From Agreia bicolorata (GTDB lineage Bacteria > Actinomycetota > Actinomycetes > Actinomycetales > Microbacteriaceae), in NCBI RefSeq assembly GCF_000938265.1, contig NZ_JYFC01000002.1, forward strand, positions 62,001 to 126,000: a stretch of 64,000 bases of DNA, read 5' to 3'. The notes beneath the pieces were generated by a model, which was not told where the DNA came from, did no database searches, and was given only the letters and a program-made list of their open reading frames with translations. Shown piece by piece: positions 1-64,000 of this stretch. The position numbers and the translations under genes are program-made. The number at the start of each line of letters is the position of its first letter. Positions within the stretch are counted from its first letter, which is position 1.

Positions 1-372
1 GAGCTCAACAGCGCGATCCCTGGCGACACCCGCGACACGACGACTCCGCGCGCGTTCGCGCTCGATCTCGCGACGCTCCTCACCACCGATGCTCTGGGGG
101 CGGCGCAGCAGTCGCAGCTCATCGATTGGATGACCGGCAACGCCACCGGTGCCGAGTTGATCACCGCGGGTCTGGATGCCGGATGGTCGGTCGCAGACAA
201 GTCGGGCGCCGGGGCGTATGGCACACGCAACGACATCGCACTTCTGTGGCCCCCGAGTGGTTCGCCGATCGTGCTCGTCGTGATGTCGAACCGCCCCACC
301 GAAGATGCCGACTACGACAACGCTCTGATCGCACGTGCCGCGGAGGCGGCTCTCGCGGGCCTGGGCTACTGA
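1..372 (+). CDS. Class A beta-lactamase, C-terminal part (5' end outside window)
   Basis: The frame is open from base 1 and codes for 123 residues before TGA. It opens with ELNSAIPGDTRDTTTP, which is the omega loop of class A serine beta-lactamases. The Asn170 position is visible, while Glu166 and the SxxK and SDN motifs lie before the window edge. A KSG triad (residues 67-69 of the fragment) stands for the KTG box. Known members hydrolyse beta-lactams outside the membrane or in the cell wall. The signal peptide is not visible. The next gene converges on it after 96 bases. Confidence 0.87.
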   Translation, partial: ELNSAIPGDTRDTTTPRAFALDLATLLTTDALGAAQQSQLIDWMTGNATGAELITAGLDAGWSVADKSGAGAYGTRNDIALLWPPSGSPIVLVVMSNRPTEDADYDNALIARAAEAALAGLGY

Positions 373-468
373 GCCGCGCTACGAATCCGCGCCCGTTCGG
401 TACGGATGCCGCCAGTCGGCCGGCAGCGAATGCGCCGCAGGGGCGCGGATGCCGGGTGAGGCCGGGGA

Positions 469-1137
469 TCACGCCACAGGCTCGCCCTGCCAGGTCTCCA
501 CGTGCCATCCCGCGGTGGGGCTGCCGGTGAGCACCACGATGCCCGTGTTCGCCAGGCCGTGGGTCGATGTGAACTCGGGGCCGAGATTGTCTGCTCGGCC
601 GGCCACCCACACGCGGATCGCGGCGTCGTGGTCGACGATCGCGACCGTGTCGCCATCCGGTCGGTCGCCCGATGAAGTCTGGTGAGACTGCCAGATCTCG
701 GCGATGCCGCGGTCGAAGCGCTCGAAGAAGTGGTCGCCACTGAATCCGCCGGGAACGGTGGCCGTGAAGTCGCCCTGCGCCCAGACCTGCATTGGCAGCG
801 CGTATGCCGACATCGCCTCGTGGTCGCTGCGGTCTTCGAGGTCGCCCGCCTCGATCTCGTGGATGCCCCCGATCACCGTCACGGACAGGCCCGTCTGGCG
901 CGCCAGGGGCTCGGCCGTGAGCTGGGTGCGGTGAAGAGTGGATGCGTAGAGGCCGTCGAGAGGCACGTCACGCAGCGCGTCGGCGAGGGCTTCGGCCTGT
1001 TCGCGGCCACGAGCGGTGAGTTCGGGGCCGGGCTGGGTCGTCGACAGGATGCCGGATTCGTTCGCAGTGGACTCGGCGTGCCGAATGAGGAGGATTCGAA
1101 TCAAGGAGTTCTCTATTGAATTCCATGTGTGCGACAT
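469..1137 (-). CDS. Histidine phosphatase family protein (phosphoglycerate mutase-like)
   Basis: A 222-residue protein with the N-terminal LLIRHAES signature (RHxE-type phosphohistidine site, about residues 15-22), followed by LTARGREQAEALADAL and YASTLHRTQLTAEPLA, typical of the branch 1 histidine phosphatases. These remove phosphate from small metabolites or proteins through a phospho-His. The substrate cannot be told from sequence. The ATG start is supported by a TAGGCT -10 box six bases upstream, suggesting a leaderless mRNA. It is divergent from the formaldehyde dehydrogenase gene across 55 bp. Confidence 0.85.
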   Translation of the reverse strand: MSHTWNSIENSLIRILLIRHAESTANESGILSTTQPGPELTARGREQAEALADALRDVPLDGLYASTLHRTQLTAEPLARQTGLSVTVIGGIHEIEAGDLEDRSDHEAMSAYALPMQVWAQGDFTATVPGGFSGDHFFERFDRGIAEIWQSHQTSSGDRPDGDTVAIVDHDAAIRVWVAGRADNLGPEFTSTHGLANTGIVVLTGSPTAGWHVETWQGEPVA

Positions 1138-1143
1138 AGACTC

Positions 1144-1149
1144 AGCCTA
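1144..1149 (-). promoter_or_regulatory. Leaderless-type -10 box TAGGCT for the histidine phosphatase gene
   Basis: On the minus strand TAGGCT is followed by exactly six bases and then the ATG at 1137. There is no Shine-Dalgarno sequence. This is the standard spacing for actinobacterial leaderless transcripts, and the same box and spacing recur before other genes in the window. Confidence 0.5.
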
Positions 1150-1153
1150 GCGA

Positions 1154-1172
1154 TGCCCCTCGTTTCGGGGCA
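1154..1172 (+). promoter_or_regulatory. Small hairpin in the leader of the formaldehyde dehydrogenase gene
   Basis: TGCCCC (1154-1159) and GGGGCA (1167-1172) can pair around a seven-base loop, just before the strong AAAGGAG ribosome binding site and the ATG at 1193. It could act in attenuation or mRNA stability, but the stem is short and the role is unproven. Confidence 0.25.
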
Positions 1173-1192
1173 CACGATCAAAGGAGATCCGC

Positions 1193-2404
1193 ATGGCAGG
1201 AAACAGAGCAGTCGCATACAAAGGACCGGGCGAAGTCGAGGTCATCGACATCGACTATCCCGTCTTCGAGTTGAAAGACGGGCCAGGGGTGAACCCCGCG
1301 AACGTCGGTCGCAAGGTGCCGCACGGAGCGATCATCAGAACGATCGCCACGAACATCTGCGGCTCGGATCAGCACATGGTTCGAGGCCGCACGACCGCCC
1401 CCGTGAACCTCGTTCTCGGTCACGAGATCACCGGCGAAGTCGTCGAAGTCGGCCCCGGGGTCGAGTTCATCAAGGTCGGCGACATCGTGAGTGTTCCTTT
1501 CAACATCGCCTGCGGTCGCTGTCGAAACTGCAAGGAGCGCAAGACGGGCATCTGCCTCAATGTGAACCCCGACCGGCCCGGTAGCGCCTACGGCTACGTC
1601 GACATGGGCGGATGGGTCGGCGGGCAGGCAGAGTTCGTTCTGGTTCCCTATGCCGACTGGAACCTGCTGAAGTTCCCCGATCGCGATCAGGCGCTCGAGA
1701 AGATCATGGACCTCACGATGCTGTCGGACATCTTCCCGACCGGATTCCACGGAGCGGTCACGGCGGGCGTCGGAGTGGGCTCGACCGTGTACGTCGCGGG
1801 CGCCGGCCCTGTCGGGCTCGCAGCCGCGACGAGCGCTCTGCTTCTCGGAGCGGCGGCGGTGATCGTCGGCGACTTCAACGACGATCGCCTGGCGCAGGCG
1901 CGCAGCTTCGGATGCGAGACGGTCAATCTGGGCGCCGGCGAGCTCGTCGACCAGATCGAGCAGATCCTCGGCGTTCCCGAGGTCGACTGCGGTGTCGATG
2001 CGGTGGGCTTCGAGGCCAGGGGTCATGGCGGTGGTGAGGCGCCCGCGACGGTGCTGAACTCGCTGATGGATGTGACGGCTGCCGGCGGAGCGCTGGGCAT
2101 TCCGGGACTGTACGTCACGGGTGACCCGGGCGGAGTGGACGAGGCGGCGAAGAAGGGTTCGCTCTCACTCAGCCTGGGAACCGGTTGGGCCAAGTCGCTG
2201 TCGTTCACCACGGGCCAGTGCCCGGTGATGAAGTACAACTACGGTCTGATGCAGGCGATCCTGCACGACCGCGTGCACATCGCCAAGAACGTGAACGCGA
2301 AAGCGATCTCGCTCGACGACGCACCTCGCGGCTACGCGGAGTTCGACGCGGGAGCGGCCACGAAGTACGTGCTCAACCCGAACGGCTACCTCGACGCGGC
2401 GTAG
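1193..2404 (+). CDS. fdhA: Glutathione-independent formaldehyde dehydrogenase (zinc MDR family)
   Basis: A 403-residue medium-chain dehydrogenase close to Pseudomonas putida FdhA, which oxidises formaldehyde to formate with tightly bound NAD. Visible features are Cys56 of NICGSDQH and His77-Glu78 of GHE (catalytic zinc), the structural-zinc cysteines 107, 110, 113 and 121, and the Rossmann motif GAGPVG near residue 200. The N-terminal motif AVAYKGPGEVEV and the length match this subfamily rather than ordinary alcohol dehydrogenases. An AAAGGAG site sits just before the ATG. The formate product would suit the formate-dehydrogenase-like gene nearby, which supports a C1-detoxification role. Confidence 0.88.
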   Translation: MAGNRAVAYKGPGEVEVIDIDYPVFELKDGPGVNPANVGRKVPHGAIIRTIATNICGSDQHMVRGRTTAPVNLVLGHEITGEVVEVGPGVEFIKVGDIVSVPFNIACGRCRNCKERKTGICLNVNPDRPGSAYGYVDMGGWVGGQAEFVLVPYADWNLLKFPDRDQALEKIMDLTMLSDIFPTGFHGAVTAGVGVGSTVYVAGAGPVGLAAATSALLLGAAAVIVGDFNDDRLAQARSFGCETVNLGAGELVDQIEQILGVPEVDCGVDAVGFEARGHGGGEAPATVLNSLMDVTAAGGALGIPGLYVTGDPGGVDEAAKKGSLSLSLGTGWAKSLSFTTGQCPVMKYNYGLMQAILHDRVHIAKNVNAKAISLDDAPRGYAEFDAGAATKYVLNPNGYLDAA

Positions 2405-2415
2405 CTGCTGCGGAT

Positions 2416-2461
2416 CGTTCCCTGAGCTTGTCGAAGGGCCCTTCGACAGGCTCAGGGAACG
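2416..2461. repeat. Near-perfect palindromic repeat element, copy 1
   Basis: A 46-bp palindrome of the form CGTTCCCTGAGCTTGTCGAA, a GGGCCC centre, then the reverse complement with one mismatch in the arm (CTTGTCGAA against TTCGACAGG). It resembles the TCGAAGGGC-type intergenic palindromes scattered through many high-GC genomes. It follows fdhA and may also act as its terminator. A second, decayed copy lies at 3739-3775. Confidence 0.8.
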
Positions 2462-2541
2462 GATGGGAATAGTTTTTCGGTAGCCCGCGTTCTCACTCAC
2501 ATATATGCAAACGCATAGAAAAGTTTGAGGAGTGGTTGACA

Positions 2542-3729
2542 ATGCAATTCGGAATCTTCACCGTCAGCGATGTGACGACTGACCCGACCACGGGCCGCAC
2601 GCCGGACGACACCGAGCGCACCAAGGCGATTCTCACGATCGCCCAGCACGCCGACCAGGCGGGCCTCGACGTCTTCGCCACCGGTGAGCACCACAACCCG
2701 CCGTTCGTCGCCTCCTCGCCGACCACCATGCTGGGCTACCTCGCCGGCGTGACCAAAGACATCGTGCTCAGCACCTCGACGACACTGATCACCACGAACG
2801 ATCCGGTGAAGATCGCCGAGGACTACGCGATGCTCCAGGTCATCAGCGACGGTCGTATGGACCTCATGATGGGCCGCGGCAACACCGGGCCGGTCTATCC
2901 CTGGTTCGGCAAGGACATTCGCAAGGGTCTCGAGCTCGCGACAGAGAACTACGCCCTGCTGCGCCGCCTCTGGGAGGAGGAGGTCGTCGACTGGGCCGGA
3001 AACTTCCGCACCCCGCTGCAGGGCTTCACGTCGACGCCGCGCCCCCTCGACGGAGTTCCTCCGTTCGTCTGGCACGGATCGATCCGCAGCCCCCAGATCG
3101 CCGAGCAGGCCGCCTATTACGGCGACGGCTTCTTCCACAACAACATCTTCTGGCCCATTCAGCACACCGAGCAGATGGTCAAGCTCTACCGCAGCCGTTA
3201 CGAGAGCTACGGTCACGGCCGCGCCGACCAGGCGATCGTCGGGCTCGGCGGGCAGTTCTTCGCCCGCAAGAACTCGCAGGCGGCGAAGGATGAGTTCCGC
3301 CCGTACTTCGACAACGCGCCCGTCTATGGACACGGCCCGTCGATGGAGGACTTCACCGCGCAGACCCCGCTCACCGTGGGATCGCCGCAGGAGGTCATCG
3401 ACCGCTACGCCGCCATGCGCGATCACGTGGGCGACTACCAGCGCCAGCTGTTCCTCATCGATCACGCGGGTCTGCCGCTGAAGACAGTGCTCGAGCAGAT
3501 CGACATCCTCGCCGAGGAGATCGTTCCCGCGCTTCGCAAGGAGAACGACTCCAAGCGTGCCGAGGGCGTTCCTAGCAACCCGCCGAGCCACGCCGAGCGT
3601 GTCGCCGCGGCCCGCGCGAAGGGCGCCGTCGCATCCACCCACGTCGGTGGCGAAGACGAGTGGACCGGCCTCACGGCCGAGGGCGGCACGAAGCCGCTCG
3701 CCAAGGCGGGCGCAGCCTTCGGCCTGTAA
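2542..3729 (+). CDS. LLM-class flavin-dependent oxidoreductase (luciferase-like, CE1758 family)
   Basis: A 395-residue TIM-barrel flavin monooxygenase with the typical N-terminal QFGIFTVSDV, the EHHNPPF motif and DGRMDLMMGRGN. These enzymes use FMNH2 supplied by a reductase to oxygenate small organic molecules. The substrate is unknown. The ATG at 2542 is preferred to the in-frame TTG at 2536, because the GAGGAG site is nine bases from the ATG but only three from the TTG. The gene lies between two copies of a palindromic repeat and between fdhA and the formate dehydrogenase gene, so it might produce formaldehyde by oxidative demethylation; that is inference. Confidence 0.85.
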   Translation: MQFGIFTVSDVTTDPTTGRTPDDTERTKAILTIAQHADQAGLDVFATGEHHNPPFVASSPTTMLGYLAGVTKDIVLSTSTTLITTNDPVKIAEDYAMLQVISDGRMDLMMGRGNTGPVYPWFGKDIRKGLELATENYALLRRLWEEEVVDWAGNFRTPLQGFTSTPRPLDGVPPFVWHGSIRSPQIAEQAAYYGDGFFHNNIFWPIQHTEQMVKLYRSRYESYGHGRADQAIVGLGGQFFARKNSQAAKDEFRPYFDNAPVYGHGPSMEDFTAQTPLTVGSPQEVIDRYAAMRDHVGDYQRQLFLIDHAGLPLKTVLEQIDILAEEIVPALRKENDSKRAEGVPSNPPSHAERVAAARAKGAVASTHVGGEDEWTGLTAEGGTKPLAKAGAAFGL

Positions 3730-3738
3730 GAAACCTGC

Positions 3739-3775
3739 GTTCCCTGAGCTTGTCGAACGGGCCGGCTCAGGGAAC
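3739..3775. repeat. Palindromic repeat element, copy 2 (degenerate)
   Basis: The outer arms GTTCCCTGAGC and GCTCAGGGAAC match copy 1 at 2416-2461, but the centre is shortened and altered (TTGTCGAACGGGCCG). The right arm supplies the TGA stop codon of the converging FdhF/YdeP-like gene, so the repeat overlaps coding sequence. Confidence 0.75.
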
Positions 3776-6064
3776 GAGCGCCGCCGCGGGCACCAGGCGC
3801 ACCACGACGGCCTTCGACACCGGGGTGTTGCTCTCGTCGGTCACCGAGTCGAGCGGCACGAGCACGTTCGCCTCGGGGTAGTACGCCGCGGCGCAGCCCC
3901 GGGCACTCGGGTACGACACCACCCGATACGAGCGCAGCACCCTCTCGATCCCGTCGTTCCACTCGCTGAACACGTCGACCAGCTGCCCGTCTTCGAGGCC
4001 GAGCTCGTCGAGATCGAGCGGGTTCACGAACACCACGCTGCGGCCCTTCTTGATGCCGCGATAGCGGTCGTTGAGGCTGTAGATCGTGGTGTTGTACTGG
4101 TCGTGCGAGCGCAGGGTCTGCAGCAGCAGCGTTCCCTCGGGGCGCACCACGGGCTCGAGGTGGTTCACCGTGATCATGGCCCGGCCCGTGAGCGTGTTGA
4201 ACGTGCGGCTGTCGCGAGGCCCGTTCGGCAGCACGAAACCGTCGATGTTGCGGATGCGCTCGTTGAAGTTCTCGAAGCCGGGAACGACGTTGGCGATGTG
4301 GTCGCGGATCAGATCGTAGTTCGCCTCGAAGCCGGCCCAGTCGATGGGCGACTCGTCTCCGAGAACGGCGCGCGCGAGCCGACTCACGATGGCCATCTCC
4401 GACAAGAGGTGGTTCGAGATCGGCTCGACCTTTCCGCTCGACGCGTGCACGGCGCAGACGGTGTCTTCGACGCTCACGAACTGAAGGCCGGATGCCTGCC
4501 GGTCGAGCTCCGTGCGCCCCTTTGTCGGCAGAATGAGCGCCTCCTCGCCGATCACAGCGTGCGAGCGGTTGAGCTTGGTCGACACCTGCACGGTGAGTCG
4601 CGTTCCGCGCATGGCGGCCTCGGCCACCTGACTGTCAGAGATGGCGGCCACGAGATTGCCGCCCATCGCGAACCACACCTTGATGTCTCCGCGGGCCATC
4701 GCCTTCATGGCGTTCACCGAGTCGAGTCCGTGCTTGCGCGGCGGATCGAATTCGAACTCCTTCTGCAGCGCATCGAGGAACGCATCCGGCATCTTCTCCC
4801 AGATGCCCATCGTGCGGTCGCCCTGCACGTTGCTGTGACCCCGGATGGGTGATGCCCCCGCACCCGGCTTGCCCATGTTGCCGCGAAGCAGCAGCAGATT
4901 CACGATCTCCTTGATCGTACTCACGGCCTTCTTCTGCTGCGTGATGCCCATGGCCCACGTGATGATCACCCGGTCGGCGGTGATGTAGCGCTCGGCCAAC
5001 TCATCGATCTCGGATGCCGTCAGTCCGGTCGCCTCGAGAACGTCCGCCTCGTCGAGATGATCGATATGTGCCATGAACTCCTCGAGCCCGGAGCAGTGCT
5101 CGGCCAGGAATTCGTGGTCCAGAACCGTTCCCGGGGCCGCACGTTCGGCATCCAGAACCCGCTTCGACAGCGCCTGCATAAGCGCCATGTCGCCGCCGAG
5201 CCGGATGTGCACGAACTGGTCGGCGATCTTCGTGCCGTGGCCCACGATTCCGCGCGGGCGCTGCGGATTCTTGTAGCGCATGAGCCCGGCCTCGGGCAGT
5301 GGATTGATGGCGACGATCTTGGCACCCTTGCGCTTGGCGTCTTCGAGCGCGGTGAGCATGCGCGGATGGTTGGTGCCCGGGTTCTGGCCCATCACGATGA
5401 TGAGGTCGGTGTCTTCGAAGTCGTCGTAGGCGATGGTGGACTTGCCCACGCCGAGGGTCTCGCCCATGGCGGTTCCGGTGGACTCGTGGCACATGTTCGA
5501 GCAGTCGGGCAGATTGTTGGTGCCGAAGGCGCGCACGAAGAGCTGGTAGGCGAACGCCGTCTCGTTGGCGGTGCGTCCGCTCGTGTAGAACGCCGCCTCG
5601 TCGGGGGACTCGAGTTCGTTGAGGTGCGACGCGATGATCTCGAACGCCTTCTCCCAGCTCACGGGCTCGTAGTGGTTCTTGCCCGCGGGCTTGTAGACGG
5701 GTTCCACGAGCCGGCCCTGCATTCCGAGCCAGTGCTCGGAGCGGGTGAGCAGGTCGTCGATGGAGTGCTGCCCCCAGAAGCTGCGGGGCACCGCGATGGG
5801 AGTCGCCTCCCAGGTGACCGCCTTGGCGCCGTTTTCGCAGAATTCGGCGGCCTTGCGCCTGTCGGGGTCGGGCCAGGCGCAGCTCGGGCAGTCGTACCCG
5901 TCTTTCTGGTTGAGGCCGAGCATCAGCTTCGCGGTGCGGGCCACGCCCATACCCTCGATCGCGGGAACCATCGAGTGCACGATTCCCGGAACGCCGACGG
6001 CCCAGGTCTCGCGGTGTCCGACCTCGAGCTGGCTGTCATCTTCGCGGGGAGGAGTGGTCGTCAT
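3767..6064 (-). CDS. FdhF/YdeP family molybdopterin-dependent oxidoreductase
   Basis: A 765-residue molybdopterin oxidoreductase alpha subunit of the FdhF/YdeP type, about the usual family length. Motifs include GYDCPSCAWPDP with a later CENGAKA (N-terminal Fe-S cysteines), DCSNMCHESTG, VMGQNPGTNHPR and GNMGKPGAGASPIRGHSNVQG, all typical of the bis-MGD binding core. Formate oxidation to CO2 is the likely reaction, but YdeP-type enzymes are not all proven formate dehydrogenases. No selenocysteine codon is seen. Its ATG overlaps the fdhD stop (ATGA), so the sulfurtransferase needed for maturation is translationally coupled. The C-terminus ends inside a palindromic repeat. Confidence 0.87.
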   Translation of the reverse strand: MTTTPPREDDSQLEVGHRETWAVGVPGIVHSMVPAIEGMGVARTAKLMLGLNQKDGYDCPSCAWPDPDRRKAAEFCENGAKAVTWEATPIAVPRSFWGQHSIDDLLTRSEHWLGMQGRLVEPVYKPAGKNHYEPVSWEKAFEIIASHLNELESPDEAAFYTSGRTANETAFAYQLFVRAFGTNNLPDCSNMCHESTGTAMGETLGVGKSTIAYDDFEDTDLIIVMGQNPGTNHPRMLTALEDAKRKGAKIVAINPLPEAGLMRYKNPQRPRGIVGHGTKIADQFVHIRLGGDMALMQALSKRVLDAERAAPGTVLDHEFLAEHCSGLEEFMAHIDHLDEADVLEATGLTASEIDELAERYITADRVIITWAMGITQQKKAVSTIKEIVNLLLLRGNMGKPGAGASPIRGHSNVQGDRTMGIWEKMPDAFLDALQKEFEFDPPRKHGLDSVNAMKAMARGDIKVWFAMGGNLVAAISDSQVAEAAMRGTRLTVQVSTKLNRSHAVIGEEALILPTKGRTELDRQASGLQFVSVEDTVCAVHASSGKVEPISNHLLSEMAIVSRLARAVLGDESPIDWAGFEANYDLIRDHIANVVPGFENFNERIRNIDGFVLPNGPRDSRTFNTLTGRAMITVNHLEPVVRPEGTLLLQTLRSHDQYNTTIYSLNDRYRGIKKGRSVVFVNPLDLDELGLEDGQLVDVFSEWNDGIERVLRSYRVVSYPSARGCAAAYYPEANVLVPLDSVTDESNTPVSKAVVVRLVPAAALVP

Positions 6065-6972
6065 GCGACACCGATGCTTTCACTAGGGAGGTTTTCGATA
6101 GGTGGAAGGTCGGACTCGAGAGGGGCCGATTCGAGAGGGGCCGATTCTAGGACCCGCTCGGCACCTGCGTAGATGACCATGGAGTCGCCGCGCAGGAAGC
6201 CGACGAGGGTGATGCCCAGCTCGCTCGCGAGCTCTGCGGCGAGCGACGAAGGAGCCGACACGGCGGCGAGCATCGGGACGCCCGCCATCGAGGCCTTCTG
6301 CATCAGCTCGAAGCTCGCCCGGCCCGACACCATAAGCACGGTTCCGCGTAGCGGCAGCAGGTTCTCGCGGGTGGCCCAGCCGATCACCTTGTCGACCGCG
6401 TTGTGTCGGCCCACGTCTTCGCGCAGCACGAGCAACTCGCCCGTCGCTCCGTCGAAGAGGGCGGCGGCGTGCAGCCCGCCGGTCTTGTCGAACACGGCCT
6501 GCTGCTCGCGAAGCCGATCCGGGAACGTCGTGAGCAGCGCGGCCTCGATGCGGAGGGCATCCGATTCGCTCGTGTACGCCGACGTCGTGCGCACCGCGTC
6601 GATCGACGCCTTGCCGCAGAGCCCGCACGAGCTCGTGGTGAAGAAATTGCGCTGCAGGCTCGGGTCGGGCGGTGCGACGCCCGGGGCGAGCGTGACGTCG
6701 AGAACGTTGTAGGTGTTCAGCCCCTCGTCTGTGGCGCCGGCGCAGTAGCGTGCCGCCGAGAACTGCTCTCCGCTCGAGATGACGCCCTCAGAGACGAGAA
6801 AGCCCGCGGCAAGGTCGATGTCGTCGCCCGGAGTGCGCATCGTGATCGCGAGCGACTGGCCGCCCACCCTGATCTCGAGCGGCTCCTCGGCGGCGAGTAC
6901 GTCTTCACGCACACTCTTGCTGCCCCCGACCGTGAGGCGGGTGACACGACGACGTACGGTGATTCTGCCCAT
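6061..6972 (-). CDS. fdhD: Formate dehydrogenase accessory sulfurtransferase FdhD
   Basis: A 303-residue FdhD protein. It has the N-terminal EEPLEIRVGG, MRTPGDDIDLAAGFL and the catalytic-loop TSSCGLCGKAS, whose CxxC cysteines carry sulfur from IscS to the Mo cofactor of formate dehydrogenases, and VLREDVGRHNAVDKVIG. It is the first gene of a two-gene operon with the FdhF-like oxidoreductase (4-bp overlap). The C-terminal tail after residue about 280 contains a duplicated SAPLE unit encoded by a 15-bp tandem repeat, outside the conserved fold. Confidence 0.93.
   Translation of the reverse strand: MGRITVRRRVTRLTVGGSKSVREDVLAAEEPLEIRVGGQSLAITMRTPGDDIDLAAGFLVSEGVISSGEQFSAARYCAGATDEGLNTYNVLDVTLAPGVAPPDPSLQRNFFTTSSCGLCGKASIDAVRTTSAYTSESDALRIEAALLTTFPDRLREQQAVFDKTGGLHAAALFDGATGELLVLREDVGRHNAVDKVIGWATRENLLPLRGTVLMVSGRASFELMQKASMAGVPMLAAVSAPSSLAAELASELGITLVGFLRGDSMVIYAGAERVLESAPLESAPLESDLPPIENLPSESIGVA
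6113..6142. repeat. 15-bp tandem duplication at the fdhD 3' end
   Basis: Two copies of a 15-bp unit (6113-6127 and 6128-6142) differ at one base (GACTCGAG against GATTCGAG, each followed by AGGGGCC). They encode the repeated SAPLE peptide in the FdhD tail and keep the frame. Confidence 0.8.
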
Positions 6973-7043
6973 ACAGCAGGCTTATCATCGATTCCCTGCC
7001 TCCGACAGGGCTGGCCGCAGCATCTCAGCGACTCGGTATCTCG

Positions 7044-7049
7044 TAGGCT
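7044..7049 (+). promoter_or_regulatory. Leaderless-type -10 box TAGGCT for mobA
   Basis: TAGGCT is followed by six bases (GATTGA) and then the ATG at 7056, with no ribosome binding site. Confidence 0.5.
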
Positions 7050-7055
7050 GATTGA

Positions 7056-7703
7056 ATGCTGCTCGACGCGATCGTGCTCGCGGGCGGAAGGTCCTCCCGT
7101 CTCTCGGGCGAGCCCAAGGCGCAGCTGCTCTGGCACGGCGCGACGCTGCTGCAGAACACGGTCGGCGCCTCTCTGCAGGTCGGTGCGCGGCGCGTGGTCG
7201 TCGTCGGGCCTGATGCGCCGGATGCGCCGGGCCGGGATGCGCGCGTGCGGTTCACGCGCGAAGACCCTCCGTTCGGCGGCCCCGCGGCAGCGATCGGCGC
7301 AGGCATGCGCGCCCTCGACGAGCAGCAGTCGCCCGCGGCCGATGTCGTGTTGGTGCTCGCGTGCGACATGCCCGAGGTCGCCCGCGCCGTCTCCGCGCTC
7401 GCCGAGTCGTTGCCTCTGGCCGGCTCCGACGGAGTGCTGCTGCTCGATTCCTCCGGCATGCGGCAGCCGCTCGCCGCCGTCTACGGCCGCCCGGCGCTGG
7501 CCGATGCGGTCGCGGGGCTGCGCGCATCCGGCACCCTCGACGGAGCGTCGATGCGCGCGCTCATCTCGAGCCTCGACCTGCGGGAGCTGGCAGACACGGC
7601 GGGCTCGACGCGCGACGTCGACACGTGGGCCGACGCCGCCGACTTCGGCATCGTGAACGCCGAGCACACTCCATCCACCGACGAGCAGAGGAGTCGAACA
7701 TGA
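7056..7703 (+). CDS. mobA: Molybdenum cofactor guanylyltransferase MobA
   Basis: A 215-residue nucleotidyltransferase with the N-terminal AIVLAGGRSSRLSGEPK (nucleotide-binding signature, Lys at about 21) and VLACDMPE, whose Asp binds the metal. It attaches GMP to Mo-molybdopterin to form the MGD cofactor required by the FdhF-like enzyme encoded nearby. It heads an operon with DUF6457 and moeA, joined by 4-bp ATGA and GTGA overlaps. It is divergent from fdhD across 83 bp. Confidence 0.88.
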   Translation: MLLDAIVLAGGRSSRLSGEPKAQLLWHGATLLQNTVGASLQVGARRVVVVGPDAPDAPGRDARVRFTREDPPFGGPAAAIGAGMRALDEQQSPAADVVLVLACDMPEVARAVSALAESLPLAGSDGVLLLDSSGMRQPLAAVYGRPALADAVAGLRASGTLDGASMRALISSLDLRELADTAGSTRDVDTWADAADFGIVNAEHTPSTDEQRSRT

Positions 7704-8041
7704 GCGACGACCGCCTGACCGAGAAACCCGACACCGAGAAGCCGGCGAAGCCCTCACGATCGCCGGAGGAGGTGGCCGAGATGACCGAGACCCTGGAACG
7801 CTGGAGCTCCTCCCTCGCTCGTGAGCTGGGAGTCTCCGACCTCGAGGTCGACATCGACGCGGTGCTGGCGCTCGCGGGGGTCGCGGCGCACGCGGTGCTG
7901 CGCCCGGCGGCTCCGCTCACCACCTACCTGGTGGGCTACGCCGCAGGCCGCGCCGCTGCGCTCGACGACGTGAGCGGCGAGCAGGCCACCGCGCGGGCGG
8001 CCGGGATCGCCGTCGATCTCGCGCGCAGCCTCGAAAGGTGA
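7700..8041 (+). CDS. DUF6457 domain-containing protein
   Basis: A 113-residue acidic protein with a charged N-terminal tail (about residues 1-30), then an alpha-helical domain (MTETLERWSSSLARELGVSDLEVDIDAVLALAG, TTYLVGYAAGRA). It matches the small actinobacterial DUF6457 family, which is usually found beside Mo-cofactor genes. The start overlaps the mobA stop and the stop overlaps the moeA start, so it is made together with both. No catalytic motif is visible. A structural or assembly role in Mo-cofactor insertion is inferred only from context. Confidence 0.8.
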   Translation: MSDDRLTEKPDTEKPAKPSRSPEEVAEMTETLERWSSSLARELGVSDLEVDIDAVLALAGVAAHAVLRPAAPLTTYLVGYAAGRAAALDDVSGEQATARAAGIAVDLARSLER

Positions 8042-9213
8042 GCGCGGCTTCGGGCGGGCAGCGCGCCGGCTGGGCTGAGGCCCGCGAGGCCGCCTTCGCC
8101 GCCGGGTCGCCGTTGCCGCCGGTCTCCGTTCCGCTCTCCGCGGCGGTCGGGCGGGTTCTCGCCGAGCCCGTGATCGCGCTCTGCGACGTTCCGCACTACG
8201 CGTCGTCGGCGATGGATGGCTGGGCCGTTTGGGGGTCGGGTCCCTGGGTGCTGCGGGCTGCGGCTGAGGCTCGGGACGCCGCGCTCGGCGCGAATGAGGC
8301 GCGCGCGATCGTGACCGGTGGACTCATTCCCGAGGCTGCCGACGCGGTGCTGCGCAGCGAGGCGGGCGAGGTCGTCGGCGGCGAACTGCGGGCGTCGATC
8401 GAGCCGTTTGCCGGTCAGCACATCAGGCCTGCGGGCGAGGAGTTCCACCGAGGCGACGTGGCGATCGAGCCGGGCGTGCGGGTGAATCCCGCGCATATCG
8501 CGGTCGCCGCCGCGTGCGGAGCTGACGAGCTCGTCGTGCGGTCACGAGGCCGGGTGGCTCTTGTGCTCACGGGCGACGAGGTGGTGACCCACGGCATCCC
8601 GGGTCCCGGCGCCGTGCGAGACAGTTTCGGGCCGCAGCTGCCGGCATTTGTCGGCCTTCTGAGCGGCGAGGTCGTTCGCCAGGCCCGCGTGGGCGACAAC
8701 CTCGAGGTGCTCGCGAGCGCTCTATCTGCAGAGCCGACCGCCAGCGACGTGGTCATCACGACGGGTGGCACGGGCTCGTCGTCGGCAGACCACCTGCGCG
8801 CGGCACTCTCGCGGCTGGGCGCGAGCATCCTGATCGGCGGGGTCGAGATGCGTCCCGGCGGTCCGAGCCTGCTGGCCCGACTCGACGACGGGCGACTGCT
8901 GATCGGGCTCCCGGGCAATCCGCTCGCGGCGATGATGGGGCTGCTCACCCTGGCCGAGCCCGTGCTGGCCGCGCTGTCGGGTGGGCGAGTCGTCGAGCCG
9001 TCGCGCATCCGGTTGGCTCAGGCCGTGCCCCCGGGTCGCGGCGAGACGCGGCTCATTCCGTTCCGCGTCGACGGCGGGCACGCGCGGCCGAGCGCGTTCA
9101 TCGGGTCGGCGATGCTGCGGGGCCTCGCCGACGCATCCGGGGTGCTGGTCTGCTCGAGTGCGGGCGCCGAGGCCGGAGCCGAGCTGGAGTACCTGAGGCT
9201 TCCCTGGTCGTGA
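8038..9213 (+). CDS. moeA: Molybdopterin molybdotransferase MoeA
   Basis: A 391-residue MoeA protein that inserts molybdate into adenylated molybdopterin. Visible are the N-terminal AREAAFAAG, SAMDGWAVW, IVTGGLIPEAADAV, the central MoCF-binding TTGGTGSSSADHL and GLPGNPLAAM. The GTG start overlaps the DUF6457 stop (GTGA). It is slightly shorter than typical MoeA, mainly through compact loops after residue 50. It completes the local Mo-cofactor operon that serves the FdhF-like enzyme. Confidence 0.9.
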   Translation: MSAASGGQRAGWAEAREAAFAAGSPLPPVSVPLSAAVGRVLAEPVIALCDVPHYASSAMDGWAVWGSGPWVLRAAAEARDAALGANEARAIVTGGLIPEAADAVLRSEAGEVVGGELRASIEPFAGQHIRPAGEEFHRGDVAIEPGVRVNPAHIAVAAACGADELVVRSRGRVALVLTGDEVVTHGIPGPGAVRDSFGPQLPAFVGLLSGEVVRQARVGDNLEVLASALSAEPTASDVVITTGGTGSSSADHLRAALSRLGASILIGGVEMRPGGPSLLARLDDGRLLIGLPGNPLAAMMGLLTLAEPVLAALSGGRVVEPSRIRLAQAVPPGRGETRLIPFRVDGGHARPSAFIGSAMLRGLADASGVLVCSSAGAEAGAELEYLRLPWS

Positions 9214-9228
9214 CCGGCCGTCTGGTGC

Positions 9229-10524
9229 TCAGGCGTCGCGCGGGCCGCCATCCGTGCCGCGCAGCCGGGCAACCGCGGTCATCGCGTGGTAGATCACGAT
9301 GGCGGCGACCGTGCCGAGCGCGATGCCGTTGAAGGTGACCGAGCCGGCGTTCAGGGTGAAGTCGGCGATGCCGATGATCAGCGCCGTCGCTGCCGTGAAC
9401 TGGTTGACGGGCTTCGAGAAGTCGACTTTGTTGTCGAGCCAGATCTTCACGCCGATGATGCCGATCAGGCCGTAGAGGGCCGTCGTCACGCCACCGAGCA
9501 CGCCGGCCGGGATCGTGTTGATGACGGCGCCGACCTTGGGCGAGAGTCCGAGGAGGATGGCGACGGCGCCGGCGATCCAGTACGCGGCGGTGGAGTAGAT
9601 GCGGGTCGCGGCCATCACGCCGATGTTCTCGCCGTACGTAGTGGTTCCCGATCCGCCGCCGAAGCCGGCGAGTACCGTGCCCAGGCCATCGGCCAGCAGG
9701 GCGCGGCCAGTGAGCCTGTTCACTTCGGGCGACTCGGTCATCTGGGCGACCCCGCGGATGTGGCCCACGTTTTCGGCGACGAGCACCAGCACGACCGGGA
9801 GGAAGGCGGGGAGCACGCCCCAGACCGCGGAGTCGGCGAACGGGTTCGCCGGGAGGGCGAACTGGGGGAGTCCCACCCAGGCGGCGTCGCCGACCGTCGA
9901 GAAGTCGACCTCACCCGCGATGACGGCGGCGATGTAGCCCACAACGACGCCGATGAAGATCGACAGGCGGGCGAGCATGCCCTTGAACAGCACGGTCGAG
10001 AAGATCACCGCGGCCAGGGTGATGAGCGCCGTGAGGGGAGCGAGCTGGAAGTTGTTCTTCGCGGCGGGCGCCAGGTTGAAGCCGATGAGGGCCACGATCG
10101 CACCCGAGACGACGGGCGGCATGAGTGCGTTGATCCAGCCGATGCCGGTGATGAGAACCACCACGCCGACCAGGGCGAGAAGCGCGCCGACGGCGAGGAT
10201 GCCGAAGAGAGCGCCGCCCATGCCCGTGCTCGCGACGGCCGCCGTGATCGGGGCGATGAACGCGAACGAGGAGCCCAGGTAGCTCGGAAGCCGGTTCTTC
10301 GTGATCAGCAGGAACAGCAGGGTGCCGATGCCGGAGAAGAGCAGCGTCGTCGCGGGAGGGAAGCCGGTGAGCACCGGAACCAGGAAGGTCGCGCCGAACA
10401 TAGCGACGACATGCTGGCCGCCGAGGCCGATCATGCGGGGCCAGGTGAGCCGCTCACCCGGCTTGACCACGGCATCCGCTTCGACGTTCTTGCCGTCGCC
10501 GTGAAGTGTCCAGAGTTGTGCCAT
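9229..10524 (-). CDS. Uracil-xanthine permease (NCS2 family, UraA-like)
   Basis: A 431-residue membrane protein with about 12-14 hydrophobic segments. The signatures are GLGGQHVVAMFGATFLVP near residue 40 and the NCS2 motif ENVGHIRGVAQMTES, followed by GLGTVLAGFGGGSGTTTYGENIG, which carries the substrate-binding Glu and the conserved NxG. The family imports uracil, xanthine or other nucleobases with protons. The exact base cannot be assigned, though the neighbouring Mo-cofactor genes would suit a purine. The start MAQLWTLHGDGKN was chosen by homology. The reading frame stays open far upstream, but only as antisense of the next gene. Confidence 0.9.
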   Translation of the reverse strand: MAQLWTLHGDGKNVEADAVVKPGERLTWPRMIGLGGQHVVAMFGATFLVPVLTGFPPATTLLFSGIGTLLFLLITKNRLPSYLGSSFAFIAPITAAVASTGMGGALFGILAVGALLALVGVVVLITGIGWINALMPPVVSGAIVALIGFNLAPAAKNNFQLAPLTALITLAAVIFSTVLFKGMLARLSIFIGVVVGYIAAVIAGEVDFSTVGDAAWVGLPQFALPANPFADSAVWGVLPAFLPVVLVLVAENVGHIRGVAQMTESPEVNRLTGRALLADGLGTVLAGFGGGSGTTTYGENIGVMAATRIYSTAAYWIAGAVAILLGLSPKVGAVINTIPAGVLGGVTTALYGLIGIIGVKIWLDNKVDFSKPVNQFTAATALIIGIADFTLNAGSVTFNGIALGTVAAIVIYHAMTAVARLRGTDGGPRDA

Positions 10525-10647
10525 GTTCGTTCGTTTCCCTTGCCCGGCTGCTCGCCGGTTGTTGCGTGCCCGTCGGTGAGCTCCCTCGAGACTAGTGGCC
10601 GAGCGCATGGGAGGATGGGCGCATGACCGAGGCACAGGGAGCAGCTC

Positions 10648-12309
10648 GTGGCTAATCCGATCGCCGCAGCCGTCGGAACGCGGCTCGAGCGCTACCGGGA
10701 GATCGCCAGTGTGCTGAGTCGGCACGGGCTCAGCTTCATCATCGGCGCAACCGGGCTCGACCGCTTCGAGCCGGCCGCGCAGGAGCAGACGCGAGCCAGC
10801 AATCCCGAGAACCTCCGACGGGCGCTCGAAGAACTCGGCCCGACGTTCGTGAAGCTCGGTCAGGTGCTCTCGACGCGCTCCGACGTCCTGCCTCCTGCCT
10901 ACCTCACCGAACTTGCGAAGCTGCAAGACAGGGCGCCGGTCGTGCCGGCCGCCGTCATCAAGCGCCTCATCGTCGAGGAGCTCGGCGATCAGCCGGACAA
11001 AGTGTTCGCGAGCTTCCAGCTCAAGCCGCTCGCCAGCGCCTCGATAGGTCAAGCACACCTGGCCACGCTGCACGACGGAACCGAGGTCGTCGTCAAGGTT
11101 CAGCGCCCCGACATCGCCACGAATATCGCCATCGACCTCGAGATTCTGCACACGCTCGCCGTGCGGGCATCGCGGCAGTGGAAGCTGGCCGCCGATTACA
11201 ACATCACCGGAATCACTGACGAGTTCGCGCGAACGCTGCGCGAGGAACTCGACTACACGCACGAGGGTCGCAACGCCGAGACCTTCGCCGCGAACTTCGC
11301 GGGTGACGACACCATCCAGATTCCCCGTGTGTTCTGGGACACGAGCACGACCCGCGTACTGACTCTCGAACGCATCACCGGCATCAAGGTCGACGATCTC
11401 GTGGCTCTGGATGCGGCGGGAATCGACCGCCGCGGCATCGTCGTCCATGCGGTCGATGCGATTGCTCAGATGGTTTTCGTCGACGGCGTCTTTCACGCCG
11501 ATCCGCACCCCGGCAACCTCTTCGTCGAGGCGAGCGGGCGCATCGGTCTGATCGACTTCGGCATGGTCGGCCAGATCGACGACACACTGCGCGGTCAACT
11601 CGCCGACCTGTTCATGGCGCTGAGCAGACACGACCCCGATCGCATGGCCTCCGCGCTCATGGCCCTGTCGAGTTCGAAGTCCTCGATAGATCAAGAGTCG
11701 TTGCGGGCAGACCTCGTGGGTTTCATCGACATCTATCGAGGCAAGGGTCTCGGCGAGGTCGACACGGCCGCGCTCATCAACAAGCTGCTCGCCGTTCTGC
11801 GACACAACCGGCTGCAGCTGCAACCGTCGATCGTGATGCTGTTGCGCATGCTGCTGATGGTCGAGGGCATGGGTGTGCTGCTCGATCCGACATTCAACCT
11901 GGGGGATGCGCTCAAGCCGTATGCGACGAAGCTCGCGCTGTCGAAGTTCTCGCCCGCAGCGATAGCGAGGCGTCTCGCGGCAGCAGGACTCGAGGCGGCG
12001 GAGCTCGGAATCGAGCTGCCCGACAAGATCCGCAAGGTGTTCGACGTGATCGACCGCAACGGCATCGAGGTGCACCTGCGCGCATCCGAGCTCGACCCGC
12101 TGGTGGCGCGCGTCGAGAGGGTGGGCAACCGTGTGGTGGCCGGGGTGATCGCGGCCGCGTTCATCCGGGGTATCGGCGAGCTCGCCGTGAGCGACCGCAA
12201 GCGCTTCGGCCACTGGAGCGGCCCGCTGATGGGCATCGGTCTGGGCGCGAGCGGCGCCCTGAGTGCGTACATCGCACTGACCTCAATGCGCAGGCGCCGA
12301 CAGAACTGA
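10648..12309 (+). CDS. ABC1/AarF (UbiB-like) family atypical kinase
   Basis: A 553-residue protein of the UbiB/COQ8 family. It has the Ala-rich loop KPLASASIGQAHLA, the lysine of VVVKVQRPDI, FHADPHPGNLF (catalytic Asp and Asn) and LIDFGMVG (DFG), and two C-terminal hydrophobic segments after about residue 490. Relatives regulate isoprenoid-quinone biosynthesis or lipid homeostasis through weak ATPase activity at the membrane. The GTG start has AGGGAG seven bases upstream. It is divergent from the permease gene. Confidence 0.9.
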   Translation: MANPIAAAVGTRLERYREIASVLSRHGLSFIIGATGLDRFEPAAQEQTRASNPENLRRALEELGPTFVKLGQVLSTRSDVLPPAYLTELAKLQDRAPVVPAAVIKRLIVEELGDQPDKVFASFQLKPLASASIGQAHLATLHDGTEVVVKVQRPDIATNIAIDLEILHTLAVRASRQWKLAADYNITGITDEFARTLREELDYTHEGRNAETFAANFAGDDTIQIPRVFWDTSTTRVLTLERITGIKVDDLVALDAAGIDRRGIVVHAVDAIAQMVFVDGVFHADPHPGNLFVEASGRIGLIDFGMVGQIDDTLRGQLADLFMALSRHDPDRMASALMALSSSKSSIDQESLRADLVGFIDIYRGKGLGEVDTAALINKLLAVLRHNRLQLQPSIVMLLRMLLMVEGMGVLLDPTFNLGDALKPYATKLALSKFSPAAIARRLAAAGLEAAELGIELPDKIRKVFDVIDRNGIEVHLRASELDPLVARVERVGNRVVAGVIAAAFIRGIGELAVSDRKRFGHWSGPLMGIGLGASGALSAYIALTSMRRRRQN

Positions 12310-12387
12310 GCCCCGCGGTGGGTTGAGGTCGGCTCAACTCACTAAAGTGGCCACATAGCCATTGGTCGCGACATCGGGGGCAAGCGC

Positions 12388-13674
12388 ATGGCGAACTATC
12401 TGATCTGCAGCACACCGGTGCACCACCATGTGACGCCCATGATCGCGATCGGGGCGCACCTCGTGTCGCGTGGCAACCGAGTGATCATGATGACCGGCAC
12501 ACGATTCGCGGAGAAGATCGAGCGCGCGGGCATGGAGTTCGTCGCATTCGAGGGCCGCGCCGATTTCGACGACCGCGACGTGCCGAGCTATCTTCCCTAC
12601 CGTGACCGGTACCGAGGGCTGGCTCAGACGCAGTACGACATCCAGAACATCTTCGTCAAGACGATCCCCGCGCAGTTCCGCTCGGTGCGTGACGTGATGC
12701 AGCGTGAGCGGATCGACGCAGTGCTCGTCGACGGCGCCTTCGGAGGCATCTCGCCGGTGCTCCTCTCGAGTGCGCCGAGGCCACCGATCCTGGCGATCGG
12801 AGTGGTCTCCTTCACTCAGCTGAGCCGTGACACTGCGCCCGCCGGATTCGCCATGGCGCCGTCGTCGACCTCGTTGGGTCGCGTGCGCAACCACGTTCTC
12901 AACGCCCTCGCGCGCTCCGTGCTCTTTCGCCGCACCCAGCGCGCGGCGCAGGAGGCGCTCGTCGAGATCGGCTCGCCCAAAACATCGCTGTTCGTGATGG
13001 ACATCTCAAGCGCCTTCGACCGTTTTCTCCAGCTCGGCCCACCGGCCCTCGAGTATCCACGCAGCGATCTCTCGCCGAACGTGCGCTTCGTCGGTTCGCT
13101 GCCCGCCGAGGGCAGTGCCCCTCTGCCCGAGTGGTGGAGCGATCTCGACGGTTCTCGTGCCGTTGTCTACGTCAGCCAGGGAACGATAGACAACCGCAAC
13201 TTCGATCGGCTCATCAGGCCCACGATCTCCGCGCTTGCGAACGACGACGTGCTCGTCGTGGTCTCGACAGGAGGCCGTGCCGCTGAGAGCCTCGGCGAGG
13301 TTCCCTCGAACGTGCGGGTCGCCGAGTCGCTGCCCTATGACAGACTGCTGCCGCTCACTGATGTCTTCGTCACGAATGGCGACTACAGCGAGGTGCTGGC
13401 CGCGGTCGCCGCCGGCACTCCCCTCGTGGTCGCGGGCGACACCGAAGACAAGCCGGAGGTCGCGGCGCGCGTCAGCTGGTCGGGTGCGGGTCTCAATCTG
13501 CGCACCGGCACTCCATCTCCGGATGCCGTAGGTTCGGCCGTGCGCGCCGTGGTGGCCGATGAGCGCTACCGTGCGCGGGTGCGCCGGTTGGCAGAGGAGT
13601 TGGCCGAGCTAGACACGCTGCGCATCATCGAGGAGGAACTGGCGACGGCTGTGGCTGGACGGTCAGCGCGCTGA
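12388..13674 (+). CDS. UGT/MGT-type glycosyltransferase (GT1-like)
   Basis: A 428-residue GT-B fold protein. The N-terminal half starts YLICSTPVHHHVTPMIAIGAHL (acceptor domain). The C-terminal half has VVYVSQGTIDN, VRVAESLPYDRLLP and TNGDYSEVLAAVAAGTPLVV, the position of the nucleotide-sugar binding THGG...E box. The usual His-Gly-Gly is replaced by Asn-Gly-Asp, so donor binding may differ. Related enzymes glycosylate lipids, macrolides or other small molecules. The acceptor is unknown. A GGGGGC stretch about ten bases before the ATG is the only ribosome-site candidate. Confidence 0.82.
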   Translation: MANYLICSTPVHHHVTPMIAIGAHLVSRGNRVIMMTGTRFAEKIERAGMEFVAFEGRADFDDRDVPSYLPYRDRYRGLAQTQYDIQNIFVKTIPAQFRSVRDVMQRERIDAVLVDGAFGGISPVLLSSAPRPPILAIGVVSFTQLSRDTAPAGFAMAPSSTSLGRVRNHVLNALARSVLFRRTQRAAQEALVEIGSPKTSLFVMDISSAFDRFLQLGPPALEYPRSDLSPNVRFVGSLPAEGSAPLPEWWSDLDGSRAVVYVSQGTIDNRNFDRLIRPTISALANDDVLVVVSTGGRAAESLGEVPSNVRVAESLPYDRLLPLTDVFVTNGDYSEVLAAVAAGTPLVVAGDTEDKPEVAARVSWSGAGLNLRTGTPSPDAVGSAVRAVVADERYRARVRRLAEELAELDTLRIIEEELATAVAGRSAR

Positions 13675-14496
13675 GTTCGGCCTGAAGTCCACGCCGTTGT
13701 TCACTACGAAGACGAGCAGGAGGCCCACCGCGACGAGACAGAGCAGAGCGGCTGTCGGCTTGCGAAAGCGCAAGAACTCGTTGACTATGCGTACCTTTCC
13801 CTTGAATGGGTAGAACAGCGGCGCGAAGATTCCGGATGCCGCAACCCCGATGAGCGTGTCGCTCACCATCTCGATGGCATGGCTGCGTGTCGTGAACGTG
13901 AAGGTCAGTGCGTAGACGAAGACGAGCGCGGCGGTGCCCGCGGCCCACGACCCGATGCCGAGGGAGCGCATGGAGCTGACGGAGCCGTCGGCGTAGGCCG
14001 TGACCCGGGTGGCGAAGAGGCGGGCGAGCGCCACGGTTCCCGCCGCGCCGACCCCGAATCCGATCCAGTAGAGCGAGGGAGGGGCGTCGAACCAGAAAAG
14101 CAGGGTCGCCGCGTCGCCCGCACCGGTGAAGGGCGCCAGCAGTAGCGAACTGAAGACGAGTTGAACGCTGATGAAGCCGAGCCAGGTGACGAACAGGCGG
14201 GTGATGCCGGCTCCCCAGATGCGGGCCGCGAAGATGAGCGCGAGGCCCATGACGAGGCTCGTGATCGCGGCGACGGTGGAGGCGAGAATGAGCGTCTGGG
14301 TCTGCGTGATATCGAATTCGACGTAGCTCGGGTAGAGCGTCGCCCGGGATTGCAGCGCGATGGCCGTTACGAAGCGTGCCAGCTCGTGCACGGTGACGGC
14401 CACGATTCCGGCGAGCACGAAGGCCACCGCGCCGTTGAACCAGAGGGTCGTCGAGGGTGCCGGCGTATCGATGCCGGACGCTCTCGTCGAGCTCAC
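13663..14496 (-). CDS. Membrane protein with a degenerate M50-like HELAR motif
   Basis: A 277-residue protein with about seven hydrophobic segments. The first segment ends VTVHELARFVTA, which recalls the HExxH helix of site-2 (M50) proteases, but the second zinc His is Arg. No clear LDG motif is seen; GAGDAATLLFW is the only comparable loop. It could be an inactive M50 relative or an unrelated membrane protein. The GTG start overlaps the stop of the LON-domain gene (GTGA), so the two are co-translated. The 3' end overlaps the end of the convergent glycosyltransferase gene by 12 bp. Confidence 0.75.
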   Translation of the reverse strand: MSSTRASGIDTPAPSTTLWFNGAVAFVLAGIVAVTVHELARFVTAIALQSRATLYPSYVEFDITQTQTLILASTVAAITSLVMGLALIFAARIWGAGITRLFVTWLGFISVQLVFSSLLLAPFTGAGDAATLLFWFDAPPSLYWIGFGVGAAGTVALARLFATRVTAYADGSVSSMRSLGIGSWAAGTAALVFVYALTFTFTTRSHAIEMVSDTLIGVAASGIFAPLFYPFKGKVRIVNEFLRFRKPTAALLCLVAVGLLLVFVVNNGVDFRPNSAR

Positions 14497-15164
14497 CTGT
14501 TCTCCTCGAAGTCGTCGCCCGGAAGGCCGTCCGATCCGTTTGGACCGGGGCCGGTCGACCAGGCTGAGGCGAACGAATCGGCCGCATCCGTCGCCCGTTC
14601 GAGAACGGCCGTCAGCAGTTCCTCCATCGAGATCGCCCCGAGAAAGGAGAGTTGGTCGAGCTCGCCGACGGGCGCGATGCCCGCGAGCTGCCAGCAGGCC
14701 TCGAGCGGGTCGCTCGAAAGCTCGACGACGGATGCCCACCGCTGCTCGGTGAATTCGCTCGCCACCGCGAGGGCCCGGCGCACGGCCTGCTCGGTGTCGT
14801 CGCGTAGCGATCGCAGTGATTCGTCCCAGACGAGTGGCTCGAGAAAGCGGATCTCGGCGCGCGGATACGGATCGTCGTCGAGCCAGCCGGTCACCTCGAA
14901 CCGGGAACCGCCCTCGGCATTCACTGCCACGAATCCCTCGCCGCCCGCCATCTCGCTGATCAGCGCCAGGGTTCCGAGCTGAAAGCGGTGCTCGCCGCCG
15001 CCCACCTCCTGGCCGCGCTCGATCAGAACGACGCCGAACTGCGGCTGCTCGGCCTCGAGCATGTGCGCGAGCATCACGAGGTAGCGCTCTTCGAAGAGTC
15101 GCAGCGACACCGGCATGTAGGGAAAGAGCACCGTGCCGAGAGGGAACATGGGGATCTCGGGCAT
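14493..15164 (-). CDS. LON N-terminal (substrate-binding) domain protein
   Basis: A 223-residue protein starting PEIPMFPLGTVLFPYMPVSLRLFEERY, the typical opening of the PUA-like Lon N-terminal domain, with RGQEVGGGEHRFQLGTLALI further on. It has no AAA+ or protease domain, so it belongs to the standalone LonN proteins, which probably bind proteins or peptides. It is translationally coupled to the downstream membrane protein with the HELAR motif, hinting at a joint proteostasis role. Confidence 0.87.
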   Translation of the reverse strand: MPEIPMFPLGTVLFPYMPVSLRLFEERYLVMLAHMLEAEQPQFGVVLIERGQEVGGGEHRFQLGTLALISEMAGGEGFVAVNAEGGSRFEVTGWLDDDPYPRAEIRFLEPLVWDESLRSLRDDTEQAVRRALAVASEFTEQRWASVVELSSDPLEACWQLAGIAPVGELDQLSFLGAISMEELLTAVLERATDAADSFASAWSTGPGPNGSDGLPGDDFEENR

Positions 15165-15231
15165 GGGTCAAGACAACCACGGCGCACCTGGGTTGCCAAT
15201 GGGATTGCGCCCGTCGCGATGAGCGCCAGGC

Positions 15232-15537
15232 TTAGTATCTGCTGAGATCTATCTCCACTGTGACCGTGGCGGTGTCTCCGACGGCGATCCCTTCTGCCAA
15301 CCGCACCGTCTTCTTCACCGGCAGCACGTAGGGGCCGCCGCCGGATTCGGGAAAGATCGACGTTGTCCAGGTGGTCGAGCCGATGGTGGCCGTGACGTAC
15401 ACGGAGCCGAATCCCGGTCGCGGTACCGAGGTGCGTTCGCGGATCTCGTCTGAGGCATCGAGGGGCAGGCTCACGAAGACCCAGGCGTTCGTCGACGGCA
15501 ACGAGTAGAGCTGCGCGTCGAAGATCACGGGCTTCAT
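15232..15537 (-). CDS. DUF1905 domain-containing protein
   Basis: A 101-residue, mostly beta-strand protein. The sequence AWVFVSLPLDASDEIRE, GFGSVYVTATIGSTTWTTSIFP and YVLPVKKTVR with VGDTATVTVEID matches the small DUF1905 family, which often occurs fused to YdeI-like domains. Function is unknown. It lies four bases past the end of the copper ATPase gene, in the same direction, and could be co-transcribed with it. Confidence 0.85.
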   Translation of the reverse strand: MKPVIFDAQLYSLPSTNAWVFVSLPLDASDEIRERTSVPRPGFGSVYVTATIGSTTWTTSIFPESGGGPYVLPVKKTVRLAEGIAVGDTATVTVEIDLSRY

Positions 15538-15541
15538 GCGG

Positions 15542-17683
15542 TCAGTCTTGCACGTGCCCCGGGCGCAGGTCGATGCGGCGCAGCAGCTGCGCGTTGAGCG
15601 CCACCACGATGGTCGAGAGCGACATCAGCAGCGCTCCCACCTCCATCGGCAGCACGAAGCCGATCGGCGCGAGCACCCCGGCCGCGAGCGGCACGGACAG
15701 CAGGTTGTAGCCCGCCGCCCACCACAGGTTCTGCGTCATCTTGCGGTAGCTGGCCTTCGAGAGGTCGATCACCGAGACGACCGAACGCGGGTCATCGCCG
15801 GCCAGGATGACGCCGGCCGCGGCGATGGCCACGTCGGTTCCGGCGCCGATCGCGATGCCCACATCGGCCTGGGCGAGGGCGGGGGCGTCGTTCACCCCGT
15901 CTCCGACCATGGCGACCTTCCGGCCCTCCTGCTGCAGCTCGCGAACCGTCGACGACTTGTCCTCCGGGCGCACTCCGGCGTAGACCCGCTCGATGCCGAG
16001 CTCTGCGGCCACCGAGTGCGCCACCGCCTCGGCGTCTCCCGTGATCATCACAACCTGCACCCCTCGGGCCGCGAGGTCGGCGACGGCCTGCTTCGACTCG
16101 GGGCGCACGGCGTCGGCGAGTCCGATCGCTCCGATCGGCACGCCGTCTGCGAGCACGTGCAGCACGATCGTGCCGTGCGCCGACCAGCCGTGTGTCGCAT
16201 CCAATGCCGTCGCACTGGACTGTTCGAGCAGTCGCGGCCCGCCCACGGCGATGACGCGGCCGTCGACCGTTGCCTCGACGCCCACCGCGGTCGAGGCTCG
16301 GAAGTTCGTAGCGCGGGGCACGGCGAGGCCGCGCTCGGCTGCGGCGGCCACGATCGCCCGGGCCACCGGATGCTCTGAGTCGGCCTCCGCAGACGCGGCG
16401 AGTGCCAGCAGCCCGTCGTCGAGTGCCGTATCGGACGAGAGCACGTGGGTGACGGTGGGCGATCCCGTCGTGAGCGTGCCCGTCTTGTCGAACAGCACGG
16501 TGTCGACGGTGCGCATGCTCTCGAGCGCGAGCCTGTCTTTCACCAGCACGCCGGCCTTCGCCGCGCGTTCGGTCGCGATCGAGACGACCAGCGGAATGGC
16601 GAGGCCGAGCGCGTGCGGGCAGGCGATGACGAGCACGGTGATGGTGCGGATGATCGCGTCGTTCGGGCTGCCCACGAGCGACCACACGATCGCGGTGATC
16701 ACGGCCGCGCCGAGGGCGAACCAGAACAGCCAAGCCGCGGCGCGGTCGGCGATGCGCTGGGCGCGACTCGACGAGTTCTGCGCGTCGGTCACCAGCTTCT
16801 GAATGCCGGCCAGGGCGGTGTCGTCGCCCGTCGCGGTGACCCGGATGCGCAGGGCCGAGTCGGTCGCGACGGTTCCGGCGACGACCGCGTCGCCCGTGCT
16901 GCGGGAGACGGGAACGGACTCACCGGTGATCATGGATTCGTCGACGTCGGCCGTGCCCTCGATCACCTCGCCGTCGGCAGGCAGGCGGCCTCCGGGGCGC
17001 ACGATCACCGTGTCGCCGAGGCGCAGCTCGGCCGGGGCGACCGTGACGACCGAGCCATCGGCATCCAGTCGCTCTGCCTCGTCGGGCAGCAGAGCGGCCA
17101 GGCTGTCGAGCGCGCTTGAAGCCTGCGCGAGGGAGCGCATCTCGATCCAGTGCCCGAGCAGCATGATCACGATCAGCAGGGCGAGCTCCCACCAGAAGTC
17201 GAGCTGGTGGTCGAGCAGGCCGAGGGTGGCACCCCAGCTCGACACGAAGGCCACGCTGATCGCAAGGGCGATGAGCAGCATCATGCCCGGCTGGCGGGCC
17301 TTGATCTCGCCGAGGCCGCCGGTGAGGAAGGGGGCGCCGCCCCAGACGAACATCACCGTTCCGAGCACGGGGGAGATCGCCGTGACGACGAGGTTGTCGG
17401 GCAGCTCGTAGCCCAGGAGCATCGCGAACATCGGCGAGAACGCGACGACGGGCAGAGCGATGACCAGCATGATCCAGAACAGGCGGCGGAAGTGGGCGGC
17501 GTGGCCGCCGTGGCCGCCGTGGCCGGAGTGGTCGTGACCGGAGTGGTCGTGACCGGAGTGGTCGTGACCGGAGTGCCCCGAGTGGTCCATGTGGTCGTGG
17601 GCCTCATGACCGGAGTGGTCGTGGTCGGCAGGGTGCTCGTGGCTCGTGTGGTCGTGCTCGAGGTGCTCATGCGTGTTGCTCAT
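15542..17683 (-). CDS. Heavy-metal P1B-type ATPase with CPH motif (CopB-like copper exporter)
   Basis: A 713-residue P-type ATPase that pumps metal out across the membrane. Motifs are ACPHALGLAIP (the CPH intramembrane metal site of CopB-type pumps), DKTGTLTTG (phosphorylated Asp) and MVGDGVNDAPALAQADVGIA. The N-terminus has no CxxC metal domain. It has a tail with 23 His in the first 64 residues, including a DHSGH repeat, as in other CPH pumps that handle Cu or related ions. The start MSNTHEH was chosen over upstream codons, which run through the GC-rich operator palindrome. Confidence 0.92.
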   Translation of the reverse strand: MSNTHEHLEHDHTSHEHPADHDHSGHEAHDHMDHSGHSGHDHSGHDHSGHDHSGHGGHGGHAAHFRRLFWIMLVIALPVVAFSPMFAMLLGYELPDNLVVTAISPVLGTVMFVWGGAPFLTGGLGEIKARQPGMMLLIALAISVAFVSSWGATLGLLDHQLDFWWELALLIVIMLLGHWIEMRSLAQASSALDSLAALLPDEAERLDADGSVVTVAPAELRLGDTVIVRPGGRLPADGEVIEGTADVDESMITGESVPVSRSTGDAVVAGTVATDSALRIRVTATGDDTALAGIQKLVTDAQNSSSRAQRIADRAAAWLFWFALGAAVITAIVWSLVGSPNDAIIRTITVLVIACPHALGLAIPLVVSIATERAAKAGVLVKDRLALESMRTVDTVLFDKTGTLTTGSPTVTHVLSSDTALDDGLLALAASAEADSEHPVARAIVAAAAERGLAVPRATNFRASTAVGVEATVDGRVIAVGGPRLLEQSSATALDATHGWSAHGTIVLHVLADGVPIGAIGLADAVRPESKQAVADLAARGVQVVMITGDAEAVAHSVAAELGIERVYAGVRPEDKSSTVRELQQEGRKVAMVGDGVNDAPALAQADVGIAIGAGTDVAIAAAGVILAGDDPRSVVSVIDLSKASYRKMTQNLWWAAGYNLLSVPLAAGVLAPIGFVLPMEVGALLMSLSTIVVALNAQLLRRIDLRPGHVQD
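17525..17569. repeat. Three 15-bp tandem repeats encoding the DHSGH units of the metal ATPase
   Basis: The unit GGAGTGGTCGTGACC occurs three times in exact tandem, followed by a partial unit. On the coding (minus) strand it gives repeated DHSGH. Because the unit is a multiple of three, copy changes would alter the length of the His-rich tail without shifting the frame. Confidence 0.85.
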
Positions 17684-17694
17684 ACGTCGACCAT

Positions 17695-17711
17695 ATACCC
17701 CTAGGGGGTAT
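17695..17711. promoter_or_regulatory. CsoR-like GC-tract palindrome upstream of the copper ATPase gene
   Basis: The sequence ATACCCCTAGGGGGTAT is a near palindrome of C and G runs flanked by ATA/TAT, the form of operators bound by CsoR/RcnR copper repressors. It lies 11 bp upstream of the ATPase start codon. The regulator gene itself is not in the window. Confidence 0.6.
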
Positions 17712-17814
17712 TCGACAACCGGCCGGACGCGACAGAAAATCGTCATATTCGCATAAATGACGCCGTTTTTCAGTCCCCTGCGACGAATGTGCTCCGAGGG
17801 CGGATACTGAGGGG

Positions 17815-18153
17815 ATGAGCGACAAAGATGACGACAATGCCGACGTCTGGACGGACTTCACCCACTCGGTGAACCTCACACCGAAATCGCTCGAGAAGTG
17901 GCTCTCGACAGACGAGTCGCGCAGTGTGGGGCAGAAGGCGGGGGGAGAAGCGATCGGTCATCGGAGCGGTCGACACATCCTCTCGATCCTCGAGAAGAAG
18001 AAGTCCGAGCTGACAGAGGCCGACTACGAGCACATGCGCACGGTGCTGGGCTACATCAAGAGGCACTCGGCGCAGCGACCGAGCGGAGACGTCAGTGAAA
18101 CAGCCTGGCGATACTCGCTGATGAACTGGGGTCACGACCCCTTGAAGAAGTAG
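17815..18153 (+). CDS. DUF3140 domain-containing protein
   Basis: A 112-residue charged protein with no membrane segment. WTDFTHSVNLTPKSLEKWL, HRSGRHILSILEKKK and YIKRHSAQRP...WRYSLMNWGHDP match the actinobacterial DUF3140 family of small DNA- or stress-associated proteins of unknown role. A GAGGGG stretch directly before the ATG may serve as the ribosome site. It is divergent from the copper ATPase gene. Confidence 0.85.
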   Translation: MSDKDDDNADVWTDFTHSVNLTPKSLEKWLSTDESRSVGQKAGGEAIGHRSGRHILSILEKKKSELTEADYEHMRTVLGYIKRHSAQRPSGDVSETAWRYSLMNWGHDPLKK

Positions 18154-18283
18154 GAGCCTTCCGACAAGCGGGAGGCATCGGGCGACCGTATCGAAGTCCC
18201 CGAATCGTCATCTCGCCGGGCGCTGCTCCCGCTCTAGGATGTCTGGAGCAGGGTTGTCGATACTGAGACCGGAGGAGTGACCT

Positions 18284-18703
18284 GTGGAACGTAACGTGAT
18301 TTTCACCCCGGATGCCCCATGGTCGCCTGGGGGCTCCAGCCAAGCGATCACATACAACGGGTTGCTCTACGTCTCTGACCAACTTCCGATCGACCCCGCT
18401 ACCGGGCAGATGCTGCCTCGACCGCTGAACCCGTCGTTTGGCGGTGGTGATCAAGCGGTCGACGCTCAGATGAGACAGTGTTTGAAGAACCTGAACGCTA
18501 TTTGTCTGGCGGCAGGCACCGACTTGTCGAACGCGATCAAGCTCACCATCTACACGCCGATGCTGATCCAGTTCGCACCCGTTATCGATCGTGTTTTCCG
18601 TGAATTCTTCACGGAGTTTCCCCCTGCACGCTCGATGATCGGCGTAAATGTGCTGCAGGGTAATGCCCTGGTGCAGATCGACGCCATCGTGCCGCTCGTC
18701 TGA
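18284..18703 (+). CDS. RidA (YjgF/YER057c/UK114) family protein
   Basis: A 139-residue Rid protein. NGLLYVSDQLPIDPATG and PARSMIGVNVLQGNALVQIDAIVPL match the family. The conserved Arg that binds the enamine/imine carboxylate is present (ARSMIGV), but the usual C-terminal Glu is Asp in IDAIV. RidA members hydrolyse reactive 2-aminoacrylate, while divergent members act on other imines. The GTG start is five bases past GGAGGAGTG, a good ribosome site. It stands alone. Confidence 0.88.
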   Translation: MERNVIFTPDAPWSPGGSSQAITYNGLLYVSDQLPIDPATGQMLPRPLNPSFGGGDQAVDAQMRQCLKNLNAICLAAGTDLSNAIKLTIYTPMLIQFAPVIDRVFREFFTEFPPARSMIGVNVLQGNALVQIDAIVPLV

Positions 18704-18713
18704 GCTCGGGGCG

Positions 18714-19061
18714 TCATCTCGCCGAGAGCACGCAGAACTCGTTGCCCTCCGGATCTTCCAGTACCACCCAGGTCTGTTTTCCCTGCCCCACGTCGGCCCG
18801 GGTGGCGCCCATGGCGAGCAGGCGCTCCACTTCGGCGTCTTGATCGTCGGGCACGAAGTCGAGGTGTAGCCGGTTCTTCACGGTCTTGCCCTCGGGAACG
18901 TTCAGGAACAGCAGCGTCGGGCCGGCGCCTGTCGGGTTCTTCAGCTCGATGCCTTCCTCATCTTCGTCGACGATCTGCCAGCTGAGGGCATCCGCCCACC
19001 AGTGACCCTGTGCCACAAAATCCTCGCAGTCGACGACCAGTTCTTCCCATGTGAGTGTCAT
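18714..19061 (-). CDS. VOC (glyoxalase/bleomycin resistance) superfamily protein
   Basis: A 115-residue protein of the 'glyoxalase-like domain' type common in actinobacteria. Visible are ELVVDCEDFVAQGHWWADALSWQIV and NRLHLDFVPDDQDAEVERLLAMGATRADVGQG, then TWVVLEDPEGNEFCVL with the conserved DPEGN...C/V end. Substrate and metal use are unknown. The start MTLTWEEL was chosen because upstream residues are not family-like. It is divergent from the alpha/beta hydrolase gene across 59 bp. Confidence 0.85.
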   Translation of the reverse strand: MTLTWEELVVDCEDFVAQGHWWADALSWQIVDEDEEGIELKNPTGAGPTLLFLNVPEGKTVKNRLHLDFVPDDQDAEVERLLAMGATRADVGQGKQTWVVLEDPEGNEFCVLSAR

Positions 19062-19107
19062 GCCTGAAACGCTACGCCGGGGCGATAGGCCTTCGAAAGC
19101 CCCTGAG

Positions 19108-19113
19108 TATGCT
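19108..19113 (+). promoter_or_regulatory. Leaderless-type -10 box TATGCT before the alpha/beta hydrolase gene
   Basis: TATGCT lies seven bases before the ATG at 19121, and no Shine-Dalgarno sequence is seen. Confidence 0.4.
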
Positions 19114-19120
19114 TCGTCGT

Positions 19121-19972
19121 ATGACTGAGTTCGTGACATCGGCAGACGGCACGCGCATCGCCTACGACAGGCTCGGCAGTGGTGCGCTCGCCATCATTCT
19201 GGTCGGCAGTGCCATGAACTACCGGGCGTTCGACCCCACGACGGTGCAGATCGCCACACTGCTCGCCGATCAGGGGTTCTCTGTCATCAACTACGACAGG
19301 CGCGGTCGCGGCGAGAGCGGTGATGCGGCCGAATACGCGGTCGAGCGAGAGGTCGATGACATCGCCGCCCTGCTCGATGTGCTGGGCGGATCTGCCGCGC
19401 TCTTCGGTAACTCCTCGGGCGGGGCGCTCGCGCTCTGGGCCGCGGCCACACCCGGAGTGGGTGAGCGCATCACGAAGCTCGCCCTGTTCGAGGTGCCGCT
19501 GTCGCTCGAGGGTGAGGGCGACGGGGGTGCCGACCTGCGAGCGATGAACGACCTTGTCGCCGCCGGTGACCGGGCTGCCGTCGTCGAGTACTTCATGAAG
19601 GACATGCCTCCACAGTGGCTCGAGGGGGCGAAGAGCTCGCCAGCGTGGCCCGACATGCTCGCGATCTCGCACACGCTGGCGTACGACGAAGCCCTGCTCG
19701 AACGGGCGCAACATGCGCCGTGGGCCGAGCAGTGGGCATCCGTCACCCAGCCGGTGATCGCCATGGTGGGCGAGCCGACGGTTCCCATCTTCCCGCCCGC
19801 CGCATCCGCTCTGGAGGCCGCTCTGCCGAATGCGCGCGCTCTCGTCATCGACGCGGCCTATCACAGCGTGCGTCCCGAGGTCATGGCGGCACAGCTCGGT
19901 GGCTTCCTCACCGGGCACGAAGAACTCGCGACTTTCCCTGAGTATCCCGACGAGCCAGAACAGCAGGTGTGA
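19121..19972 (+). CDS. Alpha/beta hydrolase
   Basis: A 283-residue alpha/beta hydrolase. It has the N-terminal FVTSADGTRIAYDRLGSG, YDRRGRGESGD after strand 4 and FGNSSGGALALWA as the nucleophile elbow (GNSSGG). The catalytic His is probably in AAYHSVRP near the C-terminus. The substrate is unknown. The start at 19121 is favoured over an upstream in-frame codon because of the -10 box seven bases before it. It overlaps the DUF1761 gene by 4 bp (GTGA). Confidence 0.87.
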   Translation: MTEFVTSADGTRIAYDRLGSGALAIILVGSAMNYRAFDPTTVQIATLLADQGFSVINYDRRGRGESGDAAEYAVEREVDDIAALLDVLGGSAALFGNSSGGALALWAAATPGVGERITKLALFEVPLSLEGEGDGGADLRAMNDLVAAGDRAAVVEYFMKDMPPQWLEGAKSSPAWPDMLAISHTLAYDEALLERAQHAPWAEQWASVTQPVIAMVGEPTVPIFPPAASALEAALPNARALVIDAAYHSVRPEVMAAQLGGFLTGHEELATFPEYPDEPEQQV

Positions 19973-20394
19973 GCATGATCCCTGATATCAACTACCTCGC
20001 CGTGATCGCGGCCACCTTGTCATCGATGGTGGTCGGCTCGATCTGGTACACCCCGAAGGTCTTCGGCAACTACTGGATGCGCGCGGCCGACATCACCCCG
20101 AGCGGCAAGGCATCAGACGCCGTGCGTCCCATCGTGATCACCGTGATCGTGAGTTTCATCACGGCGTGGGTGCTGGCCGGTGCGGCGTTCATCTCATGGG
20201 ATTTCTACGGCGGCAGTTTCTTCGTGAACACTCTCGTGACCGCGCTGATCCTCTGGGCGGGCTTCACTGCCGCCCGCTTCATCACCCACGACGCATTCGA
20301 TGGCCGCCCCACGGGCCTGACGGTGCTGAACGTGGCTCACGAACTCGTGACGATCGTGATCATGGCCATCATCATCGGAGTGTGGCCGGCCTAG
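19969..20394 (+). CDS. DUF1761 domain-containing membrane protein
   Basis: A 141-residue protein with about four membrane segments. NYLAVIAATLSSMVVGSIWYTPKVFGNYWM is the DUF1761 signature, and AHELVTIVIMAIIIGVWPA closes it. Function is unknown. The GTG at 19969 overlaps the hydrolase stop (GTGA), and an ATG six bases further on (19975) is an equally possible start. It is probably co-transcribed with the hydrolase. Confidence 0.85.
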   Translation: MSMIPDINYLAVIAATLSSMVVGSIWYTPKVFGNYWMRAADITPSGKASDAVRPIVITVIVSFITAWVLAGAAFISWDFYGGSFFVNTLVTALILWAGFTAARFITHDAFDGRPTGLTVLNVAHELVTIVIMAIIIGVWPA

Positions 20395-20429
20395 CGGCTA
20401 TCCGCGTCTCGGCGGCGCATCCGCTACCC

Positions 20430-20449
20430 GGCGTCCGGGCGCGGACGCC
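20430..20449. terminator. Bidirectional hairpin between convergent DUF1761 and Lrp genes
   Basis: Eight bp of perfect stem (GGCGTCCG with CGGACGCC) closes a GGCG loop. It lies between the ends of two converging genes. There is no T-run on either side, as is common for terminators in high-GC actinobacteria. Confidence 0.5.
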
Positions 20450-20491
20450 CCGAACGGGCGCGGATGCGGCTCCGCTCGGCTGCCGCTCAGC

Positions 20492-21004
20492 TCACGGCGC
20501 GATCGTCAGCCCGCTGAAGTGGTGATCGAACACGAGGCTCGTTCGAGTCGACGCGACGGCCGGATGCGCCGAGAGATTGTCGAGTACGAAGTCGCGCACG
20601 GCGGCGCTGTCGCGCACGGCAACGTGGATGATGAAGTCCTCCGCTCCTCCGAGGAAGTACAGCTGCACCACCTCGGGAAACTGCCTGATCTCCTCGCCGA
20701 GCTCCATCATCAGATTGCGGGCTCCGGCCCGGATGGTGACGCTGATCAAAGCCTGAAGGCCCAGGCCCACAGACGATGGATCAACGTTCGCGGTGAACCC
20801 GCTGATCACGCCGCGCGCGACGAGGGACTTGACCCGAGCGACGCACGTTGAGGCCGCGATGCCGACGAGCTCGGCCAGCCTGTTGTTGGGTATGCGGGCG
20901 TTGGCCCGCAGGATGCGCAGGATCTCGCGATCGATGTCGTCGAGTTCGACGGGCGCCCCCGCTGCGCGACGATCGTTCGACGCGGGGTTCGTTGCTTGGG
21001 CCAT
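20492..21004 (-). CDS. Lrp/AsnC family transcriptional regulator (AldR-like)
   Basis: A 170-residue regulator with an N-terminal HTH (LDDIDREILRILRANARIPNNRLAELVGIAASTCVARVKSL) and a C-terminal RAM ligand domain (FPEVVQLYFLGGAEDFIIHVAV). It is divergent from the alanine dehydrogenase gene across 148 bp, which is the arrangement of AldR in mycobacteria. It therefore probably controls ald in response to alanine or other amino acids. The operator was not identified with certainty. Confidence 0.88.
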   Translation of the reverse strand: MAQATNPASNDRRAAGAPVELDDIDREILRILRANARIPNNRLAELVGIAASTCVARVKSLVARGVISGFTANVDPSSVGLGLQALISVTIRAGARNLMMELGEEIRQFPEVVQLYFLGGAEDFIIHVAVRDSAAVRDFVLDNLSAHPAVASTRTSLVFDHHFSGLTIAP

Positions 21005-21152
21005 GAATGAACTATTTCACGGATTCTCCGCGATTCACCGACGATTCTGCGGTTCTTTGTCGATGCAAGTGAACTTTGGCAAGGATTGGCCCAGATGTTT
21101 CGACACGACGGCGCCTACGCGCCGCCCGGTGTCACCGACGAACGGAGTAGCC

Positions 21153-22268
21153 ATGCACATCGGAGTGCCCACAGAGGTCAAGAACAACGAGAACAGGGTG
21201 GCGGCGACGCCGGCCGGAGTCTTCGAGCTGGTTCGGCGTGGCCACACCGTTGTGGTTCAGCGCGGCGCCGGTCTCGGCTCTCGAATCAGCGATGAGCAGT
21301 ACATCGAGGCGGGAGCCCTGATCGCTGACACCGCCGACGAAGTCTGGGCTGGTGCAGAGCTGGTGCTCAAGGTGAAGGAGCCGGTCGCGGAGGAGTTCGG
21401 GCGCATGCGCGCCGGTCAGACACTCTTCACCTATCTGCACCTGGCCGCATCCAGGGCCTGCGCCGACGCTCTGCTCGCTGCCGGAACCACCGGAATCGCC
21501 TACGAGACCGTGCAACTCGCCGACCGTTCGCTGCCTCTGCTGCAGCCCATGAGCGAGGTCGCCGGGCGGCTGTCGACGCAGGTCGGCGCGTACCACCTGA
21601 TGAGCGCGGTGGGCGGCCGCGGGATTCTGCTCGGGGGAGTCCCCGGAACCCCGAAGGCGAAGGTCGTGGTGATCGGCGGCGGGGTCGCGGGGGAGCACGC
21701 GGCGGCCAACGCGGTCGGCATGGGAGCGGATGTCACCATCATCGACCTCTCGATTCCGCGCTTGCGCGAGCTGGAGATCCGGTTCGGGGGAGCCGTGCAG
21801 ACACGTAGCTCATCGGCCTACGAGATCGCCGCCCAGGTGAAGGAGGCCGACCTCGTGATCGGCTCGGTGCTCATTCCGGGCGCGCAGGCGCCGAAGCTCG
21901 TGACAGACGACATGGTCGCCACGATGAAGCCGGGCAGCGTCCTGGTCGACATCGCGATCGATCAGGGCGGATGCTTCGAGGGATCACACGCCACCACCCA
22001 CGACGACCCCATTTTCGCGGTGCACAACAGTGTCTACTACTGCGTGGCGAACATGCCCGGGGCCGTGCCCGAGACATCCACCCGCGCGCTGACCAACGCG
22101 ACATTGCCCTATGTCGTGGCGCTCGCCGACAAGGGCTGGACCCGCGCTCTGGCCGACGACCCGGCCCTAGCGAAGGGCCTCAACACGCACGACGGCCGCG
22201 TCTACAACGCGGGCGTCGCCGCGGCTCTGGATGTCGTGGGTCACGACATCGCGGAACTCCTGGTGTGA
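21153..22268 (+). CDS. ald: Alanine dehydrogenase
   Basis: A 371-residue NAD-dependent enzyme interconverting L-alanine and pyruvate plus ammonia. HIGVPTEVKNNENRVAATPAG carries the substrate Arg, then KVKEP (catalytic Lys), HLAAS (catalytic His of the family) and the Rossmann VIGGGVAGEHAAANAVGMGADVT, with HNSVYYCVANMPGAVPETST near the end. The frame is open well upstream, but MHIGVP is the family start. Control by the divergent Lrp regulator is likely. Confidence 0.95.
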   Translation: MHIGVPTEVKNNENRVAATPAGVFELVRRGHTVVVQRGAGLGSRISDEQYIEAGALIADTADEVWAGAELVLKVKEPVAEEFGRMRAGQTLFTYLHLAASRACADALLAAGTTGIAYETVQLADRSLPLLQPMSEVAGRLSTQVGAYHLMSAVGGRGILLGGVPGTPKAKVVVIGGGVAGEHAAANAVGMGADVTIIDLSIPRLRELEIRFGGAVQTRSSSAYEIAAQVKEADLVIGSVLIPGAQAPKLVTDDMVATMKPGSVLVDIAIDQGGCFEGSHATTHDDPIFAVHNSVYYCVANMPGAVPETSTRALTNATLPYVVALADKGWTRALADDPALAKGLNTHDGRVYNAGVAAALDVVGHDIAELLV

Positions 22269-22324
22269 CCCGCGCGGCCTGAGCCCGGAGTCGGCTCTCG
22301 TCGATGGATGTCGGCGGCCCGCTA

Positions 22325-22330
22325 TAGCGT
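22325..22330 (+). promoter_or_regulatory. Leaderless-type -10 box TAGCGT for sbcD
   Basis: TAGCGT (within CTATAGCGT) is followed by six bases and the ATG at 22337. No ribosome binding site is visible. Confidence 0.5.
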
Positions 22331-22336
22331 TGACGC

Positions 22337-23511
22337 ATGCGCATCCTGCACACCTCCGACTGGCACATCGGGCGAACGTTTCATGGTCATTCGACCCTCG
22401 AGAACCTCGGCACGGTGCTCGACTCGATCGCCGTCATCGTGCGCGAGAAGGCGGTCGATGTCGTCGTCGTGGCGGGTGACGTCTTCGATTCGGCCACGCC
22501 GGCACGCGAGGCCTTCGACGTGCTCAGTGGCGCGATCAGGCATATCCGCGAGGCAGGTGCCTACGTCGTTATCACCAGCGGAAACCACGATTCGGCCACG
22601 AGGCTCGGCTTTCAGAGTGAGTGGGCCGGTTTAGCGGGCATCCATGTCATCACCCGCCCCGAGCAGCTCGACGAGCCCGTGATCATCGACGACGCGTACG
22701 GGCCGGTGCTGTTCTACGGAATCCCCTATCTCGAGCCGGCGCTGGTGCGGCATCTCTATCCGGGTGTCGAGATGCGTCGGCACGCCCAGGTTCTGGGCTA
22801 CGCCATGCAACGAATCCGCGACGACATCGCCCGAAGAGACGGCGCTCGTTCGGTCGTCTTGTCGCACGCCTTCGTGGTCAACGTGCCAGGCGCCGGTTCG
22901 TCTGCATCGGAGGCCAGCGACGTCGAGCGAGACATCACTGCGGGCGGTCTCGACCTCGTCTCTGTCGACGTGTTCGACGGCCCCGACTACGTGGCGCTCG
23001 GGCACATTCACGGTCGATCGACGCTTGCCCCGGGCATCCGTTATTCGGGCGCGCCGCTGCACTACTCGTTCGCCGAAGCCACCAAGCCGCGCGGCGCCTG
23101 GCTCGTCGACCTCGATGCGGCCGGGCTCGACACCGTCGAGTGGGTCGACTTTCCGGTGCCGAGGCCGCTTGCGATACTGACCGGCGAGCTCGCCGAGCTG
23201 CTCGCCGACCCGTCGTATGCCGATGCCGAGGGTCATTTCGTCTCCGTCGTGCTCACCGATCAGGTGAGGCCGATCGACGGTATGCGGCGCATCCAGTCGC
23301 GGTTTCCGCACGCCGTCGCGCTCACGCATCAGCCCGCCATCGTGGCCGAGCTGCCGTTGGCCAGCTACAGCGAAAGGCTGCATGCTCGCTCCGACAGCGA
23401 GGTCGTCGCCGGCTTCCTCGAGTTCGTGCGAAACGGGGTCGGCCCCACTGACGCCGAGAGCGATTTGATCGTCGAGGTCATCGCCGAGCAGGCCGCCCAG
23501 GAGTCGACCGC

Positions 23512-23515
<4 letters not shown>
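22337..23515 (+). CDS. sbcD: Exonuclease SbcCD subunit D (nuclease)
   Basis: A 392-residue Mre11-type phosphoesterase. The metal-binding motifs appear in order: HTSDWHIG, VAGDVFDSATP, TSGNHDSATRLG, VLSHAF and ALGHIHG. Together with SbcC it cuts hairpins and blocked DNA ends. The stop overlaps the GTG of sbcC (GTGA), which matches the usual stoichiometric complex. Confidence 0.95.
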
Positions 23516-26742
<3,227 letters not shown>

Positions 26743-26813
26743 CCAGAGAAGAGTGAAGAGGTGCAGACTCGCCCGGCATCGAACTCGTCGCGCGGTTCTG
26801 CCACGATGAATAC

Positions 26814-27671
26814 ATGACCGACGCGACCACGGCACTGAGATACACGGCATTCGCCGACGCACCCGGCGGTGGCAATCCGGCCGGAATCGTGCTCGACGCC
26901 TCTCTGCTCGGCGATGCCGAGATGCAGGCGATCGCAGCCGAGATCGGATTCGCCGAGACCGCATTCATCACGGAGCAGAGCGTCAGGGGCGACGACCGAC
27001 GCGTGCGAGTCCGTTACTTCTCGCCGCTGGCGGAGGTTCCGTTCTGCGGCCATGCGACCGTAGCTACCGCTGTGGCGCTCGCACACCGAGATGGGCCGGG
27101 CGACTTCGTATTCGAGACTTCCGTCGGCCCGGTGACGATCACGACAGCGACAGCTGACGGGGAGGTCACGGCATCGTTCACGAGTGTGGAGCCGTCGATC
27201 GAACCGTTCGGTGAGGGCATCCTCGAAGCGTTGCTTGGCCTTCTCTCGACGTCGCTCGATCGTCTTGACCCCACCTACCCGCCGCGTGTCTCGTTCGCCG
27301 GCAACAGGCATCCGGTTCTCGTGTTCGCCGAGCGCAGCGAGTTCGACTCGTTCACATTCGACCCCGACGCGATGAGAGAGTTGATGCACGAGCAGGGGTG
27401 GACGGGCACTGTCACAACGGTCTTCCCGACGGGCGCCGCCGAGTTCGACAGCCGCAACATTTTTCCGGTGGGGGAGATCACGGAAGACCCGGCCACAGGC
27501 TCCGCGGCCGCCGCGTTCGGTGCCTATCTGCGGGTGCTCGGGCTGGTCGACGCTCCGACAGAGATCGAGATAACCCAGGGGTCGCACATCGGCAGGCCCA
27601 GCCGACTTCTTGTGCACATCCCGGCCACTGGCGGCATCGTCGTGACGGGAACGGCGACCCCGATCGCTTGA
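26814..27671 (+). CDS. PhzF family isomerase/epimerase
   Basis: A 285-residue protein with the two-lobed PhzF fold. Visible are YTAFADAPGGGNPAG at the N-terminus, GFAETAFI with the catalytic Glu48, FSPLAEVPFCGHATVATAVAL and DPATGSAAAAFGAYL. Members catalyse proton shifts or epimerisation, as in phenazine synthesis. No other phenazine gene is present, so the true substrate is unknown. Convergent with the XRE-cupin gene, four bases apart. Confidence 0.9.
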   Translation: MTDATTALRYTAFADAPGGGNPAGIVLDASLLGDAEMQAIAAEIGFAETAFITEQSVRGDDRRVRVRYFSPLAEVPFCGHATVATAVALAHRDGPGDFVFETSVGPVTITTATADGEVTASFTSVEPSIEPFGEGILEALLGLLSTSLDRLDPTYPPRVSFAGNRHPVLVFAERSEFDSFTFDPDAMRELMHEQGWTGTVTTVFPTGAAEFDSRNIFPVGEITEDPATGSAAAAFGAYLRVLGLVDAPTEIEITQGSHIGRPSRLLVHIPATGGIVVTGTATPIA

Positions 27672-27675
27672 CGGG

Positions 27676-28263
27676 TCAGGCCCGCGCCTTCTGCGCGCTC
27701 TTCGCCCGCAGGTGCATGCGCTGCCCCTGCTTGCCGAACATGCTGAGGATCTCGACGGCGCCGCTGCCGGCTGAACCGAACCAGTGCGGGTTGAGGGTGT
27801 CGAACTCGGCCGCTTCTCCTTCGTTGAGAACGAGGTCGTGCTCACCCAATACGACGCGGAGTCGGCCAGACAGAACGTAGAGCCACTCGTGTCCCGTATG
27901 CGTGTGCAACTCGACGACGCGTTCGGTGGCTGGAATGGTGATCTTGTATGCCTGTAGTTCACCCGGATGCTGCGACAGTGGCGTGAGCACACGGCCCTCG
28001 GCGCGCTTCGGCGAGATGCGCGAATCCTCCGTCTTTGGCGACCTCACGATCTCGTCGAGCGACACCGACAGTGCGGCTATTACAGGCAGAAGCAGTTCGA
28101 GACTCGGCTTTCGTTGACCCGACTCGAGTCGTGAGAGTGTGCTGCGCGAGATGCCGGTAGCCCGCGACAACTCGTCGAGCGTCATATCCTTCTTCTGTCG
28201 AGCACGACGCAGGCGCGGGGCGACCTGTTCGAGCTCTCGCAGGATGTTTTGCGTGACGCTCAT
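27676..28263 (-). CDS. XRE family regulator with C-terminal cupin domain
   Basis: A 195-residue protein. The N-terminal HTH has RRARQKKDMTLDELSRATGISRSTLSRLESGQRKPSLE, and the C-terminal cupin has VELHTHTGHEWLYVLSGRLRVVLGEHDLVLNEGEAAEFD, ending PHWFGSAG. This PuuR/SutR-type architecture usually senses a small molecule through the cupin. It is divergent from a small membrane protein gene across 109 bp, which it may control. Confidence 0.9.
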   Translation of the reverse strand: MSVTQNILRELEQVAPRLRRARQKKDMTLDELSRATGISRSTLSRLESGQRKPSLELLLPVIAALSVSLDEIVRSPKTEDSRISPKRAEGRVLTPLSQHPGELQAYKITIPATERVVELHTHTGHEWLYVLSGRLRVVLGEHDLVLNEGEAAEFDTLNPHWFGSAGSGAVEILSMFGKQGQRMHLRAKSAQKARA

Positions 28264-28372
28264 ATGCCCATCGAATCAGCTCGTCCCAGTTTCGGCAACA
28301 AACCACGTGACGTGCGCGCGACCGGTGTCATCGTGAGGGCATTACCGCACCCCTGTCACAGAGGAGAATCCC

Positions 28373-28645
28373 ATGTCCGAGAGCACATCGCAGCCGTGGA
28401 CCGGCCCCGTTCCGGTTCCCGTGCAGCCGCCCTCCATCCATATCCGAGCCGTGATCACCTGGATTGCGATCTTCCCCCTCGTGAGCCTCGGTTTCTTCGT
28501 CATCGCGCCCTTCTCTGGAGACTGGCATCCAGTGCTGCGCGCTTTGGTTCTGACGCTCGTGGTCGTGCCACTGGCCGTCTATCTGGTCGTGCCGCAGCTG
28601 ATGCGTGCACACGGGGCCATCCAGCGCCGGCGTCGCCGCAGCTGA
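28373..28645 (+). CDS. Small membrane protein, two TM segments
   Basis: A 90-residue protein with a Pro-rich N-terminus (TGPVPVPVQPP), two hydrophobic segments (about residues 27-46 and 55-75) and a basic end QRRRRRS. I do not recognise a family. The size and layout fit the actinobacterial small integral membrane proteins with a short cytoplasmic Arg-rich tail. AGAGGAGAA lies just before the ATG. It is divergent from the XRE-cupin regulator and may be its target. Confidence 0.75.
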   Translation: MSESTSQPWTGPVPVPVQPPSIHIRAVITWIAIFPLVSLGFFVIAPFSGDWHPVLRALVLTLVVVPLAVYLVVPQLMRAHGAIQRRRRRS

Positions 28646-28665
28646 GCGACGAGCGCAGCGCGCGC

Positions 28666-30123
28666 CTACTCGCCGGCGAGGAGCGCGGCAGCGTCGGTGA
28701 CGTTTCCGAAGACGAGTGCCGTGTCGGTGACGTCGGCCGGGTCGAGCGACGACGACTGCATGGTGATCACGAAGCGCTCACCGTCGGCGCGTTCGAGCAG
28801 CCAACTGCCCGCGAGGACGCCGGGCGCGCTGCCGCCCTTGAACGCGACGTAGGGGAACACCTCGGAGTCGAACTGCAGCCCGGGGTTGGCAGACAGGATG
28901 CCGCGCACCGGCTCGCCCGTCGGCGTCGCGGCCTTCTGCTGCAGGGCAAGATGGGCCGAAATCAGGTCGTCCGGGTTGGCGAACCAGTCGATTCCCTGCT
29001 GCCAGGCGCTCTTCGAGAGATCGAACGACGACAGCTCAAGTACGCCGCCTGGCATGGAACCGAGTGTTGCTCGACGCTCATCGACGGTGGCATCCGCCCA
29101 CGCGGCGCGGGCGTCGCCGAAGTCGGCACCCCATCCGATCTGGAAGAACTCTCTGGTCTTCGCAAAGGGGGTGTTGAGAGCCGGATCGTGGTGACCCATG
29201 ACTGCAAGCTGCGCTTCGACGGCCTCGCGTCCAACCCTGTCGATCAGCAGATCAGTGGCCGTGTTGTCGCTGATCCCGATCATCTTCGCAGCGGCATCGC
29301 GAACGCTCACGAGAGTGCCGCTGGGAAGATCCTGCAGTTCGCCCGACGGAAGGCTGCGCGTGTCATCGGAGATGATCAGGTTGTCGTCCCACGACAGAGT
29401 GCCGGCCGCCACGGCATCGGCCACGGCTCCGAGAACGTAGAGCTTGAAGATCGAACCGAGAGGCTTGGTCTCGTCGCCCGCGACGTCGACGATGCGCTCG
29501 CCGGTGCCCGCGGCATCCGCTGAACCGGCGGCATCCGCCGAGGCAGGGATGCGCGTGACGGTCATGCTCGTGTCGGCGTCGAGAGCGGCGACATTCTTCT
29601 CGAGTTCCTTCCAACTCGCTGCGGGCGTGCGGTCGGCCGGCGGCTGCTGGAACAGCAGGCCGTTGATGAGCTGCTGCTCGTCGACGGAGATCTGCATCTG
29701 CAGCTCGGCGGAGGAACTGTGCAGCAGAACGGTGAGGCCGCTCGCCGCTTCGGTCACGCTCGTCGCAATCCACGGCTTCGCATCGCCCATCTGCCCGAAG
29801 ACGGCGACCATCTGACTGGCCGGCACCTGCTCGAGCATCATCGGCGCGATGTTCTCGGCGATCTCCGCCTCAGCCGTCTTTTCGTCGGCGTTGATGGACT
29901 CGAGCACCCACTGCGCCTTCTGGCCCACCGCCGTCTCGGGCAGCGCCACAGCCGTTGGCGCTGCGGATGCCTCGGGGCTACTCGAGGCACAGGCCGATAC
30001 GACGAGGGTCACGGCCGTCGCGAGAGCCGCGAAGATCGAGCGCCTCCGCGAAGATGCTGCGCGAGTGGCCCTTGTGCTGCGAGACGTGGTGGAAGAAGAG
30101 GCGAGATGGCGGGTCGTCGTCAT
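28666..30123 (-). CDS. Serine hydrolase lipoprotein (beta-lactamase superfamily, Cpe/LpqF-like)
   Basis: A 485-residue exported lipoprotein. A long basic N-terminus leads to the lipobox VVSAC (Cys about 45). An N-terminal domain (about 60-180) resembles the ORF12/Cpe N-terminal fold. The C-terminal penicillin-recognising domain has SIFK (SxxK), SDN in GISDNTATDL and a KGG in FKGGSAPG for KTG. Members are esterase- or DD-peptidase-like; the activity here is unknown. A GTG 33 bases upstream (30156) is an alternative start with a GGGGGA next to it. Confidence 0.85.
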   Translation of the reverse strand: MTTTRHLASSSTTSRSTRATRAASSRRRSIFAALATAVTLVVSACASSSPEASAAPTAVALPETAVGQKAQWVLESINADEKTAEAEIAENIAPMMLEQVPASQMVAVFGQMGDAKPWIATSVTEAASGLTVLLHSSSAELQMQISVDEQQLINGLLFQQPPADRTPAASWKELEKNVAALDADTSMTVTRIPASADAAGSADAAGTGERIVDVAGDETKPLGSIFKLYVLGAVADAVAAGTLSWDDNLIISDDTRSLPSGELQDLPSGTLVSVRDAAAKMIGISDNTATDLLIDRVGREAVEAQLAVMGHHDPALNTPFAKTREFFQIGWGADFGDARAAWADATVDERRATLGSMPGGVLELSSFDLSKSAWQQGIDWFANPDDLISAHLALQQKAATPTGEPVRGILSANPGLQFDSEVFPYVAFKGGSAPGVLAGSWLLERADGERFVITMQSSSLDPADVTDTALVFGNVTDAAALLAGE

Positions 30124-30201
30124 ATTTTCAGTCTGACGAGAGCCCGTAGACTGCACATCCCCCGAGCGAACTACCTTCGCCCGTGCCCTCCGTCTGTCGG
30201 G

Positions 30202-30570
30202 CTACCTGAGTTCGTCGAAGTACGAGATGTTCGCGTCGTTGCGCTCGCGGGCGGCGGCGGCGCGCTCCTCGCGGATACGCTCCTGCTTCTCCTGCCGGCG
30301 GGCGAGTTCTTCTTGGTTCACCTCGACACGGCGAACGGTGACGCCGCCCTTGGTGGGAGGGCTCGTGCGCTTGGCTGCGGTGGCAGTGCGCGTCGTTCCG
30401 GATGCGGGGGCCTTGCGGGGTGCGGCAGCAGGGCGGCCGGCGCCCGGGCTGGTTCCTGATCCTGCGCAGCGGAATCCGGTTTTGTCTTCATGCTGCACGA
30501 GTGTCTGCGAGACGATGCCCACGGCGACAGTGCGCGAGCAGACGGGGCATTTCGATCCAGCATTAGCCAT
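30202..30570 (-). CDS. Small zinc-ribbon-like protein of unknown function
   Basis: A 122-residue protein. The N-terminus has KCPVCSRTVAV (Cys8, Cys11), then HEDKTGFRCAGSG (His27, Cys35), which together could bind one zinc. A Pro/Ala/Thr/Lys-rich linker (about 40-75) follows, and then a charged helix with QEELARRQEKQERIREERAAAARERND, ending ISYFDELR. I know of no function. It may bind nucleic acid or protein. It is divergent from the acyltransferase gene. Confidence 0.7.
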   Translation of the reverse strand: MANAGSKCPVCSRTVAVGIVSQTLVQHEDKTGFRCAGSGTSPGAGRPAAAPRKAPASGTTRTATAAKRTSPPTKGGVTVRRVEVNQEELARRQEKQERIREERAAAARERNDANISYFDELR

Positions 30571-30687
30571 GGGGTGTGTGGTCTCCTCGGGTTTCGACCA
30601 TCGTGTGGGTACCCCTTATTTTCGCACGGATCGAGGTGAAAGGAATGCCCCCGTGGCAACCCCGCCGCCACCAAATCGGGGTGGTCG

Positions 30688-30693
30688 TAGGCT
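30688..30693 (+). promoter_or_regulatory. Leaderless-type -10 box TAGGCT for the acyltransferase gene
   Basis: TAGGCT, six bases (GGTGAG), then ATG at 30700. This is the same sequence and spacing as before mobA and the histidine phosphatase gene. Confidence 0.5.
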
Positions 30694-30699
30694 GGTGAG

Positions 30700-31578
30700 A
30701 TGACCCACTACGAGACCCCACGACCGAGCGTTTCGCCCGACGAGGCACGTCGTCGGCAGGTCGCAGCAGACGGGATCGCCGATCGCGCCGAGGGCGAGAA
30801 CATGACGCGGCGCCCCAGCGAACCCATCTATTCGACGGCCGTCGGTGTCGGGCGCATGCTCTTCGCCGGTCTGCGCACGAAGCGCTCCGCCGTGGGCCTC
30901 GAGAACATCCCGTCGCACGGCGGTGCCGTCTTGGCCATGACCCACTTCGGCTACCTCGAGTTCGCCCTGGTCGAGTGGCAGACGTGGCTGCACAACCGAC
31001 GCCGCATCCGGTTCATGGCAACCAAGCGAGCCTTCGACAAGCCCGGCGTCGGCTGGCTGCTACGTGGCATGCGGCACATCTCTGTCGACATGAAGGCGGG
31101 AGCGGCCGCATTCGAGAACGCGGTGTCGGCCCTGAAATCGGGCGAACTCGTCGGAGTCTTTCCCGAGGCGGGGGTGAGCTCGTCGTTCACCGTTCGCGAG
31201 CTCAAGTCGGGGGCCGCCCGCCTGGCGCGCGATGCCGGGGTGCCGATCATTCCCGTCGCCGTCTGGGGCGGCCAGAGGCTTCTCACGAAGAATCGCTCGA
31301 TTCCCCTGAGGCAGCGCTTCGGGGTGCCGGTGCACTTCGCCTTCGGCAAGCCGATCGCGGTGGGTGAGACGGATGACATCGCCCAGGTCACAGATACTCT
31401 GCGCACGACGCTCCAGACGATGGTCGACGGACTTCAGGCGAGCTATCCCGTCGACGGAACGGGTCAGTGGTGGCAACCGCGATCGCTCGGCGGCACGGCC
31501 CCGACGGTTGCCGAGGCCGCCGAGGCCGACGCTCAGCGCGAGTTGCGCCGCGAGGCCGAGCGCGCCGCGAAGGACTGA
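30700..31578 (+). CDS. 1-acyl-sn-glycerol-3-phosphate acyltransferase family (PlsC-like)
   Basis: A 292-residue acyltransferase that probably transfers acyl chains to lysophosphatidic acid or a similar lipid. The core has AMTHFGYLEFAL at the HX4D position, FMATKRAF, VGVFPEAGVSSSF (the PEGTRS-type box) and VPIIPVAVWG. The conserved acidic residue of HX4D is Glu here. The start at 30700 is favoured by the leaderless -10 box; ATG 30802 is an alternative that omits a charged N-terminus. The C-terminal tail is Ala/Glu-rich. Confidence 0.87.
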   Translation: MTHYETPRPSVSPDEARRRQVAADGIADRAEGENMTRRPSEPIYSTAVGVGRMLFAGLRTKRSAVGLENIPSHGGAVLAMTHFGYLEFALVEWQTWLHNRRRIRFMATKRAFDKPGVGWLLRGMRHISVDMKAGAAAFENAVSALKSGELVGVFPEAGVSSSFTVRELKSGAARLARDAGVPIIPVAVWGGQRLLTKNRSIPLRQRFGVPVHFAFGKPIAVGETDDIAQVTDTLRTTLQTMVDGLQASYPVDGTGQWWQPRSLGGTAPTVAEAAEADAQRELRREAERAAKD

Positions 31579-31621
31579 CGGCCGAACCGCAATCCTCTCG
31601 GCACTCAACGGGTGCGGAAGG

Positions 31622-33094
31622 TCACCTCACTCCCAGCGACACGTACTTCGTCTCCAGGTACTCGCTGATCCCCTCGTTCCCGCCTTCGCGGCCATAGCCA
31701 CTGGATTTGATCCCGCCGAACGGAGCCGCGGTATTCGAGAGCACGCCGCGGTTGAGGCCGACCATTCCCGCTTGAAGTCCTTCGATCACCCGTACACCCC
31801 GGTCGAGGTCGCGAGTGAAGACGTAGGAAGCCAGGCCGAATTCGCTGGAGTTGGCGAGGTCGAGCACCTCCTTCTCGGTGTTGAACGCGACGATGGGTGC
31901 GACGGGCCCGAAGATCTCCTCGCGAACCAGCCGTGAGTTCGCAGGAACCCCGGTGACGATCATCGGCGCGCACCACGCCCCTGCCGAGTCGGGCACGTCG
32001 CCCGCGTACTCGATGCGGGCGCCGTCGTCGAGCGCCGACTCCACCAGCTCGGTCACCTTCGTTACGGCGGCAGCGTCGATGAGCGGACCCAGCGTGACGC
32101 CATCGACGGTGCCTCGGCCGACCACGATGTTTTCGAACCGGGCACTCAGGGCGGCGGTGAAGGCATCCAGTACCGAGCTGTGCACGTAGAAGCGATTTGC
32201 CGCAGTGCACGCCTCGCCGTTGTTGCGAAGCTTCGCGCGCACCGCCTCGTCGGCGGCCATCTCGATGTCGGCGTCGTCGAAGACGATGAACGGGGCGTTG
32301 CCGCCGAGTTCCAGAGACGTGCGAAGCACACCCCGTGCCGACTGTTCGGCAAGGCGGATGCCGACCTCCGTCGACCCGGTGAACGACAGTTTGCGGAGTC
32401 GGCCGTCGCCGATGATCTCTGACACGACGGCCGATGCCCTCGACGTGGGGATGACGCTCAGCACGCCCTCGGGGAGCCCTGCTTCGAGCAGGATCTCGGC
32501 CAGCGCGAGCATCGAGAGCGGCGTCTGCTTCGCGGGCTTGATGATGATCGTGCACCCGGCGGCGATCGCGGGTCCGATCTTGCGGGTGCCCATGGCCAGC
32601 GGAAAGTTCCACGGGGTGACGAGGAGGCACGGCCCGACCGGCTGCGCCATCGTGATCAGGCGGGAGCCCCCGTCAGGAGCCATTCGCCAGCCGCCGGAGA
32701 TTCGCACCCCCTCTTCAGAGAACCAGCGAAAGAAGTCCGCCGCGTAGTGCACCTCGGAGAGCGACTCGGCCAGTGGCTTGCCCATTTCGAGCGTCATGAG
32801 GAGAGCCAGGTCGTCGGCACGGGCCGTCATGAGTTCGAATGCGCGGCGCAGTATCTCACCGCGCTCACGCGGCGGTACGGCGGCCCAGGTCGGCTGGGTC
32901 TCGTGCGCGATCCGGATGCTCTCCCGTGCGTCGTCGACACTGGCATCGGCGATGTGCGCGATGACCAGGCCGGTCGACGGGTCGTCGACAGCGAGCGTGG
33001 CGCCTGTGCTGGAATCCTGCCAACGGCCGCCGATGAGCAATTGCCGCGGAACAGCATCCACGATCGCCGCCTCGCGCGTGGGGGTTGAGGCCAT
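31622..33094 (-). CDS. Succinate-semialdehyde dehydrogenase family (ALDH superfamily)
   Basis: A 490-residue NAD(P)-dependent aldehyde dehydrogenase. LVTPWNFPLAMGTRKIGPAI, FTGSTEVG, LELGGNAPF (catalytic Glu) and NNGEACTAANRFYVH (nucleophile Cys) are those of the GabD-like subgroup that oxidises succinate semialdehyde to succinate. A strong AGGAGG site lies before the ATG at 33094, four bases after the CMD gene stop. Last gene of the catabolic set, it would suit the final oxidation step of a 4-hydroxybutyrate-type route. Confidence 0.9.
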   Translation of the reverse strand: MASTPTREAAIVDAVPRQLLIGGRWQDSSTGATLAVDDPSTGLVIAHIADASVDDARESIRIAHETQPTWAAVPPRERGEILRRAFELMTARADDLALLMTLEMGKPLAESLSEVHYAADFFRWFSEEGVRISGGWRMAPDGGSRLITMAQPVGPCLLVTPWNFPLAMGTRKIGPAIAAGCTIIIKPAKQTPLSMLALAEILLEAGLPEGVLSVIPTSRASAVVSEIIGDGRLRKLSFTGSTEVGIRLAEQSARGVLRTSLELGGNAPFIVFDDADIEMAADEAVRAKLRNNGEACTAANRFYVHSSVLDAFTAALSARFENIVVGRGTVDGVTLGPLIDAAAVTKVTELVESALDDGARIEYAGDVPDSAGAWCAPMIVTGVPANSRLVREEIFGPVAPIVAFNTEKEVLDLANSSEFGLASYVFTRDLDRGVRVIEGLQAGMVGLNRGVLSNTAAPFGGIKSSGYGREGGNEGISEYLETKYVSLGVR

Positions 33095-33098
33095 GCGC

Positions 33099-33863
33099 TC
33101 AGTCCTCCTGCTCGAGGGCGGAGATCTCCTCGATGAGAATAGGCACCGCCGTGGTCGCCGCATGGATGCCGATCACACTCGCGATCTCCATCACCTCGAG
33201 GATCTCCTCCGTGGTCGCTCCGTAGCCGAGCGCGTTCTCGAGGTGCAGCTTGAGCCCTGGAACATAGAGGTGGGTCGCGGCAGTGTCGAAGGCGATGTAG
33301 ACCAGCTCGCGCACCTTGGGCGAGAGTGTTCCCGTCTTCCAGGGAACGGAGGAGAACTCTGTGTAGGCCTCGAAGAGTTCGGGGTCGAGCTCGAGCATCT
33401 CATCCCAGAACGCGTGCCAGTACCCACGGTTCTCGGTGAACTCGGCCTTGATACGTTCCTGATCTGCCGTCAGGGGTGTGGGCGCCGTGCGCAGGCCCTT
33501 TTCTTCGAGCACTTTCACGAGCAGGGGCACGCCGATGTTCATCGCGTGGATTCCGAGCGTCGACGTGAGCTCGAGCACCTCCATGATCTCCTGCGGGGTC
33601 GCGCCGACTTTCAGCGCCGCCTTGATGTGCTGCCGGATGCCGGGCACATAGAGATGGGTGGCCGCGGCGTCGACCGCGATGTACATGAACTCCTTGGTCT
33701 TGTCGTCGAGGTGGTTCTTGCGCCACGGAACGGCAGAGAAGTTGAGGTAGGCGTGCAGGAACTCGGGATCGAGCTGGAGGATGCTCTCCCACGTGTCTCC
33801 CCATGCTCCGCGAACGCGGATGAATTCGGCTTTGATCTCTTCTTGGCGGGTGGTCAGGGCCAC
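33099..33863 (-). CDS. Tandem carboxymuconolactone decarboxylase (CMD) domain protein
   Basis: A 254-residue protein made of two similar CMD domains (about 1-125 and 130-254). Each has a motif of the form YIA-D-AATHLYVPG followed by H, then a GATP/TTEEI-MEV helix. The redox CxxC of AhpD-type members is absent. CMD-fold enzymes decarboxylate or reduce cyclic and peroxide substrates, and the reaction here is unknown. It starts 109 bp after the GntR gene ends and is probably co-transcribed with the semialdehyde dehydrogenase. Confidence 0.88.
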   Translation of the reverse strand: MALTTRQEEIKAEFIRVRGAWGDTWESILQLDPEFLHAYLNFSAVPWRKNHLDDKTKEFMYIAVDAAATHLYVPGIRQHIKAALKVGATPQEIMEVLELTSTLGIHAMNIGVPLLVKVLEEKGLRTAPTPLTADQERIKAEFTENRGYWHAFWDEMLELDPELFEAYTEFSSVPWKTGTLSPKVRELVYIAFDTAATHLYVPGLKLHLENALGYGATTEEILEVMEIASVIGIHAATTAVPILIEEISALEQED

Positions 33864-33972
33864 GATGTTCTCCTTTGAACTGTCTACGGTTCGAGCGGGT
33901 CGACGACGAACCCCGTGGGGTCGACGAAGACTGCCGGGTGATGAATGGATGAAACGTACTGCTGTGCGGGTG

Positions 33973-34674
33973 CTACTTGTCGGCGGTGAGACTGCCGAGG
34001 GCCGTCTTCGCCGCGGAGCGGACGTGGGCCGCGCAGAGCCGGGCTGCTCTCTTTGCGTCGCGGTTGGCCACCGCGTCGGTCACGGCGCGCAACTCGCGCA
34101 CCACCTCGGGAATACGACCGGCCTCCGACAGCGACGTCGCCCGCAGCACCTGCACTCGAGCCTGGATGCCCTCGAGTAACTGCTGCAGGGCTGAGCTCTG
34201 CGCCCCCTCGATGAGCACGGCGTAGAAGGTGTCCTTCGCCGCGAGGATCGCGCGAACCTCGGTCGTCGACTCGGCCACCGCTGCGAGGTGATCGATGGTT
34301 GCCGCGAGTCGCACGACCTGCTCGTCTGATGCGCGCTCCACGAACCTCTGCACCACGAGCGACTCGAGAGCGGCACGAACCTCGTAGAGGTCGATCGCAT
34401 CCTCGAGCGACGGAGCACTGACGATGGCGCCCTTCTGCGGAACGACGGTCACCAGGCCCTCTGAGGTGAGCTCGCGCAACGCCTCGCGAATCGTGGTGCG
34501 GGAGACGCCCAGCTGCTCGATCAGTTCGCGCTCGACGAGGCGCTGCCCGGGCTTGAGGTGAAAGTCCAGGATGGCCTGACGCAGGGCGGTGATGACCTGT
34601 TCGCGCAGCGGAGCCGCGATCCTGCCCATCGGTTCGGTGGTCCAGGACGCTGGCAGGGAGTTCGTTGAAGCCAT
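33973..34674 (-). CDS. GntR family transcriptional regulator (FadR/FCD subfamily)
   Basis: A 233-residue regulator. The N-terminal winged HTH has PLREQVITALRQAILDFHLKPGQRLVERELIEQLGVSRTTIREALREL, and the all-alpha C-terminal FCD domain has AAKDTFYAVLIEGAQ and RDAKRAARLCAAHV. FCD members bind carboxylate or hydroxy-acid effectors, often with zinc. The ATG at 34674 is preferred to a TTG three codons upstream. It is the likely controller of this island and the natural candidate for the TNGTNNNACNA boxes in the divergent promoter at 39969-40094. Confidence 0.9.
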   Translation of the reverse strand: MASTNSLPASWTTEPMGRIAAPLREQVITALRQAILDFHLKPGQRLVERELIEQLGVSRTTIREALRELTSEGLVTVVPQKGAIVSAPSLEDAIDLYEVRAALESLVVQRFVERASDEQVVRLAATIDHLAAVAESTTEVRAILAAKDTFYAVLIEGAQSSALQQLLEGIQARVQVLRATSLSEAGRIPEVVRELRAVTDAVANRDAKRAARLCAAHVRSAAKTALGSLTADK

Positions 34675-34731
34675 GTCACTCAATATATGTCGGTGAAGCC
34701 GGATCGGCGGATACGTACAAAGATCGGCGAA

Positions 34732-35631
34732 TCAGTCCATGGCTCCTCCCTGCAACGGATTCTGGCGCAGCCAGCGCGCGACCTCGGTGTGGTCGGCTCC
34801 CTGGCCAAGAGAATCGGATGCTCGCTGCCATCTCTCGACGGCAGTGCGGCCGAGCACGCTGGGCGCGCCGAGCTCCTCCGCGAGGTCGACGGCGATTCGC
34901 ATGTCTTTGAGCATGAGTCCGAGTCCGAACCCGGAGTCGTAGCTGTCGGTCAAAACGAAGTTGGGCCACTTGTTCTCGGTCGATCCGCTGCGGCCGCTCG
35001 AACTGTTGAAGACCCCCAGCAGCACTGCAGGGTCGAGCCCGAAGCGCTCGCCTGCGAGAACGGCCTCGCTCGTGGCCCAGAGGTGGGTGGCCGAGAGCAG
35101 ATTGTTGAGCGCCTTGGCGGCGTGGCCGGCACCCACCTCGCCCACCCGGGTGGGGCGACCCAGCGCGCTGAGAACGCCCTCCACAGCGGCAGCGTCGTCG
35201 GTCGAGCCGCCGACCATGATGGTGAGGCTGCCCGCCCGGGCTCCGGTGACGCCGCCCGACACGGGCGCATCCACGAACCGGATGCCGTCGGCGGCCAGTC
35301 TTTGGGCCAGAGCACGGCTACGCAGCGGCTCTGAGGAGCTCATGTCGACGACAATCGCTCCGGCCGCGAGCGCGGAGAGCACCGACTCGTCGCTGAGTAC
35401 GGCCTCGACGACCGAGGAGTTGGGCAGCATCAAGATCACGACGTCGGAGCCGGCCACGGCATCGGCCGCCGAGGTCGCGGGAGTTCCGCCCGATTCTGCG
35501 AGAGTGTCGCGTGCGCTCTCGGCGAGGTCGAATCCTGTGACGCGGTAGCCCGCCGCGACCAGCCGCGACGCCATGGGATTTCCCATGTTGCCGAGGCCGA
35601 TGAAGCTCACCGATGTATCAGGCTGCGTCAT
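34732..35631 (-). CDS. NAD(P)-dependent beta-hydroxyacid dehydrogenase, copy 1
   Basis: A 299-residue protein of the 3-hydroxyisobutyrate dehydrogenase/GLYR family. The Rossmann motif FIGLGNMGNPMASRL, the substrate motif DAPVSGGVTGARAGSL and the catalytic-Lys motif GAGHAAKALNNLL are all present. Family members oxidise 3-hydroxyisobutyrate, 4-hydroxybutyrate or tartronate or reduce the semialdehydes. The start overlaps the upstream CMD gene by 14 bp, so it is translationally coupled. A second copy lies at 36414-37316. Confidence 0.9.
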   Translation of the reverse strand: MTQPDTSVSFIGLGNMGNPMASRLVAAGYRVTGFDLAESARDTLAESGGTPATSAADAVAGSDVVILMLPNSSVVEAVLSDESVLSALAAGAIVVDMSSSEPLRSRALAQRLAADGIRFVDAPVSGGVTGARAGSLTIMVGGSTDDAAAVEGVLSALGRPTRVGEVGAGHAAKALNNLLSATHLWATSEAVLAGERFGLDPAVLLGVFNSSSGRSGSTENKWPNFVLTDSYDSGFGLGLMLKDMRIAVDLAEELGAPSVLGRTAVERWQRASDSLGQGADHTEVARWLRQNPLQGGAMD

Positions 35632-36022
35632 CCGGCCGCACCTCCCGTAGTACGCCCTCGGCGACCCGGAACGACTCGAGCGCGGCCGGAACGCCGACAT
35701 AGATCGCCGTCTGCAGCAGGGTCTCCTGAATCTCGGAGACCGTGGCTCCGTTCGTGAGCGCACCCTTTACATGCACACCCAGCTCGTGAGAACGATTCAG
35801 GGCAGTGAGCATCGCGATATTGAGCAGACTGCGGGTCTTGCGCGGCAGACCGTCGCTCGACCAGACCATGCCCCAGCAGTACTCCGTCACGAGCTCCTGG
35901 ATCGGCTTGCTGAACTCGCTGACCTGACCGAGCGAACGGTCGACGTGGGCAGCGCCGAGAACCTCGCGGCGCACCTGTAGTCCCTGCTCGTAGGTTTGGC
36001 GGTGGGTGTCGTCGCTGGTCAT
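35618..36022 (-). CDS. Carboxymuconolactone decarboxylase family protein (single domain)
   Basis: A 134-residue protein with one CMD domain: TEYCWGMVWSSDGLPRKTRSLLNIAMLTALNRSHELGVHVKGALTNGATVSEI, close to PcaC-type proteins. The enzyme of that name decarboxylates 4-carboxymuconolactone; here the lack of other protocatechuate genes argues for a different substrate. The ATG overlaps the cupin stop (ATGA), and it overlaps the next gene by 14 bp. Confidence 0.88.
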   Translation of the reverse strand: MTSDDTHRQTYEQGLQVRREVLGAAHVDRSLGQVSEFSKPIQELVTEYCWGMVWSSDGLPRKTRSLLNIAMLTALNRSHELGVHVKGALTNGATVSEIQETLLQTAIYVGVPAALESFRVAEGVLREVRPDDAA

Positions 36023-36417
36023 CGGATGCCCTTCGTGGCGGGTGGGTAGTCGGCGTCGGAAACTTCGGAATGCCATTCGGTGCTGCCGAGCGAAATGGCG
36101 GTGTGCGACATCACGGTGTCGGCGGTGGCACCGTGCCAGTGCCGCTGCCCGGGCGGAGTCCACACGGTGTCGCCCGCGCGCACTGACTGAGGTTGCTCGC
36201 CTTCGGCGCAGACCCAACCTGAGCCGGAGACGATTTCGAGGATCTGTCCACCCTCGTGTTCGTGCCAGAAGGTGTGCGCCCCTGGGGTGAAGGTCACCGT
36301 GTTGATCAGCACACCGTCGGTCAAGGGCAGAACGGGGTCAGCCCAGACGTCACCGGTGAACGTTGGTCCGCGCAAGTCGGTCGGGGTGCCGCCAGGGCGG
36401 CCCGGAATAACGATCAT
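36019..36417 (-). CDS. Cupin domain protein
   Basis: A 132-residue single cupin with FTPGAHTFWHEHEGGQILEIVSG (metal-ligand HxH...E set) and PPGQRHWHGATADTVMSHTAI (second motif His). It resembles the small cupins that often sit next to CMD proteins, where they act on quinones, lactones or peroxides; the reaction is unproven. It is coupled by ATGA overlaps to both neighbours, the second hydroxyacid dehydrogenase and the single-domain CMD gene. Confidence 0.85.
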   Translation of the reverse strand: MIVIPGRPGGTPTDLRGPTFTGDVWADPVLPLTDGVLINTVTFTPGAHTFWHEHEGGQILEIVSGSGWVCAEGEQPQSVRAGDTVWTPPGQRHWHGATADTVMSHTAISLGSTEWHSEVSDADYPPATKGIR

Positions 36418-37316
36418 GAGCCGACCGCCTCGTGCAGCCGCACGCCACCGGAGACATCGCCGATCGCATCCACCACCGTATTGCTGATCTCGTCGGCATA
36501 GCCGAGGGCCTTGGCCAGGCCGAAGCTCGCGAGGGGACCCGATGCATTGAGACTGGCCACGCCGAGTGTGCTCACCAGTTCGGTGTAGAGCACCACGTCT
36601 TTCATCATGAGCGTGTTGGTGAGGCCGCCCTTGAGGTAGTCGCCGTGAATGATCTTGGGAAAGCGATTCACCGTGGCGAAGTTCACCCCCGAGCTCGCGT
36701 TGAACACGTCGAGCAGAACCGCGAGGTCGAGGCCGGCCTTTTTGCCGGCAACCATCACTTCGGCCGTGGCGGCAAGAGAGACGGCGTTGAGAAAGTTGTT
36801 GAGCAACTTGGTGGTGTGCCCAGCCCCGCTGTCGCCGACATAGAAGATGTTGCTCGCGAAGCGTTCGAGCACGGGGCGCGCGGTCTCGAGCGCGGACTGC
36901 TCTCCGCCCACCATCAGGGTGAGCGCGCCCTTCTCTGCAGCGGCTGCTCCGCCCGAGATTCCGGCGTCGAGATACGACGCGCCCTTCTCTGCCAGAAGGG
37001 CCGAGATGCGCCGAGTGGATTCCGGCGCGGCCGTCGACAGGTCGACCACGACCTGGCCGGGGCGGGCGTGAGCGAGTACTCCGTCATCGCCAAGCACAAC
37101 GGCCTCGACCACGCGGCTGTCGGGCAGAGAGAGCAGCACGATGTCGCTCTGCTCTGTGAGCTGGGCCGAGTTCGTGGCGGCGCGGGCGCCGGCCAGCTCG
37201 ATGTTCTCGGCCTTCGCGTCGTAGCCGAGCACGTCGATGCCCGCGCCGGTGATGCAGCGGGTCATGCGCCCGCCCATGTTGCCGAGGCCGATGAAGCCGA
37301 TGTGCTTCTCCGTCAT
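36414..37316 (-). CDS. NAD(P)-dependent beta-hydroxyacid dehydrogenase, copy 2
   Basis: A 300-residue paralogue of copy 1 with FIGLGNMGGRMTRCI, DAGISGGAAAAEKGAL (DAGISGG instead of the usual DAPVSGG) and GAGHTTKLLNNFL with the catalytic Lys. The altered substrate motif suggests a different hydroxy acid or stereoisomer from copy 1. It is coupled by 4-bp overlaps to the SDR gene upstream and the cupin gene downstream. Confidence 0.9.
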   Translation of the reverse strand: MTEKHIGFIGLGNMGGRMTRCITGAGIDVLGYDAKAENIELAGARAATNSAQLTEQSDIVLLSLPDSRVVEAVVLGDDGVLAHARPGQVVVDLSTAAPESTRRISALLAEKGASYLDAGISGGAAAAEKGALTLMVGGEQSALETARPVLERFASNIFYVGDSGAGHTTKLLNNFLNAVSLAATAEVMVAGKKAGLDLAVLLDVFNASSGVNFATVNRFPKIIHGDYLKGGLTNTLMMKDVVLYTELVSTLGVASLNASGPLASFGLAKALGYADEISNTVVDAIGDVSGGVRLHEAVGS

Positions 37317-38224
37317 GACTGGTTCTCCTTCTCGTCGGTCTCCGGTGTGGATGGATGCGGGGTGGCTCGGGCGGGGGAGGCTTCGCCTGTGCGGCGGTAG
37401 AGCGGATCGTCGACGGTCGCGGTGTCCCAGGCGCCGGCGCCTCCCGAGGGGCGCACGGTGTTCACGATCGTCGCTCCTCCGTCGGCCGAGAGGATCTGCC
37501 CCGTCACATACGCGGAGGCATCGCTGAGCAGGAATGCCGCTACGTCGGCGATCTCCTCGGGGCTGCCGGCGCGACGCAGGGGCGTGGTGGATGCCCGGCG
37601 TTCCATGTCGTTCTTACCGCCTGTCGCTCCCGCCGCACCGGCGAACAGCTCGGTGGGCACGATGCCCGGCGCCACGCCGTTGACCCGGATGCCCAGGGGG
37701 CCGCCGTAGACCGCCGCGCCGTGCACGAGTCCCACGACCGCGTGCTTGGATGTCTGGTACGCGAGCAGGTCGGCACTGCCGGTGAGGCTGGCGATCGACG
37801 CGGTCACCACGATCGTTCCGACACTCTTTTGGGCGGAGAACTGCCGGAACGCCGCCCTCAGCCCGAGGAACTGGCCTCGCACATTCACGTTCATCACCCG
37901 ATCGAAGTCGTCGACCTCGAGGTCGGGCAGCGGAGCGAAGCTGCCGAAGATGCCGGCGTTGAGGTGGTGCAGATCGACATGTCCGAATCTGGCGACCGCC
38001 GCATCGAGGTAGTGCTGAACGTCCGCCTCGTTCGATACATCGGCCTGTACGGCGATCGCGGCCACAGGCAGCGATGCCGCCACCCTGTCTGCCGCCTCGC
38101 CATCGATGTCGACGACCACGACGTTGGCTCCTGAGGCGGCGAGCCGGCGGGCGGATGCTCGGCCCAGGCCGCCACCGGCTCCGGTGACGACCGCGACCTT
38201 TCCGGCGAACTGATCGTCGCTCAT
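37313..38224 (-). CDS. SDR family oxidoreductase (operon copy)
   Basis: A 303-residue short-chain dehydrogenase. TGAGGGLGR near residue 14 is the NAD(P) motif, ASIASLTGSADLLAYQTSK carries the catalytic Ser and YxxxK, and VTGQILSADGGATI is the C-terminal signature. The tail beyond residue about 260 (SGGAGAWDTATVDDPLYRRTG) is longer than in most SDRs. It probably oxidises or reduces a secondary alcohol or ketone ahead of the lactonase step. The ATG overlaps the lactonase-like gene stop. Confidence 0.9.
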   Translation of the reverse strand: MSDDQFAGKVAVVTGAGGGLGRASARRLAASGANVVVVDIDGEAADRVAASLPVAAIAVQADVSNEADVQHYLDAAVARFGHVDLHHLNAGIFGSFAPLPDLEVDDFDRVMNVNVRGQFLGLRAAFRQFSAQKSVGTIVVTASIASLTGSADLLAYQTSKHAVVGLVHGAAVYGGPLGIRVNGVAPGIVPTELFAGAAGATGGKNDMERRASTTPLRRAGSPEEIADVAAFLLSDASAYVTGQILSADGGATIVNTVRPSGGAGAWDTATVDDPLYRRTGEASPARATPHPSTPETDEKENQS

Positions 38225-39066
38225 CGCTGAACCTCGATCCTGCCGATGCTGGCGGCGAGGCCCGCGAACGGTCCGTCTGCGCCCCATGCCCTGAATCGGC
38301 TGAGGGTCTCTGCGTCGTGCCCCGAGACCACGTGATCCGCCTCGCCCGATCGGTTCATGTCTCGGATCAGGTCGAACGCCTCGTACATCTTCACCAGGTC
38401 GGCGACGTAAGTGAAGGGCATGTCGCGTTCGTATTCCTCGTAGAAGTGAACGGAGTCGGAGGCGAGCAGCACCGTGCCCTCGCTCGTGGCGACGCGCACC
38501 ACGCTCTGGCCAGGGGTGTGGCCGCCGACCTGGATGATCTCGATTCCGGGCGCGAGGGTGTGATGAGAGTCGAAGAGGGTCAGCCTGCCCTCAGCCTTCG
38601 CCCGGTCGAGCTGGACCAGGTCGTACTCTTCGATGGAGTGGTGGAACTGGGTTCGGGATGCATGGCGGCCTGTCCAGAATTCGTACTCCGCACGTGCGAG
38701 CACGATCTCCGAGGCATCGAAGTAGTCCACGTTGCCGGTGTGGTCGTAGTGAGCGTGGGTGATGATCACCGCGGGAGCCGAGTCGGGGGTGATTCCGAGC
38801 AGTTCGAACGCCGTGGGCGGGCTGATCAGCACGGTGCGCGCGCGCACCTCGCCGCCGTGTGCGGAGTAGCCGGTGTCGACCACGACGGTGCGCTCGGCAT
38901 TGCGGATCACCCAGAAGAAGTAGTCCATCTGAATCGACTCATCGGGCTCGCCGTAGAGCGGAAAATTCAGGAAGACGTCACTCTTCACAGTCTGCCGGGT
39001 GCCGTGCTTGACGATCAGCACTTCGTAGAGAGCGTGGTCGGGCGCCTCGGGCGATTCGCCGCTCAC
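38221..39066 (-). CDS. AHL-lactonase-like MBL-fold hydrolase, copy 1
   Basis: A 281-residue metallo-beta-lactamase fold protein. Zinc ligands are visible as HAHYDHTG, the His of GGHTPGQS, the Asp of ASDSVHF and the His of VSGHDAE, the set of AiiA/AttM-type lactonases. It also has MDYFFWVIRNAERTVVVDTGY, typical of that family. Lactone ring opening is the expected chemistry, for acyl-homoserine lactone, gamma-butyrolactone or another lactone. It overlaps the second lactonase-like gene and the SDR gene by 4 bp each. Confidence 0.88.
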   Translation of the reverse strand: MSGESPEAPDHALYEVLIVKHGTRQTVKSDVFLNFPLYGEPDESIQMDYFFWVIRNAERTVVVDTGYSAHGGEVRARTVLISPPTAFELLGITPDSAPAVIITHAHYDHTGNVDYFDASEIVLARAEYEFWTGRHASRTQFHHSIEEYDLVQLDRAKAEGRLTLFDSHHTLAPGIEIIQVGGHTPGQSVVRVATSEGTVLLASDSVHFYEEYERDMPFTYVADLVKMYEAFDLIRDMNRSGEADHVVSGHDAETLSRFRAWGADGPFAGLAASIGRIEVQR

Positions 39067-39878
39067 GCGAGCACGATCGCGACGTCGCCGGCGGCACCCG
39101 GGGCGGCAGGAAATCTCTGCCGAGTCCGGCCGTCGTGGCCGGGCACGACGGTGGAGCCGGTCTCTGCCGCCAGGGCGTTGATGAAGGTGAGACCGTCACG
39201 CATCTCCTGAATGTCGGTGAAGGCGAAGAACGGCCATTCGTTCTCGATCTGCTCGTAGAAGTGGGCCGCGTCGGAAGCAAGGATGAAGGAGCTGCCCGCG
39301 GTCTCGACCCGTACAACGAGTTCACCCGGGCAGTGGCCACCCACGGGGTAGACGGTGATGCCGGGGAAGATCTCGGTCTCTGCGTCGATAAGGCGAAGAC
39401 GATCCTCCACCTCGGCGATGCGCACGGGAACGAGGTGTTCCTCTACGGTGAACTCACCCTCGAGCTGGCCGGCTTCCCATTTGCCGAACCAGTAGTCGTA
39501 TTCGGCCCGTCCTGACACCACCTGGGCATTGGTGAAAAGCTTGAGGTAGCCGATGTGGTCGTAGTGAAAGTGCGAGGTGATCACCATGTCGACGGTGAGG
39601 GGATCGACGTCGACGAGTTCGAGCGCTCGCGGGGGCGGCGTCACGCTGATCTCCCCGAGCCAGTCGTGGGCGGGGATGTCGTAGCCCGTATCGACGAGGA
39701 TCGTTGCGTCGCCCGCTCGCAGAACCCAGAAGTTGTAGTCCATGTCGAGGTCGCCGTCGGGCAGGCCGTACGACGCGTAGTCGAAGAAGACGTCGCTTTT
39801 GCGGACAACACGCTCTCCGTACTTCACCTGCCAGATCGAGATCGGCCCGTGGCTGGCTTTCGAGAGATCTTCAGACAT
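39063..39878 (-). CDS. AHL-lactonase-like MBL-fold hydrolase, copy 2
   Basis: A 271-residue paralogue of the previous gene with HFHYDHIG, GGHCPGEL, the Asp of ASDAAHF and VPGHDGR as zinc ligands, and MDYNFWVLRAGDATILVDTGY. It is first in the seven-gene operon. The ATG at 39878 is chosen over 39884, because AAAGGGG is six bases from the former but touches the latter. Two lactonases in one operon suggest either two lactone intermediates or two isomers. Confidence 0.88.
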   Translation of the reverse strand: MSEDLSKASHGPISIWQVKYGERVVRKSDVFFDYASYGLPDGDLDMDYNFWVLRAGDATILVDTGYDIPAHDWLGEISVTPPPRALELVDVDPLTVDMVITSHFHYDHIGYLKLFTNAQVVSGRAEYDYWFGKWEAGQLEGEFTVEEHLVPVRIAEVEDRLRLIDAETEIFPGITVYPVGGHCPGELVVRVETAGSSFILASDAAHFYEQIENEWPFFAFTDIQEMRDGLTFINALAAETGSTVVPGHDGRTRQRFPAAPGAAGDVAIVLA

Positions 39879-39968
39879 TTTCATCCCCTTTGATGAGTGG
39901 TTCTAATCGTCAAGTCTGCTGGATCGTGGACCATTCTGCTTCTTCGTCGTACGACCCGGCACTGCCTG

Positions 39969-39997
39969 ACTATATGATCGTCATACAAAATACGCAA
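39969..39997 (-). promoter_or_regulatory. Minus-strand promoter (TTGCGT-17-TATAGT) of the lactonase operon
   Basis: On the minus strand TTGCGT (39992-39997) and TATAGT (39969-39974) are separated by exactly 17 bp. The spacer contains a GntR-type box, so binding of a repressor would block RNA polymerase. Confidence 0.6.
39978..39988. promoter_or_regulatory. GntR/FCD-type operator box 1 (TCGTCATACAA)
   Basis: It matches TNGTNNNACNA, the consensus for FadR-subfamily GntR regulators, and shares GTCATACAA with box 2. It lies between the -35 and -10 of the minus-strand promoter. Confidence 0.6.
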
Positions 39998-40045
39998 GCA
40001 TTTCTCCGGGCGGGAAGAAATTCCCATGATTCCGGCTTTTTGCTC

Positions 40046-40075
40046 TTGACATCGGCGCGATTGCGGGTCAAGAAT
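40046..40075 (+). promoter_or_regulatory. Plus-strand promoter (TTGACA-18-AAGAAT) of the ABC importer operon
   Basis: A perfect TTGACA (40046-40051) is followed after 18 bp by AAGAAT (40070-40075), four of six matches to TATAAT. Transcription would start near 40082-40085, at the edge of operator box 2. Confidence 0.5.
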
Positions 40076-40083
40076 ACTCGTGA

Positions 40084-40094
40084 TTGTCATACAA
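40084..40094. promoter_or_regulatory. GntR/FCD-type operator box 2 (TTGTCATACAA)
   Basis: It fits TNGTNNNACNA and sits inside the inverted pair ATTGT-CAT-ACAAT. It overlaps the expected transcription start of the importer operon, the usual position of a repressor site. Confidence 0.65.
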
Positions 40095-40189
40095 TCATAC
40101 GGTCATCCATTCCGCTCGACTGATCGCAGTGTCGCGATTTACCCCGACTCACCGCGCGCAGCCGGCCCATCACAGAAGGGCTATTTGCA

Positions 40190-41167
40190 ATGAAGCGAAT
40201 CGCCACAGCAGCACTCACGGCACTCGTCGCGCTCTCCCTGGTCGGCTGCGCCGGGGGCGCACCGTCGGCAGACCCGTCGTCGGGCGGGGGTGAGGGGGGA
40301 ACCAAGGTGCTGGGCATCGTCGCCTACATCGGTAACAACGCGATCAATCAGCAGGCCATCCGTGGCGCACAGTCTGTTGCCGAGGAAGCCGGCTGGGAGG
40401 TCAAAGTCACCGACACTCAGGGCAGCGCAGACCAGGCGAACGCGGCCATGTCGTCGTACGCGTCGCAGGGGGTCGATGGAATCCTCACGCTCGTCTTCTC
40501 GGCCACCGCACTCGGTTCGGGGTTGGCCGCCGCGCAGGCGGCAGACGTGCCGGTCATCAACTGGGGCGGTGGGCTTGCCGACGGCATCATCGCGACGACG
40601 AGCAACGCGGCGGTCGGTGCGGCGTCGGCCAATGCCCTCGTCGACACCATGGGCGACGAGGGCGATGTTCTGGCCCTCACCTTCCACCCCGGCAAGCTCT
40701 GCCTCGACCACGGAGACGAGTTCGACGCGGCTGTGGCCAAGAAGCCTGGTCTCAAGATCACCTACAACGAGCTCGTTGTACCCGGCCAGCAGCAGTCCGC
40801 GGCAAACTTCACCAGTGCTTGGCTCGCGAGCCACCCCGCAGACGGCGGAAACTACGGAATCTGGACCTGCTGGGACGAGCCCATGGAGGGCATCATCTCG
40901 GCGCTCGCCCAGGCCGGCCGCACCGACGTCAAGACCTTCAGCACCAACGGCAGCGCGCCGGGCATCCTCGACGTGCAGGCCGGAACGGTGACCAGTGTCG
41001 TGTGGCAGCCATCCGAGGACGAGGGCTCCGCACTGATGAAGGCTCTACTCGACTACATCGCCGACCCCAGCGGGTGGGAGCAGAAGACCATCAAGATCGA
41101 CGGGGTCGTGGTCGACAAGAGCAATGTCGACGACTTCATCGCCGAACATCCCGACGCCATCAAGTAG
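40190..41167 (+). CDS. Ribose-type ABC transporter substrate-binding lipoprotein 1
   Basis: A 325-residue periplasmic-binding-protein family 4 (Peripla_BP_4) lipoprotein. The signal peptide ends with LVGC (Cys at 20), followed by a Gly/Ser linker. VLGIVAYIGNNAINQQAIRGAQSVAEEAGWEV and DTQGSADQANAAMSSYASQGVDGIL match sugar/autoinducer binding proteins such as RbsB and LsrB. Two cysteines occur in GKLCLDHG and GIWTCWDEP. It delivers an unknown ligand to the ABC importer encoded downstream. The divergent lactonase operon points to a lactone, sugar lactone or related molecule. Confidence 0.92.
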   Translation: MKRIATAALTALVALSLVGCAGGAPSADPSSGGGEGGTKVLGIVAYIGNNAINQQAIRGAQSVAEEAGWEVKVTDTQGSADQANAAMSSYASQGVDGILTLVFSATALGSGLAAAQAADVPVINWGGGLADGIIATTSNAAVGAASANALVDTMGDEGDVLALTFHPGKLCLDHGDEFDAAVAKKPGLKITYNELVVPGQQQSAANFTSAWLASHPADGGNYGIWTCWDEPMEGIISALAQAGRTDVKTFSTNGSAPGILDVQAGTVTSVVWQPSEDEGSALMKALLDYIADPSGWEQKTIKIDGVVVDKSNVDDFIAEHPDAIK

Positions 41168-41191
41168 ATCGCGCAGCACACCCACGGGTCT

Positions 41192-41207
41192 GCCCGCCTC
41201 GGCGGGC
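41192..41207 (+). terminator. Hairpin between the two binding-protein genes
   Basis: GCCCGC and GCGGGC pair around a CTCG tetraloop. It lies 25 bp after the first binding-protein gene and could partly terminate transcription or stabilise its mRNA, giving more binding protein than transporter. Confidence 0.45.
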
Positions 41208-41307
41208 CGACCATCCACGGCGACGACGGCATCCGCCGTTCGGCGCGTCAATCAATGACGATTGCGGCCCCATCAGGGGTCGACAGCACTAGAGACAGGT
41301 GAACGCA

Positions 41308-42279
41308 ATGAAGCGAACAATGACCATACTCGCCCTGGCGAGTGTCGCGATGCTCGGGTTGGCGGGCTGCAGCGCGCCGGCCAACGACGGCGGATCGAGC
41401 GGGCAAGCCTCCCAGAAAACCCTCGGCATCGTGGCTCTCGTCGCCACCGACGCACTCAACGCGGCGGTAATCAAGGGGGCGACGGAGGCTGCGGAGGCTG
41501 CGGGTTGGACGGTGACCGTCACAGACACCCAGGGCAGCCCCGACAAGGCGAACGCCGCCATGACGGCGTTCTCCACCACCCAGAAGGTCGATGCGATTCT
41601 CGTCTCGGCGTTTGCCAGCAGTTCCATCGGCGGCGGTCTTGCGTCGGCGAAGACAGCGGGCATTCCCGTGGTGAGCTGGGGCGGCGAGCTGGTCGATGGA
41701 ATCGTCGCCACGACGAGCGCACTGAAAGTGGGCGAGGATTCGGTCGACGCCCTGCTGACCGACTTTGGCGACAGTGGTGACGTACTTGCCCTCACGTATC
41801 ACACGGGCGTGCTGTGCCTCTATCGCGGCCAGGCCTTCGACGAGGCCATCAAGAAGACGGATATCTCCCTGGTGAGCAACGAGGTCGCCATCCCTGGCCA
41901 GGTCGAGGACGGCACCAACTTCACGGCCGCCTGGCTTGCGAGCCACCCAGAAGGCAGCGGCAACTACGCCGTGTGGGGAGCGTGGGACGAGCCGGCCATG
42001 GGCGCCATCGCTGCCCTGAAGCAGGCCGGACGCACCGACGTCAAGGTCTACTCGATCAACGGAAGCCCGGCGGCGCTGCAGGCAGTGAAAGACGGCACGA
42101 TGACGCAGATCATCTGGCAGGACGGCTACACGGAGGGGCAGGAGCTGTTCCAGTCGGTGCTCGACTCGGATAAGGCCGGCGACTCGTGGCAGCCGAAGAC
42201 GATCGATGTTCCCGGTGTGCTCGTGGACTCGGACACCATCGACGGCTTCCTCGCTGAGCACCCCGACGCGCTCACCTGA
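41308..42279 (+). CDS. Ribose-type ABC transporter substrate-binding lipoprotein 2
   Basis: A 323-residue paralogue of binding protein 1. The signal peptide ends with LAGC, followed by LGIVALVATDALNAAVIKGATEAAEAAGW, DTQGSPDKANAAM and GVLCLYRG, where the Cys of protein 1 is kept. The ATG at 41308 is preferred to a GTG at 41299, because the GTG lies within AGGTGA, which acts as its ribosome site. Two solute-binding proteins feeding one ATPase-permease pair suggest two ligands. Confidence 0.91.
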   Translation: MKRTMTILALASVAMLGLAGCSAPANDGGSSGQASQKTLGIVALVATDALNAAVIKGATEAAEAAGWTVTVTDTQGSPDKANAAMTAFSTTQKVDAILVSAFASSSIGGGLASAKTAGIPVVSWGGELVDGIVATTSALKVGEDSVDALLTDFGDSGDVLALTYHTGVLCLYRGQAFDEAIKKTDISLVSNEVAIPGQVEDGTNFTAAWLASHPEGSGNYAVWGAWDEPAMGAIAALKQAGRTDVKVYSINGSPAALQAVKDGTMTQIIWQDGYTEGQELFQSVLDSDKAGDSWQPKTIDVPGVLVDSDTIDGFLAEHPDALT

Positions 42280-42326
42280 TCGAGCGCTTGACCCACGTAC
42301 ACCCCCGAAGAAAGGAGTCTCTGCTG

Positions 42327-43865
42327 ATGCAGAGCGAAAGCAGCAGCGCCTGGTTGCAGGTGCGCGGACTGAGTAAGAGCTTCGGGGGTGCCCGCGCTCT
42401 CTCCGAGGTGGACATCGACATCCATCGCGGGGAGGTGCACGGGCTCGTCGGGGCCAATGGAGCGGGCAAATCGACCCTCATCCGGTGTCTCGCCGGCATA
42501 ACGGCGCCCGACACGGGGAGTGTAACGATCGATGGCGACGACGTTCGGATCTCCCAGCCCCGCGATGCCGAGGTGGCAGGGCTCGCGTTCATCCACCAGG
42601 AACTCAACCTGGTGCCTCATTTCACGGCCGTGCAGAACATTCTGCTCGGGGCGCCGAAGGTGACCCGTGCGGGCATCATCAACTGGAAGAAATCACGCAA
42701 GGTGGCGTACGCGGCCGCTGAACGGATCGGCGTGCAGTTCTCGCTCGAGCGCCGGGTCGAAGACCTGAGCGTGGCGGAGCGCTGGCTTGTGATGATCAGC
42801 AAGGCTTTGGTGCGCAACGCCACGATGATCGCGATGGACGAGCCCACTGCGTCACTCTCCGATCACGAGAGTGCGCAGTTGTTCCGAGTGATCCGCGACC
42901 TGTCGCGGGATGGCGTCGCCATTCTCTATGTCTCGCACCGCCTTGATGAGGTGCTCGAACTCTCTGACCGCATCACCGTCTTCCGCGACGGCCGGGTGAC
43001 CGAGACCGCCGTGCGCGGCCAGCTCGACAAGCGCGGTTTGATCCGCGCGATCGTGGGACGCGAGGTCATCGCGGCCGTACGACAGGACCGAAAAGCGACC
43101 CCCGGCACCGAGCCGCTCTTCGAAGCCAAGCACGTGGCCAGGGGCTCGGCGGTCAAGGACGTGTCGTTCACGTTGTATCCCGGCGAGGTGCTCGGTCTCG
43201 GTGGTCTGGTGGGGGCGGGCCGCACAGAGCTTGCCAGGCTCGCCTTCGGCGCCGACAAGCTCGAGGCGGGCAGCTTCGAGCTGCGCGGACGCCCACTGCA
43301 GCCGAACTCGGTTCCGCGCGCCGTCGCCAACGGAATCGGCCTGGTACCCGAGGAACGCAGATCTGAGGGTCTGATGCTCGAGAAGTCGGTCTCGTACAAC
43401 ATGAATGTCGCCGTGCTTCGCTCGCTGCGCAGTGTCCCGGGACTACCGTTCCTCAGCTCCAGCAAGACTCGGGCCCGGTCCAACCGGCTGGTCGATCAAC
43501 TGCAGATCAAGACGCAGAACATCAACGAACCGATCGGCGGCCTGTCGGGTGGCAACCAGCAGAAGGCATTGATCGCCCGCTGGCTCACGCCGGGAATCCA
43601 GGTGCTCTTTCTCGACGAGCCGTCGCGTGGCGTCGATATCGGGGCGCGGCAGGAGATCCACCAGGCCATCCGTGACCTCGCTGACAGGGGCGTGGGTGCC
43701 ATCGTCATCTCTTCCGATGTGGAGGAACTCGCCGCGCTCTGCGACCGCGTCGTGGTGATGTGCGAGGGACTCGTCAGCGGCGAGGTCTCGGGCGACGAGG
43801 TCACGGAACAGAACATCATCGAGCTCAGCTACGCCCACCTGCAAACACAAGGAGAATCGGCATGA
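42327..43865 (+). CDS. Ribose-type ABC transporter ATP-binding protein (two ABC domains)
   Basis: A 512-residue RbsA/MglA-type ATPase. The first domain has Walker A GANGAGKST, DLSVAERWLVMISKAL as the signature region and DEPTASLS. The second domain has GLGGLVGAGRTELARLAF, LSGGNQQKALIARWL and FLDEPSRGVDIGAR. As in RbsA the second Walker A is altered (GAGRTE). It couples ATP hydrolysis to import. The ATG at 42327 is nine bases after AAAGGAG; codons upstream are not supported. It overlaps the permease gene (ATGA). Confidence 0.93.
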   Translation: MQSESSSAWLQVRGLSKSFGGARALSEVDIDIHRGEVHGLVGANGAGKSTLIRCLAGITAPDTGSVTIDGDDVRISQPRDAEVAGLAFIHQELNLVPHFTAVQNILLGAPKVTRAGIINWKKSRKVAYAAAERIGVQFSLERRVEDLSVAERWLVMISKALVRNATMIAMDEPTASLSDHESAQLFRVIRDLSRDGVAILYVSHRLDEVLELSDRITVFRDGRVTETAVRGQLDKRGLIRAIVGREVIAAVRQDRKATPGTEPLFEAKHVARGSAVKDVSFTLYPGEVLGLGGLVGAGRTELARLAFGADKLEAGSFELRGRPLQPNSVPRAVANGIGLVPEERRSEGLMLEKSVSYNMNVAVLRSLRSVPGLPFLSSSKTRARSNRLVDQLQIKTQNINEPIGGLSGGNQQKALIARWLTPGIQVLFLDEPSRGVDIGARQEIHQAIRDLADRGVGAIVISSDVEELAALCDRVVVMCEGLVSGEVSGDEVTEQNIIELSYAHLQTQGESA

Positions 43866-44890
43866 ACCCCACACCCACCCTCGCGTCCGCTGCCGAGGCG
43901 AGCCCTGCGGCCGGGGCTGTCTCGCTCGAGAGGAACCGGCGACGAGTCGCCCTCGTCATCCTGTCGCGCTACGGAACCCTAATCGGATTGACAGCGATGG
44001 TCGTCGCCTTCACTATCCGCGCACCCACGACATTCCTCACGCTGCCCAACTTTCTGAACATTCTCAACCAGTCGTCGCTCACGGCGATCATCGCCGCCGG
44101 TCTCACCATGACGTTGGTCGTCGGCGAATTCGACCTGAGTATCGGCTACGTCGCCAGCTTTGCCGGCCTCATCGTGGTGGGCTTCATCGCCCGAGACGGG
44201 CTGCCCATGCTGCTCGCCGTTCCCTTGGTGCTCCTCATCGGGGCGGGAATCGGAACCACGAGCGGATTCCTCGTGACCAAAGTGCGAATAAATGCGGTGA
44301 TCGCCACACTCGGAATAGGCACGATCCTGGTCGGAGCCGGCTTTGCGTACAGCGCCTTCCCCATCGCCGCGGGCGTGCCAGCCGAGTTCGTGCAGATCTC
44401 GCTCGGCAAGCCGGTCTTCGGCATTCCCAACCCGATCCTGATCATGGTGGTCGTGCTGGCCATCCTCTGGGTCATCCTGAACAAGACCGACCTCGGCCAG
44501 AAGATGCAGGCGGTCGGCGGCAACATCGAAGCCGCGAGGCTCTCGGGGATCCGGGTCGACCGCGTCAAGATGTTCGCTTTCGCCACCGCCGGCGTGTGCG
44601 CCGCACTCACCGGCACACTTCTCTCGAGCCTGCTGGGCAGCGGCACTCTTGCCGCCGCCGACGGGTACCTTTTGGATGCTTTTGCCGCCGTCTTCCTCGG
44701 ATCGGCAACTCTGCGCGACGGTGAGTTCCACATTGTCGGCACCCTCGTTGGAGTGCTGATCATCGCCGTCGGATTCAACGGGCTCAGCATCTTCGGAGCG
44801 CCCACGTTCTTCCAGCCCATTTTCAAGGGCGCGATCCTCGTGCTCGCGGTCGGGCTGTCGACGCTCGCCAGGCGCTACGCCAAGGCTTAG
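43862..44890 (+). CDS. Ribose-type ABC transporter permease
   Basis: A 342-residue membrane protein with about 8-10 TM segments and the BPD_transp_2 pattern: QSSLTAIIAAGLTMTLVVGEFDLSIGYVASFAG, VGGNIEAARLSGIRVDRVKMFAF and YLLDAFAAVFLGSATLRDG. It is like RbsC. It forms the membrane channel for the importer, presumably as a homodimer. ATGA overlap with the ATPase gene. An upstream N-terminal extension in the same frame overlaps the ATPase gene and was rejected. Confidence 0.93.
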   Translation: MNPTPTLASAAEASPAAGAVSLERNRRRVALVILSRYGTLIGLTAMVVAFTIRAPTTFLTLPNFLNILNQSSLTAIIAAGLTMTLVVGEFDLSIGYVASFAGLIVVGFIARDGLPMLLAVPLVLLIGAGIGTTSGFLVTKVRINAVIATLGIGTILVGAGFAYSAFPIAAGVPAEFVQISLGKPVFGIPNPILIMVVVLAILWVILNKTDLGQKMQAVGGNIEAARLSGIRVDRVKMFAFATAGVCAALTGTLLSSLLGSGTLAAADGYLLDAFAAVFLGSATLRDGEFHIVGTLVGVLIIAVGFNGLSIFGAPTFFQPIFKGAILVLAVGLSTLARRYAKA

Positions 44891-44947
44891 CGCCGTTTCC
44901 CCTCACGACACCTCACCACTCACCACCACACTAAGGAGCACATCATC

Positions 44948-45670
44948 ATGGACCGACTTCAGGGCAAGGTCGCACTGATCACCGGCGGCGCACGCGGCCA
45001 GGGCCGCGAGATGGCCGAACTCTTCACCGCGGAGGGTGCCACGGTCATCGCTGGCGACGTGCTCGACGCAGCGGACACGGAGTCGAGCGCGGTCACCTTC
45101 GTCAGACTCGACGTCACGAGCGAGGAATCGTGGAAGAGCGTTATCGACGAGATCGTGGCCACGCACGGCAAGCTCGACATTCTCGTCAACAACGCGGCGA
45201 TCATCACCTACGAGTCCATTCTCGACACCACCGTCGAGATCTGGAATCGAATCATCGATGTCGACCAGAAAGGCGTCTTCCTCGGTATGCGGGAGGCGCT
45301 GCCGCACCTCATCAAGACCGGCAAGGGCGCCATCGTCAACGTCTCATCCATCTGGGGGCTGGCCGCTGTGCCCAGCGCCCACGCGTATCACGCGGCCAAG
45401 GGTGCCATTCTCAATATGACCAAGAACGTGGCCTCCGCGCACGGCGAAGACGGGGTGCGGGCCAACTCGCTGCATCCGGGCTACATCCTGTCGCCCATGA
45501 ACGAGCACCAGGCACCCGAAATCAACGCCGCGCTCACGGCGGGCACGCTTCTCAAACGTCCGGGTATGCCGATCGAGACGGCGTATGCAGCCCTGTTTCT
45601 GGCGAGCGACGAGGCGAGCTACGTCACAGGAACGTCGTTGGTCGTCGATGGAGGCTACCTGGCTCCGTGA
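44948..45670 (+). CDS. SDR family oxidoreductase (importer operon copy)
   Basis: A 240-residue classical SDR with GKVALITGGARGQGREMAELF (cofactor motif), NNAAIITYESIL, NVSSIWGLAAVPSAHAYHAAKGAILNM (Ser, Tyr, Lys) and YVTGTSLVVDGGYLAP. It resembles the 3-alpha(20-beta)-hydroxysteroid and cyclohexanol dehydrogenases, which act on ring alcohols. As the last gene of the importer operon it probably handles the first oxidation of the imported compound. AAGGAG precedes the ATG by about eight bases. Confidence 0.92.
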   Translation: MDRLQGKVALITGGARGQGREMAELFTAEGATVIAGDVLDAADTESSAVTFVRLDVTSEESWKSVIDEIVATHGKLDILVNNAAIITYESILDTTVEIWNRIIDVDQKGVFLGMREALPHLIKTGKGAIVNVSSIWGLAAVPSAHAYHAAKGAILNMTKNVASAHGEDGVRANSLHPGYILSPMNEHQAPEINAALTAGTLLKRPGMPIETAYAALFLASDEASYVTGTSLVVDGGYLAP

Positions 45671-45677
45671 GCCTGAG

Positions 45678-46439
45678 TCACGCGCTCCTGAGTGCCCGCG
45701 CGATCGTGACCCGGGTCACGTAGGGCATCGGGTAGCTCGTGCGTCCGGCGAGATCCGGATGCTCGTCGAGCAGCTTTCCGAGGCGCGCGAGCATCTCGTC
45801 GCGCTCGGCATCGGCCATCGTGATCACATAGCTGCGCGAGGTGACCATGGCGAAGAACTGCTCGCGGGTCATCTCGGTCACCCAGCGGAACTCGCGGTAG
45901 GCCTGCCGCTCGAGCGGCAGGCCTACGGGCGGTGTCACGCTGTCGTACTTCTCGGCCTCGGATGCGCCCATCACCTCGCCGAGTTGCGCGACCCAGTCGA
46001 CGTCAGCGTCGCGGATGTTCCACACGATCGCGAGGGCGCCACTGGGCTCGAGTACGCGGGCGACCTCGCGCGACGTCGCGTCGACATCGACCCAGTGCCA
46101 CGCCTGGGCCACGGTGATGAGAGCGGCGCTCGCGTTGTCGAGCGGAAGGTGTTCGCCGCTGCCCTCGAGCGCGGTGACCGTCGGCAGATTCTGGGTGAGT
46201 CGTTCGCGCATCACCGCGTCGGGCTCGACGGCGATGACCTCGAAACCGTGGCCCACGAGCCCAGCCGTGAACTTGCCGGTTCCCGCGCCGAGATCAACCA
46301 CCCGCGAGTCGGCCGGATGCGCTGGGCCGGCCTGGTCGAGGATCCACTCGACGGCATCGGCCGGGTAAGTAGGGCGCCCCCGGTCGTAGTCACCGACATT
46401 GCGGCCGAAAGACAGGGCGTGTTTGTCAGTGCGGGGCAT
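45678..46439 (-). CDS. Class I SAM-dependent methyltransferase
   Basis: A 253-residue methyltransferase. SRVVDLGAGTGKFTAGL is motif I (SAM binding), VIAVEPDAVMRERL is motif II and LITVAQAWHWVDVDATSREVARVLEPSGALAIVWNIRD is the catalytic end of the Methyltransf_11 core. The substrate is unknown. The ATG lies seven bases past a TAGAAT -10 box, so the mRNA is probably leaderless. It converges on the SDR gene with seven bases between the two stops. Confidence 0.88.
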   Translation of the reverse strand: MPRTDKHALSFGRNVGDYDRGRPTYPADAVEWILDQAGPAHPADSRVVDLGAGTGKFTAGLVGHGFEVIAVEPDAVMRERLTQNLPTVTALEGSGEHLPLDNASAALITVAQAWHWVDVDATSREVARVLEPSGALAIVWNIRDADVDWVAQLGEVMGASEAEKYDSVTPPVGLPLERQAYREFRWVTEMTREQFFAMVTSRSYVITMADAERDEMLARLGKLLDEHPDLAGRTSYPMPYVTRVTIARALRSA

Positions 46440-46446
46440 GGGTTCG

Positions 46447-46452
46447 ATTCTA
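46447..46452 (-). promoter_or_regulatory. Leaderless-type -10 box TAGAAT for the methyltransferase gene
   Basis: TAGAAT on the minus strand, seven bases, then ATG at 46439. There is no ribosome site. Confidence 0.5.
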
Positions 46453-46512
46453 GGGATGGCCAGACGAGGCGGGCAGTCCTCTCGAAGCCTCTCCACGCGG
46501 CAGCGGATTGAC

Positions 46513-46562
46513 GTGGCGCAGATGGCGACTCAGTCTTGCTGAGAGACCGCCATCTGCGCCAC
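46513..46562. terminator. Long hairpin downstream of the quinone oxidoreductase gene
   Basis: Perfect 15-bp arms (46513-46527 and 46548-46562) enclose an inner 5-bp CTCAG/CTGAG stem with a TCTTG loop. It lies 24 bp beyond the oxidoreductase stop on the minus strand, so a terminator role is likely. Confidence 0.6.
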
Positions 46563-46586
46563 CTCACGCTGCGCCGAGCGAGCAGG

Positions 46587-47564
46587 CTACGGGCGCAGCA
46601 GAACCTTGCCGCCGCGGCCGGCCACGAAGTTCGCGGCACTCGCCTTGCGGGCGTCGTCGAAGGAGTAGATCTCTTCGACGGGCAGGGTCAGAGAACCCTC
46701 GCCGATGCGTGTGATCAGCTCGCCGAGCAGTGCGGCGCGCTTCGCGCCGTCCATGCCACCCATGACCTTGCTTCCCCAGAATCCCGAGACCGAGATGCTC
46801 TTGAAGATGACCGGGCCGGAGGGGATTTCCATAACGGGGGAGTTCATCGCGCCGAAGACCACGAGGCGTCCGTTTTCGGCCAGTAGCGAGACGATGTCGC
46901 CGGCTGCGGATCCGCCGACAGAGTCCACGCCGACGCCGATGGGCGCGCCGGAAGTGATCTCGGTGACGGTCTCGCGCCATCCATCGGTGTCGGTGGCGAC
47001 GATGTTGCCGATGCCCTGGGCCTTCAGCTCGTCGACGCCGGCGGCGCGGCGCACGAGGCCGAGTACGTTGATTCCGCGGGCCGTCGCGAGCTGGGCCACG
47101 AGTCGTCCGACCGCGCCGTTGGCTGCGTTCTGCACGAGCCAGTCGCCCTCGGAGAGGTCGAGGGTGTCGAGCAGGGCGATCGCGCTGAACGGCATCGATA
47201 CAAGCTGCGAGGCGACCTCGTCGGAGAGCGCGTCGCTCACGGGAATGAGCGCTGCGGCCTTCGCGATGAAGTACTCGGCCCACACTCCGAAGGTTCCTCC
47301 GGTTGCGACGCGCTGGCCGATGTGGAGGGTGGTGACGCCCTCGCCGAGCGCGTCGATGACGCCGACGGCTTCGGTGCCTGCCTGGGCGGGAAGTTCGGGC
47401 TTGAACCCGTAGGTTCCGCGAATCGTCCACAGGTCGTGGTTGTGGATAGGGCTGAGGACGGTGCGGACACGCACCTCGCCCGCTCCAGGCTCCGGTGTGG
47501 GCACGTTCTCGACGGTCAGAACCTCTGCCGGTTCTCCGAATTCGTTGTGGATGATGGCGCGCAT
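46587..47564 (-). CDS. Zinc-free quinone oxidoreductase-like MDR protein
   Basis: A 325-residue medium-chain dehydrogenase of the QOR/zeta-crystallin type. IIHNEFGEPAEVLTVENVPTPEPGAGEVRVR opens it, and VQNAANGAVGRLVAQLATARGINVLG is the NADPH Rossmann region. The catalytic-zinc Cys-His-Glu set is absent. It probably reduces quinones or enones with NADPH. The operon with DUF1304 is divergent from a TetR gene with an operator between, so it is likely induced by a reactive compound. Confidence 0.88.
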   Translation of the reverse strand: MRAIIHNEFGEPAEVLTVENVPTPEPGAGEVRVRTVLSPIHNHDLWTIRGTYGFKPELPAQAGTEAVGVIDALGEGVTTLHIGQRVATGGTFGVWAEYFIAKAAALIPVSDALSDEVASQLVSMPFSAIALLDTLDLSEGDWLVQNAANGAVGRLVAQLATARGINVLGLVRRAAGVDELKAQGIGNIVATDTDGWRETVTEITSGAPIGVGVDSVGGSAAGDIVSLLAENGRLVVFGAMNSPVMEIPSGPVIFKSISVSGFWGSKVMGGMDGAKRAALLGELITRIGEGSLTLPVEEIYSFDDARKASAANFVAGRGGKVLLRP

Positions 47565-47608
47565 GGCGTTCTCGCCTTTCTGTTGTTCTGCGGTGGTGAT
47601 GGAGTCGG

Positions 47609-47998
47609 TTAGACGTTGAGGGAGATGATCGTGGCGATCACGGCCAGCAGGGGCAGTGTGCCCTGCTTGATAGCTGCCGAGCGCTTGTCCGGTGTCGACG
47701 CGAACAGCACGAGGGCTGCCGCGAGCATCGACCCGGTGCCGACCAGCATGAGCGCGGGGCCAACGGCGGAGGTGCTCACGAGCACGAACACGATTCCGAT
47801 GATCGTGGCGATGGCCAGGAAGAGATTGTAGAAGCCCTGGTTGTAGGCGAGGGGCCTGGTCGCCTCGACCTCTGCCGTGGATGCCGGCCCGAAGGTCTTG
47901 CGGGCAGCCGGGCCGTCCCAGGCCAGCGACTCCATCCAGAAGATGTAGACGTGCAGCAGGGCAGCGAGTGCAGCGATCACGACTGAAACGATGGCCAT
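47609..47998 (-). CDS. DUF1304 family membrane protein
   Basis: A 129-residue protein with four hydrophobic segments. IAALAALLHVYIFWMESLAWDGPAARKTFG and NQGFYNLFLAIATIIGIVFV match DUF1304, small membrane proteins often paired with TetR regulators and oxidoreductases. Its exact job is unknown. The start is backed by AAGGAG seven bases before the ATG at 47998. It lies 44 bp upstream of the quinone oxidoreductase gene in the same operon. Confidence 0.88.
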   Translation of the reverse strand: MAIVSVVIAALAALLHVYIFWMESLAWDGPAARKTFGPASTAEVEATRPLAYNQGFYNLFLAIATIIGIVFVLVSTSAVGPALMLVGTGSMLAAALVLFASTPDKRSAAIKQGTLPLLAVIATIISLNV

Positions 47999-48014
47999 GA
48001 GAATCTCCTTTTTT

Positions 48015-48030
48015 TGAACCGACCGTTTCA
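48015..48030. promoter_or_regulatory. TetR-type operator between the DUF1304/oxidoreductase operon and tetR
   Basis: TGAACCGACCGTTTCA is an imperfect palindrome of form TGAAnCGnnCGnTTCA. On the minus strand a TATAGT -10 box (48030-48035) touches it, so a bound TetR dimer would cover the start of the DUF1304-oxidoreductase transcript. Confidence 0.55.
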
Positions 48031-48078
48031 CTATATACTCATTCGACAGGCGCCTGCCAGTGCCGAAAGGAGAAGATC

Positions 48079-48666
48079 ATGGGAAGAACGCGTGCGTTCA
48101 CAGAAGTCGATGTTGTGCGCTCGGCCCGTGGAGTCTTCTGGAATCGGGGCTACGAAGACACGTCGCTGCCCGATCTCGAGGCGGCGACGGGCCTGAATCG
48201 CTCGAGCATCTATCACTCGTTCGGCAGCAAGCGCGGCCTCTTCGACGCCGCCGTCGAGTCGTATCTCGACGACGTCGTTCGGCCCAGGCTCGAACCGCTG
48301 CGAGTAGACGAGGTTGCGCCCGGCGCGCTCGAGACCTACTTGCGCGGACTGCGGCACGCCATGGTCGACGAAGATACGGCCCTGGCGAAGAACGGATGCC
48401 TGCTGCTCAATGCCACGGGATCATCGCTGGGGCACGAGGAAGGCCTCGCCGCGGTCGTCACGGCCTACACGACCGATCTGCGCGGGGCCGTCGCATCTGG
48501 TGTGGCCGCGCGTCGACCGGATCTCTCGCCGGAGGGCCGCGAGTTGCTCACGACGACCTGCGCGGGGCTGGTCTTTGCATCGATGGCCATCGTGCGGGTT
48601 GACCGCGCTGCAGCTGCCGCCATTCTCGATGCCGCCCTCGACGCACTGGAGTGCCCCGCTTCCTGA
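48079..48666 (+). CDS. TetR/AcrR family transcriptional regulator
   Basis: A 195-residue regulator with an N-terminal HTH (VVRSARGVFWNRGYEDTSLPDLEAATGLNRSSIYHSFGSKRGLFDAAVESYLD) and a divergent ligand-binding domain. It is divergent from the DUF1304-quinone oxidoreductase operon and the palindrome between them is its likely binding site, so it probably represses that operon until an electrophile or quinone binds. GAAAGGAGAA precedes the ATG by six bases. Confidence 0.9.
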   Translation: MGRTRAFTEVDVVRSARGVFWNRGYEDTSLPDLEAATGLNRSSIYHSFGSKRGLFDAAVESYLDDVVRPRLEPLRVDEVAPGALETYLRGLRHAMVDEDTALAKNGCLLLNATGSSLGHEEGLAAVVTAYTTDLRGAVASGVAARRPDLSPEGRELLTTTCAGLVFASMAIVRVDRAAAAAILDAALDALECPAS

Positions 48667-48798
48667 CTGACGCCATCCTGGTCATCGACTGCGCAGTCGC
48701 TGGGCCTTGGCTGGGTGTTTCTCGCCCGTTCAGCTTCAGAGAGATTTTCTCATTCCACAGGGATACGCTTCATCAGTTCTGATGATCTGAGGTTAATC

Positions 48799-51255
48799 GT
48801 GCTGTTCCTTCGCTGGATTCTCCGCCATCCCTTCACGGTGGTCTGCTGTGCCATCGTCATCGTGCTGAGCATCGTCGGTTTCGCCTCGAGCACATACGAC
48901 TGGGGCTGGGATGTCCTGGCTACGGGCCAGGAAGATGTTTTCCGGCACCATCGCTGGTGGGGCCTCGTCACGGCGTTCCTCGCCGTTGATGGCGGAGGCG
49001 CCCTGATCTTCGTTGTGCCGTTCATCGTGGTGGTGGTCGGAGGAGCGGAACAGCTCATGGGCACCTGGCGCACCGCGATCGCGTACATCGGCGGCAGCGC
49101 CGCATCCGGCCTCATCGGATTCGGCCTCAGTTGGGTCGAAAGCACATACCTCGGCTTCCTGCCACTGAACGCGCCATCGATCGAGGCGTTGTCGCCGGCT
49201 ACCGGCGTGATCTGTGCCGCAATGGCCGCGAGCTCGTTCGCGTCTGCCCTGTGGCGGCGGCGCATACGTCTGGGCGCCTCGTTCATCGCGGTCACGCTCT
49301 TCTTGTACTCGGGCGGGGCGGGCGACTTCTATTCACTCGTCGCGGTGCCCGTGGGGCTTGTCCTCGGTTTTGCGCTGGGCGGGTCGAGGTCGAAGTTCCG
49401 GCTGATTCGCAGCTCGCACCACGAGATCCGTACCCTGCTGGCCGCTGTCGTGGCCCTCGGTTCGATTGGCCCCGTTGTTGCCGCTCTGATCGGCTCGGGC
49501 AGTGGGCTTCTCTCGATCTACGGTCTTCTGGCGGTCGATGTCGATCATCCGCGCACGGCCCTCATCGGTCTTCTGCCCGTCGCCGTGGGCATCGTCGCCG
49601 CGTGGGGAATTCTGCGGGGGAGGCGCGCCGCCCTCTGGCTGGCTGTATGCGTCCAGGTGATGATGTCGGCCGTGATGCTGGGTGTCTTCGTGGTCATTCA
49701 GCCGGAGACCATGACCGCCATTGCCGAGCAGGCCAACGAAGAGGTCGATCCCTACATCTGGCAGACACTCACAGGCAGTGCTCTGTGCGCGATTCTTCCA
49801 CTGGCCGCCGCTGCGCTGCTCATCCTGCTGCGCAAGCACGTTGATATTCGGCCGTCGCGCGCGAGTGCCAAGCGATTCCTGGTGATCACCCTGAGTGCGC
49901 TCGCCGGTACCGCTCTCATCTCGTTCGTGGGAATCCTGGCCATCAGCGACCAGTTCCGACCGGTTCCGACCGCGCTGGACATTCTGCGCGCGCTGCCGCT
50001 GCGCCTCGTTCCGCCGACGTTCGTGATCTCCGACGGGCTCGCGTTCATTCCGAAGACGCACTGGGCTCACAAGCTGTGGTCGCTTCCGGCGGGCCTCTTA
50101 TGGGCTGCGGTGCTCACCGCATCCTGTCTTCTTGTTCTCGGCCGCACCGCCGTCATCGACGACGACGACCGGGTGCGCGCCCGGGCGATTCTCGAGCGGG
50201 GCGGCGGGCACACGCTGTCGTTCATGTCGACCTGGCCCGGCAACTCGTTCTGGTTCGACGAGATCTCCGACGCTGCTGTCGCGTACCGGGTGCAGGGGTT
50301 CGTGGCTGTGGCGGTAGGGGGGCCCTTCGGCCCTGCATTCGCTGACCCTCAGGTGGTCGAACGATTCGTGCGTTTCTGTGGAGATCACGGGTGGACCCCC
50401 ACCTTCTACGGGGTCGACGATGCCACGATCGAGACCTTCGCAGGGTTGCATTGGCAGCGCCTCAAGGTTGCAGAAGAGGCCGTGCTGCGGCCCCGGGATT
50501 GGAACCCCACTGGAAAGAAGTGGCAGGACATCCGCACGGCGGTGAACAAGGCCGGCCGCGCAGGAGTCGTGGCGCAGTGGACCTCGTGGCGTGAGTTGTC
50601 GCTGCTGCAGAGGTCGCAGATTCAGGCCATCTCCGAGGCCTGGGTCGCGGAGAAGAATCTTCCCGAGATGGGGTTCACCCTGGGAGGGCTCGACGAACTC
50701 GTCGATTCGTCTGTGCGCCTGATGCTCGCGGTCGACGCGCAGGGCACGATCGTCGCCGTCACGAGCTGGCTTCCCCTCTATGGTCCGGCTGAAGAGGGAA
50801 AGCCGCGTGTCTGCGGCTACACCCTCGATTTCATGAGGCGCCGCACCGACGCCGCCAACGGAACCATGGAGTTCGTGATCGCAGCCGCGGTCGAGCAGGC
50901 CAAGAGCGATGGACTGGAGATCTTGAGCCTCTCGGGCGCGCCGCTCGCCAACGCCGCGCCCGAATCGTCGACCCTCGACGTGCGCGGCAGCGTTGTGGCC
51001 CAGATTCTCGACTATGTCGGGCGCTCGCTCGAGCCGGCCTACGGATTCCGATCATTGCTGAACTTCAAGAAGAAGTTCCAGCCCGAGTTCGTTCCGCTCT
51101 GGATGCTCTACCCTGACACGACGGATCTCCCCTCGGTGGGTGCGGCGATCGGGCGCTGCTACCTGCCTCGACTGTCGGTGATACAGCTGAGCGGGCTGCT
51201 TCGTGATCTGAGACCGAAAACGACACAGGAGGCACACCGTGAACCTGCTGCTTGA
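48799..51255 (+). CDS. MprF-like membrane protein with C-terminal DUF2156 (lysyltransferase-type) domain
   Basis: An 818-residue protein. The N-terminal half holds about 10-12 membrane segments; the first part (to about residue 200) resembles the rhomboid-like fold found at the front of some actinobacterial homologues. The C-terminal third (about 470-790) has the DUF2156 pattern: GHTLSFMSTWPGNSFWFDE, EMGFTLGGLDELVDS, TLDFMRRRTDAANGTMEFVI and NFKKKFQPEFVPLWMLYP. MprF adds lysine or alanine to phosphatidylglycerol and flips it, giving resistance to cationic peptides. GTG 48799, with GAGG seven bases before it, is preferred; GTG 48715 would add 28 residues. The end overlaps the esterase gene by 17 bp. 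Confidence 0.87.
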   Translation: MLFLRWILRHPFTVVCCAIVIVLSIVGFASSTYDWGWDVLATGQEDVFRHHRWWGLVTAFLAVDGGGALIFVVPFIVVVVGGAEQLMGTWRTAIAYIGGSAASGLIGFGLSWVESTYLGFLPLNAPSIEALSPATGVICAAMAASSFASALWRRRIRLGASFIAVTLFLYSGGAGDFYSLVAVPVGLVLGFALGGSRSKFRLIRSSHHEIRTLLAAVVALGSIGPVVAALIGSGSGLLSIYGLLAVDVDHPRTALIGLLPVAVGIVAAWGILRGRRAALWLAVCVQVMMSAVMLGVFVVIQPETMTAIAEQANEEVDPYIWQTLTGSALCAILPLAAAALLILLRKHVDIRPSRASAKRFLVITLSALAGTALISFVGILAISDQFRPVPTALDILRALPLRLVPPTFVISDGLAFIPKTHWAHKLWSLPAGLLWAAVLTASCLLVLGRTAVIDDDDRVRARAILERGGGHTLSFMSTWPGNSFWFDEISDAAVAYRVQGFVAVAVGGPFGPAFADPQVVERFVRFCGDHGWTPTFYGVDDATIETFAGLHWQRLKVAEEAVLRPRDWNPTGKKWQDIRTAVNKAGRAGVVAQWTSWRELSLLQRSQIQAISEAWVAEKNLPEMGFTLGGLDELVDSSVRLMLAVDAQGTIVAVTSWLPLYGPAEEGKPRVCGYTLDFMRRRTDAANGTMEFVIAAAVEQAKSDGLEILSLSGAPLANAAPESSTLDVRGSVVAQILDYVGRSLEPAYGFRSLLNFKKKFQPEFVPLWMLYPDTTDLPSVGAAIGRCYLPRLSVIQLSGLLRDLRPKTTQEAHREPAA

Positions 51256-52561
51256 CCTGGCGATCACGGCGGGGCCGGTGGTGTATGCCGTGTACGCGGT
51301 GGCTTTCGCCGTCGTAGTGTTGCTCGTGCTCCGGCGCCCGGGCATGCGGTGGACCAGGCGTCGCTGGCTCACTGAGGCGGCCGCTGCCGCCGCCGCTGGT
51401 GCCATCGTCGGAGTGGCGCTGACCTGGATACTCTCCGACTGGCTCGACCTCTTCGGCGCCGATCTGACTCTCGTCGTGCGGGTCTGGATAGCGGTCGGCT
51501 TCGCGGCCTTCGGCATCGCGATCGTGTCGATGCGACGCGCATCCTGGATGCGTGTGGTCGGGTCAGCGCTTGCGCTCGTACTCTTCGTGCTCACCACGGC
51601 GATGGCTGTCAATATCGACTTCGGACAGTACCCCACCGTGCGCAGCGCCCTCGGAATCAGTGCCATCGTCGACGCGTCGAGCCAGCCCCTTCCGACGACC
51701 GCTCTCGTCGCGGTGCCGACGATCGCCGACTGGGTCGCGCCGGCGACCATGCCGAAGGCTGGAACCCTCACGACCGTCCCGATCCCGGCATCCGAATCGG
51801 GATTCCCGGCCAGGCCGGGTGTGGTGTACTTGCCGCCCGCCGCGCTCACGGCCAACCCGCCGAAGTTGCCGGTGATGGTCATGATGTCCGGTCAGCCGGG
51901 CAGCCCGCAGGATCCGTTCATCACCGACAAGCTGCAGCAGAGCCTCGACGCCTACGCCACGGCGCATGACGGGCTCGCCCCGATCGTGGTGGCGCCCGAC
52001 CAGCTGGGAGACCCGACCGCCAACCCCATGTGTGTGGACTCGCCGCTCGGCAAGTCGCAGAGCTACCTCACCGTAGACGTGCCCAACTGGATCAAGGCGA
52101 ACCTCAATGTGATCGATGACCCGCACTACTGGGCGATCGGCGGGCTGTCGCAGGGCGGAACCTGCTCTATTCAGCTGGGCGCGGCGTTTCCGAACATCTT
52201 CGGGGTGATCCTCGACGCGTCGGGCGAGCAGTACCCGCGCATCGGCGACGCCCAGATGACCGCCGACGCGGCATTCGGGGGCAGCCTCGCCCGCTACGAA
52301 GCGGCGTACCCGACGAACATCATGCAGCAGCACGGGCAGTACGCCGACACGTTCGCCGTCTTCGGCGTGGGGTCGAACGATGAGACCTTTCTGCCGCAGG
52401 TCAAGACGATCTATGCCGCGGCCCAGGCCGCCGGCATGAAGTCGACCTATATCGAGGCGCAGGGCAGCGCGCACGACTCCACGACCTGGTCGTATGTGTT
52501 CGCCCAGGGCCTGCAGCTCATCGCCGATCACTGGTCGCTCTCCGCAAACAAGACCGGGTAG
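51239..52561 (+). CDS. Membrane-anchored alpha/beta hydrolase (esterase D/mycolyltransferase-like fold)
   Basis: A 440-residue protein with four N-terminal TM segments (about 1-125) and a large extracytoplasmic domain with the nucleophile elbow GGLSQGGTCS (Ser about 304), the loop SGEQYPRIGDAQ and the late His in QGSAHDSTTW. It matches the PF00756-type esterases, a family that includes mycolyltransferases. Its overlap with the MprF-like gene suggests it works on the same lipids. In Mycobacterium, lipid-specific esterases act on aminoacyl-phosphatidylglycerol, but no such proof exists here. Confidence 0.87.
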   Translation: MNLLLDLAITAGPVVYAVYAVAFAVVVLLVLRRPGMRWTRRRWLTEAAAAAAAGAIVGVALTWILSDWLDLFGADLTLVVRVWIAVGFAAFGIAIVSMRRASWMRVVGSALALVLFVLTTAMAVNIDFGQYPTVRSALGISAIVDASSQPLPTTALVAVPTIADWVAPATMPKAGTLTTVPIPASESGFPARPGVVYLPPAALTANPPKLPVMVMMSGQPGSPQDPFITDKLQQSLDAYATAHDGLAPIVVAPDQLGDPTANPMCVDSPLGKSQSYLTVDVPNWIKANLNVIDDPHYWAIGGLSQGGTCSIQLGAAFPNIFGVILDASGEQYPRIGDAQMTADAAFGGSLARYEAAYPTNIMQQHGQYADTFAVFGVGSNDETFLPQVKTIYAAAQAAGMKSTYIEAQGSAHDSTTWSYVFAQGLQLIADHWSLSANKTG

Positions 52562-52600
52562 CGGTCGCCGGCTGGGCCGCCGTCGGCTCGGCTCGGCGCG

Positions 52601-52612
52601 GCTCGGCCGAGC
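52601..52612. terminator. GC palindrome between convergent esterase and permease genes
   Basis: GCTCGGCCGAGC is a perfect 12-bp palindrome preceded by direct GGCTCGGC repeats, and lies just past the stop codons of two convergent genes. It could pair with the upstream GGCTCGGC copies. There is no T-run, so the terminator role is tentative. Confidence 0.35.
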
Positions 52613-53884
52613 TCAATACCGGATGGCGTCGATCACCTTCACTCGCACTGCCACGAGTGCGGGCAGCAGGCCGGCCAAAGCTCCTACTGCTGTCGCGGCG
52701 ACCAGGCCGAGGAGCGCCGCCTCCGCCGGGAACGGCGGGAAGTCGCTGACCAGGCCCTGGCCGATGAGATCCTTCGTCCAGGGGTTCTGCACGAGCAGAA
52801 CGGCCGCGATCACTCCGACGGCGCCGGCGGCGATGGTCGCCACGACGCTCTCCATCATCACGGCGAAGAACACGCGCCCGGCCGTGGCCCCGAAGCTGCG
52901 TCTGATGCCGATCTCGCGCACGCGCTGCTTCACGGTGACGAGGGCGATGTTCACGAGTCCGAGAGCGCCGAGCAGCAGTACGAGCACGGCGATTCCGCCG
53001 ACCACGAGCTTGGTCACGAGAAAGGGGTCGTCGCCGTACTGGGCATAGTCCTGGCGATAGACGTCGACCTGGATGCCGCCGGTTCCGCCGCCGGGTGTCG
53101 CCAGCGCTGACGAGAAGTCGCGCTTCACGACCTCCATGAGCTGGTCGGAAATGGCCGGTGGCACCCACATCTCGTATCGGGTCGAGCCTCCGCCGCCATA
53201 GGGATCCTGCACAACGGCCGATGGCCTCGCCGCCGTCATCGCCGAGAGCTGATCGGCGAGCATGAACATCGCCGGCTCTGTTTCGTAGCTCCCCACAGGA
53301 TAGACACCCACGATCACCGCGGTCGTGCCGGGCCTGCCGCCCTGGGCGCCGAGTTCGACGGTCGGATGCGTTCGCAGCTCGGGGCTGCCGAGGCGCTCCC
53401 AGAAGATCTGGTTGACGATCAGCGAGGGGGCCAGACCGGCAGCGTCTTCGTCGGTGAACCACTGGCCTTCGGTGAGACGCACTCGGTGCATTTCGCCGTA
53501 GGGCTGGTCGACGGCCTGAGTCTGCACGTCGACGACGCCGGTGGTGAACGGCACGGCCTGGGCGGTCTGCATCACCCGGCTGCCATATGTGATGTCGTAA
53601 CGGGCAAGAGTCTCGGCCCACGTCGCATCCATCGTTGCCGAATCGATCGCCGTGCCCTGATTGCTGTAGGCCGAGACGAACAGGCTGGCTGGCCGCCCGC
53701 TCTGCCGCTCGCTGAGCTCTTGGTTCGCCTGCTGAACGATGCCGCCGAGTGCCACGACGGTGGTGAGCGAGCACACGGCGACTGCGACGCCGATCAGCGA
53801 GAGCAGCACGCGGGTGCGGTGCACACGCAGTTCCTGCCAGGCCTCGATGACGGCCCCGACAAGACTCGTGAACGCGCGCCTCAC
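52613..53884 (-). CDS. ABC transporter permease (MacB/FtsX-type)
   Basis: A 423-residue protein: one N-terminal TM segment (about 25-45), a large extracytoplasmic domain, then three C-terminal TM segments with VTKQRVREIGIRRSFGATAGRVFFAVMMES, the FtsX-type coupling helix. MacB permeases drive export of peptides, macrolides or lipids via mechanotransmission. The GTG start overlaps the ATPase gene stop (GTGA). It forms one operon with the ATPase and adaptor genes. Confidence 0.9.
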   Translation of the reverse strand: MRRAFTSLVGAVIEAWQELRVHRTRVLLSLIGVAVAVCSLTTVVALGGIVQQANQELSERQSGRPASLFVSAYSNQGTAIDSATMDATWAETLARYDITYGSRVMQTAQAVPFTTGVVDVQTQAVDQPYGEMHRVRLTEGQWFTDEDAAGLAPSLIVNQIFWERLGSPELRTHPTVELGAQGGRPGTTAVIVGVYPVGSYETEPAMFMLADQLSAMTAARPSAVVQDPYGGGGSTRYEMWVPPAISDQLMEVVKRDFSSALATPGGGTGGIQVDVYRQDYAQYGDDPFLVTKLVVGGIAVLVLLLGALGLVNIALVTVKQRVREIGIRRSFGATAGRVFFAVMMESVVATIAAGAVGVIAAVLLVQNPWTKDLIGQGLVSDFPPFPAEAALLGLVAATAVGALAGLLPALVAVRVKVIDAIRY

Positions 53885-54600
53885 GAGACGGCCCCGGATT
53901 CTGCTGCGAGCTCGGCGCTCTCGGCTCGCGTCAGCACGCCGCGGTCGAGTCGGAAGTGGTCGCGCGCGCGGGCGGCGATGGCTGGATCGTGGGTGATCGT
54001 CACGAGCGCTGCACCGGTTCGTGTTGCGACATCGTCGATCAGCTGCATCACCGAACTGCCGGTATCGAGGTCGAGAGCGCCGGTGGGCTCGTCGGCCAGA
54101 ATCAGCCGTGGACCGCGCACGAGTGACCGCGCGATCGCAACGCGTTGCTGCTCGCCGCCCGAGAGCCTGTCGGGCATGCTTTCCATTCGGTTGCCGAGGC
54201 CGACCTCTTCGAGCATGTCGGCGGCGAGCTTCTTGCGTCGCCAGAACGATCGGCCTTCCGCATAGAGCAGGGGCATGGCCACGTTCTCGAGGGCCGTGCG
54301 GCCTGGAAGCAGATTGAACTGCTGAAAGACGAAGCCGATCTGCGCGCCGCGCACCCGATCTCGGGCGGCACTGGAATAGGACTTGACCGGTCGGTCGTCG
54401 AATGTCAGCAGCCCGCTCGTGGGCATGTCGAGAAGGCCCAGCAGATTGAGGAGGGTGGACTTGCCCGAACCGGAGCGACCCACGATAGAGATGCGGTCGC
54501 CCGACTCGACCGTGAGGTCGACGCCGTTCAGAATGGTCAGGGCCGGCTGATCGGGCGGAATCACGGTGCGCGTGACGTCACGCAGTTCAAGCAGGCTCAC
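53881..54600 (-). CDS. ABC transporter ATP-binding protein (MacB/LolD-type)
   Basis: A 239-residue ATPase. ISIVGRSGSGKSTLLNLLGL is Walker A, FVFQQFNLLPGRTALENVAMPLLY is the Q-loop, DRLSGGEQQRVAIARSL is the signature and LILADEPTGALD is Walker B. The typical MacB/LolD pattern is complete. The GTG at 54600 overlaps the stop of the adaptor gene (GTGA) and is preferred to a frame extension inside that gene. Confidence 0.92.
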   Translation of the reverse strand: MSLLELRDVTRTVIPPDQPALTILNGVDLTVESGDRISIVGRSGSGKSTLLNLLGLLDMPTSGLLTFDDRPVKSYSSAARDRVRGAQIGFVFQQFNLLPGRTALENVAMPLLYAEGRSFWRRKKLAADMLEEVGLGNRMESMPDRLSGGEQQRVAIARSLVRGPRLILADEPTGALDLDTGSSVMQLIDDVATRTGAALVTITHDPAIAARARDHFRLDRGVLTRAESAELAAESGAVS

Positions 54601-55670
54601 CGGGCGATGACCCCGCCGCAGTCCATCGCACCGGGAGGGCAACCCGACGGGTCGGCCAGCGCACCGGGTGCGAATTGCAGAATCTGATCGCCCTCGACCA
54701 GTCCGCCGGTGATCTCGACCTGGCTTCCGTCGTTCAGCCCGAGGCCCACGGCACGCTCCTCTGTGCTGCCGTCGGCCAGAGACACCCAGACGGTGCCGCT
54801 CAGGGCGGCCCCGCGCACGGCGGTGGTCGGCACGACGAGCACGTTCTCGGCCTTGCCTCCGGAGATGGTCATCTCGGCGGCGAGGCCGGAGAAGACCGTG
54901 ATCTCGCCGGGGATCGCGCAGCTGACCGTGGTGGTCGACCCTCCGCCGCCTCCGGTTCCTCCGGTGCTTGCCCCGCCGACTGCTCCGCCGCCGGTCGTGT
55001 CGCCGCCCGTGTTTCCGCCTTCGCTGCCGGCCAGCGGGGTCGTGATGCGCAGGCCCGTGCAGGTGAATGCGGCGGGCCCGCCGGTGATGGCGATCGAGGC
55101 ATCCGTCGGCTGGTCGACCAGTCGGTAGCGCTGCTCGGGCTGAAGCGATCCTGAGACCGAGAAGGTGGGCGGCGCGATCTGCCCGGCGACCATGCCGATC
55201 GTCACGTCTTGCCCCGAGATCACGCCGAGCGAGCTGAGCACGCCGGCCGCCGGCGCGGTGACCTGCTCGTAGCGGTAGATCTTGGGCTTTGTCTTGCCTT
55301 CTTCGTCGATGCTGTCTTCGGGCGAGCGCACGATCTCGACCTTGACGTCGAAGACGGTGTCGCCGGCCGCGACCACTGAACCCTGGGGAAAGAAGATCTC
55401 ATCGACGGTTCCGGCAGCGGTCGACTTGAGCGGCGCGGCCGGATCGGCGGTCACGGTGGACTGCACCACGACATCGTTCACGATCGTGCCCAGCGCGACG
55501 GGGATGACTGGTTCGACGATCTCGCCGGTGGGAACCGCAGACACATCGTCGGTCTTGTCAGGGAAGAAGGCGAGTTTGCCCAGGGCCACGGCGATGGCGG
55601 CAATCAGCAGAATGCGCACCACGGGAAAGACCCACTTTCGAACCACGCCCACGCCCACTCCTTTGTTCAT
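54597..55670 (-). CDS. Membrane-fusion/adaptor-like protein (MacA-like)
   Basis: A 357-residue protein with one N-terminal membrane anchor (about 12-33) and an extracytoplasmic domain. APLKSTAAGTVDEIFFPQGSVVAAGDTVFDV is a lipoyl-like half-motif, GVLSSLGVISGQDVTIG is the other half, and VLVVPTTAVRG is the usual HlyD/MacA C-terminal signature. An extended Gly/Thr-rich insert (about 222-258) interrupts the beta domain. In Gram-positives such adaptors serve MacB-like exporters; the substrate is unknown. First gene of a three-gene operon. Confidence 0.87.
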   Translation of the reverse strand: MNKGVGVGVVRKWVFPVVRILLIAAIAVALGKLAFFPDKTDDVSAVPTGEIVEPVIPVALGTIVNDVVVQSTVTADPAAPLKSTAAGTVDEIFFPQGSVVAAGDTVFDVKVEIVRSPEDSIDEEGKTKPKIYRYEQVTAPAAGVLSSLGVISGQDVTIGMVAGQIAPPTFSVSGSLQPEQRYRLVDQPTDASIAITGGPAAFTCTGLRITTPLAGSEGGNTGGDTTGGGAVGGASTGGTGGGGGSTTTVSCAIPGEITVFSGLAAEMTISGGKAENVLVVPTTAVRGAALSGTVWVSLADGSTEERAVGLGLNDGSQVEITGGLVEGDQILQFAPGALADPSGCPPGAMDCGGVIAR

Positions 55671-55718
55671 TACCCGTCGACTATTGCAGAAAGCGTCATG
55701 CCTTCGCGTGCAGTGCAG

Positions 55719-55780
55719 TCTCGCATGATGAGACGCGGAGTCTCATCGTGGACTCTGATGTGTGCGCGTCGCATGCGAGA
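55719..55780. promoter_or_regulatory. Cluster of palindromes upstream of the efflux operon
   Basis: GATGAGAC-gcgga-GTCTCATC (55727-55747), the 10-bp palindrome TCGCATGCGA (55769-55778) and the inverted pair TCTCGCATG (55719-55727) and CATGCGAGA (55772-55780) lie in one 62-bp stretch of the 140-bp gap between divergent genes. Several operators or one complex binding site are likely. Confidence 0.5.
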
Positions 55781-55810
55781 TTAGATACGGTCACGGAAGG
55801 AGAAGTTTCG

Positions 55811-56359
55811 ATGGAACAGGCAGCTTATGGCGCGCGTGCCGTCGAAGACTGGATGTCGCAACACTCCGCCGAGATCGGGTGGCGGCCCTTGTCTGGCGGG
55901 CATTCTGGCGCGTTCGATCTCGGCCCAGATTCTTCACACGCTGCCGTTCTGCAGCATGTCGATGACGAGTGGTGTCTTCAGCTCGACACCGCGAAAGGGC
56001 GCAGCCTTCCCGTACTCGGCCCCGTGGACTCGCCTCTCGAGGTGCTTCTCGACGCGTTGATGTTCGCGATCTACATGCGTGCCACGGCAGAGGTCGATCG
56101 AGCTGATCGAACCGCAAGCGCGCAACTATCTCTCCTGCTTCACCGACTGGCAGAGGCCACCAACGACGCGCGCTACGGAGGCCGCGCTTCGCTGCTGCTC
56201 GCCGGTCATGCTGTTAAAGACGACCACCCTGTCGAGGCTCGTTCCCGAGCAGAAGACGCGATCCGGCTCTTCGGCATCGCACGAGATCTCACGGCGCAGG
56301 AGACTGCGCGAACCGTGCTCGCCGATCTTCCCCGATTGATGAGCCGTCAGGAACGCTGA
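55811..56359 (+). CDS. Hypothetical protein of 182 residues
   Basis: A 182-residue soluble protein. AYGARAVEDWMSQHSAEIGWRPLSGGHSGAFDLG opens it and a helical half follows, with VLLDALMFAIYMRATAEVDRADRT and LLLHRLAEATNDARYGGRASLLLAGHAVKDDHPVEARSRAEDAIRLFG. I do not recognise a family or a catalytic motif; the tail has a loosely TPR-like rhythm. The ATG at 55811 is set by AAGGAGA eight bases upstream. It is divergent from the efflux operon across a palindrome-rich region and could take part in its control. Confidence 0.65.
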   Translation: MEQAAYGARAVEDWMSQHSAEIGWRPLSGGHSGAFDLGPDSSHAAVLQHVDDEWCLQLDTAKGRSLPVLGPVDSPLEVLLDALMFAIYMRATAEVDRADRTASAQLSLLLHRLAEATNDARYGGRASLLLAGHAVKDDHPVEARSRAEDAIRLFGIARDLTAQETARTVLADLPRLMSRQER

Positions 56360-56388
56360 GCGGCTCCGTCGCGTCGTGCCTGCACAGG

Positions 56389-57639
56389 TTAGAGTCGCGC
56401 GACGAGCGTGCGAGCCGCCTCGATCGTGAGTCGGCGATCGTGAGTGAGGATGAACTCGTAGGTGTCGTTCGTCGGTGATGGTTCACCCAGCTGACGCGCT
56501 GCCAGGGTTGCGGCGAAGTTCGGGGAGATCACGACGACATTCCATTCGGCGACCAGGGGGTCGGTCTCGTCGAGTTCGACGGCGCACACGGAGTCGCTGA
56601 GGGTCAGCTCGTCGAAGCCGTGACCGAAGGCACCGACGAAGGCCGCCGTGCGACCCAATGGGTAATACCGTTCCACCGCCCAGTCGTCGAAGTTGTCTCG
56701 ATGCTGGAAGGTTGCGAACACCAGAGCTGAGTCGCCTTCGACGGCCGCGCGGGCCTCGAGGAACAGGCTGATCTGCAGAAGCAGCCCGCGGTTCGAGATG
56801 TGGGCCTCGCGTCGTTCTGCCGCAACAGAGAAGGGAGTGTCCTGGCGAAGCCCGGCGAGGCGTCCCGACGGTGCCGGCCGCACGCCGGACAGATAGGGAA
56901 GGGTTGCGGGCAGCGCGCCGGCGCCTCCGTAGAACGGCCCCTGGGCGAGCGTCGCCCCGAGCGCCCTGGCAGTGAGAACCTGCTGTTCGGTCTCGACCCC
57001 GTGGGCCAGCACCAGGCATCCGCTCGCCTCGGCGTATGCCGAGACGCCACTGAGAACGGATGCGAGTCGCTGGTCGGGGAGTTCGCTGATGATCTTCAGG
57101 TCGAGGCAGATCACATCTGGAGCCACGGCGGGCAGCAGCGCGAGGGTGTGCGGGTCGACGCCCACCTCGGTGATGGCGATCGCCCATCCCTGGTCGCGGA
57201 TGTGCACAATCGCCCGGAGGAGGGGCGCGAGGTCGGTGTCGACCAGTGTGTGGCCGGCGATCTCGAGAACCATCGGATGCGCCAGGGCTGCCTCGTCGTC
57301 GGCAAGTCCGGCGATGGTCGATGGCGCCGCGCTGAAGAACAGGCTCCGTGGAGCCGAGAGGCCCGAGCGCTCCGCCGTGCTGATCGCATCGGTGCGGCTG
57401 ACCGTATCGAAGTCGACCATTCTGTCGGACTCGGCGGCTGCCGCGAGAAGTGCCTCGCGCGACTCCAGAGGGGAGCCATGCGGCCCCCGAGTGTTCGTTC
57501 CGTAGGCGACGACAGACATGGAGTCGAGGTCGAAGATGGGTTGAAAACTGGTGTGAACGAGGCCGCTTTCGAGAATGCGACTGAGCTCCGCGCTCGCCGC
57601 ATAACGAGCTGCGGTGTCGGATCGCTGGGACGCATTCAC
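56389..57639 (-). CDS. Degenerate EAL domain plus DICT sensory domain protein
   Basis: A 416-residue protein. The N-terminal half (about 20-260) follows the EAL phosphodiesterase fold (TSFQPIFDLDSMSVVAYGT, LVLAHGVETEQQVLTARALGATLAQGPFYGGAG), but the EAL triplet is replaced (AYGTNTRG), the DDFG-like and KxD positions are changed (TEVGVDP, DLKII) and the EGVET Glu is His. It is therefore probably not a c-di-GMP hydrolase. The C-terminal half (about 290-416) is a DICT-type domain (LLLQISLFLEARAAVEGDSALVFATFQHRDNF, YYPLGRTAAFVGAFG). It may sense light or a small ligand. The start is a GTG. Confidence 0.82.
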   Translation of the reverse strand: MNASQRSDTAARYAASAELSRILESGLVHTSFQPIFDLDSMSVVAYGTNTRGPHGSPLESREALLAAAAESDRMVDFDTVSRTDAISTAERSGLSAPRSLFFSAAPSTIAGLADDEAALAHPMVLEIAGHTLVDTDLAPLLRAIVHIRDQGWAIAITEVGVDPHTLALLPAVAPDVICLDLKIISELPDQRLASVLSGVSAYAEASGCLVLAHGVETEQQVLTARALGATLAQGPFYGGAGALPATLPYLSGVRPAPSGRLAGLRQDTPFSVAAERREAHISNRGLLLQISLFLEARAAVEGDSALVFATFQHRDNFDDWAVERYYPLGRTAAFVGAFGHGFDELTLSDSVCAVELDETDPLVAEWNVVVISPNFAATLAARQLGEPSPTNDTYEFILTHDRRLTIEAARTLVARL

Positions 57640-57752
57640 GGGAATTAATCATGACATCGATAGCGCTCTCAGTGGGGCCGAACGGTGCCCCCTGTTCGGG
57701 GCGAATATTCTCGCGATCTGCCACAGTGCCGGGTCGCCTCGAAAAATAGTGC

Positions 57753-57784
57753 GTTCACGCATCGTTCACCCACGTTCGGGGTTG
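57753..57784 (+). promoter_or_regulatory. PHO-box-like direct repeats before the PAP2 phosphatase gene
   Basis: GTTCAC begins at 57753 and 57764, and GTTC again at 57774, with unit spacing of 11 and 10 bp. The pattern GTTCACG...GTTCACC...GTTCG matches PHO boxes bound by PhoP in Streptomyces. The boxes end just upstream of the -10 candidate. Confidence 0.55.
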
Positions 57785-57791
57785 ATCGATC

Positions 57792-57797
57792 TAGCGT
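57792..57797 (+). promoter_or_regulatory. Leaderless-type -10 box TAGCGT for the PAP2 phosphatase gene
   Basis: TAGCGT, six bases (TACTTT), then the GTG start at 57804. It has the same sequence and spacing as the sbcD promoter. Confidence 0.5.
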
Positions 57798-57803
57798 TAC
57801 TTT

Positions 57804-59420
57804 GTGAACCAACGATTCCGCTTCTTTCGCCTGTCCGGAGCCGTGACGATCCCGGTTGTCACCGTTGCCCTTCTTGCCCTGAGCGCTCCTCTCGCCGCTT
57901 CGGCCGCCTCCTCCTATCCGAGTGACACGGCCAAGCCCGATCTGCCGTCGTTGCTGAGCGGTTACACCTCGCTCTGGCAGTCCGACGGCGTGAACGATCT
58001 GCACGGAACGGTCGTCGATGCCTCCACTCTCGCGCGCAACGATGAGCTCGCGGTCTGGATCAACGGGCACGCGACTCCGGCGCAGCAGTTCCTCGCCCTG
58101 CAGGACTCCGAGTACCAGCCCTCTGACAACTCGGCCTACGACCAGTCGATCACTATTTCGACGGCCCTCGGTTCGGTGCTCGGCCCGATCTACGTGACGG
58201 GAAGGCAGAACGGATCGCTGCCGCTGACGAGCGCCCTGATCAACAGCTCGAACGGCACCAGCGGCGCATATGTGAGCACCGGCGCGTCGAAGGCGGCCTT
58301 CAGCTACCCTCGACCGTTCTTGCCGACAGACCCGTCGACTCCTGCGGTGGCGGGTGACGACCCGGGATGCGCTCCGACCGTCGTGAACGCGTCGTCGCTG
58401 ACCTCGAACCGCGTCGGTGCACCCTATGCCTCCTCGCAGGGGAATCTATTGATCACACGAGTGCCGTCGGTCGTCGACACCACCCACCAGTTCTCGACCA
58501 ACGATGTGAGCCTTAGTGCCGCTTACAACAGCACCGGCATCTGCACGGGCGGCGCCTTTCCCAGCGGCCACACGACGACCGCCTACCAGGCGGGCATCAC
58601 CCTGGCCACGCTGCTGCCGAGCCTCGCCCCCGAGATCCTGACCCGCGCATCCGAAGCCGGCAACGACCGCATCGTTCTCGGCGTGCACTACCCGCTCGAC
58701 ATCATGGGCGGGCGTATCAGTGGCGAGGCCGCGCTCGCGGCCCGCTGGTCTGACGCGAAGTACCGCACCGAGGTGCTCGAGCCCGCACAGAAAGAGCTGA
58801 TCGACTACCTGCAGCAGCAGTGCGGCGGAACTCTCGACGCTTGCCTAGCTCGCGGCGCCGCGTACCAGTCGAACCCTTACGGGGGTCAGGCCATCCCGGG
58901 TGGCACATCGCAGATCGTGACCGACCGCTCCAGTGCGGTCGCGGTGTACGGGGAACGACTCGACTACGGCTTCACGAAGACGGGGCCGGTGGCCCAGGCG
59001 CCGTCGGTGCCCGCCGGCGCGGAGAACCTGCTGCTGAGCACGTTCCCGAGCCTGAGTGATGCCCAGCGCGCTTCCGTTCTGGCGCAGACCGAGATCTCGT
59101 CGGGCGACCCACTCGATGCCTCGGGCTCCGCGGGCGGCTCATGGCAACGGTTGAACCTCGCCGCGGCAACGAGCGCGACGGTTCAGCTGAACGCCGATGG
59201 ATCTGTGACGGTCGCGTCGGTCGGTGGAAAAGCCGCCGTGCTGCCCGTCGCGGCCACGAACGTGACCGACCCTGGAGCGGCGGCTGCCGCATCCGGGTCG
59301 TCGTCGCTCGCGGCGACCGGGCTGGATGCCGAGCCGATCCTTGTCGGTTCCGTTGCGGCGACGCTGCTCGGCCTGGGTATGGTCGCGGCGCTGGGCATGC
59401 GGCGCAGACGCACTCGTTGA
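57804..59420 (+). CDS. Secreted PAP2-family phosphatase with LAATG sorting signal
   Basis: A 538-residue exported acid phosphatase-like protein. Signal peptide (about 1-37), then a PAP2 core with CTGGAFPSGHTTTAY (catalytic His) and DRIVLGVHYPLDIMGG (nucleophile region). The C-terminus reads SSLAATG, a hydrophobic segment and RRRR, the layout of a class E sortase (LAxTG) substrate, so it should be wall-linked. It releases phosphate from organic esters; a PHO-box-like sequence upstream agrees with phosphate-starvation control. GTG start, leaderless -10 box. No sortase gene is in the window. Confidence 0.9.
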   Translation: MNQRFRFFRLSGAVTIPVVTVALLALSAPLAASAASSYPSDTAKPDLPSLLSGYTSLWQSDGVNDLHGTVVDASTLARNDELAVWINGHATPAQQFLALQDSEYQPSDNSAYDQSITISTALGSVLGPIYVTGRQNGSLPLTSALINSSNGTSGAYVSTGASKAAFSYPRPFLPTDPSTPAVAGDDPGCAPTVVNASSLTSNRVGAPYASSQGNLLITRVPSVVDTTHQFSTNDVSLSAAYNSTGICTGGAFPSGHTTTAYQAGITLATLLPSLAPEILTRASEAGNDRIVLGVHYPLDIMGGRISGEAALAARWSDAKYRTEVLEPAQKELIDYLQQQCGGTLDACLARGAAYQSNPYGGQAIPGGTSQIVTDRSSAVAVYGERLDYGFTKTGPVAQAPSVPAGAENLLLSTFPSLSDAQRASVLAQTEISSGDPLDASGSAGGSWQRLNLAAATSATVQLNADGSVTVASVGGKAAVLPVAATNVTDPGAAAAASGSSSLAATGLDAEPILVGSVAATLLGLGMVAALGMRRRRTR

Positions 59421-59435
59421 CGTCTCGCTATCGAG

Positions 59436-59494
59436 CGCGGGTGTTCTCGCTGAGCGCGGTGGTCTGACCGCCGCGCTGGGCGAGAACACCCGCG
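59436..59494. terminator. Long cruciform between convergent PAP2 and hydrolase genes
   Basis: Perfect 15-bp arms (59436-59450 and 59480-59494) and an inner AGCGCGGTGG/CCGCCGCGCT stem with one mismatch form a hairpin of nearly 60 bases. It lies between two convergent genes and fits a bidirectional terminator without T-runs. Confidence 0.65.
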
Positions 59495-59534
59495 TTCGCG
59501 TTCGCGGGCGCGTGTGCGCTCGCGAACTGTTGGG

Positions 59535-60332
59535 CTACTGCCCGAGCGATTGCTGGCGGAGCCAGACCAGAATCTCGGTGGCGAGCTGGTTCCAACCGTG
59601 GTCGATGGTTAGAGAATGACCCCGGTCGGTGAACGTGATGAGTTCGGTCACGGCGTTCGAGTTGCGATACTGCGCAAGCGTCGCGTCGACGACGGTCTCG
59701 GGAACCGTGTGATCCTGGCCGCCGGCGATCAGCAGCAGGGGAGCGCGATCGTCGTTGCCGGTGGCGACCTCGGCCTCTGAATGCACGGCGAAGTTCGCCA
59801 CGGCCGCCTGAAAGAGCGGGCGCGCCGGCGACGGGATGTTCCAGGCTCTCCATAGGGCTGACGACTCCTCTTCGCTGAGGGCGTTGCCGAAGCCGAAGCG
59901 CCACTGCTCCTCGGTGAGTGACACGGCCTTGTGAAGATTGCCGGGATTGCCGAGCACCGGGAATGACGACCGCAGTTGATTGAGCGGCAGCGGAAGCACA
60001 CCCTTGATCTGCGCCGGGTCGATGGCTACCCCGGCGGCCCCGTAGCCCTGCCCCAGCAGCTTCTCGACGACGAGGCCGCCGAACGAGTGACCGATGAGAA
60101 TGGGCTGCACGTCGAACGAGTCGGCGATGGTCTGAAAGTGGGCGACGACATCGTCGATGGTCTTGTCTGCTGCGTCATCGGGGTGTGCGCGGGATGCCTC
60201 GACGGTGTCGTGCTCACCCGGCCAGAGCGGGGCCACAGCGGTGTATCCCTCGTTCTCGAACAGATCGATCCAGGGTTGCCAGCTGGACGCGTGCACCCAG
60301 AGACCATGGATGAAGACAACGGGCTGCGGCAT
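59535..60332 (-). CDS. Alpha/beta hydrolase
   Basis: A 265-residue hydrolase: VVFIHGLWVHASSWQPW (oxyanion region), ILIGHSFGGLVVEKLL (nucleophile Ser about 83), LLIAGGQDHTVPE (Asp) and DRGHSLTID (His). The full catalytic triad is visible. Substrate is unknown; the family includes lipases, esterases and haloperoxidase-like enzymes. AAAGGAAA is seven bases before the ATG. Confidence 0.9.
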   Translation of the reverse strand: MPQPVVFIHGLWVHASSWQPWIDLFENEGYTAVAPLWPGEHDTVEASRAHPDDAADKTIDDVVAHFQTIADSFDVQPILIGHSFGGLVVEKLLGQGYGAAGVAIDPAQIKGVLPLPLNQLRSSFPVLGNPGNLHKAVSLTEEQWRFGFGNALSEEESSALWRAWNIPSPARPLFQAAVANFAVHSEAEVATGNDDRAPLLLIAGGQDHTVPETVVDATLAQYRNSNAVTELITFTDRGHSLTIDHGWNQLATEILVWLRQQSLGQ

Positions 60333-60469
60333 GAGATTTCCTTTCGACAGAATGGAAAAGCACTGTGCTCACACCATAGGACTGCGGCTAGGGCCCTGTC
60401 GCGGGTCTCGTGCAATCGGCGGGCAGTGGAGATTTTTTCTGCTCCTCCACAGCTGTCTCCTCGTCTAGG

Positions 60470-60478
60470 TTATCCACA
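60470..60478 (+). promoter_or_regulatory. Perfect DnaA-box-like 9-mer TTATCCACA
   Basis: TTATCCACA is identical to the strongest E. coli DnaA box. It lies in the 216-bp gap between an alpha/beta hydrolase and the DUF222-HNH gene. Only this copy was noticed, so it is not an origin, but it could bind DnaA as a regulator or titration site. Confidence 0.35.
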
Positions 60479-60548
60479 GCATAAACACCTGATCATCGGT
60501 CGGTTGCGCGTGAAACCCAATGTCGGTGGCTACTGTTTGACTTCTCGT

Positions 60549-61928
60549 ATGGACCTCCTCGACGCATCCCTTGGCGATATCGCCGCGCGGCTGCGCGAGC
60601 TCCTCGAGACCAAGCGGGCGGCAGCGGCAGAGGTCGCGCACGAGTCCCGCCGAGAACTCGACTCCGCGGGCCTGGCGTACCGGCACGGGTTCTCGTCGGC
60701 GAAGAAGCTCCTCGCCGCCACGGCGAATGTGTCTGAGCGCACTGCGGCGACCCGCATCGGTTTGGGTCAACGACTGCGCTCGTCCGTTTCATTGTCGGGC
60801 ACTCCGAATCCGAGTTTCTTCCCGGTGGTCGAGTCGGCGTTCTTCGCCGGCCGGGTCGGGGTCGATGCGGCGGCCGCGATCTGTCGCACCCTGTCGGAGG
60901 TGGTGAACCGCACCGGCTGGTCCGCTGCCATCGACCAAGCAGAGCGGCATCTGGTGGCGGCAGCGACTGCGACCGTGGGTGGCGCGATCGATTGCGACGA
61001 CATCTCACCGCAACCGAGGCTGTACACGGTTGAGGAGATCGCCCGGCTGGCGGCTCGTATCAGGGAGCATCTTGATCCCGATGGTGCGGAACCCCGCGAT
61101 GCGGCCAAGCAGTCTCTTCGGGGGTTCAGCTATCCCAAGGTCGGAGCCGATGGCGTGGCCCGCGGCCGCTATGCCCTCCCGCCCTTGCAGCTGGGTGTGT
61201 TCCTCGCCGCGGTCGACTCGATCCTCAGCCCGCGCACTCCCGACCACGGTGAGTCAGGCACCGATTCGAGCCCTGCGGATGAGGTGAAGAACAGGGAGGG
61301 CGCTGTCTCTACGACAGACGACGATGCCCTCATCGATATCCGCACGTTCGAGCAGAAGCTCCTCGACGCCGTTATGACCCTCATCGAGATGGCCGCCGCG
61401 TCCCCTGCTGCGTCACGTCTGAATGGTGCGGCCCCTACGGTGAACGTGCACGTCACCCTCGACGACCTGAAGGCCGGCCGTGGTGTCGGTTGGATCGATG
61501 GCAGCACCGAACCCATACCGATCAGTACCGTTACCCAACTTCAATGCGATGGCAACACCATCCCCATCCTCTTCGGCCCCCACGGTGAGGTTCTGAACCA
61601 GGGCAAGACTCAACGATTGGCGACCCGGCGACAACGCAGGGCGCTCGCCGCCCGCGACGGCGGATGCGTGATGCCGGGATGCTCGGTGCCGCCATCGCGA
61701 TGTCAGGCGCACCATGTCATCCCGTGGGTCAGCATCAGTTATCTGCCGGGCAAAACCGATCTAGACAACCTGGCACTGCTCTGCCCGTTCCACCACGCCA
61801 CGATCCACACCTCTGCGTGGACTCTCGTCATGATCCACGGCAGACCCCATGTGAAACCGCCAGCCTGGCAAGACCCGCGCCGCGCACCAAGACCCGCCAC
61901 ACGCCAACGCACAGGTCCACCGTGGTGA
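60549..61928 (+). CDS. DUF222-HNH endonuclease domain protein (13E12 repeat family)
   Basis: A 459-residue protein. The N-terminal DUF222 region (about 20-330) has LAYRHGFSSAKKLLAATANVSERTAATRIGLGQRL and FAGRVGVDAAAAICRTL. The C-terminal HNH part has CVMPGCSVPPSRCQAHHVIPW, TDLDNLALLCPFHHATIH (two CxxC-like pairs and the HH..N..H set). Related to REP13E12 of Mycobacterium and found many times in Microbacteriaceae genomes; the cell role is unknown, possibly a genomic parasite-like nuclease. The start is MDLLDASLGD, with a TACTGT -10 candidate twelve bases before it. Confidence 0.9.
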   Translation: MDLLDASLGDIAARLRELLETKRAAAAEVAHESRRELDSAGLAYRHGFSSAKKLLAATANVSERTAATRIGLGQRLRSSVSLSGTPNPSFFPVVESAFFAGRVGVDAAAAICRTLSEVVNRTGWSAAIDQAERHLVAAATATVGGAIDCDDISPQPRLYTVEEIARLAARIREHLDPDGAEPRDAAKQSLRGFSYPKVGADGVARGRYALPPLQLGVFLAAVDSILSPRTPDHGESGTDSSPADEVKNREGAVSTTDDDALIDIRTFEQKLLDAVMTLIEMAAASPAASRLNGAAPTVNVHVTLDDLKAGRGVGWIDGSTEPIPISTVTQLQCDGNTIPILFGPHGEVLNQGKTQRLATRRQRRALAARDGGCVMPGCSVPPSRCQAHHVIPWVSISYLPGKTDLDNLALLCPFHHATIHTSAWTLVMIHGRPHVKPPAWQDPRRAPRPATRQRTGPPW

Positions 61929-61987
61929 TCCGGTTGGCAATGCTTGAGGGCCGACCGTCGGCCAGTGAGTGAGTGGCGGCCTCGGGC

Positions 61988-63091
61988 TTACTTGGCAGCG
62001 AAGTAGAACTTCGTGCCGTCGAGGCTCGACACGACCCAGCGTCCTTGCTCGACTCCGCTCGTCGGAATGGCCAGCGCGATGTTGCCCGACGCGGAATCTC
62101 CTGGAGTCAGTTCGGCGCCGGAATCGATGGCGCCGGGAGGGATCGCGACCGTGTCGTACGGGCTGTACGTCGTGCCGTCGGCTGCCTCGAAGCCGACCAG
62201 AACCAACACCGGGTATCCCGTGTCGGTTCCTACGTAGGTGACCGTGATGGGCAGCAGCGCGTACGACGTTCCCGCCGGGGCGGCGGCGTTGAACGAGTTC
62301 TCCGCGGCTACTGCTGCGTCGGCGTTGAGTGTGGGCGCGTTGACCGTGACCTTCCACGTCGGCTCGCCCAACTGCGAGAGTTCTACGCTCGATCCGAGCG
62401 GTGCGGGGTTCTCCTTCGATCCGACGTCTCCGGCTGCGGGGGCGCCTTGCTCGCCTGTCGATGTGTCGTCGCCCGGCACGACAGGCTCCGAGGTGACCGA
62501 CGGGTAGTTGGTCTCGAGGCTGTCGCTCACGCTGGTGAAGAACAGGTTCGTGTACACGATCGACAACACGATCGAGAGCACAAGAGCAAGCAGCGACACG
62601 CTGCTTGCAACGATCGCGAGGGTCTTCTTGCGCCCCTTGAGGAAGATCGCAATGACGCCCAGAACCAGCGCTATGAAGGCGAAGAAGCCGGTGATGTAGT
62701 TGAGGAAGGGAATGAATGATCCGAGAAGGGCCAGGCTGCCGATGATCAAAGACGAGAGAGCGAGCCCGCCCGGCCCGGTTTTCGGCCGGATCGTTCCAGG
62801 TGCATACGGTGCAGCCGGGTACTGGGTGGATGCGTACTGAGCCGACGATGGGTAGGCCTGGGGTGGCTGCGGCGGCGGTGTTCCGTAGTCACTGACCGGC
62901 GGCGCGCCCTGAGCCGGGGGAGCCGGCGGAGCAGGGGGAGCAGCCGGGAACTGCGGGACAGTGGGGAACTGCGGCGTGTTCGGCGAACGCGGAGCGCTCG
63001 GTGCGTCGGGAGTCTCAGGAGCGTCGGGGCCAGTCGGAGTCTTGGGCTCGTCGGGACTTCCCGGAAATGCAGGAGGCTGTGTGTCTGGCAT
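61988..63091 (-). CDS. DUF4352-like extracytoplasmic protein with Pro-rich and TM regions
   Basis: A 367-residue protein. Pro-rich cytoplasmic tail (about 1-100), two or three TM segments (about 108-180: GGLALSSLIIGSLALLGSFIPFL, ALVLGVIAIFLKG, VSLLALVLSIVLSIVYT) and an extracellular Ig-like domain (about 230-367) starting ENPAPLGSSVELSQLGEPTWKVTVNAPTL. The latter resembles DUF4352/telomeric-repeat-like Ig domains found in many Gram-positive lipoproteins. It may bind other cell-surface parts. No enzyme motif is visible. Confidence 0.8.
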   Translation of the reverse strand: MPDTQPPAFPGSPDEPKTPTGPDAPETPDAPSAPRSPNTPQFPTVPQFPAAPPAPPAPPAQGAPPVSDYGTPPPQPPQAYPSSAQYASTQYPAAPYAPGTIRPKTGPGGLALSSLIIGSLALLGSFIPFLNYITGFFAFIALVLGVIAIFLKGRKKTLAIVASSVSLLALVLSIVLSIVYTNLFFTSVSDSLETNYPSVTSEPVVPGDDTSTGEQGAPAAGDVGSKENPAPLGSSVELSQLGEPTWKVTVNAPTLNADAAVAAENSFNAAAPAGTSYALLPITVTYVGTDTGYPVLVLVGFEAADGTTYSPYDTVAIPPGAIDSGAELTPGDSASGNIALAIPTSGVEQGRWVVSSLDGTKFYFAAK

Positions 63092-63259
63092 GCTCCGAGT
63101 GTGGCAGAGGAGGCGCCACCAGCGACACCCTCATGAGGGGCACGTACGGATCCACGCTTCACATGTCCGATGCCACTTCCAGACGGTCTGTCACGGGCCG
63201 AACGAGACCGGTAGGTCCCGCCACGCGATTCCGCACCGAATCACTGAGAGAGACACGCT

Positions 63260-64000
63260 CTAGCGGAGGGCGGCCCGCGCGAACAGGTCGTTCAGTGTTC
63301 CATAGTCGAGGCCGCCTGCAACGCTCTCGTAGGTGCCGACAGTGAGTAGCTCTTCTGCCGCACGCTGCGCGACGGCGTAGGCCGACTGCGCGACGCCAGA
63401 GCCGAGGCTGACACGTGCCACGCCCAACCGGCCGAGTTCGGTGACGCCGATCGATCCGGGCCCCACCATGACGTTCAGAGGAACGGCGACACCTGCCACG
63501 AGCGCGCTGACCGCGGTCTCGCTTGTCGCCCCCGGTACAAAAATGCCGTCTGCCCCTGCCTCGACATAGAGACGAGCGCGCTCAATAGCCTCGTCGATCT
63601 GCTGTGCTTCTGAACCGTTTCCTGCCAAGAAGACGTCTGTTCGGGTATTGATGAAGAGCTCCACACCGAGGCTGTCGGCTGCGTGTCTCGCGGCAGCGAT
63701 TTTCAGAACGAACTGCGCCGGGTCAGAGTGGCCATCCTCGATATTGATCCCGACAGCGCCCGCCTTCAGCACAGCTGCGACCGTCGCCGCAACGCCCTCG
63801 GGCCGGTCAGAGTAGCCACCCTCGATATCAGCCGTGACCGGTAGATCGACGGCCTCGACGATCCGCGCGATGACAGCTACCGCTGACTCACGATCGAGTT
63901 TGCTTCCATCCGGCACGCCCAGCGACCATGCCACCCCTGCGCTCGTCATCGCGATGGCCCGCGCTCCCGCGCTCTCGGTGATTCTTGCGCTGGCAACGTC
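63260..64000 (-). CDS. PEP mutase/isocitrate lyase superfamily protein (5' end outside window)
   Basis: The frame is open to the right edge (at least 246 residues; start not seen). WSLGVPDGSKLDRESAVAVIARIVEAVDLPVTADIEGGYSD (metal-binding DIEGGYSD), GINIEDGHSD and FINTRTDVFLAG match the superfamily that cleaves or rearranges C-C or P-C bonds, including 2-methylisocitrate lyase and PEP mutase. Residues before 63949 continue the family pattern (DVASARITESAGARAIAMT), so the internal ATG at 63949 is not the true start. The substrate is undecided. Confidence 0.87.
   Translation of the reverse strand, partial: DVASARITESAGARAIAMTSAGVAWSLGVPDGSKLDRESAVAVIARIVEAVDLPVTADIEGGYSDRPEGVAATVAAVLKAGAVGINIEDGHSDPAQFVLKIAAARHAADSLGVELFINTRTDVFLAGNGSEAQQIDEAIERARLYVEAGADGIFVPGATSETAVSALVAGVAVPLNVMVGPGSIGVTELGRLGVARVSLGSGVAQSAYAVAQRAAEELLTVGTYESVAGGLDYGTLNDLFARAALR

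Follow-up and report, generated by a model that had tools for sequence, protein, structure and literature searches.

Judging from its genes, a divergent island in the soil bacterium Agreia bicolorata probably lets the cell take up and degrade a compound that forms lactones. The reading that we tentatively favour, with somewhat less than even confidence, is that the island directs the GntR-controlled uptake and catabolism of a carbon source that forms lactones and is probably polyhydroxylated or cyclic. This proposal is based on the genes present in the island, on an operator motif that they share with relatives, on conservation, and on a likeness to lactonases in both sequence and predicted fold. 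In one open-access library, word searches covering titles and abstract beginnings found no described pathway with this gene set or its combination, in agreement with the original prediction for this DNA, which knew of no pathway with the exact set.

Organization and putative operators

The island spans positions 31622-45670 of the window, the whole analysed stretch of 64,000 nucleotides from the 3.92 Mb genome. An open frame is present for every gene named in the original inventory, which is thereby confirmed on both strands. The ten minus-strand genes encode, from the divergent gap outwards, two lactonase-type metallo-hydrolases, MBL1 (39063-39884, Lactamase_B) and MBL2 (38221-39066); an NAD-type short-chain dehydrogenase, SDR1 (37313-38224); a beta-hydroxyacid dehydrogenase, HDH1 (36414-37316); a hydroxynitrile-lyase-type cupin (36019-36417); a PcaC-like, single-domain protein of the carboxymuconolactone-decarboxylase (CMD) family, CMDs (35618-36022); a second beta-hydroxyacid dehydrogenase, HDH2 (34732-35631); a GntR/FCD regulator (33973-34674, Pfam GntR and FCD); a two-domain CMD protein, CMDd (33099-33863, two Pfam CMD stretches); and an SSADH-like aldehyde dehydrogenase (31622-33094, Pfam Aldedh). 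The seven genes from MBL1 to HDH2 overlap adjoining genes by 4-14 bases. The divergent plus-strand genes encode a ribose-type importer and a second NAD-type short-chain dehydrogenase, SDR2 (44948-45670). The importer comprises the Peripla_BP_4 proteins SBP1 (40190-41167) and SBP2 (41299-42279, with ribose-type binding proteins as closest PDB chains), an ATPase with two ABC_tran stretches (42327-43865, start inferred) and a BPD_transp_2 permease (43859-44890, start inferred). Two features had gone unremarked in the original prediction: the importer has two substrate-binding proteins, and most components are paralogous pairs, with identities of 39% for MBL1/MBL2, 40% for HDH1/HDH2, 32% for SDR1/SDR2, 48% for SBP1/SBP2 and 36% (over 67 residues) for CMDs/CMDd. 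Island G+C is 63-67%, giving no compositional sign of transfer.

Two putative FadR-type operators, TCGTCATACAA (39978-39988) and TTGTCATACAA (40084-40094), sit in the 305-bp gap between the divergent gene sets. The matching operators noticed originally are real, being two of the four sites for the strict motif WTYGTNNNACAAW in the genome; the probability that at least two of four random sites fall in the gap is 4e-8, for a pattern picked after these sites and those of relatives had been viewed. A wider motif (TTGT-N3-ACAA, TCGT-N3-ACAA or TTGT-N3-ACGA), counted over the window and 76 mapped loci (four of them duplicates) with gene calls from our own script, yielded 77 intergenic matches (0.456/kb) versus 19 in coding sequence (0.0136/kb); by hand count, 12 of 26 MBL1 loci carry no match ahead of MBL1. 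The FadR-subfamily rule, as given in PMC4494728, is TKGT/ACMA with 3 nt separating GT and AC; the site at 40084 obeys this TKGT-N3-ACMA pattern and that at 39978 departs from it by one base (TCGT). The island operators thus resemble palindromic FadR-subfamily sites, for which the GntR protein is the putative binder.

Enzyme families

The HxHxDH metal motif is invariant in 16 MBL2 sequences and present in 26 of 27 MBL1 sequences. The AlphaFold model of MBL2 (pLDDT 88) places AHL lactonases as the nearest folds and 4-pyridoxolactonase (3aj3) second, so that MBL2 combines the motif with an AHL-lactonase-like predicted fold; for MBL1, whose closest PDB chains are also AHL lactonases, the motif is what was found. 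Against the AttM/BlcC model the two MBLs score 50.4 and 51.5 bits, far below the cut-off of 390, and they lie far under the AiiA cut-off as well. Five AHL-lactonase models give 30-75 bits against cut-offs of 360-475 (the best being 75.2 against 375), and the 4-pyridoxolactonase model gives 53 bits for MBL1 and 45 for MBL2 against 325. Named AHL-lactonase or pyridoxolactonase functions were rejected on these scores, and we describe both proteins as lactonase-type, with lactone hydrolysis as their predicted activity. The top NCBIfam match of the aldehyde dehydrogenase is SSADH, at 528 bits against a cut-off of 646, so that SSADH stays a candidate function for it. These MBL and aldehyde dehydrogenase scores lend no support to a Blc-like end of the pathway.

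HDH1 and HDH2 are NAD_binding_2/NAD_binding_11 proteins that score 188 and 234.6 bits with the HIBADH model of valine breakdown; both fall under its cut-off of 291.6, and that named function was rejected. As a rule, an Asp after the second Rossmann strand signals NAD preference. HDH1 (39 of 39 sequences), SDR1 (37 of 37) and SDR2 (14 of 14) always keep this residue, and HDH2 keeps it in 39 of 40 sequences, the remaining one showing a gap, which argues for a catabolic direction. The catalytic Lys is present in all 39 HDH1 and all 40 HDH2 sequences. SDR1 exceeds the 215-bit cut-off of PRK07231, a broad 'glucose 1-dehydrogenase' subfamily, with 224.8 bits, and its closest PDB entry is levodione reductase 1iy8.

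CMDs narrowly misses the PcaC cut-off (152.3 against 155.7 bits). CMDd matches PDB 2q0t, a two-domain CMD protein of Paraburkholderia xenovorans, along its length (E 1.7e-96). According to PMC5615479, two-domain CMD proteins have no reported function; PMC9040811 mentions a CMD protein encoded next to LuxR/LuxI-type genes in Acidithiobacillus. The CxxC motif of AhpD-type alkylhydroperoxidases is absent from all 42 CMDd and all 43 CMDs sequences at a minimum of 55% identity. The peroxide role first suggested for the CMD proteins is hence unlikely, and we rejected it.

In the cupin, H52, H54, Q58, H93, H95 and H105 are invariant among 12 sequences. Known cupin hydroxynitrile lyases bind metal through a His/His/Gln/His set, which H52, H54, Q58 and H93 reproduce; the NCBIfam mandelonitrile-lyase model gives 123.1 bits, under its cut-off of 140. 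The closest solved structures, 4bif and 4uxa, which we take to be those of the Granulicella tundricola hydroxynitrile lyase, share this invariant metal set. We know of no natural role for the Granulicella enzyme; unlike it, the island cupin belongs to a predicted catabolic operon.

Conservation and spread among bacteria

Forty distinct loci carry an MBL2 at least 49% identical to that of the island, and 35 of them hold SDR1, HDH1, CMDs and HDH2 together. The other five lack these four at the thresholds used; L025 is a cut piece, and L059 and L128-L130 carry more distant versions. Further members recur less widely across the 40 loci (cupin in 30, CMDd in 31, GntR in 29, and an aldehyde dehydrogenase ortholog, at 50% identity or more, in 9). 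Over the 46 loci mapped for neighbour counts, CMDs and HDH2 are same-strand neighbours in 35 and HDH1 and the cupin in 30. The core MBL2-SDR1-HDH1-(cupin)-CMDs-HDH2 occurs in several actinobacterial orders and partly in Proteobacteria, where three plasmid loci have HDH1, cupin and CMDd consecutively.

Class-mean identity is 65-76% in actinobacterial classes and 67% in the three proteobacterial loci for HDH1, and within Actinobacteria 63-77% for CMDs and 51-59% for MBL2, whose greater variability is as expected if MBL2 meets the changing substrate. The gradient is not clean, because the cupin (54-63%) and HDH2 (56-64%) are about as variable as MBL2. In the HDH1 tree, built by a quick method with SH-aLRT support only, two mycobacterial sequences nest in Microbacteriaceae, which points to horizontal transfer. 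The core is thus conserved and horizontally spread, with importers and front-end enzymes swapped around it.

A GMC enzyme lies immediately ahead of MBL2 in five loci, which lack CMDd; the one searched most resembles glucose and fructose dehydrogenases of the FAD type and adjoins a Gluconate_2-dh3 protein. Six of the 46 loci (L054, L121, L124-L127) have a phenol-oxidase-type front end, and five of these lack the cupin. The two dehydrogenase-CMD pairs (HDH1 with the cupin and CMDd; HDH2 with CMDs) are accordingly not constant. Among the MBL1 loci without MBL2 (L030, L031, L032, L036, L039, L042), a substrate clue was seen in L036 only, in which MBL1-CMDd-SDR2 lie upstream of acetoin-dehydrogenase-type complex genes, an arrangement that would suit an acyloin product; SDR2 also adjoins MBL1 in L030. 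The original prediction named, as evidence that would count against it, relatives that keep just some of these genes and plainly use them for something else. The core does recur, but with other importers and with front ends of phenol-oxidase or sugar-dehydrogenase-like type, so that this evidence is found in part.

Proposed route and alternatives

The idea of a GntR-linked, divergent uptake and breakdown island around lactonase-type enzymes gains support from the MBL2 fold and from operators recurring in relatives. We infer what each enzyme does, in which order the steps run, in which sense the genes are regulated and what kind of substrate is used. The importer would take the compound up, and its ring alcohol or lactol would become a lactone or ketone through NAD-dependent oxidation by SDR2, SDR1 or both. 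Lactones would be opened to hydroxy acids by MBL1 and MBL2, and HDH1 and HDH2 would oxidise beta-hydroxy acids to beta-oxo acids in NAD-linked reactions. By extrapolation from PcaC, the CxxC-free CMD proteins, one partnering each dehydrogenase, may decarboxylate these beta-oxo acids. The cupin is a candidate for a metal-dependent carbon-carbon or isomerisation step, and the aldehyde dehydrogenase, where present, may perform the last one. The substrate is possibly sugar-like, given the ribose-type importer, the loci with GMC and Gluconate_2-dh3 proteins and the acyloin hint of L036; the phenol-oxidase front ends do not suggest a sugar. A bolder version of this route, which we consider doubtful, is a mobile pathway of the kind 'open, oxidise, decarboxylate' that has not been described before. 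Both dehydrogenase-CMD pairs and both lactonases would strip carbon from a molecule with two lactone or beta-hydroxy-acid units, such as a bis-lactone derived from a sugar or from the core of a lignan. A single downstream core would serve varied upstream oxidations, and hydroxynitrile-lyase-type cupins would be carbon-carbon-cleaving catabolic enzymes.

The phenol-oxidase loci lend themselves to another reading, which we judge unlikely: phenolic plant compounds, for example lignans, would first lose their aromatic groups to flavoenzymes, the core would then handle the aliphatic remnant that bears the lactone, and the window version would import the remnant directly. The L124 enzyme most resembles 4-allylsyringol oxidase and eugenol oxidase and adjoins an NmrA-like protein, and an FAD monooxygenase, a P450 and a maleylacetate reductase are annotated beside CMD-HDH-GntR genes in L072/L073. 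Yet the window island has no aromatic enzyme, its importer is of ribose type and other loci bear the sugar-dehydrogenase-like GMC enzymes. According to PMC12607616, the oxidative route by which strain SG-MS2 degrades pinoresinol is incompletely elucidated, but a term search of that paper for six of these enzyme names gave no match.

The original prediction drew an analogy with the Agrobacterium Blc pathway for gamma-butyrolactone, and the likeness in enzyme kinds stands: a lactonase-type MBL, a hydroxyacid dehydrogenase and an SSADH-like enzyme share one regulated island, and SSADH-like genes lie close to CMD-HDH pairs in L072, L076 and L128-L130. HIBADH-family proteins active on succinic semialdehyde also exist, so that HDH1 and HDH2 could be hydroxybutyrate-type dehydrogenases in a route that turns a lactone into an omega-hydroxy acid, then into a semialdehyde and finally into succinate or another dicarboxylate. 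We nevertheless regard such a route as quite improbable. The Blc 4-hydroxybutyrate dehydrogenase is of iron alcohol-dehydrogenase type, which HDH1 and HDH2 are not, and the regulator is not of BlcR type; the scarcity of the aldehyde dehydrogenase across MBL2 loci also speaks against a Blc-like end of the pathway, and the additional SDRs, cupin, two CMD proteins and ABC importer distinguish the island, the cupin and CMD proteins fitting nowhere in such a route. Vitamin B6 (pyridoxine) degradation pairs an SDR, pyridoxal 4-dehydrogenase, with the MBL 4-pyridoxolactonase, a logic that the island shares; its SDRs (SDR1 163, SDR2 158 bits), like its MBLs, nevertheless score far under 325 bits with the respective models. 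Quorum quenching or scavenging of acyl-homoserine lactones or gamma-butyrolactone autoregulators would suit the nearness of the MBL sequences and fold to AHL lactonases, but appears very improbable in view of the AHL-lactonase scores and leaves the dehydrogenases, CMD proteins, cupin and importers unexplained. Least credible is a beta-ketoadipate side branch in which an MBL would be the enol-lactonase and CMDs would act as PcaC. The PcaC-like score of CMDs favours it, but we rejected it because a PcaC over the cut-off (C12:483497-483859) lies elsewhere in the genome, 1.1 kb from a PcaB-like gene (C12:481369-482397; 297.6 bits, cut-off 355.75), and the Pfam-annotated island genes include no dioxygenase, PcaB or other pca gene.

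The lactone uptake and catabolism that we favour would concern an enzyme set that recurs in several actinobacterial orders and partly in Proteobacteria, and for which we found no function in print. The recurring operator offers a direct handle for compound induction screening. Solving the function would annotate the 46 mapped clusters and more together, would give roles to two-domain CMD proteins and hydroxynitrile-lyase-like cupins, and could perhaps show how some common compound of plants or soil is processed. Should the 'open, oxidise, decarboxylate' version prove true, hydroxynitrile-lyase-type cupins would acquire a natural catabolic role.

Gene content and putative operators

The island (31622-45670) contains 15 genes with open reading frames, among them every gene named in the original prediction: ten on the minus strand, encoding two lactonase-type metallo-hydrolases (MBL1, MBL2), a short-chain dehydrogenase (SDR1), two beta-hydroxyacid dehydrogenases (HDH1, HDH2), a cupin, a single-domain and a two-domain CMD-family protein (CMDs, CMDd), a GntR/FCD regulator and an aldehyde dehydrogenase, and five on the plus strand, encoding a ribose-type importer and SDR2. 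Each of the seven minus-strand genes from MBL1 through HDH2 overlaps its neighbour by 4-14 bases, which resembles a translationally coupled operon, and gaps of 57, 109 and 4 bases then precede the GntR, CMDd and aldehyde dehydrogenase genes, respectively. The two substrate-binding proteins of the importer share 48% identity, and paralogous pairs make up most of the remaining parts of the island too.

The gap between the divergent arms holds the matching sites predicted there, TCGTCATACAA (39978-39988) and TTGTCATACAA (40084-40094); WTYGTNNNACAAW occurs at four places genome-wide, two of them in this gap. These putative GntR operators resemble in form the FadR-subfamily rule (TKGT/ACMA boxes with 3 bases separating GT and AC; PMC4494728), from which the left site (39978-39988) departs by one base. 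Across the 76 mapped loci (four duplicates among them) and the window, with coding regions predicted by our own script, a somewhat broader motif matches 77 times between genes (0.456/kb) versus 19 times in coding sequence (0.0136/kb). By hand count, it lies 5' of MBL1 in 14 of the 26 distinct MBL1 loci. Of the 12 loci with no site before MBL1, eight (L030, L036-L042) show no GntR ortholog in the stretch examined either and four (L021, L026, L033, L043) have one; in L025, L031 and L032 the site is present and GntR is absent from the piece examined. The motif also stands ahead of an MFS gene (L026, L051), a binding-protein gene (L124-L127) and CMDs (Acidiphilium, Paraburkholderia).

Conservation, front ends and distribution

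Removal of the four duplicates leaves 72 loci, 46 of them with MBL1 (at least 60%) or MBL2 (at least 49%). A core of the set recurs, SDR1, HDH1, CMDs and HDH2 being found in 35 of the 40 MBL2 loci, while importers and front ends differ. CMDd (31/40), cupin (30/40) and GntR (29/40) are also frequent in MBL2 loci, followed by MBL1 (20/40), SDR2 (10/40) and aldehyde dehydrogenase (9/40); the 26 MBL1 loci have CMDd in 23 and MBL2 in 20. On the same strand, CMDs adjoins HDH2 in 35 and HDH1 adjoins the cupin in 30 of the 46 loci, and HDH1-cupin-CMDd stand in a row on Acidiphilium, Sodalis and Paraburkholderia plasmids. Averaged by class, actinobacterial sequences share with the window an identity of 65-76% for HDH1, 63-77% for CMDs, 59-81% for CMDd, 60-75% for SDR1, 56-64% for HDH2, 54-63% for cupin and 51-59% for MBL2, versus means of 67% (HDH1), 62% (CMDd), 56% (cupin), 50% (CMDs), 47% (HDH2) and 36% (MBL2) in three proteobacterial loci. 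On these values HDH1 is steady in both groups and MBL2 the least steady, with cupin and HDH2 variable too.

Importers are of ribose-type ABC, branched-chain-type ABC, MFS or taurine/nitrate-type ABC kinds (the latter three named by sequence inspection and annotated kin), and some loci combine two. A GMC enzyme lies immediately 5' of MBL2 in five loci, all without CMDd; the one searched is nearest to FAD glucose and fructose dehydrogenases and adjoins a Gluconate_2-dh3 protein. A phenol-oxidase-type family, with 4-allylsyringol and eugenol oxidase nearest to the member searched, occurs in six loci (L054, L121, L124-L127), five of them without cupin. In L036 (Pseudonocardia CNS-004), a gap of 540 bp and then three further genes separate MBL1-CMDd-SDR2 from a downstream acetoin-dehydrogenase-type complex (E2 above its NCBIfam cut-off, E1 subunits matching pyruvate dehydrogenase models below cut-off). 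Plasmids of R. rhodochrous and R. qingshengii, which do not belong to the 46 loci counted, have CMDs-HDH2-GntR adjoining genes annotated as FAD monooxygenase, P450s and maleylacetate reductase. The diversity of front ends favours a common downstream core over a single fixed substrate. L124 also encodes a second FAD_binding_4 protein, matched below cut-off by bagremycin/ferroverdin oxygenase models.

Scanning named genomes for MBL1 gave 24 loci, 23 of them actinobacterial (61-78% identity) and one distant (24%), which was left out. The search of relatives found MBL1 at 67-77% in 5 of 98 other genomes, and some match (E <= 0.001) in 36 of all 99. MBL2 is present in 35 of 398 family genomes (E <= 1e-60) and 3 of 396 sampled across the phylum (E <= 1e-50), the island's own genome counted in both, which makes it a patchy, accessory trait. 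In an HDH1 tree (39 rows; quick method without bootstrap), both mycobacterial sequences nest within Microbacteriaceae. Branches with strong support require the Microbacteriaceae label to change three times or more, and the tree therefore points to horizontal spread.

Enzyme families and related modules

The AlphaFold model of MBL2 (pLDDT 88) has AHL lactonases as its best structural matches among the 50 listed, with 4-pyridoxolactonase at rank 14; neither MBL1 nor MBL2 reached the cut-off of any named lactonase model. The dehydrogenase catalytic Lys is conserved in HDH1 (39/39) and HDH2 (40/40), as is an Asp at the NAD-type position in HDH1 (39/39), HDH2 (39/40), SDR1 (37/37) and SDR2 (14/14), which we take to indicate NAD preference. 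Peroxide handling by the CMD step, an earlier suggestion, is made unlikely by the absence of the CxxC motif from all 42 CMDd and 43 CMDs sequences, which shows that they are not of the AhpD peroxidase type. The cupin, with H52, H54, Q58, H93, H95 and H105 invariant in 12 sequences, is nearest to PDB 4bif/4uxa, the Granulicella hydroxynitrile lyase.

Elsewhere in the genome, on contig C12, a PcaB-like gene (below cut-off) and PcaC (above its cut-off) at G000:C12:481369-483859 are probably its beta-ketoadipate genes, and a second, reduced module (L057, ~458-461 kb) lines up genes for an MBL with 46% identity to MBL2, for a CMD-family protein, for a beta-hydroxyacid dehydrogenase with 43% identity to HDH2 and for an FAD_binding_3 monooxygenase. 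On plasmids of Salipiger abyssi (L068) and Agrobacterium larrymoorei (L069), an ABC importer of the branched-chain type is grouped with an SDR, a dehydrogenase of the HIBADH type, a lactonase-type MBL and GntR. Next to these lie two hydratases of the MaoC type together with CoA transferases and a CoA ester lyase, so that the set is reminiscent of itaconate/mesaconate breakdown. A small group on plasmid pTomRC1a of Sphingobium sp. RC1 (L076:6832-10666) comprises SSADH, PcaC-like CMD, beta-hydroxyacid dehydrogenase and GntR. A distant MBL relative on a Sulfitobacter mediterraneus plasmid (L063) neighbours a TRAP transporter, 3-oxo-tetronate kinase and aldolase, which suggests a sugar-acid lactonase role for that branch.

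Proposed catabolic route

The most economical reading of the gene content is catabolism of a lactone-forming compound: the imported compound would be oxidised, a lactone ring opened, the resulting beta-hydroxyacid oxidised and the product decarboxylated by a CMD protein. Because each dehydrogenase lies consistently near a CMD or cupin-CMD partner, we propose that these may act as oxidation-decarboxylation pairs. The five GMC loci lacking CMDd and the five phenol-oxidase loci lacking the cupin are clear exceptions. The route had been likened to the Agrobacterium gamma-butyrolactone (Blc) pathway; the analogy accounts for the lactonase and aldehyde dehydrogenase but not for the rest of the set, and the aldehyde dehydrogenase (9 of 40 MBL2 loci) lies outside the conserved core. 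Word searches of one open-access library for the gene set or its parts met no description of the set in titles or abstract starts, which is not proof of absence. We regard the island as an uncharacterised catabolic cassette assembled from known enzyme families.
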